Source: Henricia sp. BOLD:AAB3569 (lineage: Eukaryota > Echinodermata > Asteroidea > Spinulosida > Echinasteridae). From it: 64,000 nucleotides of DNA. Location: assembly GCA_037783545.1 (NCBI GenBank), contig JBBELK010000009.1, forward strand, positions 310,001 to 374,000, in the 5' to 3' direction. Below are positions 1 through 64,000 of the stretch, in pieces; position 1 is the first letter of the stretch; the number at the start of each line of letters is the position of its first letter. The notes under the pieces were generated by a model, which saw only the letters and a program-made list of their open reading frames with translations, had not been told where the DNA came from and ran no database searches. The position numbers and the translations under genes are program-made.

Positions 1-830
1 GTGGCGCGGCTCACAAATGTGCACATCAAAATAAAATAAAAAATAAAAAATGAGGCTGTTAGCTGTTAATAATCGGCGAATACAGTTCCATATGGTGCAC
101 AAAATGGCAGGAGTCTGTCTTCCGGTACATGTAAATAAAAAAAAAATCAAATCTCGTAAACCTAAAAATAACCTAACATGATAAATATGCGGAATTTCCC
201 CTCGGCATCCATAATGCCACTTGTATCAGGACATACTGTAAACAAACGTCGGAAATTCTTGACATACGGCGTGACGCGTGAATGCAGACATGCATTTATG
301 CGCACATGTAGTGGTACTCAATTTCATCAACCCGCGTTGAATTGGATTGTTGGGACAAACAAACAGGCACTTGGAAACCTGCTGGCATGCCAACGGAATC
401 TGAACTGTCGACGTCATATATCCGGTTCTCTGGAGTTGTTATTCGTTATTCATTCACGTGGAGATGCGTAAACATTTAACGCATTTATAGCACCATGCAA
501 TTAGTTGGTGCAACGCTCCATGGCAGATATATGCTGGGAGGCCAGGGGAATTTTTGTTCTCCACCTGGGTTGTGGGGGTTTGTTTGTTTGGCTGTTGGGG
601 TGTTTTTTTGTTTGTTTTACTTCAAATGTTTATAATGGGAAATAATGTCGACGATTCTCCACCAATTGTAATGTATGAAGTAACATTAATAGCCTTACCC
701 CACTATTGAACTCCCATAGGAAACAATGTTAAATGCTTATTATTCAGAAATAATTTTGTATTAAGTGATTATGCACCTATCAAATGTTTCCGACACCCCT
801 CATCCCCCCCTCCCCCGCGCTGCCCCACCC
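1..830. other. No supported gene
   Basis: AT-rich sequence with ORFs of 97 and 63 codons on opposite strands that overlap and carry no family signature. Nothing else recognised. Confidence 0.6.
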
Positions 831-1016
831 CTAGGTGGGGATTTGGTCACGTTTTTCATGCCCAAGGGTGGGGCATTTGACCCTTTGAAATAACATTTTC
901 TGTGTATTTGTATAGAAGACGTGCATGTTTTGCACACGAGGGTGGGGATTTTTGTCACCTAAATGTTGCCCCAGGAGTGGGGATTTAGTCACAAAAAAGT
1001 GACAATCCCCCACCTC
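831..1016. repeat. Short degenerate repeats of GGTGGGGATTTNGTCAC
   Basis: Three direct copies start near 836, 942 and 976, with an inverted copy (GTGACAATCCCCCACC) near 1001. The spacing is irregular, so it may be a decayed minisatellite or the subterminal part of a mobile element. The flank at 795-830 is C-rich. Confidence 0.6.
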
Positions 1017-1032
1017 TTACATGTAGGTGGGG

Positions 1033-1180
1033 TAGCCCGGTATTGCAGTTGTTCTTCACTGATTGGGAATGGCTATCACGTGAGCTTGGCAAGCCCTAGA
1101 GAGCTATAAACCCTTCAATGAGATAACCACCCCTCCCAGAGATCACTCAAGATACGCCCCAAACCCCTGCCCGGATTGCC
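1033..1180 (+). repeat. Dispersed repeat, one member of an inverted pair with 2916-3050
   Basis: About 148 bp whose reverse complement closely matches 2916-3050. Shared words include GGGCAGGGGTTTGG, GATCTCTGGGAGGGGTGG and GAACAACTGCAATACCG. The two copies face each other about 1.7 kb apart. The function is not recognised; it is likely a short mobile element. Confidence 0.75.
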
Positions 1181-1209
1181 CCAAATACCGTGATTCGAGA
1201 CCACCAGTT

Positions 1210-1287
1210 GGCTTCACAGCTCAATTGGTAGGGCGTCTAATCTGCACGTTAAGCAGAAGGTCAGCGGTTCGAATCCCGGTGGAGCCA
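1210..1287 (+). repeat. tRNA-like sequence (degenerate, Asn-type GTT anticodon position)
   Basis: Begins GGCTTCA and ends TGGAGCCA, which pair as a 7-bp acceptor stem with wobbles. A D-arm (GCTC...GGGC) and a TCTGC/GCAGA anticodon stem are present, with loop ACGTTAA placing GTT at the anticodon. The B box GGTTCGAATCC is intact. Against a functional gene, loop position 33 is C instead of U and the T-stem pairs only two bases. It is best read as a tRNA pseudogene or SINE head. Confidence 0.55.
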
Positions 1288-1907
1288 AGTTGTTTTTCAT
1301 TGCATCCAGATTTCCCAAACTCATGGACATTTGTCCTCATTTGCGTAGAAATCATTTTGAAATACCTTTGAAAATCTCACAGCATCTCGGAACAAAAGGA
1401 AAAGTAATCACTGCAGTCTCATCTTTCAATTTAAAAAAAAATTTTTTTTGCATAAAAATGTTCTGTGTATTGGAATATTGAAGGAATTTTAGACGTTATT
1501 TTTGCAATGACAAAAAATACATTAGTACATGTATAAGTATTATCACATGCACAACATGTTGTACTCATTTTCCTTTCTTTCTTTCCCTTTACAAATGCAG
1601 TAACTCGGGAATCAGTTCATACAAGCATGCGTTATTTTGACTGTCAATTTCATCTCCTACATGTATGTACAACAAAAAGCCGCCAACCAGTGCCAAAATG
1701 TCAATGAGATTACAATCTGGGTCATATAATTTGCGATCTTGGTTTGCCTCACTCTTCGTAATTACATCGGTCCTGAGATGTTTATTCTGGGGGATGGACT
1801 CCCAAACACTAGGGGACCTTATTGTGGACATAAGATGTACAGCTGCTAGTAATATCATCTTGAAACATTAAAATAAAAAAGATTAAAACAAATTTAAATT
1901 TATTTAA

Positions 1908-2244
1908 AGTAGCTTGTTCAGATTTTTCCAGAAAAATGGATTTCAGTCTAACCTAACAATCATATAAAATACCTCCCGAAAATACTATCTATAGGAGGAA
2001 ATTTGCAATCTCCAATTTGGATGTGGAAGCAAAAAGGTTGGTGTGATCACTGCATTGCTTTATGGAACGGATAAAATGTTTTTTTATGATATCCTTAAAA
2101 ATATAGGGGTGAGAGCGCGAAATTTCAGAATGGTATAATAAGAAAAATACAACAAATTGCATCGTATCAAAATCCCGACACCCATGATGGAAAAAATTGG
2201 GGTGAGTGGGTGGTGCTAAAAAAATGTGACCTGGACACACTCCT
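1908..2244. mobile_element. TTAA-type MITE, AGGAGY family, copy 1
   Basis: Starts just after TTAA (1904-1907) and ends ...GACACACTCCT before TCAA. It shares the internal wording ATATAAAATACCTCCC and GGTTGGTGTGATCACTGCA with the copies at 6114-6421 and 55021-55349. It is nonautonomous, with no transposase. Confidence 0.7.
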
Positions 2245-2718
2245 TCAAGATATTTATGTGAAGTCTCCATGGTTAAATGAGTTGAAAGGCCTAGACATTA
2301 AGCATTGATTGTCAAAAAGCCATTACAGAAATGTCACATGCACATCTTCTGGCCTCGAGTACTGAGCGATAAAAGAATGCCTGTGTGCAGTCCTCTTCAA
2401 GATGATATTGTTAGAAGTGCCAAGTAAGCCAGACAATAATTGCTTTATTATATAAGAGTTTGCCTTGGTTGCTTAGTGACAGAAGGATATTCAAGAATAT
2501 TTAGTTCTATTTTTAGTCTCAAATAATAATAATATTCATTACATGTATCTTCAAGCAAACTTGAATCCGTGGTTTTGATTGGTGGATCCATGGCAACAAC
2601 AGTGTGATAATGTTTCATAATACTCTTCCGATTGTCATATTGCACTCTGCGTAATGCGCCATGGTATTCCAAGATAACTGCGTCCCTACGCATATGTGCC
2701 GAGTAGTACTTTAATCTC

Positions 2719-2851
2719 GCGCAGAGTGCGCGTGGAAATACGGCATAATGTAGTGCGTCTGCGTCCCATATCCCACTCGGCCTTCGGCCTCGTGGGATAT
2801 GGGACGCAGACGCACTACATAATGCCATATTCCACTCGCGCTCGTGGGATA
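2719..2851. repeat. Long hairpin (inverted repeat)
   Basis: Two nearly perfect arms of about 33 bp (2744-2776 and 2792-2824) flank the short loop CTCGGCCTTCGGCCTCG. Looser pairing continues outward to about 2719 and 2851. It is probably a foldback or MITE relic. An apparent minus-strand ORF runs through it and is not a gene. Confidence 0.8.
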
Positions 2852-2915
2852 ACTAATACTACATGTACATGTACATACACATTTCCCTTATTTGAATAAC
2901 CATACTTAATAATTA

Positions 2916-3050
2916 GGGCAAGCCGGGCAGGGGTTTGGCGCCTACATGTATCTTAAGTGATCTCTGGGAGGGGTGGTTATCTCTCTGTAGGGTTTGCTAA
3001 GCTTACGTGATAGCCAATTCCAATCGGTGAGGAACAACTGCAATACCGTG
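2916..3050 (-). repeat. Dispersed repeat, partner of 1033-1180
   Basis: Inverted partner of the repeat at 1033-1180, with small indels. It is followed by GTGACCTGAGACCAC; similar wording (GTGATTCGAGACCACC) occurs at about 1190, just after the first copy. Confidence 0.75.
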
Positions 3051-3390
3051 ACCTGAGACCACTTCTTTAACCACACCTGGAGATAACGCCGTTTGTAACA
3101 GTTTTCTAATCAAACTACCAGCAGAAACCGGAACCGTTTTTATTCTGTTTTATGCAGGTACCAACTCATGTGAAGTCGGCTCTTCACTACCATCACAGTT
3201 TACTCTCTCTTTCCTGTTTTGGCCGTTTTTATTGCTCCGTTTGCTGGTAGTAATATCAAATCTTCCATCAAGTTGAAATAAGTGCATAAAATTTGATGCT
3301 GTAGAAACAAAAAGCACTGAAGAGGCCATGTACTGACTCGGACTAAACTCGCTACTTATGTTTTGTTTTTTTGACTGGGGACTTTAAATA

Positions 3391-3671
3391 AAGGTAGTAT
3401 ACTTGTTTGGTAAACTGTTAAAAACAGCATGATTTCCACTGGTAATCGAAAGCATAGGTCAAGAAAACTACCTTGTAGAAATTTCAGCCACATAGATGCA
3501 GTAATACTCCAGAAAACCTTAAAATCCAAGTACGGTTTATGTGCATAAATGAATGGCTAATTTTTCTCATGAATGGGGGCAATTCAGACGAAATAATTTC
3601 ACAGGATGATTACTACCAGGATGATTACTCCAAATTTTTTTGGAGGGTAATTACCAAACAAGTAGACTACC
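3391..3671. mobile_element. Short inverted-repeat element (MITE)
   Basis: Opens AGGTAGTATACTTGTTTGG and closes with the near reverse complement CCAAACAAGTAGACTACC at 3656-3671. A core sequence (CAGTAATACTCCAGAAAACC) recurs near 22150 and 28230, so it belongs to a dispersed family. Confidence 0.6.
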
Positions 3672-4072
3672 GGACAATGTGACATTTAGCCCCATGGCAC
3701 ACACATGTTGCATGCCCAAAACCGGTACAGCGTGAAGACAAACCATGAATGTCGGCTCCTCTACAGAAAATGGAAAAACCCATTCGGTCATCCAGGCTGT
3801 CCAGTGAAATCTTCAGCAGAAAATAAGAGATATCCAAAGCAAAAAGCTGCCAAGTGAAGAGCGAATCGTTTCCGACAAAGTAGTCTTGCGCGATAGTGAA
3901 CGGCTGGTACAGCGTATAACTCAACTATTAACCGTTTTTATTAATTTTAAGCTTTTGTGGTTAATTACGAGACATTTTAACCATCTTTTTTTCACAAGGA
4001 CCATCAAAAAAATTTTGTCAAGGATGCTGTATCACTAAATTAGGTAAACAGTAGGCCGGTGTGTACCTTTTA
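3672..4072 (+). mobile_element. Truncated copy of the AGGTACACACCGGC element
   Basis: Aligns with the 3' half of the TTAA element at 16456-17302. Shared words include CATTCGGTC, GGCTGTCCAGTGAAA, AGAGCGAATCGTTT and the terminal CAGTAGGCCGGTGTGTACCT. The 5' terminus is missing. No coding capacity was recognised. Confidence 0.65.
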
Positions 4073-4504
4073 AAAGTGAATTTAAAGGCTTTGGTGCAAT
4101 AGTTGTTGGCATTGTAGCTGTAATGAACTTGGGGTCACTACCCTCCGATTGAAAGGTCACGGATCAAATGGTATACCCTGATGAGCCCGGGCTTAATGGA
4201 AAGAGCCAGACTGTCTTTTCAGACTGCATTTTGTACCCAGCTTGGGTGGCAGATGTGCTAATGACAAAGACAATTAATCATTAATTTTGATTATGATCTG
4301 TCGTCTGCAGATAATCTTTTTAATCAGAAAAGTAATTACATGTACTTTATCACAGTGATCACTTTAATCAGTTAATAATACCAGATTTCACCTATTATGT
4401 TTTTGTGTGCGTTGTTTTAGGTGATGTTCCTCAAATTCTGCATTCCAGAAAATGACATTTAATTTAATTTAAAGACAGATTACATGATTGAAAAACTTTT
4501 CAGA

Positions 4505-4545
4505 AACTCTACCAGCTGAGCTATGAGGCACAGTGGTATACATGT
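4505..4545 (-). repeat. tRNA-like unit fragment
   Basis: Minus strand reads CTCATAGCTCAGCTGGTAGAG, a canonical A box/D-arm, followed by remnants. It is a single unit of the family that is tandemly arrayed at 5516-5815. Confidence 0.6.
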
Positions 4546-5020
4546 ATGTGACCGGCTCCAGCAAAACCCAACACTTGTGATGAAAATTCAAAATTTAAGT
4601 TTTGGTATCAGCTTAGTGTGCATACAAAAAGGTATCTTTTAAAACATGTTTGAGGAAATTCTGATAATTTTTGGCGAAGTTATGACCAATTAAAGTATGA
4701 CAGATCAGAAAAGTGAAATGGAGCTATTGGTCTTTAAAGTTTGACAAACTAGTTGATTATTTAATTTTTTTCTCAATAATATGAGGAATTTTGAGACAGT
4801 TCAAACAACAAAACAAATCTTGATGTATCCCGATGTTGATTCTGCCAAATTTTCAAGTTGGTCCCAGAGGCCATTTTTTAAGGTTGTGGGCCCATATCAC
4901 GTAATGGTAAATGCCGAGAAGCGTCGGGTTTTGCCAGAGTCGGTCACATATTTCCTCATGTTTCCCTCAGAACCTAACTTTTCTTTCGGTGTGGCATGGT
5001 TGTGCAACTGAGCAAAGTAA

Positions 5021-5493
5021 GGGCCGTTTCAAACGTCGTGCTTGTGCCGTGTCAAATTAAATTCAACTCTATTTTTTTAAAATTTGACAAGGCACAAGCA
5101 CGACGTTCAAAACCATTTGGCTTTGCAAATTGAATTTGGCACGGCAGAAGAATTGAGCTTGACAGGGTCTGCCGTGCTAACTGAATTTAGTGCGCCAGTA
5201 ATTCCAGTTCGAAGTTGGGCCGCAATTTTGTTCACAATTAGGAATGCGCATGCAAGCAAAGAAATAACCAACGAACAAGTGCATCAAAATAATAAATATG
5301 GCAACGTACAATGGACAGAATGGAAAATGCATGTGTATAACATCCATGACGTGCACAAGACTCATCCGCCATGTTGGATGTATTTAAGTTCGACTGGAAG
5401 TTTACAATTAAGTTCAACGTTTGAAACCACTGCCGTGCTAACACTGTGCTACCGTCGCGCTAAATTGAATTTTATTCGACACGGCACAAGCGC
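5021..5493. mobile_element. MITE with TIR like GGGCCGTTTCAAACGTCGTGC
   Basis: Begins GGGCCGTTTCAAACGTCGTG at 5021. Matches the element at 22331-22879 along its length (for example the CCGCCATGTTGGATGTATTT block). The right end, CACGGCACAAGCGCA, is cut off by the adjoining tRNA-like array at 5500. The ORFs inside are incidental. Confidence 0.7.
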
Positions 5494-5515
5494 AGTAATA
5501 TACTCTCTCGGGTTT

Positions 5516-5815
5516 TCCTTAAGATCTCTGACACTCCAGGCAGATGCTCTACCTGCTGAGCTAGGAGGCGCGGTGGTATACTCCCTCAGGTTTCCCCCAG
5601 ACCTCTGACACTCCAGGCAGATGCTCTACCACCTGAGCTATGAGGCACAGTGGTATACTCCCTTGAGTTTCCCCTAAGACATCTGTAACTCCGGGCAGAT
5701 GCTCTACCAGCTGAGCTATGAGACACAGTGGTATACTCCCTCAGGTTTTCCTTAAGACCTCTGACACAACATGCAGATGCTCTACCAGCTGAGCTGTGAG
5801 GCACAGTGGTATAGG
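5516..5815 (-). repeat. Tandem array of four tRNA-like units, period 77-78 bp
   Basis: On the minus strand each unit reads CTCATAGCTCAGCTGGTAGAGC followed by ATCTGCC, which is a tRNA D-arm and start of the anticodon arm. The word AGATGCTC recurs on the plus strand at 5542, 5619, 5697 and 5775. The units abut with no spacer, and 78 bp is about the length of one tRNA. The B box is degenerate in all four (GGGGGAAACCTGAG in place of GGTTCGAAT), so these are tRNA-derived repeats, not functional genes. Because 78 is divisible by three, a periodic spurious reading frame runs through on the minus strand. Confidence 0.85.
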
Positions 5816-5894
5816 TTTTTCCTAAGAACCCAACTTTTCTCTAGGTGCTGCATTAGTTTCACACTACCGTTCTGTACTATGTATACATACAGCT

Positions 5895-6030
5895 TCTGCA
5901 CCGGCGGCCATGACAGGGGGGGCAGGTTTTATTATTTAAACGATGTAACAATAGAACCACAAAGCACCTACTCATGCATGATACTTGGTAACAATGTGAC
6001 TGCCCCCTGTCATGGCTGCCATGCAAAGGC
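5895..6030. repeat. Short dispersed inverted-repeat element
   Basis: Bounded by GGCGGCCATGACAGGGGG and CCCCCTGTCATGGCTGCC. The core CACCTACTCATGCATGATA is shared with the copy at about 48545-48665, inside the putative CPEB 3' UTR. Confidence 0.65.
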
Positions 6031-6113
6031 TCTATTGGCCAAATGTTTGCAAACATTGTACATGTACTTTAGTCCAGGCAGTATGTAATCTTCAAAATAC
6101 CATAAATGTTTAA

Positions 6114-6421
6114 AGGAGCTTGTCCAGATTTTTCCATAAAATGGCTTTCATTCCAACTTAACAATCATATAAAATACCTCCCCAAAAAAACTATCAAATT
6201 TGGGTATGGAAGCAAAAAGGTTGGTGTAATCACTGCACTGCTTTATATGTATGTAACCAGATAAATTAGTTTACTAAAATTTGGTGGATTTTTTATGATT
6301 ATCCTTGGAAATATATGGATTGAGGGCACGAAACTAACAATATTACACATTATATGGTATCAAAATCTCAACACCCCTGGGAAAAATAGGTGCATAAAAA
6401 ATGTGAACTGGACACACTCCT
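6114..6421. mobile_element. TTAA-type MITE, AGGAGY family, copy 2
   Basis: Preceded by TTAA at 6110-6113. Begins AGGAGCTTGTCCAG and ends GACACACTCCT. The uninterrupted word CCAACTTAACAATCATATAA at about 6154 is the empty-site version of the position where another element sits at 13065-13423. Confidence 0.75.
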
Positions 6422-6429
6422 TCAGGTAC

Positions 6430-6990
6430 AAAAAAAACACAGTATTAGCAACATCAAATTTTCTTTGAAAGATCTTAAAAATCGTGACTAACAATATTCA
6501 TGCGATTTTTATATAAAACTTGCATTCGAACAAACCACCGGAAATAAGCGATGTTATCATGAGATGTTATTGTAAAATGTGATTGATTGAGCCTAAGAGC
6601 CAGCCACCCACGCACGAGCGTGCGGTTAATAAAGAATTACGATGGCTCCCGCTTCTGGGAGAAAATTTCCAATTTTCCAAATTGCTTTTTTGTTTTTCAC
6701 TAATTTTCACCGGTAGTGACATAAAGGCAAGCATATCCAGCATGTTTTTGTTTTGCAAGTGAAGATGGCCAATTAAACAAATGTTTGTTGTATAGAAGCG
6801 AAAACAAGAAATGTTAAAACCACTCTAACTAACAAACTGTTGTCAATATGGATATATAAAATATATAATTTAAAGGTACAAAATGCTCGGTCATCCCTAA
6901 AAGTGTTGTACCGGAAACCATTGTTAAATAAAATTTAACCAGAAATGTTAAAAACAAGAATTAGGACATATAACTTAATGACACCTGTAT
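6430..6990. other. No supported gene
   Basis: AT-rich unique sequence. A 63-codon minus ORF has no recognisable domain. Confidence 0.6.
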
Positions 6991-7000
6991 ACCCAGTTAA

Positions 7001-7319
7001 AGGAAGGGACAACGCTTGCAAAGGGTTGCCTAACTCTGTACGCTTCATGTAAGTCGCCATCTTTTGCAGTTCGGCGCTCTAACTTGAGAGGGTGTAAGTC
7101 AGGACACAACAGATTTTTACATACTTCACGGCGTATGGGAGTCGGGAAACAAGGCATCAATCTTGACGTCATCCATGCAATCATCAACATTAATTGGGTT
7201 GACGACGTTGAAAACAAGATTCTTTGATTCTCATGAAGGTTTAACATGCACCAGGCAATACATCAGCAATATTTTTGATTAAATTCGTCGATAATGTCAA
7301 ACATGTGTTGTCCCTTCCT
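7001..7319. mobile_element. TTAA-flanked MITE with TIR AGGAAGGGACAAC
   Basis: 319 bp bounded by TTAA at 6997-7000 and 7320-7323. Termini are AGGAAGGGACAACGC and ...GTTGTCCCTTCCT, a 13-bp perfect terminal inverted repeat. TTAA target duplication is typical of the piggyBac and Kolobok superfamilies. No transposase is visible, so it is nonautonomous. Confidence 0.85.
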
Positions 7320-7569
7320 TTAAAGCCTGTATACAGGACTTACAATGTCTCAACAATTTAATCAACAGTTTGACCGTAAAAATTTTACAAATGGAAGATA
7401 GAAGTGGTCTCAACTGTCCAATGCAATGATTCCACCTGAGATATCATTTATGCAAAAACTAGTATAAATGTGTGTGCGCGCACACTTTTTTTATTATTAC
7501 AAGGGTGCCCTCATGTGAAAGAAACAAAGCCTTTAAACCTTGTATTATGGCTCCACTGTCCGTGCAGTA

Positions 7570-8160
7570 TAGCACTGGAGCCAGCCTAAAGCATCCTGAG
7601 ATCTCAGGGAATTTCCACTCTGCGAAGCGATGTTACAATACCCTGAGGAAATCCACGCAAATATGCAAAGTAACACGGCTGTTGCGTCTAGCAAACACAT
7701 GCCCGAAGCATTTTGATGTAATTTAATCAACTTGGTCATGTTATGCCGAAAACAAACAATTGCTATACTTTCTAGAAATTGTATTGGGTTCTGTTACTTC
7801 AGTCCCATTCCTCCCAAAATTCCCGGCGACGTTCTTATTTACTCCGCAGCTTTTGAAATTAATAACAGGAATGCATGCTGACAAATTGAATAGAACGGAT
7901 TCCCAGTATGCTTTAAATAGCAGCCAATCGCCGACACGGACAACGGCCAGCATTACCGAGTACATGTATCACATGCATGCACGGTGTTTACAATCTGCGC
8001 GTGTTACATTTGAATGCCTGCAATGCACTGCCAGAGGAGGCGACAAGATTTCTGTCGCTTGTTCCCCAGCGAAATGGGGGCCAGTTTCAACAGGGTCTCG
8101 GTACGCACGCACGATCAGGGAGTGCATAAAAGGGGCACATTTTAAGAGGATGGCCTAAAG
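7570..8160 (+). repeat. Dispersed repeat shared with the CPEB intron
   Basis: Roughly 590 bp resembling 53857-54415. Shared words include CATCCTGAGATCTC, GTTACAATACC, CGACGTT-CTTATTTACTC and AAGCAGCCAATCGCC. The ORFs in it (75-132 codons) have no recognisable domain. Its class is unknown. Confidence 0.65.
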
Positions 8161-8340
8161 AAGGTGGCTTTAAACAATTTCATGAAAGCATGGACACAGT
8201 TGTTTTTTAAAGTTTTTTTTAACGTGCATGAGGCACTGAGCTGATTTACATACAGGATTTCTTTTTATCATGCATATCTTTACAACGGCACGTGGAGATA
8301 TCGCTGTTTTTTTTTAACAGTTTTCAATTCATATTGGAAT

Positions 8341-8620
8341 CGGGTTAGCGTACGTGGTACTTTCCTCGCCTTCCACCTCTGTGGCCCTGATTCGAATCCG
8401 GTCCGGGTCAGTATATGGATTGGGTTCTCAGTCCCTGCTTGATTCCGTGGTGTCCCCCTCTACAGAATTGTGTGGGGGTTTTCCTCCCACTTCTAAAACT
8501 GAGCATTTCTTCATCATCTTCTCTTCACAGGTTTCTCCAGGCTTATGAGCTACATTACAGTACCTCGGGCACTTTTGAGGAATCCTTGGTTTCAATACCA
8601 GAAAGAATTAATAATAACTA
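8341..8620 (+). mobile_element. tRNA-derived SINE
   Basis: Starts with a tRNA-like head containing a good B box (TGATTCGAATCCGG near 8390). The body is GTGTGGGGGTTTTCCTCCCACTT, and the tail ATCCTTGGTTTCAATACCAG plus AATAATAA. The body matches the minus-strand element at 43640-43800, and the tail matches those at about 16225-16280 and 31565-31605. Confidence 0.75.
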
Positions 8621-8727
8621 GAGGTATGACGTTTGTTGTTACAAACGCCAGGTGATCGGGTTAAATGAACATTTTGTGATGAATTTCAGACGTTGTTATC
8701 ACCTGTGGAATGGCAAAAATGGAAGTT

Positions 8728-8850
8728 CAGCAGCCGATTTCACGAAACTTTACGCAATTGCGCAAGTCCACTTACGCCATTACTTGCGCAATAGCATATG
8801 GCGTAAGTGGACTTGCGCAATTGCGTAAAGTTTCGTGAAATCGGCTGCTG
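8728..8850. mobile_element. Perfect 53-bp-arm palindromic MITE
   Basis: Two 53-bp arms (8728-8780 and 8798-8850) are perfect reverse complements with a 17-bp loop. The end word is CAGCAGCCGATTTCACGAAA. It interrupts the left part of the CRE-rich repeat. Perfect arms suggest a recent or conversion-maintained element. Confidence 0.9.
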
Positions 8851-8854
8851 TATA

Positions 8855-8912
8855 CACTAATCCGGTAACTAATATCTCTCCCTGCATATCCGCCATAGCT
8901 GGGGGGTTGATA
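8855..8912. repeat. Terminal fragment of the ATCCGGTAACTAA element family
   Basis: Reads ACTAATCCGGTAACTAATAT then CCCTGCATATCCGCCATAGC. The same end is seen at 27174-27232 and in related form at 22919-22980 and 26281-26310. Truncated. Confidence 0.6.
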
Positions 8913-10748
8913 GCTTGCACCGTTTTGAGATATGAATTGTTGAAATAATAACCTTTGAAATCTTGTAATGTGACACCTGTGACGACATCATGACGTCACA
9001 ATTTTGTGCACAAATTGTTGAACAATATGTTGAACATCAAGTTCTTAAATGTGGCGAAGGAATCATACCAATATCTGTTGTAGTTTTCAAGATACAGCAT
9101 TTTAAAACATCTCAGCTCCAAATTTGCGTAATTTGACGTACATTACGTAACCACCGTCCATGTAATGACGTCACCAATGGTATAGTCAACAGGTCCACAT
9201 GTGTGAAAACATTTCGTTCCGTAGAACTATGGTCAAATTCCCTACCACTTTGGCTCTATTTGCATTCAAAGTGCTAAACAAGTGTACATTTTCGAACCTC
9301 TTCCGGTTTGGACCGGAAGTAGGCGTCACACAGGGGTCATGACATCGTATGATTTGTTCAGTTCATTTAGACTTATCATGTTGTGAAAGAATTGTTCAAG
9401 TATCTATTACGGTTCTTGAGATATGAATTTTAAAAATAATAACCTTTGAATTTTTGTAATTTGACACCTGTGACGATATCATGACGTCACAATGTTGTGC
9501 ACAAATTGTTCAACAATTTGATAAACATCAAGTTCTTAAATGTGGCGAAAGAATCATGCAAATATCTGCTGTAGTTCTCAAGATACAGCATTTTAAAACA
9601 ATTCAGCTCCAAATTTGCGTATTTTGACACCACATTACGTAACTACCGTCCATGTGATGACGTCACAAATATGGTATAGTCAAAAAGTCTACATGTGTGG
9701 AAACATTTCGTTCCGTAGAAATATGGTCAAATTCACTACCACTTTGAATCTATTTGCATTCAAAACGCTTACAAAATGCACATTTTCGAACAACTTCCGG
9801 TTTGGACCGGAAGTAGGCGTCACACAGGGGTCATGACATCGTATGATTTGTTCAGTTCATTTAGACTGATCATGTTGTGAAAGAATTGTTCAAGTATCTA
9901 TTACGGTTCTTGAGATATGAATTTTGGAAATAATAACCTTTCAATTTTTGTAATTTGACACCTGATGACGTCATGATTACGTCACACTTGATGCCATCGT
10001 GATACTATACATTCTGGTGAAAGTCTGCCGTAGGGCCTATGTCTGTATCTAATTTACTAACGATTCAGCTTGGTTTGATGGGCATTGTTGCTGGTAAGTG
10101 TAAAAACTGAGATTCTCAGTTTCGTTGAACTTTGACCTCCAATTGACCCCAGAAGGAAGGGTCAGATGAAAATGCCCACACAAAGAAAATTGTAGCACAG
10201 AATGTCATCTGTAAACCTGCCAAATACGAATATGCATATTTTGTTTTTTTGGGGGGTGTAATTTGACACTTGATGACGTCACGATGACGTCACGCTTGAT
10301 GCCATCATAATATTATACACGCTGGTGAAAGTCTGCCATAGGACCTATGCCTGTACTTAGTTACTTAAAGATTCAGCTTGGTTTGATGGGCATTGTTGCT
10401 CAATAAGTGCAAAAATTGCGATTTTCGTTTTCGTTGAACTTTGACCTCAGATTGACCCCAGAAGGAAGGGTCAGATGAAAATGCCTACACTAAGAAAATC
10501 GTAGGCCATGATCTTATCTATAAGCCTGCTAAATACGAAAATCATGGGTCACGTGGTTTTCCAGACGGAAGCATTTTAAAACATGCATATTTTAGTCATT
10601 TTTGGGTTGTAATTTGATACCCAATGACGTCACAATGACGTCACACTTGTATGCACACCTTCACATTGGGGTTGATGTTCCTACAAAGTTTCAAGTTGAT
10701 AGCTTGAACCGTTTTGAAGAAAAGCTCTGGAAACGTTTGAGTGGAAAA

Positions 10749-10769
10749 AGAAAAAAAAAAAAAAAAAAA
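10749..10769 (+). repeat. Poly(A) tract
   Basis: A run of about 21 As, 25 bp before the terminal hairpin of the CRE-rich repeat. It is either a retroposon-like tail or simple low-complexity sequence. Confidence 0.85.
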
Positions 10770-11162
10770 GACAAAGAAATCGTACGAGAGTAATAGGTGA
10801 TCGGGCTGTTGGCCCGATCACCTAATAATATAGTCTGTCTTTACAATACATACAATCGATCAGCAATTTGCCTTGTGTCAGGGTTGTTGTTGCTATATTA
10901 ATGCATGTTACAAAATAACCTTACATGTTCTATTTTTAGTCCTATATTGAGACATCTATCAATTATTAACAGCATTGCTGTCGAGTGACGCAGAAGAAAT
11001 AGAGTTCCATACTGTCTTCAGTGTTATACAGTGAAAGGGACCATCCATAGAATACATACATACATGTACGTATGACCAGTATGCCCACTTTTAGATTCGG
11101 TTGTAAATGGATATTTTTGAAGAAAATTCCTTCTGTAACCACCCGTCTTAACCTATTAGTCT

Positions 11163-11434
11163 TCAAAGCGCCCAAAACCACCCTGCATCTTGCTCCTCAA
11201 AGCGCCCAAAACCACCCTGCATCTTGCTCCTCAAAGCACCCAAAACCACCCTGCATCTTTCTCCTCAAAGCGCCCAAAACCACCCTGCATCTTTCTCCTC
11301 AAAGCGCCCAAAACCACCCTGCATCTTGCTCCTCAAAGCGCCCAAAACCACCCTGCATCTTTCTCCTCAAAGCGCCCAAAACCACCCTGCATCTTTCTCC
11401 TCAAAGTGCCCAAAACCGCCCTGCAGCTTTCTCC
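11163..11434 (+). repeat. 34-bp minisatellite, 8 copies
   Basis: Eight direct copies of a 34-bp unit beginning TCAAAGCGCCCAAAACCACC, differing by a few substitutions (mainly CTTGCTCC versus CTTTCTCC). The period is not a multiple of three, so all three forward frames are open and give the same shifted peptide. This explains the proline/lysine-rich ORFs here and argues against coding. There are no unique spacers, so it is not a CRISPR-like array. Confidence 0.95.
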
Positions 11435-11469
11435 TTTAAAAGGCAGTACACATCATTGGTAATCTCGAA

Positions 11470-11840
11470 AATCAGAAATGTTCACAGATTTACGCCTAAC
11501 TTACACAACATAAACACGATGACCGTAGAAAACTTCCCCTGAAATGGTTTTGTCTGAAGTGCTACATGTATAGTCTTTGAGAAATGAGTAAAACAATTAG
11601 TTTTCGTCCAAATTACTTCGTCCAAACACTACATCGCCCAAATGCTACTTCAACCCAAAACCACTTTGTGCACCAGCCGTGGTTCAGGGCAAAATGGTTT
11701 AGGGCGAAGTGATTTTGGGGAGAAATGACTGCAAACCCTTTTTTGACTGTTTTCTCAAAAGTTTTAATCATGCATATCTTCAATCACACAGGGGGGTGAA
11801 ACTATTTGTAACAGTTTACCAATCATGTATACTATCTTTA
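11470..11840 (+). repeat. Dispersed repeat with 'CGCCC/CCAAAACCACTT' words, copy 1
   Basis: Shares GAAATGTTCACAGATTTACG, TGAGTAAAACAATTAG and GACTGCAAACCCTTTTTTGA with 19880-20350 and partly with 24712-24900. The middle is an imperfect palindrome around CCAAAACCACTT...AAGTGATTTTGG. No domain recognised. Confidence 0.7.
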
Positions 11841-12249
11841 TGTTTTGGTCAGAGTATAACTTGCATTTCTGTTTGAAAAGTGTATATCAATAGAATTTGC
11901 CTTGTTTTATTTGAAACCTCTGCTTAAATCAATCTTTCAACTCCTGTTATGTCTAAGTTAACGAGATTTTGTTGCACATTAATTGAATTAATAAAAATTC
12001 AGATAAATTTTCAAAAAATTGAGGGGAAAATATCTTTAAAATCCACTTAAACAGATCCCTTACATATTTACGTCTTACTAGTCGACATCCTTATAAAGGG
12101 AAATTGATATGACCCATGGCACAGTTTTACAAGTACGTGCCTGTCTGTTCGATATGGGACAGAATCATCTTGAATAGGAAACGGACCTCAATTAAAATGC
12201 ACATGCATGCCCTTCCGTGGAACATGAGTACAGGTATTTGATTGGTTTG

Positions 12250-12590
12250 TCTCTTCTTAAAGCCCCAATACATCTTTTGCAGTTACCCAAAATTTTACTT
12301 CATGAGTTGACAAGAAAAACCTGACTAAAAGTGTTGATAGCAATGGTAACAAACACCACATGATTTTTCCCGTGTAAAATGGTACCTTTGTTGGAGAAAT
12401 TGCCAACTGAAGGTGCTTTTTTTTTTTTAAACAATTGTCTGCAGAATTTTGTTTTACCATTCATTCAACTAGAAAAAAATGCATGGATTACTGCACCTGT
12501 GTGGCTGAAATTTCTACAAGGCAGTTTATCAACAGTGTTCTATAGTTATGTGATGTTGTTGTTCCATGTAATCTGTCTTTAAAAGGTCAG
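12250..12590 (+). repeat. Dispersed repeat, TTACCCAAAATTTTACTTCATGAG family
   Basis: The block CAAAATTTTACTTCATGAG...CAATGGTA recurs near 19790-19875, and the GGCAATTTCTCC block recurs inverted at about 22240-22320. It is an old transposon fragment; the ORFs across it are incidental. Confidence 0.55.
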
Positions 12591-13017
12591 GTTTTGGAGG
12601 GGGAGGCACTCTGGCACCTGCCGATATGACATTGATCCAACGTTCGTTCCTTCACCTGCCTTGGGTGCTTGTTTACATCCTTTTGCATTCGTTTGGTGTC
12701 CCTTGCGTCTGTGACGTGTTTTGTGCATCGTCTGTTTGTCTGGCTGTCGAATCTCCGATCTTCCCTAAACAGCGCATTGACATCTCACTACATACATGCA
12801 TCACTGATCTGGGACGGGTTCCCTTTCCTAATGCATATAACATGTTTAAATGTTCATAAAATTACTTAGATTACAGGATTGGAAAACTGTCACAAACGGC
12901 GTTATCTCCAGCATGGTTAAGGATGAATGTACATATTGTATAAGTCAGCTTAGTACATCATCAACATTCTGAGAAAATATAAAGTCTAGCTAGTCTTAGA
13001 CCGCTTATTGCAATTAA

Positions 13018-13480
13018 AGGAGCATTTCCAGATTTTCTGGAAATTTGATTTAGATCCAACTTAAAGGAGTGTGACCAGATTACTTTTTTTTACCCATAAC
13101 TCCCCGGGACTTACCTTATGGGTAATGAGATTCTTATATCATAACATCCGTTATATTTTTCTGATTACGAAACTGAAACTCCCGCGCTTCTAGGCCACAT
13201 ATTTCCGAGGATATCGTTGAAAATCCACCGATTATTTGTAAACTAATTTTCCAGTATCAACGTTTATCCGCTGAAAGCCGACTCGATAGTTTTGTTCAAT
13301 ATTTTACTGGAAATTGCGAATGTTTTCGGGTTTTTGGGACATGGGAGGTGTGTATGGGAGTTACTTGATAATATTGGTAAGTTACATCGAAAACTATTTT
13401 CCAGAAACTCTGGTCACGCTCCTTTAACAATCATATAAAATACCTCCCAAAAATACTATTCAAGACAAGAAAACAAAAAA
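13018..13480. mobile_element. TTAA-type MITE (AGGAGY relative), disrupted host copy
   Basis: Begins after TTAA (13014-13017) with AGGAGCATTTCCAG and continues after the inner insertion with CAATCATATAAAATACCTCCC. It is broken at 13065-13423 by a second TTAA element and again after about 13480, so its right end is not clear. Confidence 0.65.
13065..13423. mobile_element. TTAA-flanked MITE, TIR AGGAGYGTGACCAGA, nested insertion
   Basis: 359 bp with termini AGGAGTGTGACCAGATT and ...CTCTGGTCACGCTCCT, flanked by TTAA at 13061-13064 and 13424-13427. The empty target (CAACTTAACAATCATAT) is present intact near 6155, which supports insertion at TTAA with duplication. Confidence 0.88.
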
Positions 13481-14507
13481 ATACAAATATTAAGTTAATG
13501 ACTTGACCGTAAACAGTGACCCGACCCGACCCGATCTTGCGCTGTATCGCTTCCATACCAGAATTCGACATCAAACAAAATTTTGCTTTTCCGACTATTT
13601 GTTATAGTGCTAATAATAGCTGTACCATAATTTCTACTCACATTGGAACTTCCATGCAAAATATCCAAATGCACAGGATCAGTATTTTGAAAGAAGAAGA
13701 CTTTTAATGACCCATTTTCGAACTGACATTGACAAGTAACGAACTCGTCTGGATATGGAAGAGGCTGGTGCCCATTCCTATACAGTGTCACACTGTGCTG
13801 AGCTTCTGGGAACCCGTACCCGCAATCGCGAGCCGTAAAAACTGTATAGCGTCACCACATGGCACAAATTCATGCCACATAGTCGGGGGCCAATCATGCT
13901 GTGTAGTAATTCGCATAAATGAAGCCGGGGTACCGGGCTGCTTTGTGCCAAAAAAACGGAACAAAAACGCATCCTCCCCAATTTTTATGCAGGTGCATAT
14001 GTGGCGGTGTGTTCAACACCCTGCTGTTCGCTCCCGATAAATTAGTTTACTAAACTTCAGTGTTTTTTTGACGATATCCTTGGAAATATTTAGATTGGGA
14101 CTGCCAAATTTCAGATAATTATAAAAATATGACAAATGATAGGGTATAAAAATCTCAAAACCTGTTAACAAAATGGGGGTTTCAAAAATGTTATCTGGTG
14201 TTTTCCTGTCATAGAAAGTTGAAATTTGATTCGAGTTAACTTTGATACGAGTTCAGTGCACAGACCATAACAGCCACCATGTGGTCTTTTTACGCATGCG
14301 TGAACTTAACGGCTGGTACAAAATGGTGAATTACAGGACTGACAGGCATAATGCAAATTATTATGGGCTTTGGGTTTAGTTTTTTATTCCGGTGGAAGTT
14401 TTTCAGGGTACCATAGGCTGTGATTTAACCAGTTGACGCCAGGATTATTTTTTTGGAAGAAAAAAACAGTTTTTTAAAAAGGCAAATGTACGTGATAGGC
14501 CAAAAGT

Positions 14508-15112
14508 TAAGAGCCGCTTAAGCGCAAGCAGTAACGGTATGCTTACTGTAGCAGACGAGTTAAACGCTATTTCATGGCCACGGCATGCTTAAGCATGTGC
14601 GCGCTTGGAGACGGCCATTGTTGCATCACTATCTTAAGCAAAGTTTGGCCCTGCAGTTAAGGCATGTTTTCAGTTGCTTACTGTTAACAATGTCTATGAA
14701 ATAGCAGATGCTCGGTTAACAGAAAATCAGCCGTTAATACCCTGTTTACACCGAAATCCCGAGGGACTTGAGAGTGATTTACGAACAAAAATTGGTCAAA
14801 ATGGCATTTCCTCAGGAGTTGGTCGGCAAGATCTTAAGTTCCTCCTATGTAACTTGTCAAAAGGTCGTAAGTTAGTCCTGAACACTCGCAATAACTCGGG
14901 GGAATCGCCATCGCTCGGCACAAGTTCCCCGACCGTATGGAACGGTTCAAAACGGTCGGGAAACTTTCTCGGTCGCCCCCTTGACAAAAGTTTCATGACC
15001 ACTCACGAGTCCAAGAAATACAGAATTTTACAACTCGTAAGTCGACCCTAACTTGGTCGTGCTTCGGTGTAAACATAGCATCAGCACCGCTATGAAATTG
15101 GCCCCTGGTTCA
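14508..15112 (-). mobile_element. GGGGCCAATTTCATAG palindromic MITE, inverse copy with insertion
   Basis: Reverse-complement copy of the family at 59381-59637 and 16353-17472. It ends with GCTATGAAATTGGCCCC at about 15090-15106. It holds the uninterrupted word CTGCAGTTAAGGCATG, the empty site for the 847-bp element at 16456. It is itself interrupted at about 14738-15083. Confidence 0.75.
14738..15083. mobile_element. Insertion with TGTTTACACCGAA inverted ends
   Basis: About 346 bp inserted at a TTAA within the GGGGCCAATTTC element. The ends are TACCCTGTTTACACCGAA and the inverse TTCGGTGTAAACATAGC. Uninterrupted family members join the two flanks directly. A 125-codon ORF spans its left junction and is therefore unlikely to be a gene. 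Confidence 0.6.
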
Positions 15113-15387
15113 AGCACCACAAATACTTACTCTTGAGAATCATTTCTACATTGTATGAATCTTCTCACCAAAATATCATACTTTGCAACACTATAAGTCG
15201 ACCGTCCTGTGACTATACATTGCCAGAATGTGTTTACACATCCTCCGGTGGCATCAAGTGGTCAAAGATATCAGCCACAGGTTGACTAAACTCACATGCA
15301 AACTCCTTAATCAACCACCCTGGGAGTCCATCTGGACCAGCTGCTCTTTTCGAGAGCTTCTGTTACTGCAGTATAAAATGTGGGGTA

Positions 15388-16290
15388 CCGTGGCCGAGTG
15401 GTTTGGGTCACTGGCTCGCAATACTAGGGTGAAAACCTGGGGTTGCGGGTTCGATACCCGGCTGGGGTACCTGTGCCACTCAAACACACTTGCTCCATCC
15501 TTCGGAAGGGATGTAAAGCCGTTGGTCCAGGTAACACACTTTAAAGGGCCTGTGACATCCTAAACAACTTTGTGCCTAAGCTTTGCTTCATAATGACGGA
15601 TTACTTGTTCAGCAAGACATACTATTGTTCGTTTGGATGTAAAATCAATAAAAGGTGGCCTTTTTCAACTTTGAAGATTTCATTGCAATAAATCACAGAC
15701 AGAGGGCGCTGTTTGGAGTGCATCACGAAAGGAAGACAGAGGGGAAAAGTTAAGAAAAAACATAAGACTTCAAGTTGGACTTGTGGCAATTTGCTGCAGT
15801 TTCTACCCCCAGTTTTGTCATGGCAGGCAACATGTAAAACAAACTCAAACAGCCATGGATTACAAAAGTTTCAGGAAAATTGAGAAAAAAGTGGCATCTT
15901 TTGTGCACAGTTGAATGTAATTTTCCTATGTTTGCCTCTTGTGACATCGTGACCTTGGTCATGAATATGCATATTACATTAGCATAAAAACTTTGTTTTA
16001 ACCCCCAAAGCAAGCTCCAAATAGGATTTTTATGACTTTAACTGAGTAGAGTGGTTTTAAAGCATAGATTTCATTGATAAAAATCCTAAATAAGGGGCCC
16101 TTTAAAGATCCAAGAGCATTCTTTCGTGAAGAGCAAGGGGATTCCCCGGTGTCTCTGGCCGTTTCTAATTTATCGTCTTCTCATCATGGGTTTCCTCACG
16201 CTTGCGAGCGACAGTGCAATTAACAGGCAATTTTGAGGAATCCTTGGTTTCAGTATCAGAAAGAAGTAATAATAATAATTATTTTTAACA
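15388..16290 (+). mobile_element. tRNA-derived SINE (Leu/Ser-like head) split by an insertion
   Basis: The head, GGTACCGTGGCCGAGTGG, is a class II tRNA-like A box. The B box GGTTCGATACCCGG lies near 15448, then ATCCTTCGGAAGGGATGTAA and GCCGTTGGTCCAG. Sequence resumes at 16106 with GAGCATTCTTTCGTGAAGAG and GGTGTCTCTGGCCG, and the tail AATCCTTGGTTTCAGTATCAG plus AATAATAATAAT. The copy at 35455-35800 has these parts joined. Confidence 0.8.
15545..16101. mobile_element. TTAA-flanked element (557 bp) inside a SINE
   Basis: Termini AGGGCC...GGCCCT, flanked by TTAA at 15541-15544 and 16102-16105. The intact SINE at 35455-35800 reads ACTTAAAAGATCC across the same point, which shows the pre-insertion state. 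The terminal inverted repeat is short (about 6 bp). The right end holds a second inverted pair, AATAGGATTTTTAT near 16019 and ATAAAAATCCTAA near 16077. No transposase. Confidence 0.75.
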
Positions 16291-16352
16291 GTGCAAGATG
16301 TATTCAAGACTCCCATAAAGTGATTTGTAATCATAGAAGCTGGCTTGAACCA

Positions 16353-17472
16353 GGGGCCAATTTCATAGCGCTGCTTAACGGCCAATTTTCTGTTAACCGA
16401 GCATCTGCTATTTCATAGGCATCGTTAACAGTAAGCAACTGAAAACGTGCCTTAAAGGTACACACCGGCTTCGTTGGGCTATTTTGGGCTCGAAATTGAC
16501 CCATACAAGATTCTGAATGCCCTTCCGAAATAAACTGAACATATCCTGAAAAGAAACCACGTAATTTTGCCGTTTTTGGGCAATTTTAAAAAAACAGAGG
16601 TCACGTGACTTTTCGGAACCAGATTCTGGTTCCGAAAAGTCCATGGTCTTGCGAGTTAGTTTTGTGTCCAGTCGCATAAAAGTTTTTTACTGAAGAAATG
16701 CACCAAATTCAACTCTGATTTTTTCCAAATATTTATAAGTAATTGACAAAAGAGAGACTATTTATACAGGTATGAAACAAAGTTGAACATAAGTATGACA
16801 ATTCGAACATAAATTTTTGTTTCGAGAGTCCGGAGAACGGGACTCAGCGAGCGCGTGCTCCGGCAAACTACATGTACGGTGGAGTGTAGAATTTTGCCCC
16901 GCGCAGCACGGCAAATATCCCGAGTGCACACACGTACGGCCGGGTTGGTTGCTCCGATGTACATGTACGTTCGTGAAGAAAAAAACATGATGCCAACTTC
17001 TCCAAAGAAAACGGAAATTCCTATTCGGTCGTCTGGGCTGTCCAGTGAAACCGTGAGCAGAAAATTGGAGATATCCCGAGTAGGAAAAGAGCGAATCGTT
17101 TGTAAAAAAGTCGTGAAGCTCGCACGTAGTTGCAACGGCTAGTAAAGCGTATAACCCGTCTTTTTACCGTTTGTGTTAATTTTGCACTTCTTTAGTAAAT
17201 TACGGGATATTTTGATGATCTTTTTTCACAACGACCTTTACAAAAGTATTGTCAATGCTGCTACATCACTAAATCATGTAAACAGTAGGCCGATGTGTAC
17301 CTTTAACTGCAGGGCCAAAACTTTGCTTAAGATAGTGACGCAACAATAGCCGTCTCCAAGCGCACGCATGCTTAAAAATCATGCCATGGCCATGAAATAG
17401 TGCTTAACTCGTCTGCTACAGTAAGCATACTGCATTACTGCTTGCGCTTAAGCGGCTCTATGAAATTGGGCC
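16353..17472 (+). mobile_element. GGGGCCAATTTCATAG palindromic MITE, split by an 847-bp element
   Basis: Left part GGGGCCAATTTCATAGCG...AACGTGCC; right part CTGCAGGGCCAAAACTTTGC...CTCTATGAAATTGGGCCC. The uninterrupted copy at 59381-59637 reads GTGCCTTAACTGCAGGG straight through. Confidence 0.82.
16456..17302. mobile_element. TTAA-flanked 847-bp element, TIR AGGTACACACCGGC
   Basis: Ends AGGTACACACCGGC and GCCGATGTGTACCT, a 14-bp inverted repeat with one mismatch. TTAA occurs at 16452-16455 and 17303-17306. Two empty sites occur in this window (near 14657 and 59480). The short ORFs inside have no recognisable domain. A truncated relative lies at 3672-4072. Probably a nonautonomous piggyBac or Kolobok derivative. 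Confidence 0.87.
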
Positions 17473-17479
17473 CAGATAA

Positions 17480-17995
17480 ATAAATACATGCAGAATAATA
17501 AAATTTATAAACGGAAGCAAAATTTGAAAACAAAGTGTTTTTAGCGATTGTATGTCAACCATAACTAAAAATTGATATAACGATCGTACATTGGGTTCAT
17601 AGGGAAAACCTGGGGGTGCTATAAGCTTTATGCATTTTAGTTGACAGCTGTTCGCATGCAGTCAGGACCTAACCCGTTATTTGCATATAACTAGGTCCGC
17701 ATCATCACACAATCCAGTCTGATCTGGCGTATTAGTTGTCATTCTGTAGACCTGGATTTGGCCTCTAGCTCTTAATTTGTCACTGGATTCCTTTTTTGTG
17801 TGCGCGTCTTCCTGTCACTTCTTTTACTGTCAAGATGGGATCCGGGAAGTGAGGAATATGATGCTTCCTATGTTTATAGCATATGCTTTTTTCATCTCTT
17901 CATCTCTTCATCTCTCATCTCTCACTGCATCGCAGGAAGTCAATTTGTTTTTTCCTTGCTTCATTTTTTATTTTTCATTTTCTATCAGATTTCAT
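17480..17995. other. No supported gene
   Basis: AT-rich; a short run of ATCTCTTC-like words near 17897-17925. Small hydrophobic ORFs (74 and 91 codons, overlapping frames) come from T-rich sequence and are not supported. Confidence 0.6.
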
Positions 17996-18000
17996 CTATA

Positions 18001-18131
18001 AAGGTGCTTGACCAGATTACTTTTTTAACCTCCCTAACCCAATTACCTGATGAGATTTTGAGGGAGGTATTTTAAATGATTGTCGGGTTAGAACAAAATC
18101 CATTTTCTGGACAATTTTGAACGAGCTCCTT
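18001..18131. mobile_element. Short TTAA-type AGGAGY-family copy
   Basis: About 130 bp from AAGGTGCTTGACCAGATTAC to ...GAACGAGCTCCTTTAA. The ends match the family at 13065. It has a large internal deletion, leaving the TACCTGATGAG/GGGAGGTATTTT part. Confidence 0.6.
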
Positions 18132-18177
18132 TAAAATAAGAGCTTTTCAGTAAAATGGAAAACATCTTATTTGGATA

Positions 18178-18310
18178 TAGAATAAAGGATGTGGGTTCGA
18201 ATCCTGGCTGCGTGGTGCGTGTGCCCTTGGGCTTCCTCGACCCAGGAGCAAATGGGTAGCTGCATGCGAGGGTAGTGAATTGTGTTTGATTATCTCATGA
18301 GCGCCATGCA
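18178..18310 (+). mobile_element. tRNA-derived SINE fragment
   Basis: A perfect B box (GGGTTCGAATCCTGG at about 18190) is followed by a body like other SINEs here (GAGCAAATGGGTAGCTGCAT, GATTATCTCATGAGCGCCAT). The A-box half is missing. Confidence 0.6.
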
Positions 18311-18319
18311 CCGTGTTTA

Positions 18320-19070
18320 CATTCGAACTGGCAAAGGTGAATACAGACCCAGCATTTTTATTGCCACCACGAAACTGAACATTTGCCGCATTGTACACTA
18401 CCTCGATTCGGCTTCAGCTCGCCTTAAAAAGCCGCAAAAGTCACCACTAATTGTAACTGCAGCGCATGCTTGAGCTGTTAGGTGTTGCGGCACTAGTGCC
18501 AGATTAGTCAATTAAATCTACTACATCGCGGGCACAACTCCAAGGACACTCAAATTGCTGAATCTGTATTCGGGTAGCGTTTACACTGCAAGCGATCTTG
18601 ACAATTGCGGGGTTCAACCCGACCCGAAGATGACTTGCAAAGAGCGAATCAGACCCGGGTCTGATCTGCCTTTTTAAGTTCACCTTTTGCGTTTACACTT
18701 AGCGCCTACCCGGCTTCAACTCGCCTTAATTTTTGGAAATTGCGAGCTCGGTTCGACAAAGGAGAATCGAGTGTAAACGGGCATTAAACTTTACGTGACA
18801 CAAAATGAGAACACAAACAGACAAATACATTAAACAGGACATCTGCAACAGCCTTGTTTTGGTATATCTCCAAAAATTACCTAAACGCGGGCAGAATGTA
18901 CATTTAACTTTGGACTAAAATATAAAGCAGCGGGACAGCGCAAGCACATCCTCCGGATGGTTGCTTAAACGGTTAAACCATGGTCGCGATTTCCTGAGTG
19001 AATTCTTTATCTTTCTCGACTAATTCCCGCTGAATGGCATTAAGCAACTTCTTTTCTATAAAAGAAAATA
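18320..19070. other. No supported gene; possible decayed inverted repeat
   Basis: CTCGATTCGGCTTCAGCTCGCCTT near 18400 and TACCCGGCTTCAACTCGCCTT near 18708 are direct near-copies about 305 bp apart, with TAAACGGGCATTAA near 18775. Likely an old element. Confidence 0.45.
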
Positions 19071-19079
19071 TGACACATG

Positions 19080-19152
19080 ATATGATATCAAATTCTCAAT
19101 ACCCATGGGAAAAACAAGGGGCTCAAAAATGTGATCTGTACACTCTCCTTCA
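19080..19152. mobile_element. AGGAGY-family fragment
   Basis: Only the right end is left: ATATCAAATTCTCAATACCC followed by ATGTGATCTGTACACTCTCC. It parallels 6355-6421. Confidence 0.55.
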
Positions 19153-19419
19153 ACTACCCTGTCACACATTTGTCGTAATTGCTTATCATACAGAATCCTT
19201 TTAGGACTGTTATTTTCCTGCCACCGTATATACTTCAGCATTCCTTCAAAGTTTGCCCATAACGTCATGAATGTTAATAGGCTCCCTTGTCCCGGGCCAT
19301 TACGTCAATCGAGGGGCGTCGAAAGGTGCGCGGACCCTTGACAACCGTCCCCCCAGGGGATGAACCGTCCCCAGACCGACACGTAGGTGTCTAAGGCGAT
19401 GCCGATATTTCACAGTGTT

Positions 19420-19770
19420 TACCGATGAAGAGCGTAGTGCTCACTATAGCTTCAACAATTTCAGCTGCACTCCAAATCTATTTTTTAAGGGTGTGCGTAC
19501 TGTATATGGAAATGGGTCTTTCCACAGTAAAGGGGGCATTTTGACAACACAGACCATATTTTCGAGGAAATTTATACCTTTGTCTGGTCTCAAAATAAAA
19601 GAAACTAGTTTAAGTTGTTCTGAAGAGATAACTTAGGCCCAAAAAGGGTTACAAATAGTGTGACAACATGCTTTCTAAAAACCCTGTGTACAAATTTCAA
19701 ATAAATTAGTAACCGGGATAGACACTTGTGTTACATTTTAGGCCATCCCTGTTATGAGCGTATATTGGAA
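19420..19770. repeat. Dispersed repeat 'GGGTCTTTCCACAGTAAAG'
   Basis: The block from GGGTCTTTCCACAGTAAAGG to TTACATTTTAGGCCATCCC closely matches 63785-64000. It is distantly similar to the MITE at 27738-28174 (GGTCTGTCCACAGTAATG). It is probably a member of the same group of inverted-repeat elements. Confidence 0.65.
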
Positions 19771-19879
19771 ATAAAATCTCAAATTAAATCCCCAATACAT
19801 CATTTGCAGTGACCCAAAATTTTACTTCATGAGTTGACAAAGAAAAACCCAACTAAAAGTGTTGACAGCAATGGTACAC

Positions 19880-20420
19880 AGAAATGTTCACAGATTTACG
19901 CCTAACTTACACAATATAAACATGATGACCGTAGAAAACTTTCCCTGAAACGGTTTTGTCTGAAGTGCTATAGTCTTTGAGAAATGAGTAAAACAATTAG
20001 TTTTCGTCTCATGAGACGAAAATTCAATTCGCCCCAAAACCACTTCACCCGAGTGCCGTTTCGCCCCAAACTACATACTTTGTCCAAACACTACATCGTC
20101 CAAACACTACATCGTCCAAATGCCACTTCGCCACAAAACCACTTCGTGCACAGGCCGTGGTTCAGGGCGAAATGGTTCGGGGCGAAGTGGTTTTGGGGCG
20201 AAATGACTGCAAACCCTTTTTTGACCGTTTTCTCAAAAGTTAGACGAAGTACGGAGCTGGTGTTTGCTCAGGTTGATTTTAATCATGCATATCTTCAATC
20301 GCACAGGGAGATAAAACTATCTGTAACAGTTTACCAATCAATCACTATCTTTAAGTATTACTGCATCTGTGTGGCTGACATTTTTGCAAGCCAGTTTATC
20401 AACATTATTCTTTAGTTATG
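19880..20420 (+). repeat. Dispersed repeat, copy 2 of the 11470-11840 family
   Basis: Matches 11470-11840 over most of its length. It adds a stronger palindrome: GCCCCAAAACCACTTC near 20030 and GAAGTGGTTTTGGGGC near 20185. The apparent 143-codon ORF is a by-product of these repeated words. Confidence 0.68.
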
Positions 20421-20659
20421 TAATGCTGTTGTTCCTGTAATTCGTAAAATAATCACATCTGCATATGATGTATGTGATAGGCCTCTGATGCAAAATATAT
20501 ACTCATTTGTGTAATGGACTTATGCAATATTCATCATTTCATGTTTGTAGGCGACACGGATCAGTGGAGATCTGGGATAAAATCGACTCTAAAGACTATC
20601 ATATGAGCCCGTTTAAGGTCCCATAAGACCTCATAACTGTCCTCGGAATCTATGTGCTG

Positions 20660-20755
20660 CATGCATGGTTAGCTTAGTTCTGTGGTCCAGTGATATGTGC
20701 GATTAGCCTGCAATATGGAAACCTGCGGGTTCAAGTCCCTCTGGAGGCAATGTTT
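20660..20755 (+). repeat. tRNA-like sequence
   Basis: A-box-like TGGTCCAGTGATATG near 20686 and B box GGGTTCAAGTCCC near 20728, about 40 bp apart as in a tRNA. The stems do not pair well, so it is called tRNA-like or a SINE head. Confidence 0.5.
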
Positions 20756-21448
20756 ATGGAAATCTACATGCAACTGGGTGTTGGTTTTATTTTTGAGGCC
20801 TGGAGGAAAAGACAAGAAAAATATGTAGGCAATTACATGTATGGAGGGTGATGAGCGACTAATGAATGACTGACTTGCTCATGAATATTGAAATTTGCAT
20901 TAACTTAAAGGTGCATTCTGCCCAAGATTGGGTGAATTGTGGCTATATTTGTAAGGGACAAAAACGCACCATGTTTCCCCAATTTGTTTATGCGAACGCA
21001 TATATGTGGTGGTGTGTTCAACAGGCCTGCTGTCGATCATGTCCGCTCTCGATAAATTAGTTTACAAAACTGTGGTGGTTTTTTGACGATATCCTCGGAA
21101 ATATGCGGCCTAGAAGCGCGGGAGTTTCAGATTCGTAATGAGAAAAATATGACGGATGTTATGATCTAAAAATCTAGGGACCCATGAGGTAAGCCCGGCA
21201 AAAGTATGGGAGAAATAAATGTAATCTGGTCACGCTCCTTTAAGTACCGTAATGTTTAAGTGAGAGGGTCTCAGAAAGGTGTTATTCCCCAACAACCTCC
21301 CCTCCCCCTCATCTTCCAGGGTAGTCACAGCCATCCTAGACCAAAGTCACTTTGCATTTGTCAACTATCATCAACCCCCAGGGTATGATTATAAGACACA
21401 TTCCACATGCAGTTTAAATAGGTCACTCACCTGCTACTAAAGAGATAA

Positions 21449-21894
21449 GGGTCTTTCTATAAATTAGGGGTCCAAAAGTGTGACATTTGGTGTCCTCCGT
21501 TACACCTGATATGTGTTATTTTTCGTACAAAAATCATTAAAATGGCTTTTAAACCATTTTGTATGAATTGTACTTTATGTACACACTCTTTGAGATGGAA
21601 ATTATTTAAAGAATGTGTCCTGAATTTACAAAAACAAGATGTAAAATGTAACGGGGGACACCAAAGCTGGACCCCTAATGTTATTTATTTTTATTTATTC
21701 ACCACATCCAACAGCGGAGGGACCGCCAATTACAGGAATGGGAGCAAGTGTGGTTGAGTGCCTTGCTCAAAGGCACAGGTGCCACAACCCGTCGAGGCCC
21801 GGAATCGAACCTACATTCTAGTACTAGCACAGGAACTTAAGTTCGACGCACTAGACCGCTCGGCCATAACACCCCACAATTTATAGAAAGACCC
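21449..21894. mobile_element. MITE with TIR GGGTCTTTCTATAAATTAGG, split by a SINE
   Basis: Left end GGGTCTTTCTATAAATTAGG, right end TTTATAGAAAGACCC. The inner words GGGGTCCAAAAGTGTGACAT are shared with the MITE at 28264-28704. A minus-strand SINE sits in the right arm at about 21681-21880. Confidence 0.8.
21681..21880 (-). mobile_element. tRNA-derived SINE inserted in a MITE
   Basis: Reading the minus strand: GGTGTTATGGCCGAGCGGTC (class II tRNA-like A box), then GGTTCGATTCCGGGCC (B box), CTTTGAGCAAGGCACTCAAC, and the AT-rich tail AATAAATAAAAATAAATAA. The insertion interrupts the MITE right arm. The tRNA head is well preserved. Confidence 0.82.
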
Positions 21895-22330
21895 ATAAAA
21901 GGAGTTCGTTTGATGATTATGACCCGACCATAAGAAGTGTTTCTCTGAGGTGGATAGATTCTTGATGCAGGGGTCGAAATTAACCTGAATTTCATGCTGG
22001 TCAGAAGGACCAATAGATTAGAGAACTCTACTGGTCCTGCTGAAAATTTGGTGGTCCACTGGTGCTTTTCAAGAAGTTATGAAAGGGTGAACAAAATTGG
22101 CACACATGGTTTAAAGGCCCATTTTATAATTTGCAGATGAAATTTAGATGCAGTAATACCTCACAAAACCTTAAAAATCCATGCATGGTTTTTGTGTTGA
22201 ATAAATGGTAAAAACATTTTTGCAAACTATTTTTTAAATGCACCTTCAGTTGGCAATTTCTCCCACAATAGTATCATTTTACACAGGAAAAAATCATGTG
22301 GTGTTTGTTACTACTGCTATCAACACTTTT

Positions 22331-22879
22331 CGGCCCACTTCAAACATCGTGCTTATGCTGTGTCGAATTAAATTAAACTTTTTTTTTATTCGACACGGCA
22401 CAAGCACGACGTTTGAAGCCATTTGGTTCGGCAAATTGATTTCGGCACGGCAGAAGAATTTAGCTCGACAGGGTCTGCCGTGCTAACTAAATTTAGTGCG
22501 ACAGTAGCACGGCGCTGTTTCAAATGTCGTGCTTCTGCCGTGTCTAATTAATTTCAGTTTGAAGTTGGGCCGCAATTGTGTTCACAATTAGGAATGCGCA
22601 TGCTCACAGCGCATATGTGAGCAAAGAAAGAAATAACCAACAAACAAGCGCATCAAAATAATAAATATGGCGATTACAATGGACATAATAGAAAACGTAC
22701 GAGCATAACGTCCATGACGTGCACAATACTCATCCGCCATGTTGGATGTATTTAAGTTCGACTGGGAGTTTGGAATTAAGTTCGACGTTTGAAACCACTG
22801 CCGTGCTTGCGCCGTGCTACCGTCGCGCTAAATTTAATTTTATTCTTCACAGCACAAGCGCGACGTTTGAAGCGGGCCT
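22331..22879. mobile_element. MITE with TIR GGCCC..TTCAAACGTCGTGC, copy 2
   Basis: Left end CGGCCCACTTCAAACATCGT, right end GCGACGTTTGAAGCGGGCC. It has internal copies of the end (near 22385 and 22525) and shares long blocks with 5021-5493. Confidence 0.78.
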
Positions 22880-22918
22880 GAGTCTGAGGTTTTTCTTGTC
22901 AACTAAAATTTGGGGTCA

Positions 22919-23250
22919 CTATACACTAATCCGAGAGCTGAAGTCCTCTTCTCTGTGCCCCGCCACAACTGGGGGCCATCCAGTGCCATAAACTGTGGGT
23001 CATCCAGTGCCATAAACTGTGGGTTTTGTGTTGATGATAAGCTGTTACATTATGTTGTCACTTTGAACAATTTTGCGCGTTTATTGTAAGCTTGCAAAAC
23101 CTGTGTACGCGAAGGGGAAGCGTTGTGAGCTGTTCGATTTAACAACAACACAGAATGCTAATTTCATGGCAGTGGATGGCCCCAGTAATGGCGGACGTGC
23201 AGGGAAGGAGTCCTTAGCAACCGGATTCTTCTATACAAGTTATTTACAGG
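22919..23250. mobile_element. Inverted-repeat element, ATCCGG/CCGGAT ends
   Basis: Starts TATACACTAATCCG and ends AACCGGATTCTTCTATA. The subterminal pair is GGGGGCCATCCAGTGCC and GGCAGTGGATGGCCCC. Related ends occur at 8855, 26281 and 27174. A small direct repeat (GGTCATCCAGTGCCATAAAC or similar) is doubled near 22975-23025. Confidence 0.7.
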
Positions 23251-23528
23251 ATTCATCACCAATGTGGCTGATGTCTATTCCAGTTCCCAGACCAAAATAT
23301 TCCAACTATTTGAAATGATCTTTAGGCTCAGTTTTAATCAAAACGGGAGGAATTCCTCCCAATACCCGAAAGTTGCACGAATGTACCATTCTTGGCAACC
23401 GGGCGTTATCTCGTCAGGTATGATCTGTTACATGTAGGTGTTTCAAGGATTAAGAGCAGCACCATCTTTTAAGAATGATAAAAGTTTGATTTGTCAAAGT
23501 TTACTGCTAATTTTCTTACGATGTTTAA

Positions 23529-23619
23529 AGGCACAGGCTCGTCCGCAATGCACTCGCGCCTGCGTAATTTGTGGCGCGAATTTGGCGTGCGCGCGCGCAT
23601 TGCTGACGAGCCTGTGTCT
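23529..23619. mobile_element. TTAA-flanked 91-bp hairpin MITE, TIR AGGCACAGGCTCGTC
   Basis: Flanked by TTAA at 23525-23528 and 23620-23623. The ends AGGCACAGGCTCGTC and GACGAGCCTGTGTCT are inverted with one mismatch. A GC-rich core joins them. Close relative at 48967-49049. Confidence 0.88.
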
Positions 23620-23771
23620 TTAAAATGATGTCCAGTATCCATGATTGTGACCGTGTAAATATGTACAACAGCAACTGTACATATTGAAAAGGGTGCTTGT
23701 TATTTTTTTAAATCAATTTTTCTGTCCGCAAAACAGAACACAAACGCAATGCATGCACAACATATACATAG

Positions 23772-23976
23772 CAGAGATTACAACATCTACGATTTAGGCA
23801 TTGTTTGCACAATTGTTTCAGCCAATGGCGATCAGTATTGTGACATAATTCTATAATGCATAGCTTCAAATGTGGGGTTTAAATAGGGCTTTGGGTGTAA
23901 GTTATAAAATTGTGTGTCCAAAGTGGGTGACCGGTGGCAAACTACGCTTTTTCAAATTGCAATGTTGACATCTCTG
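23772..23976. mobile_element. 205-bp MITE, TIR CAGAGATGYCA, 6-bp TSD ACATAG
   Basis: Ends CAGAGATTACA and TGACATCTCTG, flanked on both sides by ACATAG (23766-23771 and 23977-23982). It is the reverse complement of the element at 60563-60765, which has a different 6-bp duplication (TAGTTG). Confidence 0.85.
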
Positions 23977-24599
23977 ACATAGCAGAAGACAAAAATTACA
24001 TTTGCAAAAGCACTTTAATGTACTGTAAATTAACAAGGAATACACACATACAATGCATTAAACGCACACTAATGGGAATATATACATTATAACATCTGTG
24101 GCCCCTGTAATTTTATGTAAATCTTGTGTTATAAATAGCTTGTTTCAGCCCTGGGAGAGAATATACACAGCAAACAGTTAACTTCCGAATAAATATTGAC
24201 ATGCACTGCTCGGATTTTAAGGAAACATGCTTTTGAAAAGGTATATTTTTGTACGTTGAACCAGCCACACATACAGCAAGCTATGTGCCAAATATTTGAA
24301 TATTCAAAAAAAAATTTTTCGAATTTGAATATTCGAACAAAAATGGGAGATGAGAAGTTTTATAATAATTTGTTTTTGAACAGAACCATATTTACAGTAA
24401 CTGTAATGGTTGGGTATCCGGATACTCTCAAATTCAAAGCACACATCACCCAGTGTGAGTATCAGTGTTTTCATTTTGTTTTCAGCAGAAAAACTGACAT
24501 CTACAAATGTAGGAAGGAGAGAAATAAGCAATTGAGAGTCACATAATCATGTCAAAGAGTGGTATTGGGGCCTTTTCTTTTGGGAACAAATACACGATC

Positions 24600-24690
24600 G
24601 AATATTCGAATATTCGAATATTCGAATAATTTAAAAATTGAATATTCGAATAATTTAAAAATCGAATATTCGAATACTAAATTATTCAAA
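24600..24690. repeat. GAATATTC palindrome cluster
   Basis: Repeated GAATATTC units, three in a row near 24600-24625 and more near 24640 and 24662. More occur near 24297-24335. Read as low-complexity or a decayed satellite. Confidence 0.7.
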
Positions 24691-24711
24691 TTGACTCAGG
24701 CTTAACATTAC

Positions 24712-24900
24712 ATCGCCCAAATGCCACTTCGGTTTTGGGGCGAAATTACTGCAAACCCTTTTTTGACTGTTTTCTCAAAGGTTAGACGAAGTACGGAGCT
24801 GGTTTTTGCTCAGGTTGGTTTAATCATGCATATCTTCAATCACACAGGGGGATAAAACTATTTGTAACAGTTTACCAATCATGTATACTATCTTTAAAAG
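24712..24900 (+). repeat. Dispersed repeat, copy 3 of the 11470 family (partial)
   Basis: Contains CATCGCCCAAATGCCACTTC, GGGGCGAAATTACTGCAAAC and TTTAATCATGCATATCTTCA in the order seen at 20090-20300, with the middle palindrome deleted. Confidence 0.65.
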
Positions 24901-24904
24901 TCAA

Positions 24905-26270
24905 CTTAGTGAGATAAACTATGGCATATACATGTATCTTTAAAACGGCAACATTTAACCTAGCTAAAAGCTCATCTGCATATCTTGACGTCTTCATGTC
25001 TAGCAAGGGTGTCCGTGAAGACTGCTATGGTACAAAGAGCAGTCGACACATAACATTCTCCCAGTGTCTATATAACATGATTTCTATGGTACATACATAG
25101 AACCCTTCATGAGTGACATTTGACCAAATGACAACTAATTACTAATAAATCACTTCATGGTGTTGCATGTACATGTACTGTTACTTGTACTTTTATGTTA
25201 TTTTGAGGCTTGAGGGCAATCAAACCTGGGCTGCATTCCAAACACGCGAACATTGCAAACGTTTGCATCGTTCGCCAACAACTGGTACTCAGCTTTCCAT
25301 AGACAAGTGCACAAAAGTAATGTAACCAGTTGCGAACGTTGGCAACGTTTGCGTAAGTGGAACGCAGCCCAGGTTTAATTTGGAAAATGATGTTCAAATT
25401 TTGTACAGATTTTCAGTCACGCATGTGCACCTCGCGATGTGCATTAGTTTGTGAATTTTGAAGTGGGTTCTAAGTTTTGTCTGCAAATCAGACAATTTTT
25501 GGCCAATGGTAAATACATGTAAAGCATTATTTACACAATAACTCTCTTTCGTCAACTCATGTGCACTCATTTTATACATAATACAATGTCATGCCATTTA
25601 ATTTTGTTCCCAAAGATGTTTTTTTTTTTCACTTTTCCTCGAGCTTAAAATGGTGAGCACTTTAAGTCGGTCTCAATTGGGCTACTGCAAAAGAACTGCA
25701 ATACATGTAAAACTGTAAAAACAGTGTAATACATGTAAAAAGTAAGACGACGGTGGACCACCCTCGTAAGTTGAGCACTAGTTTTAAAATTTTGAGCACT
25801 ATTTTTTAATTTTGCATTTTGTACTCTAGTTTTACAGTTTATTACGTGCAATACATTTACTTGGTTTTGTGGCATTGTCCATTTTCGTAGAAAGAGCAAA
25901 ATATTATGGTTTGACAATTTACTGGGTATTTTGAATATCTAAAGAACTTTTCACCAAAGAACCTGGCATACTTTTCCCCCTACTGTGGCCCTAAATCAAT
26001 TCAATTCAATACAATTCAAAAAGGAGAAACCGCAGTTTCCCTCAAGACCTACTTTCTCAGAATGTTCCCATCCAGCCACTTTGGAGAGACAGCAACGATG
26101 ACTCAACAATTTTGCTAAAGTAACTTGGCAACCAAGCTTATGTAGTCAATTAATGTTGTACAATTTTTCTCTTTTTCCAAAGGTCAATGGCTTATGCCAA
26201 TCTCATTGCCATGTAATTAGTCCCTTCAAAAAACATACCATTAGAAAAGCTATAGGCCTTTTCCATTACC
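24905..26270. other. No supported gene apart from the MITE at 25222-25376
   Basis: AT-rich. ORFs of 60-90 codons on the minus strand show no family signature. ACATGTA-rich words near 25165 and 25700-25735. Confidence 0.6.
25222..25376. mobile_element. Palindromic MITE, TIR AAACCTGGGCTGC
   Basis: 155 bp. Ends AAACCTGGGCTGCATTCC and AACGCAGCCCAGGTTT. Inner words AACGTTTGC and GCGAAC are also inverted. No ORF. Confidence 0.82.
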
Positions 26271-26280
26271 ATGGAAACCG

Positions 26281-26785
26281 TCCCTGTATGTCCGCCATAG
26301 CTGGGATGCGGTTAGTACGTGAATTACATGCGTTATTTTATGATGCTCATTGTGTCGTCACTTCGAACAATTTGTGCATTTGTTGTAATGGTGAATTTAC
26401 ACGTAGTCTTTCACGCACGCGTAATTGCGACGCACGTCGCTTTAAGACAAAGCGATGTGGAGGGAATTTTGGGTGAAACGATGCGCTGGAAATCACTTAA
26501 TTATGAAAACACTTTCCGTCCAATATATTCAAGCTAATTCTGTGGCTTTCGGTGCATTGTCAAATTCCCTCCACAGAATTAGCTTGGACAGAAAGTGTTT
26601 TTAAAATTCAGTGATTTTAAGTGCATCACTTCATTCAAAATTCCTTCACATTGCTTGGCAATCACGCAAAGCAGGCTCAGCGTGAATATGTGTGCGAAGC
26701 GCGTTGCGCGCATCATGGATGCGCGGTGTTCGATTTAACAACATAAAATGCAGCAATGGCGGATGTGTACAGGGAAGGCGTCCTG
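26281..26785. mobile_element. Foldback element with subterminal TGTCCGCCAT ends
   Basis: About 505 bp with inverted ends (CCCTGTATGTCCGCCATAGC and ATGGCGGATGTGTACAGGG). A long inner inverted pair is CAAGCTAATTCTGTGG near 26530 and CCACAGAATTAGCTTGG near 26570. The relative at 34536 shares both features. Confidence 0.8.
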
Positions 26786-26847
26786 GGAAAAATCTATATA
26801 CCCAAGAGGTATTTTGAAAGCAAAATATCAGATCTTTTGGTATATTA

Positions 26848-27038
26848 ACAGGCGTGGATCCAGAGGGCGGAGTTTTGGGGGTCAAAACCCCTCCCTGATC
26901 CGACACTAAACAATATAATGTAATGCATTTTGTGTGTGTCCGCCTGTCGGAAACAAGCTGACATAAAAATCTGACGGGCAAAACCCCTCCCTGGTGGCAA
27001 AACCCCCTCCTGGAAAAATTCCTGGATCCGCCCCTGAT
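26848..27038. mobile_element. hAT-like MITE, ends CAGG(G)GCGGATCC
   Basis: Left end CAGGCGTGGATCCAGAG, right end TCCTGGATCCGCCCCTG. Flanked by ATTAA on both sides (at least 5 bp of possible target duplication). The inner words GGTTTTGCC/GGTCAAAACCCC are G-rich on one strand. The apparent 134-codon minus ORF reads across it and is not supported. Confidence 0.65.
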
Positions 27039-27173
27039 TAAGTATAACAAAATTCAAAAAAAAAGATTTAAAAAGTGTTCAAAGTCACCTCGTTCTACAT
27101 TTAAATTATTTTTGCTCACGTCATGTCCACTGTAATTTATATGTATTGCAGTACCCAATTTTGACTCCGTTAT

Positions 27174-27440
27174 AGACCAATCCGGTAACTAAGGTCTCCT
27201 TCCCTGTATATCCACCATAGCTGGGGGCTTCCAGTGCACGGACTGTGCGTTTTGTGTTGATGTTAGAATGAAAAACGCTCATACATTACATTCACGTGAC
27301 GCACTGCCCCCTTCACATGCACGCAACACGCTCCCTTCGCGTACACAACCCGCGCTCCCTTTGCATACACAACCCTACAAAGACGTGCAACTTGTTCGAA
27401 GTAAACAAATGCAACTTCAGCAACAGCAAAAAACATACAG
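27174..27440. repeat. Partial ATCCGG element
   Basis: Begins TAGACCAATCCGGTAACTAA and CCACCATAGCTGGGGGC, the left end of the 22919 family. It continues through GC-richer words (CACGCTCCCTTCGCGTACAC and a repeated CAACCC..GCTCCC). The right end is not found. Confidence 0.55.
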
Positions 27441-27737
27441 TTCATTCATGTACATGTATAGCGGCTCTCTTTGCAACCAGCATAAGCAATACATTATGTA
27501 TGTTTCAGATAATTTTATTGATAAGACATGTATGTAGAAAATTACATTATTAATGATTGGGTAGCATACAATATTCATAGATAAAAACCTAAAGAGCCAT
27601 ATCCTATCTGCAGTGTGAAATCAACCTTGAGAGACAGCTGCGTGCACTTAAAGAGGATATATAATGAGTAATGAACATTTGCAAGATAAAACTTTTTTTT
27701 TTTTTAAATAAATTCCTGGAATAAGGGCAAAACATAT

Positions 27738-28174
27738 GGGTCTGTCCACAGTAATGGGGTACATTTGAAAAATAAGTCAATAATTCCTTTCAGATGTCTT
27801 TAGTTTATCTCAGAATTAAAGAAATGTTCTTGTTTTGCTCTCAGGAGATAACTTTTACCCAAAAAGGTAAGAAATTCCTGCCACAACATACATTTTTAAA
27901 AAGCTTGTATACAAATTTTCCTATTACGCATGTAACGTGGACAGACCATTTTGTGACATTTTTTTTCTGTCTTTGTTACATGCGTAATAGGAAAATTTGT
28001 GCAAGGGGTTTTCAGAAATGTATGTTGTACGACTATTTTTCTTACTCCTTGGTGAAAAAGTTATTTCTTCAGTTTAGCTTGATAATTTAAAGATAAAATT
28101 AAGACATTTAAAGTGAACTGGGACCTAAGATCTTGAATGTTACAGAAATGCACCCCATTACTGTGGACAGACCC
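27738..28174. mobile_element. MITE with TIR GGGTCTGTCCACAGTAATGG
   Basis: 437 bp. Ends GGGTCTGTCCACAGTAATGG and CCATTACTGTGGACAGACCC, a long perfect inverted repeat flanked by ATAT/AT. An inner pair (CCTATTACGCATGTAAC and GTTACATGCGTAATAGG) makes it a nested foldback. Confidence 0.9.
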
Positions 28175-28263
28175 ATATCTAAAGAAGAATGTTTGTATAC
28201 TAGCCTTCAGAAATTTCAGTTACCTAGATGCATCAATACTTCAGAAAACCTTCAAAATCCATG

Positions 28264-28704
28264 TGGGTCATTCCCAAAATTAGGGGTCCAAAAGTGTGAC
28301 ATGCTTTTTAAGTGTTTTTAGTGATTGAAAGAGGTTTCCCAGTAGATAATAATTATTTTTATTTCAACAAATGCCACTTAAATTTAAAGTTTGTGTGTAA
28401 ATATGGCACCAAGGTTAATGCAAACTCATTCTACAGCCAATTTTCATTGGCGTAGGTAACCCAGGACACCAAACTCCTATTCAATAACATGGAACAAATT
28501 ATAAGCTTTTATGGTCTTTTGTTTTAAATATTTTTTAGGAATCGGAGAACAAAATATTGAAGAAAATGATGCTGCCCCCTATGATCACAGGCCACAGTCC
28601 ATTACTGAGAATTTGTGATCAGGAGGGGTGATTTTTGAAGCAGAGAGTGTCGTACGTAACTGGGACACCAACAATTTTGGACCCCTAATTTTGGGAATGA
28701 CCCA
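28264..28704. mobile_element. MITE with TIR TGGGTCATTCCCAAAATTAG
   Basis: 441 bp. Ends TGGGTCATTCCCAAAATTAG and CTAATTTTGGGAATGACCCA. The sequence split by it is uninterrupted near 22150-22200 (AATCCATGCATGGTTTT), which gives an empty-site comparison. Confidence 0.9.
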
Positions 28705-28924
28705 TGTATGGTTTTTGAATTAAGTTAATGACAAAACAATTTGTAAAACCACCACCATGGTTAATTTCTCACAAACAAATCATCATGGAAGAAATAAACT
28801 TAATTGTTTGTTATCGTTGGTCGACTCATCATGAAGTAAAAGTTTGGGTCATTGCAGATTATATAGTTGAAATTTAAAGGCTTGTTTGGATTGATCTTTT
28901 GGGGGCCGTGGGTGATGGTACTTT

Positions 28925-29750
28925 AACTCGTGAGTAACTCGCACCATGAAACTCGTGCAACTCTTAGCAAACTCGTGTATAACTCGTAGGCCACTCGTAT
29001 TATATTATATATTATTTATTAAAAAAACTCCAATGTCTCGCAGCCTTGCGGCTGAATTGCACATGGTTACAATATTTACAACTGCACAATTTACACAAAA
29101 AATCACTCGAAAACATACATGTACTATGCAGATTATACTGCAAAAAAACAAAACAACAACTACAACAACAAAATAACACTTTCTAGAACCCTCTCAATCC
29201 TCCCGGAAGCAAGACAAGAAAATACGAGAATTTTCTTGAATCCTTCCATCCCACTCCCAAAAAAAACCAAAAAAAAACATTCTAGACCCTAAAAATTACC
29301 CTTTGCAATGTGGTTTGGTTTGGCAAGTCTTACTAAGAATTTAATAGATTAATGTAGTATGGTATGGGACTATTTTTAAAACAGCTCATAGCAAACTATC
29401 ACACAGGTTTGAATAGAGTTTGATACGAGTTGTACGAGTGGTCTAAGAGTTATAAGACTTCATGCACGAGTTGCAAGAGTCGGTGAAAATCCAGATGGTT
29501 TGGTGCTAAATCCCACGCAAAATGCCGAAGTCGGGTAACTCGTACCAAACTAAATCCACACTCGTAACCGACTCGCAATAAGCTTGGAAAGCTCGTAGTG
29601 AACTCGTGACTTACTTGGGAAACTCGATCCTGCCAAATTCGTACTAACTCGTAGTTAACTCGCAAAACTCGTAGTACACTCAGGACAACTCGTACCATGC
29701 TCGTATCAAATTTGTAACTGTCTCGTACCTAAGTCATAGTAAGCTCGCAG
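28925..29750. repeat. Degenerate AACTCGTR repeat field
   Basis: Many copies of AACTCGT or close variants every 10-15 bp at 28925-29010 and 29530-29750, with inverted ACGAGT copies at 29410-29480. The centre (29020-29400) lacks them. Probably a decayed minisatellite. The minus-strand ORF here is made of the repeats. Confidence 0.7.
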
Positions 29751-29862
29751 TATATAGACATTGTTACTCCAAGGGTTTTACCAAGAGTTTCCCAAATTCG
29801 CCAATTCTATAAACTCACGCCCGAGATATTTCCGTGTGTGAGAGGGCCTTTATACTTAAAGG

Positions 29863-30408
29863 CCCTGTAGATGATCTGTTTTTGAGCGATTCTGCAAATA
29901 AAACCATTATAAATCAAAAGAAAGACATCAACAAACTCATCCGAAGAAATTTCAGCTTTGTCAAAGGTACCACGTTTAAACAAATATGAAAATCCATATG
30001 CGTTTTCCTGGTCTTGGCGGGGTGTTTCAAATATTCGTTCTCAGTTGATCGGGGAACTATGTGGCTTGCATCATGCACTCTGTGGCTTGCATCATGCACT
30101 CTGTGGCGCACATCATATACTGCGTGTGCGCGCGATCCATAAAAATGCATTGCGTTGGAACACGCACACGGAGTACACAGCGCCCATGCATTTTGGACCG
30201 TGTAGATGCGAACCAAAAATAAGTAAATCGTTTGCAAACGATCTAAATAATTTCATCTTTACGGATTATTTTCTGGTAAAATTATATCATTTTGAGCGAA
30301 AACTTTTCATTGGATAGTTGCTATTAATTCAATCTTTACTTTCAGAACTTTCCCCTGTAAACTCGTCGATTACTTTTTGGGGTTATTGCAAATGATACAC
30401 TGGGCCTT
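29863..30408. mobile_element. Inverted-end element, AGGCCC termini
   Basis: Starts after TTAA with AGGCCCTGTAGATGATC and ends GATACACTGGGCCT before TTATA. Contains a short tandem of CTTGCATCATGCACTCTGTGG (30064-30110). The ORFs on both strands seem incidental. Confidence 0.5.
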
Positions 30409-30590
30409 TATATGCAATGGGTTATATTGCAATCCAACCCTGTTTTCCTGCACTAAGCCGAATTTTAAACTAAACAGTCCTTTTTTACTGCAGATTTTTC
30501 CCAAGGCAATAGGCAATGTTTCTTAAGCCGCTGTGAGTGGCGCACTGTAGCACAGAAGTTAATATTCTAGAATTGTTTCAACTTTTTGAA

Positions 30591-30990
30591 ATGGGTTTGT
30601 CCATGAAGTTGGGTCACGTTTTGTGACATATCATATCTCAAAAACTGTGTCTCATTCTAGCCCAGCTACTTCAGTCAATATTTCATTTCAGAAAGAAAAG
30701 CATATCCCACTACAGTAAAAGTACTTGCATTATGGTGTACCAAACCACAGACTCAGTCAAATGTCTTGATAGTGTTAAACATATGTGGTGTCCACATAGC
30801 GTCGGTAAAACAAGAATCTCATATTCAGTGAGAGATTGCCCAAAGAAAACATGAATAAATATAGCCGGGCACTATACCATATTCGTTGCAACAACAATTT
30901 GAAGTTGTAAATACATATTTAGTATATAATTAACACAGACTATACCGATGCTACGTGGACACCGTGACCCAACTTCATGGACAAACCCAT
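30591..30990. mobile_element. 400-bp MITE, TIR ATGGGTTTGTCCATGAAGTT
   Basis: Ends ATGGGTTTGTCCATGAAGTT and AACTTCATGGACAAACCCAT, perfectly inverted, extending inward to GGGTCACG/CGTGACCC. No ORF of note. Confidence 0.92.
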
Positions 30991-31019
30991 ATACATGTAC
31001 TGCACTACACTCTTCAGCC

Positions 31020-31550
31020 AATATGTTGTTAGTCCTCCAAAGTACTTATCAATTCTTCATACTGTACATGTATTATTATTTTGCCTTCTAAATGAAAAAA
31101 AAATCCAATGTTATAAAATCCAAAGGTCAGCTGCATATCCGCCCACTTAATTGACTTTGAGTGATCGTTAATTTGACGCACTATGCATTAATGAAAATAT
31201 TACAGAATCAAATGAAATGTCAAATTAATTTTTCAGGAAATTTGGTGCTCTCTTTTCTCACTATTTCTCACAGGCAGGAGATCCAGTGAATTAATGTGAA
31301 CGCCCACGTAAGGGTTACTGTTACAGCTAGCATATTGAACATACACGCTTTGAGAACGTGTAATGACATATGGCCGGTGGTGTCATTTGCTTTTGGAGTG
31401 GGCCGTAATGACAGTCCGCCCACACCTGCGGACTGATCGTTTTTCACGTGGGTCTTGTCACAATATGGTCGCAATCAAAATTGGGATACAAATTTTGTAG
31501 GTAGCGTGGGATAATCAATTGTTTAATTTAGTACTAGTACAAGAACACAT
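31020..31550. other. No supported gene
   Basis: AT-rich unique sequence; only a 68-codon minus ORF without a domain. Confidence 0.6.
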
Positions 31551-31554
31551 GTAC

Positions 31555-31680
31555 TGCCATGGGCAGGCAATTTTGAAGAGTCCTTGGTTTCAGTACCAGA
31601 AAAATAAAGGAGAATCTTACTCATGAAACAAAACACATTGTAGCCAAGGACCTGGGTTCGAATCCCAGTCAGGGCACTGC
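31555..31680 (+). mobile_element. SINE fragments (tail plus tRNA-like B box)
   Basis: The tail AGTCCTTGGTTTCAGTACCAG at 31580-31600 is shared with the SINEs at 8341 and 15388. It is followed by CTGGGTTCGAATCCCAGTC, a perfect B box in a good T-stem, near 31650. The A box is weak. Confidence 0.6.
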
Positions 31681-31684
31681 AATT

Positions 31685-32420
31685 TTCACATGTTTCTAAA
31701 TTCATCTTTCAATTCTCAATAAAATGCCAGCTTCGTGCCTTGTTGGTGGTAACACTTGCAACTCTGTGGAAAATCCGCGGTTTCGTGCGTGCATGCAAAC
31801 GTGTAGGTGCACGACCACAGTCAGTGAAGCAGCTCTGTGTGTCTCCTCGCTATGACATCACACACATAGCTCAAGTTGATTGACGTGACCTTTCGTTTTC
31901 AGTTTCACGCGAAAAGAGACTCAGATAAAATTCTGAATAAAATGTTCTTAGTACATAAAGGACCATACAAAGAAAGGAATACTGTTAAAAACCATGAAAG
32001 TGAAGGGAGATTTCCACCCAGCTTTTAAAAAAAACAAAGAAATGGTCCATATATAAATAGTTTTTTGGCGTATCCGCGAGAGCATCTGACTGCTGTTTCA
32101 TCTCACTGTAGCAAAGTGCAGTGAGATGTTTTGTTATGACAGAAAGATAGCACTATATGCTTTTATTTTGGGTTGTGACGCACAACTCAAGATGCTCCAG
32201 ATTCCTTGAAAAGTTGCATAGCACTTTGAGGCCATACTTGCCAGTGGGGGCAAGGGGAGGGGGCATTTCACTGTGGTATCTCGAAACTAAAGATATTTTT
32301 CTGGCAAAATGTAATGTACGCTCGAGCAATTCCGTCCAACATTTGAGGAATCGATTCCATTTTTAAAACAAAAGTTGGCGCAAAAATTAGATGTTACTTG
32401 CGTCACCATGCAACACCAGG
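31685..32420. other. No supported gene
   Basis: A short inverted pair (ACTGTAGCAAAGTGCAGTGAG near 32104) and nothing else recognised. Confidence 0.55.
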
Positions 32421-32424
32421 AGAA

Positions 32425-32520
32425 AAATTGGGTCCATATGGGAAACCTGAGGGAGTATACCACCGAGCATCTGCTCGGTGAGTCAGAGGTCTCGGGTTCG
32501 GAACCCAATAAGGCTCTTAC
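32425..32520 (+). repeat. tRNA-like fragment
   Basis: GGGAAACCTGAGGGAGTATA and CATCTGC match the array unit at 5516-5815, but in this copy a proper B box (CGGGTTCGGAACCC) is present near 32495. Confidence 0.6.
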
Positions 32521-32781
32521 GATTTTTCTCTCATCCCAAATTTAGCTGTTTCATTTCAATGGTGACCAGGCACCATCCCAGATGTTGCGCTCGTTACTAA
32601 AATTAGAGAAATCAGAAATGTCTCACAAAACAGTGCCTGGAATTTTGTAATCTGTGCCAGATACATCATGGAATTGCTAAGATAATGGGAATCAATTTCT
32701 ACAGAAGATGGAATTGCGATTATAATCAACTCCAGAGAAAATTCGCTTGCAAAAGGGAGAAGGGGGGTGCGGAGGGGGGTG

Positions 32782-32842
32782 GGGGTCTCATGTGCACTGG
32801 TATGATCTCATGTGCACTGGTATGATCTCATGTGCACTGGTA
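32782..32842 (+). repeat. 20-bp tandem repeat, 3 copies
   Basis: The word CTCATGTGCACTGGTATGAT is repeated three times, the last diverging to TATATT. Small minisatellite next to a G-rich stretch. Confidence 0.9.
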
Positions 32843-33028
32843 TATTCTCACTTTAAAAAATGGGCTCCCTATAGTATTGCAGACGGACATAAAATATCCA
32901 CCCCCTATTGCGGGTGCGCGTGCTCACTTTTGAAGGCAAAACACACCCCTAACTCGCAAAATTTGAAACGCACATGGGTTCATACCAGCATATGAGTGAC
33001 CCCCCCGGGGAATTCGCTCCAGCTTATT

Positions 33029-33329
33029 GACCTTTATCACGGTGCGGCCGTCTTCCCTTATCTCCTATTAAAATGAACGTAGCGAAAGCGGGGCTTGCCA
33101 AAATAAAATAGTTTGGCCCCGTGTTGAAAATGTTCATTGAGTGCATCACAATGACATGCGCACGGTGCGATCAAGAAAACTCGCAGCGCGGACAGTGATC
33201 TTCTCAAAACAACAACGGAAGACTGCACGCGCTATCGCGCAGACACGCGCACACACTGATCATGCCCGACACGTACACGTACTATGCAGTGGGGAACAAG
33301 ATAAAGATGGACGCACCGTGATAAAGGTC
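33029..33329. mobile_element. 301-bp MITE, TIR GACCTTTATCACGGTGCG
   Basis: Ends GACCTTTATCACGGTGCG and CGCACCGTGATAAAGGTC, perfect 18-bp inversion, flanked by TATT on both sides. No ORF of note. Confidence 0.9.
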
Positions 33330-33662
33330 TATTGTGATTGTGTGTTTGCATGGCTTTAATTTCAACTGCCTTTATATCATTTTCTTTTGATTTTTCTCTT
33401 TCAGAGACATTTTATTAGATCATGGAAATCTATTGTTCTGCATCAGGCCTGAAAATTTGCATCATTCGCATCATCACTGTAGAGTATTCACAATGGGTGT
33501 GCAAGGCTCAGGAAACCATCACCAGTCCAGAGTTGGAACCAATATAGTCGGAATGAATATAATAGGGAGGCATGAAATCTGCTAGTATATATTTATATAC
33601 GACAAGATTATCGAAGAATTTTGGTGAATTTTACTGATTAACACAAAAATGTATTTATGAAT

Positions 33663-33830
33663 GGGAATAAAAGTGGGTTTGGCCAGTCTTAAACAAACAT
33701 TTAAAACTGGCTAGGGGCCTGGACGAGTGATAATGGCCCGAACTGCAAATGAGCGCCATTATCACTCTTCCAGGCCCCTAGCTGGTTTTAAACGTATTGT
33801 TTAAGACTAGTCAAACCCACTTTTATTCCC
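33663..33830. mobile_element. 168-bp palindromic MITE, TIR GGGAATAAAAGTGGGTTTG
   Basis: Arms of about 70 bp with few mismatches, for example CTGGCTAGGGGCCTGGA and CCAGGCCCCTAGCTGG. Ends GGGAATAAAAGTGGGTTTG and CAAACCCACTTTTATTCCC. Confidence 0.9.
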
Positions 33831-33839
33831 TAAATAATG

Positions 33840-34530
33840 TATGGGTTGCACTTATTTAATGCAATGTCTTTTTGTGTTTGTACTTTTTTTAATAATCAGG
33901 AAAGAATGACAGTTTAAGACCATGTTTCACCCCTTACCCACCCCTACCGCCCCCGCCCCCCGCCCCCTCACCCCCTACCCCCCACCAACTGTGTCACTGT
34001 TTATACCCCAGTACTCCGTGATAAATCCCATCTTTCCCGATCTGCTTTAATGTTTCATATGAGGCAACTATTCTGGGAATTCGGAAAGTAGCGCCGGCCC
34101 GGAATGTAATTTCAAAATGTCACTGCACTGGGCACCTGGTATTTACATGTCCCGGGAAAACCAATTTAGCCGTCGCCTCACAAGACTATACGCATTATGC
34201 TGGGTTTGTATGGCACGGTGTAATCTTATACATGGAGCCGGATCTTGAAATTTTAATTTCTTTTATATGGGAAAAGATGCATCCAGTCTATTACATGTAG
34301 TTTTATGTTCCCATATGGTGAGGAATCATATTGAAACTGAAGTGCATGTATAATGTATTAAATTTGTATAGGCCTACAACAGTTATTTTATACAAGAGCT
34401 CTGCTTATATTTCGACAATTGAACTTTAATTTATATTAGTAAAAAAACTCCTTTTTCACCCAATTAAGATTTTTTTAAAACAATGGCTCTGAGATTAAAT
34501 TAGGTAAATGAAGCAATATTTAGAGAGCTT
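33840..34530. other. No supported gene; C-rich tract
   Basis: A strongly C-rich stretch at about 33930-33985 followed by AT-rich sequence. No ORF of note. Confidence 0.6.
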
Positions 34531-34535
34531 TCCCA

Positions 34536-34985
34536 GGACGCATTCCCCGTACACGTCCGCCATTGCTGGGATGCAGCCTTTTCCAATGCATGGACTGTGC
34601 ATTTTGCATTGTTGTTAAATCGAACAGCACGCATCCATGACGCGTGCAATGCGCTCTTCCCATACACAAATTCACACTTATGAGCCTTATTGCGTGTGAC
34701 TGTCATGCGCGTCGCTCTGAGAAAAAGCGGTGTGGAAGGAATTTTGAGTGAAACGATGCACTGAAAATCATTGAATTTTTAAAACACTTAACGTCCAAGC
34801 TAATTCTGTGGAAGGAATTTAGCGTGATGTGAAACAACGCACCAAAAACCACAGAATTAGCTTGGACATATCGGACGGAAAGTGTTTTCATAATTCAGTG
34901 ATTTTCAGTGCATCGTTTCACTCAAAATTCCCTCCACATCGCTTTTTCTCAAAGCGACGCGACGCATGACGTCAACAACTATCAT
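34536..34985. mobile_element. Foldback element related to 26281-26785
   Basis: Starts GGACGCATTCCCCGTACACG and TCCGCCATTGCTGGG. Inner inverted pairs: CAAGCTAATTCTGTGG / CCACAGAATTAGCTTG, and TTGAGTGAAACGATGCACTG / AGTGCATCGTTTCACTCAA. The right end merges into the next element. Confidence 0.78.
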
Positions 34986-34994
34986 ATCCATCAT

Positions 34995-35255
34995 TACTGT
35001 GTCCATACTATGGCACGCCAAAGCGAAAATAATTAAACACTGATAATTTTGCCATCAACCCTGAAAAATAAGTCCCAACATTTAAAAAAACTTGCCAACA
35101 AAAGCACGATATGCCAGTTTCGAACAGTCTATCAACGTTTAAAAGTCATGCCAACCTTCTTTTTTTTCCATAACATTTGCGAAAATATGCGTCAACATTA
35201 AATTATCGGTGTTGAATTATTTTTCGCTTTGGCGTGCCATAGCATGGACACAGTA
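34995..35255. mobile_element. 261-bp MITE, TIR TACTGTGTCCATACTATGGC
   Basis: Ends TACTGTGTCCATACTATGGC and GCCATAGCATGGACACAGTA. The arms continue as ACGCCAAAGCGAAAATAATT / AATTATTTTTCGCTTTGGCG. A TA dinucleotide is at both ends, as in Tc1/mariner-type elements. A second copy lies at about 46469-46683. Confidence 0.87.
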
Positions 35256-35454
35256 ATGGCGGATAGCAACCGTTGTCAAGCCAAGTGAAAAACCCAAGAA
35301 TAGACTGCCGAAGTGAATACGTCATCTTTTGTTAGTTGCCTAGGCAATGGCTCTACACTAAAAAGAAATCACTGAATCGTGTCCCTGTGCTTTTGCAATG
35401 GTACTTTTTCCGCCGGCCATGATGTTTAGAGCCAATTACCATGGCAACCCACGT

Positions 35455-35800
35455 CACACTTCGGGTTGCGGGATCGATACCCGACCTTGGTACCTGTGCC
35501 CTCGAGCAAGGCATCTAACCACAATTGCATCATCCTTCGGAAGGGATGTAAAGCCGTTGGTCCAGTGTGTTAAGTAACGCACTTAAAAGATCCCAGAGGC
35601 ACTCTTTCGTGAAGAGTAAAAGGGGATTCTCCGGTGTCTCTGGCTGTCGGCTGCCAATGGCGCCACCCACCTATGTATCTTGATGTTTAGGTGGAAGATA
35701 CTTGTAAGCTTCTGTAAACTCATAATAATGTACAGCGCATGTGAACATGCTCATATGGAATGTGCGCTACAGAAATGTAATACTCATAATCATAATCAAA
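35455..35800 (+). mobile_element. tRNA-derived SINE, intact body
   Basis: Truncated tRNA head with B-box-like GGGATCGATACCCG, then CATCCTTCGGAAGGGATGTA, GCCGTTGGTCCAGTGTG, ACTTAAAAGATCC, CTTTCGTGAAGAG, GGTGTCTCTGGCTG, and a long 3' region ending TGCGCTACAGAAATGTAATAC plus CATAATCATAATC. It serves as the unsplit reference for the SINE at 15388-16290. Confidence 0.82.
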
Positions 35801-35900
35801 AATGTTTAATTGTGCCCCCTAAATCAGTTCTATAAAATGCACCTAGTGCTGATTGGAAGGGTGCCAGTTACCTATTCATTAACATGCCTCATTACCAAGA

Positions 35901-36047
35901 CTAAGGCTGGATCCGAATTAGTGGCTTTGGCTGTTGCTATGGTGTTGCTATGCTGTTGCTATGGGCGGACAATGAAAGTCCTTAGAAACAGCATAGCAAC
36001 AGCCAAAGCCGCAGCCAAAGCCGCAAATTCGGATGCAGCCTAAGCTT
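35901..36047. mobile_element. 147-bp palindromic MITE, CTAAGGCTGGATCCGAATT ends
   Basis: Ends CTAAGGCTGGATCCGAATT and AATTCGGATGCAGCCTAAG. Inside are GGCTTTGGCTGTTGCTATG and its inverse, each with small tandem expansions (TTGCTATG, CCAAAGCCGCAG). Confidence 0.85.
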
Positions 36048-36059
36048 GTGCATATAAAT

Positions 36060-36800
36060 AGTCTGGTGCCTTCAGAATCAGGGATAAGATTGGACCTTTC
36101 TTTCTTTGTACCGGTAAAAAACTTTGCAGACATCCACTAAGGGGGGTGGGGGAGTTGGTAGGTCCTGTCATTTTTAGACTTATGTCAAGTCTGAGATCGC
36201 ATATACTTCACCAATTATGGGAAGTACCCTGTGCATAACTGGTACATTATACATGAAGTCGGACTTGAAATAAGTCTAAATATAGTCTGGAAATGTTCTT
36301 ACCAGTACCCTCTGCTTCATGGCACTGGTTAACAGAAAGTACTGCTTAGCGCAAACAAATTATGCTTAGCAAAAAAATGGGTTAATACCAGCTATTCAAA
36401 TTATACTACTTTTGATTGGAACTTCGCCAGTTTTTGGTGAGCACAAACAATTTATGAAGTAATATTAAGCCCAGATTTCTAATTTTCAGAGTAAGCATGT
36501 TGCAGTAACTGGTTGCTAATAAAGTTAATGTTTTGTATATCAAATGTTTTCGTTTCTCATGATGAGGACTATAGAAATTTAATATGCAGGAAGACATCTA
36601 GTGATGTATGCATGAGACATAAGACTCAAATATTCATAAAAATATGTTGAGCTGCGGTAATTGCCTCATATAAATTCTTGTAGGTCACATCTGCAGTTTT
36701 CTCTCCAACCATCAGAAATGCAGCTCACGTGGATGAGTGTATTTTATTGTGATGTTTCCAAATTCCAATTGAGTGGTTGTGACTACAAGCTTGCAGGCTT
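36060..36800. other. No supported gene
   Basis: AT-rich, with only short ORFs lacking domains. Confidence 0.6.
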
Positions 36801-36807
36801 GTCCTTA

Positions 36808-36953
36808 TAGACCGTATCGAATAGCCGCCATTTCGTGGGGCACCTTTTGTTACTTAAACCGTTCAACAATGGAAGCACAATATGTGCAACCATGCATGTC
36901 CTCAAGGAACAAAGAAACCGCCCCACGAAATGGCGGCTATTCGATACGGTCTA
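36808..36953. mobile_element. 146-bp MITE, TIR TAGACCGTATCGAATAGCCG
   Basis: Ends TAGACCGTATCGAATAGCCG and CGGCTATTCGATACGGTCTA. The inversion continues through CCATTTCGTGGGGC. Begins and ends in TA. A second copy is at 63165-63316. Confidence 0.92.
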
Positions 36954-37011
36954 ATGGCCACTGACAATAATTTGTGTAAAGCTGTGACGCTAGATGATGA
37001 TGATGATGGTA

Positions 37012-37187
37012 ATAGACTACTAATTTAAAGTGTGTCGTCAGTTGCCATGGTAATTGGGTCTAAACATTCGCTGGTAATCTGAAACGTCCATTGCTAAAGC
37101 GCAGGGAAACTGGCTCACAGGTTTTAGTGTAGACCCAAAAACCATAGCAACACACAATGGGTGACGTTTTCACTTTAGTAGTCTATT
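37012..37187. mobile_element. 176-bp MITE, TIR ATAGACTACTAA
   Basis: Ends ATAGACTACTAATTTAAAGTG and CACTTTAGTAGTCTAT, with inner GTTGCCATGGTAATTGGGTC versus GACCCAAAAACCATAGCAAC. Confidence 0.82.
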
Positions 37188-38577
37188 GTATGTCATTTAC
37201 AACAACATATGCCTTTAACCTAGGTGGATAATACAGGGTAGATAAAACAATTAAAAAAACCAAGCCGAGATGACTAAAGTAGGGCACATATGAATCAAAG
37301 GGAGATTTCCTCTGTTAGGGTTGAATCTCCTCCTTAAAATGACACCCTGATCATGTCATTATGTTTCCGGTTGACTGAGAATCAACCAGTGTTATGCAAG
37401 GGTCTAGTTATAGTCCGGGAGCCCAGCAGGATTTCATCATAATTTTGAGTGCAAAAGGTTTGAAGTGTGGGATTGGTAGAAGTAGCTGGGACATCTCCCA
37501 AACGGGCTTTCTTAAGTGTCCCGGGTGGTGCGTTGGGAGGGGGCAGCCCCCTAAAGTCACCCAAAAATTCGGTTTCATCATAATTGAGAGTGCAAGCCCA
37601 ATTTTAGCACGGATCGTAAGGCCAACCTACACTGATTGATAATTCGTTACTTAAGAAAGATATATTTGGTGCGTTAGCCACTTAAGAAAGCGGTTAATTA
37701 GCGCTAATTAGACGTTTAATCATAATTCTGAGTGCAAAGACAAAACGTATGTGTATGTGCACCCTACACACGGCTGAACACAAAAATGCCACTTAAGAAA
37801 ATGTTTGGTGGTGCGAACCCTACTTAAGAAAGGGTCAAAGGTTAATAAGGTCAAAGGTCACCAATATTCAAAATACGAAGAGCAAGTTTCTAGCGTGTTT
37901 GGACTGAAAGTTTATGACAAATCAATCACTGATTAACCATTTAAGAACAAAATATGTGGTGCTAAGTCTAATTAAGAAGGCCTTCAATTAGCACTAATTA
38001 CACCTTTAATCATAATTACGAGTGCATCAATAAAACAAGTGCCAATGTGTTCCTATAACCATACAAAAGCAAAATCACCCGCTTAAGAAAATGTTCGGTG
38101 GTGCGAACCCTGCTTAAGAACGCCTGGAAATCCTAAAGCTCAGGGTCACGTGTAACAGTAAGCCCCGCCCCCTGCGTCTTCCCATTCCCGCCCTGCACCC
38201 CGGCGCACTGCATCCCGGGCGCCCTGCACTGCCGACCCCACCTCCTGGACCGCATGACCCAGGCGCCATGGTCCCCGGTTCCCTCTCCCGGTCCTGATCT
38301 CCACACCAGGCACCCCCCCCCCCCCCCCCCCACCTTCTCCCCCAGCCGGTCATGATACTTGCAAGTTGCGGATATGTGCTGTTGTCAAACACGATTGCCT
38401 AAAACATATGCCAAATTGAAGAATAATGTCGAGGTGGTTACTGTGTATAAAAGCTAGGAGGGCACCAGCGCCCCCTCCCCCTTTCCCGCCGAGCTACATC
38501 AGACCGATCACCCAACCCGACGATTTGGGCTTGTCAGGAGTTGAAGTTCCACTTTCACGAAAATCCGCCACCACAAC

Positions 38578-38603
38578 CCCCCCCCCCCCCCCCCCCCCCC
38601 CCC
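38578..38603. repeat. Poly(C) tract
   Basis: About 25 Cs in a row in the left arm, with another of about 20 at 38311-38332. The right-arm equivalent of the 38578 run (near 41790-41800) is only a short G run, so tract length varies between arms. Confidence 0.95.
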
Positions 38604-39288
38604 CGCCCCCACCCCAACCCCACCCCGATCAAACCAGCCTACGCGCCACTAACTGTTTTCCTGATAAATAATTTGTAACCTAGGAACAGCATATCACGTG
38701 TATTAAGTGCGTAAGGACAACTTATTTAGCCAATTTATTAGTATCAATTAGAGTAATGCCCACAAGTTCAACACTTGATTCACAAACAAGCTAATGAACC
38801 AAATTCCACAAATTAAGAAGAAATATTCCCAGTGGCGGATCCAGCCTCATTAAAATACAAGAATACGACGGATTTCAGGGGATTATTTCCGTCCGTTTTG
38901 TGTTTAGGAACTGGTTAAAGATCGGTAATAATAGCCACCTTTGGTAATGGAGTGCGAATATTTATGTTTGTGTTGATTTTGGTTAACCTATCCGGACCGG
39001 AACCAAGTCAGACCACATACTGCGAGCTTCCAGCCTAACCCTCCGACGACTCCAGATCTGTAGCACCCGGTCACACCGAGTTGCCTTAATACAAATATAT
39101 AGCCCATGCTTCTGACACTATCCGCTATGCGGTCCTGCCCAAGGACTTTTCCAGGATCCAAGCCCTCACCAAGTCATCTAGTAACCCCGCCTAGGACCAC
39201 CCGCCGGCCGTAAACAGATCAGGAAATTCCACAAAATCACTTATACCCGCGCGCTCTCCGCCCTGAGCCGGACAATACCAATCCCTTT

Positions 39289-39483
39289 ATGTCCCAGCCA
39301 GCCTTGATTAGCCAAACCGTGGCCAACCTCAGCCTGCAGCGACCGCTCTCACGCACAGAAACCAAAGTTCTGTCCCTCGGCATGAACTTTGCTATCCCGC
39401 TTAAGACAATCCTGGTCGAGGACATAATTCAGTCAACAGAACTGGCCTTACAACACTTCAGCAAGACGACTGTATATAGATGA
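39289..39483 (+). pseudogene. Penelope-like element RT ORF fragment (left arm)
   Basis: 65-codon frame including VANLSLQRPLSRTETKVLSL and GMNFAIPLKTILVEDIIQ. The pattern NLS-x-LS-x2-E-x-KVLSLGMNFA, followed by an EDII..TE.AL helix, resembles the N-terminal region upstream of the RT core in Penelope-like retroelement proteins. The frame stops at TAG soon after LSKTT-like wording; no RT catalytic motifs follow. The match to the inverted copy in the other arm, with mostly in-frame differences (one 12-bp indel), supports former coding. The family call is from memory and not searched. Confidence 0.55.
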
Positions 39484-39654
39484 TGATGATAATGGCATCT
39501 TATATAGACCAAGATAACTGCCATCTTGTCCACCCCCACCTATATACCACTCTCTCTGGAAGGACCCCACACCAGCCACAGAACGCAATATGTCCAGTCA
39601 ATTGACGACTCTCCACCAGCCAGGACAAGATGGCAGTAACCGTAGTCTGCTTTG

Positions 39655-39755
39655 TCCATGTCTACGGGAAGGATGGGTATGGATCGGTCTTGGTGTAGGG
39701 CTTGGAGTGCTGACAGTTCTTGCCTTGAGTACTTGGTTGATTTGGAGTCGGACAT
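39655..39755 (-). pseudogene. Penelope-like RT fragment (SRQELSAL...ILPVD)
   Basis: Minus-strand frame reading SRQELSALQALHQDRSIPIL followed by PVDMDKA. This resembles the S-x-x-E-x-x-AL-x-x-L-x-x-D-x-SI-x-ILPADKG segment that leads into RT motif 1 of Penelope-like elements. It fits as the next part of the fragment at 40849-41079, separated by an insertion of about 1.1 kb. The reading frame then runs into the palindrome centre. Confidence 0.5.
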
Positions 39756-39769
39756 AATGTGTAAAGCGC

Positions 39770-40300
39770 CATGAGTATCTTGCAGGATAGATAATGTGCG
39801 CTATATGTTGTTGTTCGTCCTTCGAAATCGAAGATGATGACCATGGCATCAGTTGGATGGTGAGCTGTTGCGATGAGTCCGGAGATGGCTGGTGAGGCCA
39901 ATCCGGGCAAGGAAACCTCTCCCACAGGTGGGGCAGAAGTGGGTAGGCGCTGTGCTTTATATAGGAGCCGGTGACTCTGGCTTTGCGCATCTGGCGTTTC
40001 TGCTCGGCATGCTGGGAACGGCGCTCCTCCGCTCTCTGGGCTCCTGTTGTGATAGCACTGCGCAGCCCCGTCCTCATACTATGAAGGCGAGCAGAGCGAT
40101 CCTAAAGAGGGCTACTCGGTCACCCATAAGGCTGCCGGACTCCACTGCTGCCTCGGTCCAGTGAAGAACGACCACATGTCCTGAGCCGCCTGTGTGCAGG
40201 TTCGCGACTACAGCTCCCAGTGTATCCACACCTACTGCTTCGCCGTTTCCCCATCGCCACAGGACTTGAAGATCGACTGATGGTGATGTCATGACATGCG
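39770..40300 (-). pseudogene. LINE ORF2 C-terminal relic with C2H2 knuckle
   Basis: On the minus strand, 39935-39849 encodes CPTCGRGFLARIGLTSHLRT, then HRNSSPSN and stop. This is the C2H2-like tail (C-x2-C...H-x3-H) that ends ORF2 of many non-LTR retrotransposons in marine invertebrates. Upstream, AEERRSQHAEQKRQMRKAR in another frame fits the basic helix that usually precedes it, so a frameshift or stop lies between. Downstream is the 3' tail AAGGACGAACAACAACATAT. It is 5'-truncated and no RT domain is present. Confidence 0.65.
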
Positions 40301-40900
40301 CGTGACTTGGATTAAAGTGACGGAGACTTGCGCTGCATCGGCCTCACTCTCTCGTCCTGATACGCCGGGTCCAGTGGCAAGACAAAGTCGAGACGGCTGG
40401 GGGCGAACCGGGATGCAGGAGTTGCCGGAAGGTTACAAGTATGCCATACAACCGCCTTGGGGGCTCCACTGCCGATTTGTTGTCGGGGTTTACTCCCTTA
40501 GCCTATGATATTCCCAAGACATCCACAAGGCAGTGGAGCTATTTGACCCATAGCTGGGGCGGTGGTTGACATGGCACCAGGACGTATCCACACGTCGGTG
40601 GGCCTGCACACCATGTCTCTGGGGCCCACTGCTTCTCTGAGATCCCGTACAGATTCAGCCGGAGGCCGCAAGGTCCCCAGTTACCGTGTGTTGCCACGAG
40701 GAGGCACTGCAGGAGTCTTGGTGGTGGATAGGCTATGTACTGGCAGGGGAGACTTACACGCTCGGCTCCCTTTTCGCCCCGAACGAGGCTAGCCAGCGGC
40801 AGCAGCTGAGGGTAGAAAGCGGGGTGTGCAATACTATCTACAACAACACTACTGCACTAGACACTTCACATCACCCTGTGGCAAGGCCACTAACACATAA
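40300..40900. other. Central spacer of the inverted duplication, unassigned
   Basis: GC-richer than the surroundings and without a recognised domain. It lies directly upstream (minus strand) of the LINE tail, so it may be more of the same LINE, too decayed to identify. The plus-strand ORFs here (60-84 codons) lack any family signature. Confidence 0.5.
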
Positions 40901-41079
40901 GATGCCATTAGATCATCATCATCTACGGTCGTCTTGCTGAGGTGTTGTAAGGCCAGTTCTGTTTGCTGAATTATGTCCTCGACCGGGATGGCAAAGTTCA
41001 TGCCGAGGGACAGAACTTTAGTTTCTGTGCGTGAGAGCGGTCGCTGCAGGCTGAGCTTGACCACGGTTTGGCTAATCAA
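40849..41079 (-). pseudogene. Penelope-like element RT ORF fragment (right arm)
   Basis: Same protein segment as 39289-39483 but from the right arm: VVKLSLQRPLSRTETKVLSL then NFAIPVEDIIQQTELALQHL and DDLMASYVLVALPQG. It runs further than the left copy and breaks where the central LINE-like block begins. The continuation seems to resume at about 39755 on the same strand. Confidence 0.55.
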
Positions 41080-43028
41080 GGCTGGCTGGGACCTGAAGGG
41101 CTTGGTATTGTACGGACGTTAGGATATAGATCAGTTCTGTTGTCCGGCTCAGGGCGGACTCGGGCGCGTGGGTACGAGTGATTTTGTGACATTTCCTGAT
41201 CTGTTTACGGCCGGCGGTTGGTCCACGGCGTGGTTACTAAATGACTTGGTGAGGGCTTGGATCCTGGAAAAGTGGCGGATAGTGTCAGAAGCATGGGCTA
41301 TCTCTCCTTTTTTTAGGGCAGCTCGGTGTGACCGGGTGCTAGAGATCTGGAGTCGTCGGGAGGGTTAGGCTGGAAGCTCGCAGTATGTGGTCTGACTTGT
41401 GGTTCCGGTCCGGATAGGTTAACCAAAATCAACACAAACATAAAAATTCGCACTCCATTACCAAAGGTGGCTAATATTACCGATCTTTAACCAGTTCCTA
41501 AACACAAAACAGACGGAAATAACCCCCTGAAATTCATCGTATTCCTGTATTTTAATGAGGCTAGATCCGTCACTGGGAATAATTATTCCTAATTTGTGGA
41601 ATTTTGTTCATTAGCTTGTTTGTGAATCAAGTGTTGAACTTGTTGGCGCGCATTACTCTAATTGATACCAATAAATTGGCTAAATAAGTTGTCCTTACGT
41701 ACTTGATACACGTGATATGCTGTTCTTAGGTTACAAATTATTTATCTGCAAATCGGAAACAGTTAGTGGCGCGTAGGCTGGTTTGGTCGGGGTGGGGGGG
41801 ATTTTCATGAAAGCGGAACTTCAACTCCTGACAAGCCCACTCAGATCGTCGGGTTGGGTGATCGGTCTGATGTAGCTCAGCGGGGAAGGGGAGGGGGCGC
41901 TGGTGCCCTCCTTTTATACACCGTAACCACCTCGACATTATTCTTCAATTTGGCATATGTATTAGGCAATCGTGTTTGACAACAGCACATATCCGTAACT
42001 TGCAGGTATCATAACCGGCTGGGGGAGGGATGGGGGAGGGGGATGGGGGGGGAGGAGGGGGGGGAGGGGGGGGGGGGGGGGGAGGGGGGGGGGGGAGGGG
42101 GGGAGGGGGGGGGGGGGTGTGTGATTGGTACGTGTGGGGATCAGGACCGGGAGAGGGAACCGGGGACCATGGCGCCTGGGTCATGCGGTCCAGGAGGTGG
42201 GGTCGGCAGTGCAGGGCGCCCGGGATGCAGTGCGCCGGGGTGCAGGGCGGGAATGGGAAGACGCAGGGGGCGGGGCTTACTGTTACACGTGACCCTGACC
42301 TTCAAGATTTCCAGGCGTTCTTAAGCAGGGTTCGCACCACCAAACATTTTCTTAAGCGGGTGATTTTGCTTTTGTATGGTTATAGGAACACATTGGCACT
42401 TGTTTTATTGATGCACTCGTAATTATGATTAAAGGTGTAATTAGTGCTAATTGAAGGCCTTCTTAATTAGACTTAGCACCACATATCTTGTTCTTAAATG
42501 GTTAATCAGTGATTGATTTGTCATAAACTTTTAATCCAAACACGCTAGAAACTTGCTCTTCGTATTTTGAATATTGGTGACCTTTGACCTAATTAACCTT
42601 TGACCCTTTCTTAAGTAGGGTTCGCACCACCAGAAATTTTCTTAAGTGGCATTTTTGTGTTCAGCCGTGTGTAGGGTGCACATAGACATACGTTTTGTCT
42701 TTGCACTCAGAATTATGATTAAACGTCTAATTAGCGCTAATTAACCGCTTTCTTAAGTGGCTAATGCACCAAATATATCTTTCTTAAGTAACGAATTATC
42801 AATCAGTGTAGGTTGGCCTTACGATCCGTGCTAAAATTGGGCTTGCACTCTCAATTATGATGAAACCGAATTTTTGGGTGACTTTAGGGGGCTGCCCCCT
42901 CCCAACGCACCACCCGGGACACTTAAGAAAGCCCGTTTGGGAGATGTCCCAGCTACTTCTACCAATCCCACACTTCAAACCTTTTGCACTCAAAATTATG
43001 ATGAAATCCTGCTGGGCTCCCGGACTAT
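40901..43028 (-). mobile_element. Right arm of the 5.6-kb inverted duplication
   Basis: Reverse complement of the left arm. Its outer end is ...GCTGGGCTCCCGGACTAT at 43028. The C-rich tract of the left arm is matched by a longer, expanded G-rich tract at 42022-42117. The flanking bases TTA just outside both TAGTCC ends could be a 3-bp target duplication, but this is weak. Glycine- and proline-rich ORFs in this arm are low-complexity artefacts. Confidence 0.9.
42022..42117. repeat. Poly(G)-rich tract
   Basis: Almost pure G with scattered A and T on the plus strand, about 95 bp. The left-arm equivalent (near 38311-38332) is a much shorter C run, so this tract has expanded. It gives misleading glycine and proline ORFs. 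G-quadruplex formation is likely. Confidence 0.95.
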
Positions 43029-43059
43029 TAGGGATTCGCGCCACTTTCTTTAATGCATA

Positions 43060-43640
43060 GCCTGTTTTTTGACGACCAAATATTCATTGGTAACCGAGGA
43101 CGCCTCATAAATTAACATCCCGATAAAAATGTTGGTGAGGGGAAAACCTGCATTTTCTTAAACAGAACACATTCAGGCCTACATGAGAATGCAGCGATTT
43201 TTTGTTGAGTCCAAGGTCTGGGCGAAGGGGAACTGGTCGATCATCCGAGAACATTAATGCAATTCAGCAGGCCCTGCAGCAGGGAGAACGCAGCAGTCGT
43301 GAGACAACATCAACTGCTTTCTGGTGATCTTCCGAGGCGTCTTAGGTTTTGCCAATGGATACCCTGATCGTCTAAACAGGCTATGCCATAGTTTAGGCCA
43401 CTGCATGGTGGACGCCATTAGAGAAATTGGCGCAAATCCCAAACTAGACCTTTGCATTGATCGCTGCTCAGTCAACCGAAAACATAATGACATGATGAGG
43501 GTGTCATTTTAAAGAGGAGATTCCACCCTAACAGATAATATATCCCCCTTTGATTCATATATGCCCTACTTTAGTCACAATTAGCAATAATATCTCGGTG
43601 TCGTATAGCTTTAAGTTTACTTTATTGTCAACTTGAGATG
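43060..43640. other. No supported gene; flank resumes after the inverted duplication
   Basis: GAGGAGATTCCACCCTAACAG near 43513 and AAAGGGAGATTTCCTCTGTTAGG near 37298 look like an inverted pair outside the 5.6-kb structure. CATATGTGCCCTACTTTAGTC-like words also occur on both sides (near 37280 and 43556). The duplication may therefore extend beyond the arms or sit inside an older inverted element. Confidence 0.45.
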
Positions 43641-43800
43641 ACAAAGTAAGTAAGGCTTGCAGTTTTAGAAGTAGGAGGAAAACCTCCAGAAAAAAATTAT
43701 CCTGGGGGAAACCCACGCGGTCAAGTAGGGACTGCAAACCCAGTCCAGGTGAAGGGCGGGGAACTGAGAACCACTATACGCCAACCCGACCGCCCATTTT
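43640..43800 (-). mobile_element. tRNA-derived SINE body, inverse copy
   Basis: Minus strand reads GGAGGTTTTCCTCCTACTTC and TAAAACTGCAAG, matching the body of the SINE at 8341-8620 (GGGGTTTTCCTCCCACTTCT). The head half reads GGTTCTCAGTTCCCCGCCC, with a poor B box. Partial copy. Confidence 0.65.
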
Positions 43801-44099
43801 ACACTGGACATTTTTCTAACAGATTTTATCAAAAACACAGTTGCATGTCTCACTTCTAATGAAACAAGACAGTTTTCCCCATAGCAGCTGGTAAATATTT
43901 ATACAATACGATTGGGACCAAATAATGCACAGACTGTCCCCATGCAGTTTGGTAAACATTTATGTCTGCAAGAGTTAAGTTTCAGATGATAATTTGAAAG
44001 GCGCTTTGAGATTTTATCATGACGTCGTTTCGCCGGCGTCATTGATTAAATATCTGCAGTTGATGGTATACCTGAGCTCAAATATCTCGGTTTTTTTTT

Positions 44100-44690
44100 A
44101 TTGGTGTCTCCGCTAAAAATCTGCTGCTTATAAAGAAGCGTGTCCAATTCCTGTCGTCCTGAGATTGAGGTATATTTTGATTCTACTTGGTTCAATTCAA
44201 GATGTTCTATTGCAACCTGAGGCTTAAATATAAGTTCCGAACACATTTCTTCAGGGAAGATTCAGGTGGCTCAGTGGATGTGTATTCTGACTCTCGATAA
44301 GGCGATTGGGGTTCAATTCCCGTCGTCGTGAGATTGTGGTTTTGTTTTGACTCGACGTGGTTCTATTAACGATGCGTGTTTCATTGCAACCTAAGGTTTA
44401 AATATAAGTTCCAAACACATTTCTTCAGGGAAGACTGATGTGGCTCAGTGGATGTGTACTCTGACTACCGATAATGCCGTTGGGGTTCAATTCCCGTCGT
44501 TGTGAGATTGTAGTTTCTTTTGATCTACTTGGTTCAATTAAGGACGTTTTATTGCAACCTAAGGGTTAAATATAAGTTCCGAACACATTACTTCAGGGAA
44601 GATTGATGTGGCGCAGTGGATGTGTACTCTGACTCCCGATCAGGCGATTGGGGTTCGAGCCTCGGCGCCGTCACCCTGGGTTTTTTAGGA
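44100..44690 (+). repeat. Tandem array of four tRNA-like units, period about 170 bp
   Basis: Direct repeats with B-box words near 44145, 44314, 44488 and 44656 (spacing 169, 174 and 168). Each complete unit has A-box-like GATGTGGCTCAGTGGATGTG, an anticodon-arm-like stretch (CTGACTCCCGAT), B box GGGGTTCAATTCCCGTCGT, then about 95 bp of linker ending AAATATAAGTTCCGAACACA. Unit 1 has lost the A box. T-stems pair only three bases, so these are tRNA-like repeats rather than working tRNA genes. Confidence 0.85.
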
Positions 44691-44779
44691 GAGGTCCTTC
44701 AAGGGAAAAGGGATAAGAATTTTGTTGGACTTAAAGATAATTATTGTACAAAGTTTTAGCAAAATCTCGTTTTATTTTA

Positions 44780-44960
44780 TTTTATTTTATATAGTTGGGA
44801 GACCAACACCCGTGGATGTCGGAGTACCGTGGAGCTCGACCTGCCACGGGTGTGCCAACCGCGGGATCCTGTCGCCCACGGGTTTCGAACCCGCGACACC
44901 CGATTGGGGGACGACACCCTTACCGCATGCACCATATTGGGTCCCCCCGCGAGAAGAGCG
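44780..44960 (-). repeat. tRNA-like repeat between two arrays
   Basis: Minus strand: GGGGACCCAATATGGTGCAT then GCGGGTTCGAAACCCGT, a perfect B box in a well-paired T-stem. It is followed by a hairpin (CACCCGTGGCAGGTCGAGC... and CATCCACGGGTGTTGG). It could be a SINE head. It starts the minus-strand array that continues to 45900. Confidence 0.65.
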
Positions 44961-45009
44961 ATTCTATCATATTTAAGGAATAGCCCAAGCAGGAGAACGT
45001 GAAGATAAA

Positions 45010-45900
45010 AACTTTCTTAACCAGGTTTCGAACCCGGGTCCTTCGGTACCGCGGTTCCGCACTTAGCAGCAGTACCACCAGCGATGGACGAAATTTGCTT
45101 CGAATTTTAAATATTTAAGATACTAATTGGGACTTAGTCATTTTTTTTAAAAACTTGATCATTCCAAGGTGTATGCTGTGAGGAACCGAACGGGGGTCCT
45201 CGGGCCTCGGAGTTCCGTTCACTACCACAGAGCCATATCGTTGGCTGAATTTTGCGCCGTATTTTAAAAACTGAAGGTACCAGTCGGGACTTAGTCATTT
45301 TTTAAAAACCTTGATCATTCCAAGGTGCTGTGAGGAACCGAACGGGGATCCTCAGGCCTCGGAGTTCCGCTTACTACCACAGGGCCACTACCGTTGGCTG
45401 AATTTTGCACCGTATTTTAAATACTTAAGGTACAGTCGGGACTTAGTCATTTTTAAAAAACTTGATCATTCCAAGATGCTGTGCTGTGGAACCGAACGGG
45501 GGTCCTCGGGCCTAGGAGTTCTGCTCACTACCACAGAGCCATACCGTTGGCTGAATTTTGCGCCGTATTTTAAAAACTTAAGGTACCAGTCGGGACTTAG
45601 TCATTTTTTAAAAACCTAAGTTGATCATTCCAAGGTGCTGTGAGGAACTGAACGGGGTCATCAGGCCTCAAGGTTCCGCTCACTACTACAGAACCACTGC
45701 CGTTGGCCGAAATCTGAGCCAAATCTTAAATACTTAAGGTACCAGTCCGGACTTAGTGTTTTTTTTTTCAAAACCCCGATCATTCCGTGGGGCTGTGAGG
45801 AACCGAACGTGGGTCCTCATGCACTCGGTGTCACAGCGCCAACGCTGTTGGATGAAATTTGCGGCGAATTTTAGTCATTATTTCAAAACTTGATCATTAC
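45010..45900 (-). repeat. Tandem array of six tRNA-like units, period about 155 bp
   Basis: B-box words (plus-strand GGAACCGAACG or GGTTTCGAACC) start at 45024, 45182, 45334, 45488, 45644 and 45799; spacing is 158, 152, 154, 156 and 155. On the minus strand each unit has A box TATGGCTCTGTGGTAGTGAG and B box CCCGTTCGGTTCC about 40 bp apart, as in a tRNA, followed by the linker GGAATGATCAAG-TTTTTAAAAA. It runs opposite to the neighbouring 170-bp array. The T-rich run after each B box could act as a Pol III terminator. No acceptor stem was found. Confidence 0.85.
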
Positions 45901-45978
45901 CGAAGCGTAGAAGGGACATGAATTAAAAAAATTAAGTCATAGCACATTACTTAAAAGTATATGTTTAGAGTCGGCTTA

Positions 45979-46182
45979 AAGCCGGCCGTACACCTTGCGT
46001 TTCGTCCGTGATTCGATCACGATTAGCGCATGTTGTGCAGTCGCATCGCAAGTGCGATGCTTTCCGATGGCGTTGTGGTCACGATTTTGTGTATACGTGT
46101 CCGTCGAAACGCAACGAAATTTGGCTTGTCTGTGCAATTGTAACGGAGTCGGAACGCAAGGTGTACGGACGGCTTTATGCAA
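45979..46182. mobile_element. MITE with TIR AAAGCCGGCCGTACACCTTGC
   Basis: Ends AAAGCCGGCCGTACACCTTG and CAAGGTGTACGGACGGCTTT. Inner words GTTTCGTCCGTG / CGGAGTCGGAAC are roughly inverted. Overlapping ORFs on both strands follow from the palindrome. Confidence 0.85.
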
Positions 46183-46468
46183 GCCCCTATAAATCTTAAG
46201 TTTTCTTTTGTTTTGTGGTATTTTCTTACTTGTATTTGGTACAACTCATTTTATTGTGTTCAAGCTTTACATATGTACGCAAACGTGTGTCATTTTTGTA
46301 GGTCACAATGCAGTAATAACCTCTGATGCCCGGTAAACCATGAAATTGGCAAAGTTAATAAAGATTTAAATGCACGGTGCTGGATTTTTAATTTAATAGC
46401 TGCAGGCTGTGTTAAAGACTCTATTCTTGGGTTTCACTTTCTTGACAACCGGTTGCTATCCGCCATTA

Positions 46469-46683
46469 CTGTGTCCATACTATGGCACGCCAAAGCGAAA
46501 ATAATTCAACACTGATAATTTAACATCAACCCTGAAAAAAAGGTTGGCATGACTTTTAAATGTTGATAGACTGTTTGAAACCGGCATACCGTGCTTTTGT
46601 TAGCAAGTTTTTAAAAATGTTGAGACTTGTTTTTCTGAATTGATGGTAGAACTATCAGAATTATTTCCGCTTTGGCGTGCCAT
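46469..46683. mobile_element. Second copy of the TACTGTGTCC MITE (right end cut)
   Basis: Left end TACTGTGTCCATACTATGGC intact; right end stops at GCTTTGGCGTGCCATA. Flanks share about 50 bp with the copy at 34995 (CGGATAGCAACCGTTGTCAAG, inverted here), so a larger unit was duplicated. Confidence 0.82.
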
Positions 46684-48966
46684 ACGGGTTACGTCAACAA
46701 CTATCATATGCGCCATGTTACCATTGCTATAAACACTTTGAGTAAAGTTTTCTTGTCAACTCATGAAAAACAAAAATTGGGTCATTGCAAATAATACAAT
46801 GGGCCTTTAAAGGCCATTGTATCACTTGCAAAAATACTTCATTAATGGATAGGAAATGGAATAGCCTTTAATCTGAAAACAAATCGCAGACAATTACAAA
46901 AGGAGAAACCAATCTGAACTCACTAATTTTGTTCACCAATTTTTATTAAGGTTCGCACAAAGAGCTCAAAAATGTGAAAGGGTTCTGAAGATTAACAAAA
47001 AATACCTAAAAAATACCATATTAAAATGGCTTCACTCTTGTCAAAATTATGAATGAACTCCAGAAACGATAAAATATTAGACAAAAATAACTGTACACTG
47101 TAACAGAAAAGATATACATGCATCTTAAGATCTATTAGGAACTCTTATAAGCACACAAAATACAAGATGTTTTCATAGAAAATGCTGAGAAAAATGTTTA
47201 AAAAGATTATCAATGAAAACTATACTCTGATGTAAATCTTTCTTACAATTTTGTTTCAACTATTCCTTTTTTATATAATAGACAAAAATGAAAAATAATG
47301 TCCAAAACAAAAATATGGAATGCATTATATAAACAAGTCCCACCCAAAAAACTCGGTGTTAACTTCAAAGCTGAACAAATTGCCTTCATTTGCCCTAAAA
47401 TGTAGAAACTTTGGTTTAAACTTTATACTGGAGGCATTAACCTCAAGCAAGCCCCATCTTGTGTACAAAAAAAAGCGATAGGTCTAATTGATTTAGAAAT
47501 GTCACCAAAATGGAAAGTAATCTACAAAAGCTGTCTTAAAAAATGAACATGCAATGGTTCTCCAATATCAATCAAAGTGGATACAAAATTACAGATGATT
47601 GGGTTCACTAAATTTCAACTTATAAAATTTCAAAGAAAACATACATTGTACAAGTTGTGTATGTTAATTGAAAGATAACTTAGTTTCACAACTATGACCT
47701 TAAATTTCTTTTCCAAATTTAAGCTCACCTGAAATAAATTATTTTGTGGGGAAAATGGCATGTTCCTTTACAACTGATCAGTTATGTAAATACAAATTGT
47801 TTACTTTTTAATTTCTTTTCAAAATTGCTTCTACAAAATTCATAGCAAAACGGATCAAAAAAGTAGTTGCTACACCTCTGCAGCCATATTGATAATTCTC
47901 AAAATCACAATCATTTTGAGTGTCTAAAAATCAACTCTTATACAAAAACTGAAAGTGTTGCATTGCAATATGATATATGGACCAAATTGGCAAAAAATGC
48001 TAAATAATATGAGATAACATGTGGAGGAGTATATAATTGAAATAAAAATTGAACACATTTTGGATTGGTCCAGGGAACAAACTGAGTGTATCAAAGAACA
48101 GCAATACATTAACCTTTCTAATAGAAAACAAGAAATGTAGAAACCTTTTTTTCAAAACTACGTGTATAAACTCAACTTTGCAAGAACCAACCGGGTATAT
48201 TAAAGCAATTCTTTAAACTATTAACACTGCACAATTTCGCACAGCAGCTCTGTGAGTTGTCCTGATTGGGTCCACATCAAAGATTACTTGTTTAGCGAAA
48301 AACTTATTTTTGTTCAAACCACTTCACAAAATAACACCATTACCAAACAACAGACTATGCTCTACCTGGCAACTCACCCTTATCAATAAAAAAAACTCAT
48401 GCCACTCATCTGCAGTACAACTCTAATACAACTGCTGAAAATTTCGTAAAACATGCATGTAGCAACAGTCTCTGAACAGTTTTGGTAAAAGTATCAATCG
48501 TTTCATTGATTGTTAATTCGAGATGAGTCTCTGAATAGACTATTTGCAGGGGCGGCCATGTTGAAGAGCAGATTCTCTCATTTAAAAAAAACCGATGTGA
48601 CAATAGATCCACAAAGTGCCTACTCATGCATGATGACAATGTGACTCCCCTTGGGCCGCTATGCAAAGTGTCTATACGAAACAAAGTATGCATTCTTGCA
48701 AACTCCAACACAACATGGCTATTATTTTGAAAATCAATTTTTTCTTCTTCTTTTACAAAGATTTTAGTGCAGAATTCCGTAAAGCAAATGCTTTAATTTC
48801 GCTTTTCAATAGTTATACTAGGGAGAACTAGGCACAGTACAAGTTAGGGCCATAGCCAGCTTGGAAGAAGGGTGGGTCATTTAGTTTTACTACAAAACAA
48901 ATCTGTCCATTTAACAGTTGATTTTTGGACATGAAGTGCTGTTTCATGAACTGTACAACATATTAA

Positions 48967-49049
48967 AGGCAGAGGCTCGTCAGCAATGTGCGCACGCCAA
49001 ATTCGTGGGACGAATTTGGCGCGCGCGCATTGCTGACGAGCCTCTGCCT
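48967..49049. mobile_element. TTAA-flanked 83-bp hairpin MITE, TIR AGGCAGAGGCTCGTCAGC
   Basis: TTAA at 48963-48966 and 49050-49053. Ends AGGCAGAGGCTCGTCAGCAA and TTGCTGACGAGCCTCTGCCT are perfectly inverted, with core CGCCAAATTCGTGGGACGAATTTGGCG. Relative at 23529-23619. It lies inside the putative CPEB 3' UTR, so transcription would make a long hairpin. Confidence 0.93.
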
Positions 49050-52000
49050 TTAAGTGAGTGTTAAAAGATTTTGGACCAATACGTTAGTAAGAAGTTGCTG
49101 AAGTAGTAAAATTCAAATGATTTGCCAAAAACTGGACCTCCAGTCGATTTGGGGTGGGTTGCCCGACCCTTTCTATCCCCCTGGCTACGGGCCTGCAGTT
49201 TGCCCAATTTAAAAGATTTCTACATCAGTAGTTCAGGAAACAGACAACCATGCACATTTCTTTTCAATAAATATTTATGACCTATCATTAACAGAAGGCG
49301 ACTAATTTCTTGCTAGATTCTAGCAATTGTAAATTACTGTGCAAAATCGCCATTGGATGTTGGCGTTTAAACCTAAAAAAAACAGGAAAAAAAGCTATTA
49401 CAATCATACAAATTACAAGTGTAATTAAATAATACAGTGGATCATAAAACAATAAATAAATACAAACGCAATGTGCCTGGCACTTTACAAGTGAACCTTA
49501 CTTAAATAAAGATTGTACAGGCTCAATAAATTAATTTCAAAATTGAACATAAAAATAAACTATGTTTCCAAAAGGTTCATTACGAGTTTGATAGATTATA
49601 ACTGCAGACATACATAAGCTGAGGTATTATATATAATCAAAGTATAGGGACAGTAAAATAAAACTCAAAAAATAAAAAGAGGAAAAATAAAAAAAGGACA
49701 ATACTTGTAAAACGTGTCATCAAAAACTGACACTTTTTACACTTTCAAATAATCCCCCTCCCCCCGCCCCCTCCCCTCCAAATGAGAAATTTGACGGTTT
49801 TGTTTCAAATATCTCACACAAACTATCATGCATTGAATACAGATTTTAAAAAATCAAATATTGCACTTCCAAAAAAAACAAAAAAAACTACATGTATCTG
49901 ATCAAATCCTTAATCACCTACTGATTGGCTAATTATTCTATATCATGCTAAGCATGTCCAGTTATTATACAATTTAGCACCATTAATCTGATGGTATCTA
50001 CCCAAAACTGACCAGTAAACAACATCCCGATATACACTCCTGCGACGTTTGAAAAAGATGAAACTATAAACTTGTTGAACTTCCAAAAAGAGCTTTTTTA
50101 AAAACAGGGGGAAACGAGGCTGAATAAAATTTAAAAGGAGGGGCAAAAAAAGTGTACAAAAATGGAAAATGATCTTCAAAGCCACAAACAATTTACAAAT
50201 CTGTTCCCCAAAACACCATATATTATCTTTTGCTTTGAATTTTTTAGCAAACATACGCAAGTCAAAAACAACTTACTGTATTGGTATTCAATGAAAAAGA
50301 GTACCTATTATTAATAGCAAAACATAAAAATTACCAACTTGTGAATTATTCCGATTGCCAAAAGATGATAAATAATTATAAAACATACTGTCAAATTTCA
50401 GGTGACATGCATAAAAAAGGATAAAAGTAAATTCTGCCTTCAGGTTTTTATGACAAAAAAGCACAACTGTGCAAAACAGTTTTGCCCGAATGTTAACCAG
50501 GCACATAAATGATTAACACAGAATGACTAGTTTCCAGTAAATATGAAAAAATTAGTATTATATAAAAAATTTGGAGTGAAAATGGCATTCGTGGCATTCT
50601 TTGTAATAATCTTCAGTAAAAAATACTGCACCCAAAATATGAAATGGGCCAAACCAATCTTAACTTCTCGATATGATTTTTTATAAAGATCATTTTTCCA
50701 TTCTTTTTTAAAAATGCTTCTATGAATAGATACAAAACCAAAAAATCTAAAAAGTTTTTCCACATCATTTACACATGCACTTGAACTGACCTCTAGGTCA
50801 CAATCGTCAAGAACGTTTACTTTATAAATAAATTACAAATGGAAATTTTTTTTTTAATGGATTAAATGCAAAATTTTCAATGCTTGGTGAAATTGAAAAA
50901 CTCTTGTTAATACTATAGGCAAATGCCAAAAGCCAATATTCAAGACACGAGAATACGGTATCTACGCAAACTGACCGACAACGAGAACGCATCCAATTTG
51001 CTGCTTATAACAATCACAATGCACATCACCTAATGACGGCACTAATCTGCCAATACCAACAGGTCAGGAATATATTAGTCAAGTACGAGGGAAAGCCTAG
51101 TCACTAAAAACATTGGAAATGTCATAAAAAGGAATTTCTTTTTAAGTTAACGTGAAATGCTTCATAAATTAATTGAGCCATACACACTTGGTCAATTCCA
51201 AACACGGACAAACTATTTTTTTTTTTTCACAAATACCGTACTGTGGACCGAGTTAAAATTGAAAAGTTTTTGTATTCTTATTATTACTAGAATAATTTAT
51301 TGGTTACACAAAAGGATGTCTACCTTAACACAAATTGTATTTTTCAGGTTACGTTTTACTTTAAATCGAACAGAGCAAACACCTACGGACTGAGAGCACA
51401 AAAAACCAGCCTATACTTGGATAATTCATTTTTCTGTCTGTTTTCACATCAAGCTCAAACCACAATTTATGTACACATACTGGGAATACATCTGCTAGCA
51501 GAATACAGGTTACTGTAATAATATCAACCGCAGCAACAATAACTGAAATCCTACAAATTCAATCAATTATAAATAAAGGGCATACATCTCGAGTCAGAAT
51601 TGTATATCTAGGTCTATCTGGAGGAAAGGCTAAGAACTAAATTCAGTTGGTGACACATACACATTATGTGCCTTGGGTTGTAAAATAATTACCGATTTAC
51701 TTCAACCTGTTCAAAAATTAAAAACCCTCGGTAGATTATAAAAAAACAACTATTTCAGTGTCACGTATACACGTACAACTTGCGTGCTCGAGTGACTGCC
51801 GCAGATATTCATTTTGAACCACAGCGACACAAACTAACATAATGAGAAAACATTGCACATGTGGTAATTTGACACGCATACGGGATTTGTCCACGGCAGA
51901 CGTGTTTCCCAATAAAAAAACAAACAAACAAAAAAACTGTTTTGTATAAAAGTGTACGAATGACCCGTTTGCTCATCTAAAAAATAATATGTAATATAAA

Positions 52001-53349
52001 GTTCACACATGCCATGTTGATTTTTATATTAGCACTTGAAATACTTTTGTACCGCCAGCATTTATATTGACAGTTTTTAATATAAACTGCTCTAGTACTC
52101 ATACATGTACAACAACCGCACAGTAAATTTCAACAATAAAAAATTTGAAAAAGTGGAAGATTAAACTAGAAAGTCTACAAATTATGTAAAAATCTAGTAC
52201 AGTTCTTTTCTGTGCACAATTTGGCCGTTATTACTTAGCACACGTTAAATAGACACAGATTGCATAAACATATATGCATGTTAGTTTGGGAGTTACATTC
52301 TCGATTGCACAGTAGGTATACTTTGGTGCTTATTTATGTGATAATTTAATTGCTACATTTGCAAGTACACGCCGTCTCTCTTAGCGGAGTCGCAAAGGGA
52401 CACGTTATATTCTGACCTACCAGTAATACCTACATGTATGCAACTAAGGTTAGTCTATTAATCTGTAACCACAACATCAATGCTTCATGACAGTAAAGCA
52501 AGCGCGCGTGGCTACTCACGGATATTAAGAAATGCTGCATGACGGATACGGCCAGCACATTTTGCTGTTGCATCACAAGGACAAATAGCTATATTGCGAA
52601 TATGCCAAATGAGCATCACGTTTATGTGCTTTGCCTCATTACAGATTGCAACTCAATTTATCTCCGATGTATTTATCTTCTTCTTTTTTTACGAGATACG
52701 AGGACTATTCCTAAATTTGTGACAAGCGGACTGAGTAAGAATGATATGAAATAGATGTTTCTGTCCACAAAAGGCAATATGTAAACTTTCAGTACATGTC
52801 AAATTGGCCGGAAGGCAAAACTGATGAATTTAGTCGATACTATATACAAATTTCAGCACACGTTTTTTGGCATCAAATTTCTAATAATGGACAGATGGCG
52901 AGCGCACTATGTGCCCAAGATTTCGATAACTGCATTTGAACTCAAGATGTACCTACAATGTAAGTATGTGTAACTACCAAACTGTATACTGTCTCTTCTG
53001 ACCACAAAGGAATCTTGTTTAGGATTAAGCAAGAGCTACACAAAAATCCTGTGATAAACATGGACGTCTGCCATGTTGCTTACAGGAAACTATCGGAGAT
53101 GGACCCTGGGAGAACCAAGACATTGTCCAATTTCTTCCGTCTCGTGCCATTCCCTCAATAATTGCCTCCTGTGTGCGGTAAAGTGCTGCCTTTGTGCCAC
53201 GTAGCGGAAAGTTGTCTGAACCCAGAAATCAAACTAATACAATATAACATTACAAAAATAGTTCATTTGAAATAATGAAGAAAGGTTGAGACACCTTTCC
53301 ACTATACAATCAACACAAAAATGACACTCCCACATTTTGTGAACAACTG

Positions 53350-53350
<1 letters not shown>

Positions 53351-53381
<31 letters not shown>

Positions 53382-53382
53382 C
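53351..53382. repeat. (CAA)n microsatellite, about 10 units
   Basis: Trinucleotide run of about ten CAA units, roughly 80 bp downstream of the CPEB stop. In the gene's transcript orientation it reads as a UUG/GUU run near the start of the 3' UTR, or inside a 3' UTR intron if the donor at the stop codon is used. Confidence 0.9.
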
Positions 53383-53460
53383 ACCACGCTTGAACTTGAA
53401 ATGTGTTGCGCTGCGGACTACCAAGGCCTCTATGTTCTCAGGGGTGCAAGAGGGCGCCAC

Positions 53461-53685
53461 TTACCAGCGGAATGGAACTGATCGTGGTCGGTCGCCCCCT
53501 TCCTTGACCAGCGGCTTGTGGAACTCGCGTCCGGGGCGAGCGTGTATGACGGCCCAGCAGTAGTCGCAGTAATATTGAAGGCAGGTCACGTTGGCGCAGA
53601 AGAACGGCGCAAACTTGCCGGCGCAACGGACTCCCTGGCACTCGTCACACATCTGGTCGTCAAGGACGTAGGGCTTCACCTCCAC
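53461..53685 (-). CDS. CPEB2/3/4 (Orb2-type) terminal coding exon: ZZ zinc-binding domain
   Basis: Last visible coding exon of a cytoplasmic polyadenylation element binding protein, an RNA-binding regulator of poly(A) tail length and translation of U-rich 3' UTRs. It encodes 74 residues and then TAA at 53463-53461. It opens with VEVKPYVLDDQMCDEC, the linker and first zinc ligands of the CPEB ZZ domain. Cysteines at exon residues 13, 16, 21, 30, 35, 40 and 43 and histidines 48 and 56 are enough for the family's cross-braced two-zinc fold. It ends in VPFRW, close to the FRWN or FRWS ends I recall for vertebrate CPEB2-4. The acceptor is a clean pyrimidine tract plus CAG just before 53685, in phase 0 with the preceding exon. 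One oddity is that the stop overlaps a strong donor (TGGTAAGT), so splicing here could change the last residue and the 3' UTR. Family identity is very secure; which of CPEB2, 3 or 4 it matches is not decided, and invertebrates usually have one gene for the three. Confidence 0.96.
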   Translation of the reverse strand: MEVKPYVLDDQMCDECQGVRCAGKFAPFFCANVTCLQYYCDYCWAVIHARPGREFHKPLVKEGGDRPRSVPFRW

Positions 53686-53856
53686 CTGAAACAAGAAATG
53701 TGGCCAACATGAAGAACAATCCATGTATTATTCAAAACTCATGCATGTAAATTTCTTTAACATTCAGTGCTCTTTTTTTCTGGGGGAGGGAAGGTGTTAG
53801 GTGTCTGTTTTTCCCCCTCCTTTCTTTGGGGAAGCATTTTCATTCTCAAGCAGACT

Positions 53857-54415
53857 GGAGTACATTGTACATCCTGAGATCTCGGGGTATTTCCACACTG
53901 CTAAGCGTGTTACAATACCTTAAGGAAATATACGAGCAAATCTTTGAAGTTAGGCGGCTGTTATGTTTAGCAAATGCACACATAAGTCATTTGTATGTAA
54001 ATTGCTCATGTTACACTAACAAATAATAATTTCTATACTTTCCTAAAATTGGATTGAGTTTTTGTTCTTTATGACTTTCCCTTCATACCAAAATTTTCAG
54101 CGACGTTTTTATTTACTCGGCAGTTTTTCAAATTAATAAGAAGGAGTGACAAACGTAATGGAACGGTATTCCCTCAGAGGCTTCAAAAAGCAGCCAATCG
54201 CCAAGCGCGGACATGCATTGTGTTTACAATCTGTGCACATGTAGTGAAACGCCCAATGTACTGACAAGTGTCCTGATCAGCCCAGAGCGGCGACAAATTA
54301 TGTCGCTGCTTCCAAATAAAAATAGTTCGATTTTCAACAGACAGGGGCTCGGACGCGCGAGTAGAGGAGTGCGTTAGAGAGGCCCTGTTGCAAGAGGATG
54401 ACTGGAGCACTTGAC
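53857..54415 (+). repeat. Dispersed repeat in the last CPEB intron
   Basis: Resembles 7570-8160 in order and spacing of shared words (ACATCCTGAGATCTC, GTTACAATACC, GTTTTTATTTACTC, AGCAGCCAATCGCC). No ORF shared with the other copy. Confidence 0.65.
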
Positions 54416-54600
54416 TGTCGATGGTTCATTTAGCACAGTCTGCAAGCCTGAATCCCACAAGTGAGTCACATTATGGCCCAGTAAGCAGATACTGTATGTG
54501 AGAATACAAATTGGCTAGGTAAAACCATCTTGTGGTGCATACATAGCAATATCTTGTACCGAACTATAATATAATCAGTCCCATATAAGAAGACATGTTA

Positions 54601-54950
54601 TTTACTTAATAATAATAATAGCCAGTTCTTATATAGCGCATTTCAGATCCGACGGATCTATCAATGCACTTTCTACATTATTAACCCTGGTCATTGGGCT
54701 CAGTAATATAATTCCTTAATCCTTCCCAGCTCCCTGGGGAGTACACAGCCCCGGCTGCCTATTAGACGCTCAACGGATAATCAAACACATCAACCTCTCT
54801 TGGGTGGAGAAGCAATGCGTGACAAAGCACCTTGCTCAAGGGTACACGCACCATGGATGGGCCGGACCAGGATTCGAACCCACTACATGTACCTTTGGAA
54901 CTAACCCAGGTATTGAATACGATCCACTAGACCACTCCGCCACAGTACTT
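54601..54950 (-). mobile_element. tRNA-derived SINE, full-length, in the CPEB intron
   Basis: Minus strand: CTGTGGCGGAGTGGTCTAGTG (class II tRNA-like A box) and GGGTTCGAATCCTGG (B box), then CCCTTGAGCAAGGTGC (a word shared with the SINE at 21681). After a long body, the 3' end is TGCGCTATATAAGAACTGGC plus TATTATTATTA. About 350 bp; the most complete SINE here. Confidence 0.88.
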
Positions 54951-55020
54951 CACCATCGAGCAAACTGAATAACTCCAGGTAGACATTTTCTCCAGTGCAA
55001 TTTATGAAATTCCAGTTTAA

Positions 55021-55349
55021 AGGAGCGAATCTAGATCTCATTTTGAAGCCCCCATTTTTTCCCATGGGTGTTGATATTTTGATACTATATCATTGATCAT
55101 ATTTTTCTGATTACCATTCTGAAATTTTGCACTCCCAATCCGTATATTTTCAAGGATATCGTAAAAAAAAACACCGATGTTTTGTAAACTAATTTATCCG
55201 GTTCCATAAAGCAGTGCAGTAATTACACCAACTTTTCTGCTTCCACATCCAAATTGGAGATTGCAGATTTCATGTTTTCTTCCCAGGGATACAATGTAGT
55301 ATTTTGGGGAGGCATTTTCCATTTTCTGGAAAAATATGAACATACTCTT
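55021..55349. mobile_element. TTAA-flanked MITE, AGGAGY family, in the CPEB intron
   Basis: TTAA at 55017-55020 and 55350-55353. Inverse orientation relative to 6114-6421: shares CTTTTCTGCTTCCACATCCA and ACCCATGGG-type words. Ends AGGAGCGAATCTAG and ...CATACTCTT. Confidence 0.82.
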
Positions 55350-57068
55350 TTAACAACGATCGTGTGCCATCGTTTTTGTTTTTTTGTTTTTTTGTTTTTT
55401 TTTATTTTGAGTAATTTATTAATTTTGTAAATATTTTGTAAATATTTTTATTAAATGTATTTATCCTTAAATGTATTTATCCTTAAATGTATTATCCAAT
55501 TAGTTTGGAGAGCCCCTCGATAGAAACTTTTTTTTTTTGGGCAATCCTACGGGAGCTATTTGGGTACTTTTTTCTGTTCTGTTTCCAGTTTGTTGTATGT
55601 GTAATCTGTTTTGTGTGTAATCTGTTTTGTCTGTAATTCAGTAATTTTTATATCCCGGAAAATGAAATAAATATAAATATAAATATGTGCAGTGTAGTAA
55701 TTGTCTTATGCACTGGATCAAAATCACAAAATGCATGACATGCATTTTAATGTCTTGATGGCTTCACACCATGCGCTTTCAACGTGTTAAAATTCACCAA
55801 AAGAATTCAAAGTGGTTTGCATTTGTAAGTAGAATGCCAACATGATTTCAACACTTAAGAATGCATCCAAATCCATTTCTAGTGTCATCCTTTTTCGGAA
55901 TTTGAGAGACATGCTGAAGTACTTCAACGCATAAGTGCAAATAAATCAATTTGAAGTAATAAAATGACATTTGGAAAATGTCATTGTATTAAAATTACTT
56001 TTGCATAATATTATTTTTGTAAATTTTAGTGACAAATTGAAGATTAGCACTGGCATGCTCGTTTCAGACGCCGAGCTATTGTATTACGTCACACGTCTTT
56101 TCATTTGCAAATTTCATCACAAAAGAAAATACCAAGACCCTCATTTTGAAATTTCTCTAAATTGCTGATTTGAGTGAGATTTATTTGCGCACGGATGTTA
56201 ACTGTGCGGTTGTCGCAATATGCTTAGTTTATGTAATCGCAATTTTGCATGTGGTGCCTTTACAGCTGATGCAGATACGTCATTAATCCTTTCAAGAGGG
56301 CATGCAGTCTGTGCATAATATTGAACATGTACAGTCTGAGTGCACAGCTGTGTGATATATACATGTATTGCCTGTGCACGCATACGTAGCCGATTTTTTA
56401 CGTGGGCGTTGTGGGAGCAGAGAAATTAGCATACATGACCATATGGTGCAGTGGCGAGTAAACAGGATGGGAATATTACATGGCTTTGCGTATTGTTTGT
56501 GTAGACTAAAAACCACCAATGCGTAAAATGTCAAATTATGATCTTGTATTTCAGATAGAAAAACAAGTGTAACGAATGAACATGTAATTTTCTCTCTCAA
56601 TGGATTTCGAAACAGACACATTACTCTACTGTGTAACATAATGTTACAAATCTTATGGCACCGTGCCAGCAATTTTCAAGTAAAACGGACATTACTGGGA
56701 ATTAAAATATGTGCACAATGACTTCTTTGATAATATTTTCAAAGATGACAAATGTTTTTGCAGGCATCGAAGTAAAGAATATAACAATGGCGATATTCCT
56801 GAATACGTACAGTAGATGACGGCAAAAGGTTACAACAACACAATCACTGCAATAATATGCGCTCCTTATTACCTGAAGAGAATGTGCAACTTGTGTAAAA
56901 AGTCAAATTTTTGACTGCCAATATGTACCCATATGTATGTACTGTGTATTTCATAATAGTGCACACACAAATGATGAAGCCCGGTTTAATATTAGACATG
57001 AATAGTGCCTGTTAGAAAACAGCTGCCACACACACACAGTTTAGGTGCAGTACATTAATGTGTGTGCA

Positions 57069-57278
57069 GGGGCCAATTTCATGGCGCTGTTTAGCACAAA
57101 TTTGTTTAGCACAGAATTTCTTTGCTCTGTAAAATGCGTTACCAGCCAAAATTGTATGTCAAATTGTATTTTTAGGAACAGGACCAAAATATCAGTAAAT
57201 ACACATAACATACGATTTTGGCTGGAAATTCTGTGCTAAGCAAATTTGTGTGCTAAACAGCGCCATGAAATTGGCCCC
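57069..57278. mobile_element. 210-bp palindromic MITE, TIR GGGGCCAATTTCATGGCGCT
   Basis: Ends GGGGCCAATTTCATGGCGCT and GCGCCATGAAATTGGCCCC. Inversion continues through GTTTAGCACA, AATTTGTTTAGCACAGAATT and ACCAGCCAAAATTGTATG. It is the cleanest copy of the family found at 14508, 16353 and 59093-60100. Confidence 0.92.
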
Positions 57279-58647
57279 AGGTCTAAAGAAATGAATGCAT
57301 GATTCAAAAGGATATCACTAGGAAATACAAGCCATATTTGTCTGGAAATTATTTTGCAGTATTAAGGCGCCATCTCATATGTACGTTTTTCGTCCGTGCG
57401 ATGCGTTTACGTCTAATTCGCTCCATAGACCGATCGATACAGATGGACGAGTGCAACGCACGCAAGACAGATGAAAAACAGACCTGATGTAAATTGATCC
57501 GACATAATCTTGCAGTGTTACTGGAATTACAATAAGCGCAAAGCATGCAATATATGCATACGCGTTTGACCAGTACGCGGATCTTCGTGTGCATACAGCA
57601 TGCATGCAATGCGCAAGCTCCCAACACCAAAAATAACCGCTGACACGTGATGGTGGATGTACCAATGACAATAGGGCTCTTGTTCATGAATATGTATACG
57701 GCATGTTAAAAGAAGCAGTATACTCAAGAATCAAGACATTGTGTTTAGTAGGAAGTGCAACTTATATACATCATTTGTACACAAAGAACAGAAATATTAC
57801 CTATTGAAAAATTTAATTGCAACAGTGCCTTGATGTCATTTTGTCCGAAATTGGGCGAAGAATGCCCTTATTGCATACGACTTTTTTGTATATTGACACA
57901 AAAATGCATAGGGGTTGTACATGTACATGTACGCAAAAATGTCATTCTTTGCCCAGTTTCCAGACAATATGGCAGCTCCCATACTACAAGGCACCACTGC
58001 AATTGCCATTCTTAGTTAAATTCGTATCTGCTTTTTCGGTGGGTTATATGCCTTTATATAACAACAATGTACGAGTTGCACTTGTTTAGGACAACGTCTT
58101 TTGTTTTTTGGGTATACTTTTTCAATCTGTCCAGCAAGTAACAATGTATGGACTGCTTTCTGTGATGCAACGCATTCGGGAATGTCTAGGTGTCAAGAGC
58201 CACGCGCGTACACGCGTGCGCAAATCAACGCACACAGACGTGTGCATCGTGCCTAAATATGTTGTACCATCAGCATGTTTTTGTTTGAAAGTATCATACG
58301 TTCAAATATTCAGCATGTGCTCAGCTTACACAGTAAAAGCGAAAGTGTCTTTTACTTGATTCACGACAAAGTCTGAAAGTACTGTTCCTCTTATTCAGTG
58401 CAACGGCCATGGCACAACGATCAGAAGCAAGGTAAAGCAACAAAGGTAAGTGCAGCCAATGTTTTTCTCACTCACTTTGCTGGTTACAATGTAGCACTCG
58501 GGCCACATGGGTCATGATTGTCAAATGACACCCAAGTAGGTGGAAGGCATGACGTCACCGAAAAGCAGTCTGTTGAGCAGTTTGTTTTCCCACAAAAAAA
58601 AAAAAAGACAAAAAAAAGTATCTCCTGTAAAAGTGCCTGCCCCTTAC

Positions 58648-58829
58648 CCGTTTGTCGATATCGCCATGCTGAAGCTGCACAAAGCGAGCACTGATGGCAG
58701 CGATGTAGCTTTGCTGATTAGAGAAAGCCACCCGACCGGCACCCTTGGGATACTTCAACTCTGGGTCGGTATCGATGCCTGCGTAGCACACGCCACCGTA
58801 CAGACGATCCATGATCATGGCCAGCTCAA
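58648..58829 (-). CDS. CPEB2/3/4 (Orb2-type) internal exon: RRM2
   Basis: Internal exon of 182 bp encoding 60 full residues plus a split codon at its start. It carries most of the second RNA recognition motif. It begins ELAMIMDRLYGGVCYAG and includes the RNP1-like segment KGAGRVAF near residues 28-35, then SYIAAISARFVQLQHGDIDKR. This wording is typical of CPEB2-4/Orb2 rather than CPEB1. The acceptor is ...CTTCTAG before 58829 and the donor is CGG|GTAAGG at 58647. The first two bases (TT) complete an ATT codon with the final A of the upstream exon, giving LRA-I-ELAM; vertebrates have valine there. The exon ends in phase 0 and joins VEVKPY of the terminal exon. The flanking introns are 4962 bp downstream and 3982 bp upstream, both filled with dispersed repeats. 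No frameshift or missing key residue is seen. Confidence 0.97.
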
Positions 58830-59092
58830 CTAGAAGGGTCAAAAGTAATGAAGGATGTTAGAGATAGGGTTATTATTGAAAGATGTTAAAGACGGCTCGA
58901 TAATTTGAACTGCAGGATTTAGTGAACTCTCCTAACCCAAGTGGATAAATTTGGAAATGGTTGCCTTCACATACATTAAATTTTCACAGCAATATGTACA
59001 TGCATGCTCAGTGCTTCCCAAAATGGGCAAAAAATAAATAAATAAATGAAAAATTGAAAAAATAAAAGTTGGGGTATTCTTGAATTTTATTA

Positions 59093-59640
59093 AGAGGCCA
59101 ATTTCACGGCACTGCTTAAGCACCAGCTGAAAACGTGTGCTTACTGTAGCAGAAACGTTGTGATAACAAAACCGCTATTTCATGACCGCAGCATGCTTAA
59201 GCTTGCACATGCTTAAGCTTGCACATGCTTGGAAACGGGCATTGTTGCGTCACTAATATTACGCAAATTTTGCCTCTGAAGCTAGCAAACGTTTAGCAGT
59301 GCTTTTAAGGTTGGAGTCAAATCGCTGAACCTCCGTTAGCACCAAATCGTCTGCTAAACAGCTCCATTAAATTAGGCCCTGGGGCCAATTTCATAGCGCT
59401 GCTTAACGGTCGATTTTCTGTTAACCGAGCATCTGCTTTTTCATAGGCATCGTTAACGGTAAGCAACTGAAAACGTGCCTTAACTGCAGGGCCAAAACGT
59501 TGCTTAAGATAGTGACGCAACAATAGCCGTCTCCAAGCACGCGCATGCTTGAGCACGCCGTGGCCATGAAATAGCGCTTAACTCGTCTGCTACAGTAAGC
59601 ATGCCGTTACTGCTTACGCTTAAGCGGCTCTTTCACAGAA
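59093..59640 (+). mobile_element. Two adjacent GGGGCCAATTTC-family elements
   Basis: First copy about 59093-59380 (GGCCAATTTCACGGCACTGC to ...AAATTAGGCCC). Second copy 59381-59637, which carries the uninterrupted site GTGCCTTAACTGCAGGG. They abut without spacer. Within the first, GCTTGCACATGCTTAA is doubled. Confidence 0.8.
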
Positions 59641-59792
59641 GTGTTTATGCACAAACATTGGCCTAAATGGAGTAAATGCCCAGACAACTCTTGCTCGCTA
59701 GAGAGGGTTACCAGTGAAATCCTTGTGAAAAAGCTCGTGACTGGTATCAGGGGGCCATTTGCTTACCATAACAATCACGTGAAATTTCAGCT

Positions 59793-60018
59793 GGGGCCAA
59801 TTTCATAGAGCTGCTTAAGCATGAAAAATTGCTTAAGCATGAAAAACGTTGCTTGATAAAGTGAGGTTACCAGCAAAAATTTCATGTGATAGCAATTGTG
59901 GTATGACCAGTGTTACAGGACTGTTCATTACCATGACATTCACATGAAAATTTTGCTGGTAACCTCACTTTATCAAGCAACGTTTTTCATGCTTAAGCAG
60001 CTCTATGAAATTGGCCCC
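59793..60018. mobile_element. 226-bp palindromic MITE, GGGGCCAATTTCATAGAGCT
   Basis: Ends GGGGCCAATTTCATAGAGCT and AGCTCTATGAAATTGGCCCC. Arms include AAAAACGTTGCTTGATAAAG and GAGGTTACCAGCAAAA with their inverses. A further half copy (CTTAAGCAGCTCTATGAAAT) follows at about 60072-60095. Confidence 0.92.
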
Positions 60019-60562
60019 AGGTAACTTCATTATATTAAGCAGGATAATTCATTGCTCAGCAATCTTTTATGCTTAAGCAGCTCTATGAAATTTACCCCCA
60101 CTTATAACACAGATACGGGGACAGAAAATATTAACCAAAGTGTATTTATGGGGATCATCTGAGAGATGACTTGGCCATGATATCAACGATAACCAATATC
60201 ATGATAATCCATCATCCTTTGCTCATTATTAGTGCATCTCTAGTAATCCCTGGACAGGTTGTTTATCCACTGTGCTAGACAGGGCAGCAGCACCACCTGT
60301 GCGAGATGAATTGCTAATGAGTAACAGCGTATGCCTTCCAGCCCTCCAGGGCATTTCATGTTTGCGCGAGAGGCTTATTGTGAACATGTATGCTGATTTT
60401 GTCCTCTTAGAAATGCTCACAATTCATGTTGACAGGTGAAAGTGGGAGAAGGCACCGATGGTTTCCGAGAGGCAAATATCTGCACAGCTTTGTGTTGTTA
60501 AAAGTGTGTAAACAGCTTCTTGCCTAGGTGCATAATGATCCGATAAACAAGTACCGTAGTTG

Positions 60563-60765
60563 CAGAGATGCCAACATTACAATTTGAAAAAGACTAATTT
60601 GCCACGGGGCACCCGCTTTGGACACAATTTAAAAACTTTACACATAAGCCCTGTTTAAACCCCACATTTGAAGCTATGCATTCTAGAATTATGTCACAAT
60701 ACTGATTGTCATTGGCTGAAACAATTGTTCAAACTACGCCTAAATCGTAGATGATGGCATCTCTG
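60563..60765. mobile_element. 203-bp MITE, TIR CAGAGATGCCA, 6-bp TSD TAGTTG
   Basis: Ends CAGAGATGCCA and TGGCATCTCTG, flanked by TAGTTG at 60557-60562 and 60766-60771. The other copy at 23772-23976 has a different 6-bp duplication, which fixes both the boundary and the duplication length. Confidence 0.88.
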
Positions 60766-62811
60766 TAGTTGAACATAATATTAAGGGTTTCAGCCGTCAT
60801 TCGCCAATGTAGACAAGAGACTATTTTTATGACGGACTTGATGATAATCATGTACAACTGCCAAGAACAAAACTGTATATGAAATTGTATGCAAATGTAT
60901 GCGCCTGTAGAAAATATGCCCTTTTTAAATTTGTCAGCAGCAACCCTGGATTTACGTTGAAATTTAATATGATCAAATATTGAACTACTGAATAAATAAT
61001 GAACTTAAGTGCTTATAGTATTGGCCATTCTCACAAATTACATTTGCACTCCTATACATGTACATCCAAACTTGGGATTTTCCTTTCATCCCAAGTTTGG
61101 TTGTTTTTATTGCTATTATGGTCATTAGGCACCATACCAAATATTCAGTGTTCTCTACTGCCAATTTTGGCCAGGCCTGCCGCCCGGACAAAATCGACAA
61201 AGGTACCGTTAGCGCCCGAAAAAAAATTTGCTGCCCGAACAAAAATAATAAATGTTCCCCTCTAAAACACTGTGGAAGTACAGCCAAGTCATACAAAAAT
61301 TAGGTGTAAATTCACCATTCATGCTGAGCGATGTCGGCGCGCCCAGACATAATTTGTACCAGTGTAGAACACTGAATATTGTTTGAACGTTACTCCCATA
61401 CATGTGTGACAAAAAAACAGAATTGCAACTATCATTGATGAACAAATTAGCAGATTGATAATCTTCTGAATGTCCTGTTTAACTATGGACGCTGGAGGAT
61501 GTGTAAACACGATTTAGCAATGTATGGTCACAGGGCAGTTGACAAATTAAGAAAGTTAGCTTTGACGCCGTCTTCCATGGTTGACATGTATTAAAACATG
61601 TCTATTGTCCACCATTCATTTGTACACACACCGTGTTTTGAACTTGACGGTTGTGGACAGCCTGTCAGTGTAGCAAATCTTGCTCCGTGGCAGCCGCCTA
61701 ATTGTAGTGTGGCAAAGTATGATCTTTTGGCGAGAATTTTCATACAATGAATGTAGAAATGACTCAAGAATCAGTATTTTAATGACTCTCAAGAGTCGGT
61801 ATTTGTGGTGCTTGCCCAATCACATTTTGCCTTTTTTGCCAAAAATAAACTGGTTAAAAGTGACACTGAAACCAATCTCTCCAAAGAGTATTTGTGCAAG
61901 TTGTGGTTGAGTCAAACTCAGAACTAGGTGAAGATTGAAATCTTCATCAGACATGGGAAGGATATAATCACATTTAATGTGTGTGTCTGTGTCGGACAAT
62001 CAGTAAGAGCCCAATGACTCAGGCCAACCGAGGGAAGACCAATCTGTATCAGGTGGATTGAGGAAGGAAACAGGTAATTGATTTCCTATGACTTCTACAC
62101 ACGCCCGTGTCCAATTGGTTTAATTCAAGGCAAGGTGTCTGGACCATTAGTGGTCAAGACAAAGGGTGGAGAAAGTGCAGTTGATAAAATGACACCTGGG
62201 GCCGATTTCACTAACATCAAATTTTGCAATCATTGCAACAATGATCGCTAACAAACATCCATCGCTGTTTGCTGATAAAACTCACTACACCCATCGCAAT
62301 AGCGATTGGCATTTAGTACTGGGGGAAAAAATACACAATAGGCGAAGATAATTGCTAAAAGGTTGAGTTGTTTGAATGTGAATCGCAAATCAGCACAGTT
62401 GTAGCATAGAGGTGGGAAATACCAGCTGGTCCATCTATAAAGATGACTTCTTGGTGAACGGAGGTGGAATTATAAAATGCCAGTAAATTGGTTTACGGAT
62501 AAATGTGATGCCAAACAAACGTTTAGACAAATGAAACTGACGAAAATCATTACCTTTAAGAGAGACGAGTATTGACACAAAGCACCCAAATGCAAAAACC
62601 ACTGACCACCTTACAGTAATAATGTTAAATTGCCTTTACGTTATTGGAATCCCTAGCATATCCCATTGGGTGGAAGCACCATCTGTGCACCTAAGGGTAC
62701 AATAAAACCGATGAATAATCTGAACAGTTACAAGAAGCACCACTGGGAGGCGCCTCTGGAACTGACGGGAGGGGGAGAGGGAGGTGTACGGAGGATCTCG
62801 ATTGGACTTAC

Positions 62812-62926
62812 TTGCTCGAAGCGGTCTCGGCACTCCTCCAACAAAAATTGTTTTTCTTGGGTCAAGGGGCTGAGAGCCGTCCAATACGAAATCGCTGTCG
62901 GCAAGATTCCAGGGGCGTATTTGGAC
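62812..62926 (-). CDS. CPEB2/3/4 (Orb2-type) internal exon: RRM1 end and RRM2 start
   Basis: Internal exon of 115 bp encoding 38 residues plus one base. It starts VQIRPWNLADSDFVLDGS, the last strand of RRM1 and the inter-RRM linker, and ends with TIFVGGVPRPLRA, the RNP2 motif opening RRM2. The acceptor is TTTTTCCACAG before 62926 and the donor is GCAA|GTAAGT at 62811. The left-over A pairs with TT of the next exon, which proves the phase. The linker wording DGSQPLDPRKT is a CPEB2-4 class signature and differs from CPEB1. The next upstream exon (body of RRM1) is not found between 62927 and 64000, so it must lie beyond the right edge. The gene is partial in this window: the N-terminal low-complexity region and most of RRM1 are missing. 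Confidence 0.96.
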
Positions 62927-63164
62927 CTGTGGAAAAATAAAACTAATCTTTTAAGCAAGAATTGTATGTGTGCTTGCTATACGCAAAGCACATAAGAGAC
63001 TCCTACTACATGTAATGTACGGTATGTTTACTTCATAATTATCAAATGTACCACATAAAACAATTGGGACACTTCTTGTTTAAATATACATGTACAATCT
63101 GTACACAAACATTTTGTGTTATTTCAGTTTCATTTATGAGTTGAGCACCAAAATACATGTATTA

Positions 63165-63316
63165 TAGACCGCATCGAATAGCTGCCATCTTGTAGGGCAG
63201 TTTCTTTGTTCCGTGAGGGCATGCATGGTTGTGCATTTTGTGCTTACATTGATGACCAATTTATATACATGTAACAAAAGTTGCCCTACAAGATGGCAGC
63301 TATTCAATAGGGTCTA
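63165..63316. mobile_element. 152-bp MITE, TAGACCGCATCGAATAGCTG, copy 2
   Basis: Ends TAGACCGCATCGAATAGCTG and CAGCTATTCAATAGGGTCTA. Partner of 36808-36953. It lies in the CPEB intron upstream of exon 62812-62926. Confidence 0.88.
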
Positions 63317-63784
63317 TACCCGATTTTTTACCTCAAAGATGGAAGTATGCCCTGTGGCTTGGATTTGGGATAAAAATCGGCTAAACCGTGGGGCCAGTGA
63401 CTCAAATGTTTGGCTAGACTGATGATATTTTTAATAGACCAGATCCGGGAAAAAAACAAAATCAAAATTGGCAAGGAAAGCACTGCGCCAATGCTTAAAT
63501 TACTCAACTTGCTCCAGCGGTCCAGTAATTACATTGACCCCTGCTGTTCTAGTATTAACTACTTATGAAAATATTCTTTGTATTTGGCATAATGAGGGTA
63601 CACATGCAGGGCATACATGTAATTTACTTGGTATAGCATTGCAGTTTGCTATGCAATAATGGACTCTTTGCTATGCATTTTCTCACTGAATAGCACTAAA
63701 GTGCGTTGATATAGAGCACAGCAAAACTGCTATGCAAAATGTCTTGTCCAAATTACGCCCTTACATGTACATGTACATAAATGA

Positions 63785-64000
63785 GTCTTTCCACAGTAAA
63801 GGGGGCATTTTGGCAACACAGACCTTTGTCTGGTCTCCAAAAAAAAGAAATAAGTTTAACTTGTTCTGAAGAGATAACTTAGGCCCACAAAGGGTTACAA
63901 ATAGTGCAACAACATGCCTTTCTAGAAACCTCGTGTACAAATTTACAATATACGCTCGTAACCGGGACGGACACTTGTGTTACATTTTAGGCCGTCCCGG
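63785..64000. repeat. Dispersed repeat, copy 2 of 19420-19770, cut by the window edge
   Basis: GAGTCTTTCCACAGTAAAGG to TTACATTTTAGGCCGTCCC. Nearly the same as 19510-19755. Right end is outside the window. Confidence 0.7.

Follow-up and report, generated by a model that had tools for sequence, protein, structure and literature searches.

A foldback-shaped DNA transposon with Penelope-like fragments in its arms, and a short-ended relative in the same genome

Results

An inverted-repeat DNA transposon with long arms

The window analysed here is a stretch of 64,000 nucleotides from a Henricia genome, and contains a palindromic element. We read it, with a probability of about 0.8, as a non-autonomous DNA transposon with terminal inverted repeats (TIRs), moved in trans with 3-bp target duplications, whose palindrome arose by inverted doubling of its left half. 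Without intermediates, it is difficult to trace how a short-ended transposon becomes a foldback with kilobase arms. In this one genome, a short-ended relative (ends of ~55 bp, with an apparent Penelope-like element, PLE, as passenger) occurs together with long-armed copies and with L044, a long-armed copy that is more diverged.

The complete element spans 37411-43027 (5617 bp) and its termini are TAGTCCGGGAGCCCAG on the left and CTGGGCTCCCGGACTA on the right. An earlier note, made from the sequence alone, had placed an inverted duplication at 37410-43028; the duplication is indeed there, with its true limits one base further in on each side. It is flanked by 3-bp target site duplications, TTA at 37408-37410 (junction TTA/TAGTCC) and TTA at 43028-43030 (junction GGACTA/TTA). 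The arms had also been described as near-identical over 2.1 kb. This is correct only for the outer 0.92 kb, where the segments 37410-38331 and 42107-43028 are 98% complementary (922 nt), because the inner arms (to 39503 on the left, from 40897 on the right) reach 90-94% in ungapped blocks, and 82.8% when aligned as one gapped alignment. Within the element, the left outer arm occupies 37411-38331 (+) and the right one, complementary to it, 42107-43027 (-). The left inner arm (38313-39503, +) starts in a C-run, has a second C-run at 38577-38626, and has diverged from the right inner arm (40897-42052, -). A G-rich tract at 42021-42117 lies near the border between the homogenised outer and the diverged inner arm. 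The core between the arms lies at 39504-40896.

The at least four and at least eight spaced words that the note had reported for the outer arms were recovered: each 900-bp arm has four copies of CATAATTNTGAGTGCAAA (≤3 mismatches), where 100 dinucleotide shuffles average 0.01, and eight of the CTTAAGAAA type (≤1 mismatch, both strands), where they average 0.31. These arrayed subterminal words are putative transposase-binding sites.

A dispersed family with fixed-length target duplications

We searched the 740-Mb source genome and found 178 ends (≤3 mismatches over 42 bp; control, 0), so that at most about 89 two-ended copies can be this well kept. Among the 100 exact ends listed out of these 178, 74 form 37 convergent +/- pairs no more than 15 kb apart (spans of 459-9122 bp with a median of 5546, most of them 5.0-6.2 kb), and 26 have no convergent partner; neighbouring ends were divergent in no case and on the same strand in three. 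Arms that are never inverted elsewhere, the observation the earlier note had named as speaking against its proposal, are thus not what the genome holds.

Matching 3-bp duplications flank 22 of 26 copies with both ends, a non-random sample picked from good arm matches and, in part, from the listed pairs and ends, from which one copy with a single end (L022) was removed before counting. The four copies lacking a match are L013, L025, L026 and L034. An empty site is provided by the tandem array around L016, whose uninterrupted units have one AGA and whose element is flanked by AGA on both sides. Precise inverted termini common to dispersed copies, a target duplication of fixed length and an empty site are the features of a TIR DNA transposon.

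No transposase domain was detected in ten open reading frames scanned with Pfam (10 of 46 listed), and no transposase carrying these ends was found among the profile matches and the contigs of the listed ends. PF07592, which we take to be the model for Zator's ISAzo13-type transposase, had no match in the genome; this model was also silent in every control genome. Of 23 matches to PF02992 transposases, none shares a contig with a listed end (100 of the 178, plus 11 of ancestral type). The element would be mobilised in trans by a DDE transposase making 3-bp duplications, and its movement was presumably of the cut-and-paste kind.

Retroelement pieces in the arms and core

As noted earlier, both arms contain the same protein segment, NLSLQRPLSRTETKVLSLGM, which reads inward at 39259-39468 (+) and at 40921-41118 (-). 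Its proposed resemblance to the region upstream of the Penelope-like RT core is supported by a match to the PLE frame at locus L043 of the same genome (847 codons, with RT and GIY-YIG): across 76 columns the segment is 53% identical to residues 146-220. The left fragment corresponds to these residues and the right one to residues 153-223. Weak further pieces were found in the left arm (38987-39182, residues 49-112) and in the core (39511-39619, +, residues 282-316, E 0.07; 39648-39764, -, residues 227-270, E 0.18). The window copy has PLE fragments from upstream of RT only, and no RT-then-GIY-YIG frame such as that of L043. The spacer also contains a C2H2 motif, CPTCGRGFLARIGLTSHLRTH, at 39852-39956 (-), with a zf-C2H2 Pfam match below the curated cut-off (E=0.004). 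The motif reported before is present, and we presume, as the note did, that it is a LINE tail.

One-armed relatives carrying a Penelope-like element

Three relatives (C862, C308 and C920) match the element terminus at 20, 20 and 19 of 20 bases, and have the outer arm upstream of a (degenerate) PLE gene. No second arm was seen in any of them within the stretches examined. C920 is a complete unit: its left and right ends can be aligned over 55 bp as inverted ends, it is flanked by ACA on both sides, and the PLE lies inside. It is the only one of the three in which a right end was located; the sequence past the PLE similarity, 4.3 kb in C862 and about 7.3 kb in C308, shows none. Since C920 is complete, with inverted ends, a 3-bp duplication and the PLE between them, the most plausible reading of the PLE is as a passenger in a DNA transposon. 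That one-armed copies are the 5' ends of PLEs was also considered, and is overturned by the right inverted end downstream in C920.

Most of the inner arm that separates outer arm and PLE in the window layout is missing from C920 and C308, which are therefore not the direct parent of the palindrome. In C862, part of the inner arm recurs behind the PLE as an old inverted copy, and inverted structure of some kind may thus be older than the doubling of the left half. Eleven ancestral-type ends, found by pattern, pointed to C201, C19 and C517; these have arm sequence, or just its first 92 bp, with neither a PLE match nor a right end within the 2.8-4.8 kb examined. A search with the right subterminal region of C920 was dominated by an unrelated high-copy repeat (40 of 4443 candidates scored).

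Homogenisation within elements is seen in the outer arms only

Arm statistics were computed on 20 copies of 4.5-6.1 kb for the outer arms, and for the inner arms on the 16 copies among them in which both were of sufficient length. Left and right consensus sequences do not differ in the first 450 bp; they differ at 7 positions from 451 to 900 (1 near-fixed) and at 56 from 901 to 2100 (31 near-fixed). Within an element, the two outer arms resemble each other more than permuted partners do (0 of 5000 permutations attain the observed value, 20 elements), whereas the inner arms do not (1524 of 5000, 16 elements). The effect is small: in 4 of the 20 elements the closest match is the own partner.

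The outer-arm tree has 36 rows: both arms of 15 of the 20 copies (L016, L018, L024, L026 and L027 were omitted for size alone), plus L044 and five others. It separates 31 rows of two-armed copies from five copies with one arm seen (100/99). In the inner-arm tree (38 rows), left and right arms are separate (96/98), each grouping with the matching arm of L044, and C862 groups with the right arms. Both trees are midpoint-rooted, and for the direction from one arm to two the anatomy consequently counts as much as the trees do.

Discussion

A proposed stepwise origin for the palindrome

An element with ~55-bp inverted ends and a single word-rich left subterminal region of ~0.9 kb would have acquired a PLE; this layout is common to three relatives, one of them complete. 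In one lineage, as anatomy and trees suggest, the left half, with the 5' part of the PLE gene in it, would then have been doubled and inverted, replacing the short right end and giving 2.1-kb arms. The palindrome would have spread, and the outer ~0.9 kb of its arms is still being homogenised within single elements, the inner part being spared. The likely cause is a repair process in which one end serves as template for the other. This contrast between outer and inner arms makes the arm-homogenisation step testable, with the inner arm as internal control.

Two diverged one-armed copies joined in opposite orientation, hence an inverted dimer of DNA transposons rather than a half-duplication, are a possible but less probable origin. 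Between left and right, the inner arms have a mean identity of 93.4%, a difference of about 6.6%, and they are separate in the tree; C862 groups with the right arms, a position that is nevertheless compatible with rooting on its own branch. However, the two PLE fragments stop at nearly the same point of the frame (residues 220 and 223), which makes a single inverted duplication simpler. The earlier note had proposed, as one of two options, that a PLE integrated as a tail-to-tail inverted dimer; on this reading the outer arms would be PLE 5' ends and target-primed reverse transcription the mechanism. The arm fragments do converge, tail to tail as the note described, and all three PLE-bearing relatives share the terminus at which they begin, ahead of the PLE gene. 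Inverted pieces (as in L046) and divergent neighbours (on C71, C175 and C666) also occur among further PLEs of the genome. Yet PLE ends and duplications are variable, and here the ends are exact and the duplication has a uniform length of 3 bp (22 of 26 copies). The 3' side of C920 shows an inverted TAGTCC end followed by the same three bases as on its left, and the PLEs of L043 and L046 lack the terminus in the stretches examined. We therefore consider this integration improbable. A related reading, that one-armed relatives are class I/class II hybrids, with an active PLE gene between DNA-transposon inverted ends, spread by both reverse transcription and transposase and leaving the palindrome family as a decay product, seems to us just as doubtful.

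The other proposal of the note, a TU-type foldback that captured retroelement pieces, was right about the foldback shape and the pieces. Long arms with a word-rich outer domain, an inner domain and a middle domain recall TU or Mutator-type foldbacks, and the host uses the echinoderm/flatworm mitochondrial code. TU elements, which we compared by description only, make 8-bp target duplications, and Tetris makes duplications of 8-10 bp according to passages of PMC4079207; with 3-bp duplications in the window family, membership in this type is very unlikely. As to an assembly artefact from a foldback read, the fully inverted flanks of L034 are of the kind it would leave, but the 37 convergent pairs, and differing flanks with matching duplications in 22 of 26 copies, make the chance of it negligible.

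Relation to known transposons

CACTA/EnSpm elements have 3-bp duplications, arrayed subterminal words and CACTA/CACTG termini; the window family resembles them in the first two features, but its termini are TAGTCC. PF02992 transposases do occur in this genome, though on contigs other than those of the listed ends. PIF/Harbinger elements duplicate TWA; the family departs from this, TTA/TAA accounting for 5 of the 22 matching duplications. Passages of two sources give PIF/Harbinger duplications as 2-3 bp or 0-4 bp (PMC3627910, PMC10045372), and the latter gives 3 bp for Zator, as in the window family.

Like the foldback transposons FB/Tetris of Drosophila and TU of sea urchins, the family has very long domain-built arms and a variable middle; unlike them, its inner arm contains PLE sequence, and its 37 listed pairs mostly measure 5.0-6.2 kb. 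It shares with Tetris, as described in parts of PMC4079207, rearranged and deleted copies and a transposase that was not found. The same parts cite the idea that foldbacks derive from various transposon lineages by loss of transposase and elongation of inverted repeats. With PLEs (RT plus GIY-YIG) it shares gene fragments in arms and core, but its ends and duplications are of the DNA-transposon kind. A literature search on PLEs with inverted repeats or foldbacks yielded no recognisable PLE inside a TIR transposon; most subscription journals lay outside it, and it is weak evidence.

Flanks of the insertion sites

Flanks inverted over 50 bp or more, within 450 bp, were seen at 5 of 26 sites, versus 6 of 200 random points of the window. 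This is suggestive, but we make no claim of a preference for palindromic targets, because the flanks of L013 and L033 share a repeat (judged by eye) and L034 is a special case. The flanks of L034 are 100% inverted across the 503 bp compared. The window copy is outside these five sites, and its inverted flank lies 415-550 bp to its right.

Inverted arms, ends and target duplications

The earlier note had reported an inverted duplication, and it proved real: in the window copy (37411-43027) the 922-nt outer arms are 98% complementary, with more blocks, 90-94% complementary, lying inward of them. The subterminal words that it had read in the arms also stood, occurring far above shuffled-sequence counts. 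A second inverted repeat of about 140 bp, 85% complementary, is found at 37271-37409 and 43442-43577, and the element lies within or next to it.

A search of the source genome (740.7 Mb, 2104 contigs) with the left arm returned at least 41 matches (best 40 of 287 candidates scored), and 20 + 6 fetched regions were analyzed along with the window copy. Both ends were present in 26 copies, inverted every time; L022 was without one end. The element boundary was exact (TAGTCCGGGAGCCC), except in L013, whose ends are damaged. Matching 3-bp flanks were found in 22 of the 26 copies (mismatched in L013, L025, L026 and L034), and 14 of these 22 duplications are A/T-only, 5 being TTA or TAA. For copy L016, the surrounding tandem array provides the empty site, its uninterrupted units each having a single AGA. 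Genome-wide, 88 + 90 ends were detected (≤3 mismatches over 42 bp), and none with the reversed pattern as query. Among the exact ends listed, 74 of 100 formed 37 convergent pairs of median length 5546 bp, and 26 of 100 were without a convergent partner among those listed. Same-side identity between copies was 96-98% on average. The core of the window copy (39504-40896) is covered by 17 of the 19 other copies compared (by L023 in part, by L013 not at all), and we therefore deal with one family rather than a series of separate captures. The inverted duplication of the window is a mobile element.

Two short copies, L033 (459 bp, ATA/ATA duplication) and L034 (971 bp, no matching duplication), consist of arm sequence only, and may either have transposed in short form or shrunk in place. 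They are not counted here as evidence that the element moves without PLE (Penelope-like) sequence. Over the 503 bp compared, the two flanks of L034 (C708:350300-352300) match perfectly as reverse complements, and TAT/ATA stands where a direct duplication would be expected; this may be a giant palindrome that grew out of a hairpin, or else a fold-back of the assembly. In another copy, on C674, a nested insertion of 3.8 kb (L032:519-4362) is bounded by inverted ends that match perfectly over 26 bp (CGCATTACGAATTTCTCCCATTTAAA); the two ORFs of the insertion that were tested gave no Pfam family above cut-off.

Superfamily

CACTA-type genes (PF02992) gave 23 matches in the genome, none of them linked to the element ends listed, and the element termini differ from those of CACTA. 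Harbinger elements make TWA duplications, and the duplications seen here argue against membership. They argue likewise against the Mutator-like foldbacks, duplications of the Tetris foldback being 8-10 bp (PMC4079207).

Penelope-like sequence in the arms and in one-armed relatives

The likeness of the arm peptide to Penelope-like elements (PLEs) was borne out: it aligns to residues 146-220 of the 847-codon open frame of L043, a PLE of the same genome. This frame encodes RVT_1 (E 8.9e-11) then GIY-YIG (E 3.9e-6), which we take to be the Penelope-like arrangement; its protein had no match among PDB chains at E 0.001. Both arms contain the PLE fragment, inward-reading in each, and the core holds two weak PLE scraps. 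Of the 46 ORFs in the region, ten were scanned, and none of the ten had a Pfam family above cut-off.

PLE copies were located by genome searches with the arm peptide and the RT piece of one relative. In three of them the element terminus lies at the start (C862, 20/20 bases; C308, 20/20; C920, 19/20), followed by an outer arm upstream of a degenerate PLE gene; these outer arms are 87-93% alike to that of the window over the main blocks. The terminus was not found at PLEs L043 and L046 within the fetched stretches. The right end of C920, reached by a 5.5-kb extension, is an inverted TAGTCCGGGAGCCCAGCAGG that aligns with the left end for 55 bp, and the unit has ACA at each side. C920 is therefore a DNA transposon that contains a PLE, matched with gaps over residues 159-799. 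A Tc1-type element (Pfam HTH_Tnp_Tc3_2) interrupts the unit, and some 740 bp in the right part of C920 belong to a high-copy repeat. No right end was found for C862 within 4.3 kb past the PLE, nor for C308, whose similarity stops inside the PLE gene, in the following 7.3 kb. The inner arm of the window is mostly missing from C920 and C308, and much of it is present in C862.

Three ancestral-type ends lie on one strand of C19 (601279, 606169 and 610733), 4.6-4.9 kb apart, probably as a tandem segmental repeat.

Order of events

In the midpoint-rooted outer-arm tree, 31 two-armed rows separate from C201, C517, C920, C862 and C308 (support 100/99), in each of which only one arm was seen. In the inner-arm tree, also midpoint-rooted, left and right arms form separate groups (96/98), from which it follows that the two inner arms were already distinct when the present copies began to spread. 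The arms of L044 group by side, left with left and right with right, and the C862 inner arm is placed among right arms. L044 (C62:2101700-2110300) has two arms and is more diverged than the other copies; a LINE that encodes Exo_endo_phos and RVT_1 domains interrupts it.

We favor, at a probability of about 0.8, a non-autonomous TIR transposon carrying a PLE passenger, whose left half was doubled in inverted orientation. Integration of a PLE as an inverted dimer would also place inward-reading fragments in both arms; given the inverted ends, the 3-bp duplications and the transposon unit of C920, we consider it very improbable. Divergent PLE pairs do occur elsewhere (C71:399422-400163, C175:1095713-1097276, C666:241424-243350 and C61:204167-209690), some with long open frames of up to 864 aa, and are apparently independent of this transposon. 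At L046 (C109:286300-292800), the 3' part of the PLE is repeated in inverted orientation ahead of the element (463 and 254 bp, 88-91%).

The non-autonomous long-arm transposon is a kind already known. What makes this one new is that its arms carry PLE sequence, that a relative has short ends, and that outer and inner arms have had separate histories; no PLE between inverted ends was recognisable in the titles found, subscription journals being mostly outside the scope. Foldback origin by inverted-repeat elongation is an earlier proposal, cited in PMC4079207.

Homogenisation of the outer arms

Comparison of the left and right consensus sequences gave no differences over the terminal 450 bp, 7 over positions 451-900, of which 1 is near-fixed, and 56 over positions 901-2100, of which 31 are near-fixed; the bin beyond 2100 is past the arm end and was omitted. 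The change from outer to inner arm sits near a C-run at 38313-38331 (by eye) and a G-rich tract at 42021-42117. Outer arms of the same element were 97.89% identical, versus 97.55% for permuted partners (0/5000 permutations), and inner arms 93.43% versus 93.41% (1524/5000). The effect is small, the best match being the arm's own partner in 4 of 20 elements (outer) and 1 of 16 (inner). Sister arms were found in the tree for L017 (97/87) and L028 (95/90). The probable cause of the homogenisation is repair in which one end is copied from the other.

Mitochondrial sequence in the assembly

Mitochondrial COX1 of the source genome fits AAA as asparagine, i.e. the echinoderm/flatworm code, given the residues expected for COX1. 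An echinoderm is the most likely host. Three equal-score COX1 matches occur at 16,221-bp spacing in C955:7592-41374, a pattern that suggests mitochondrial genomes assembled as a concatemer; a single match lies on C2104.
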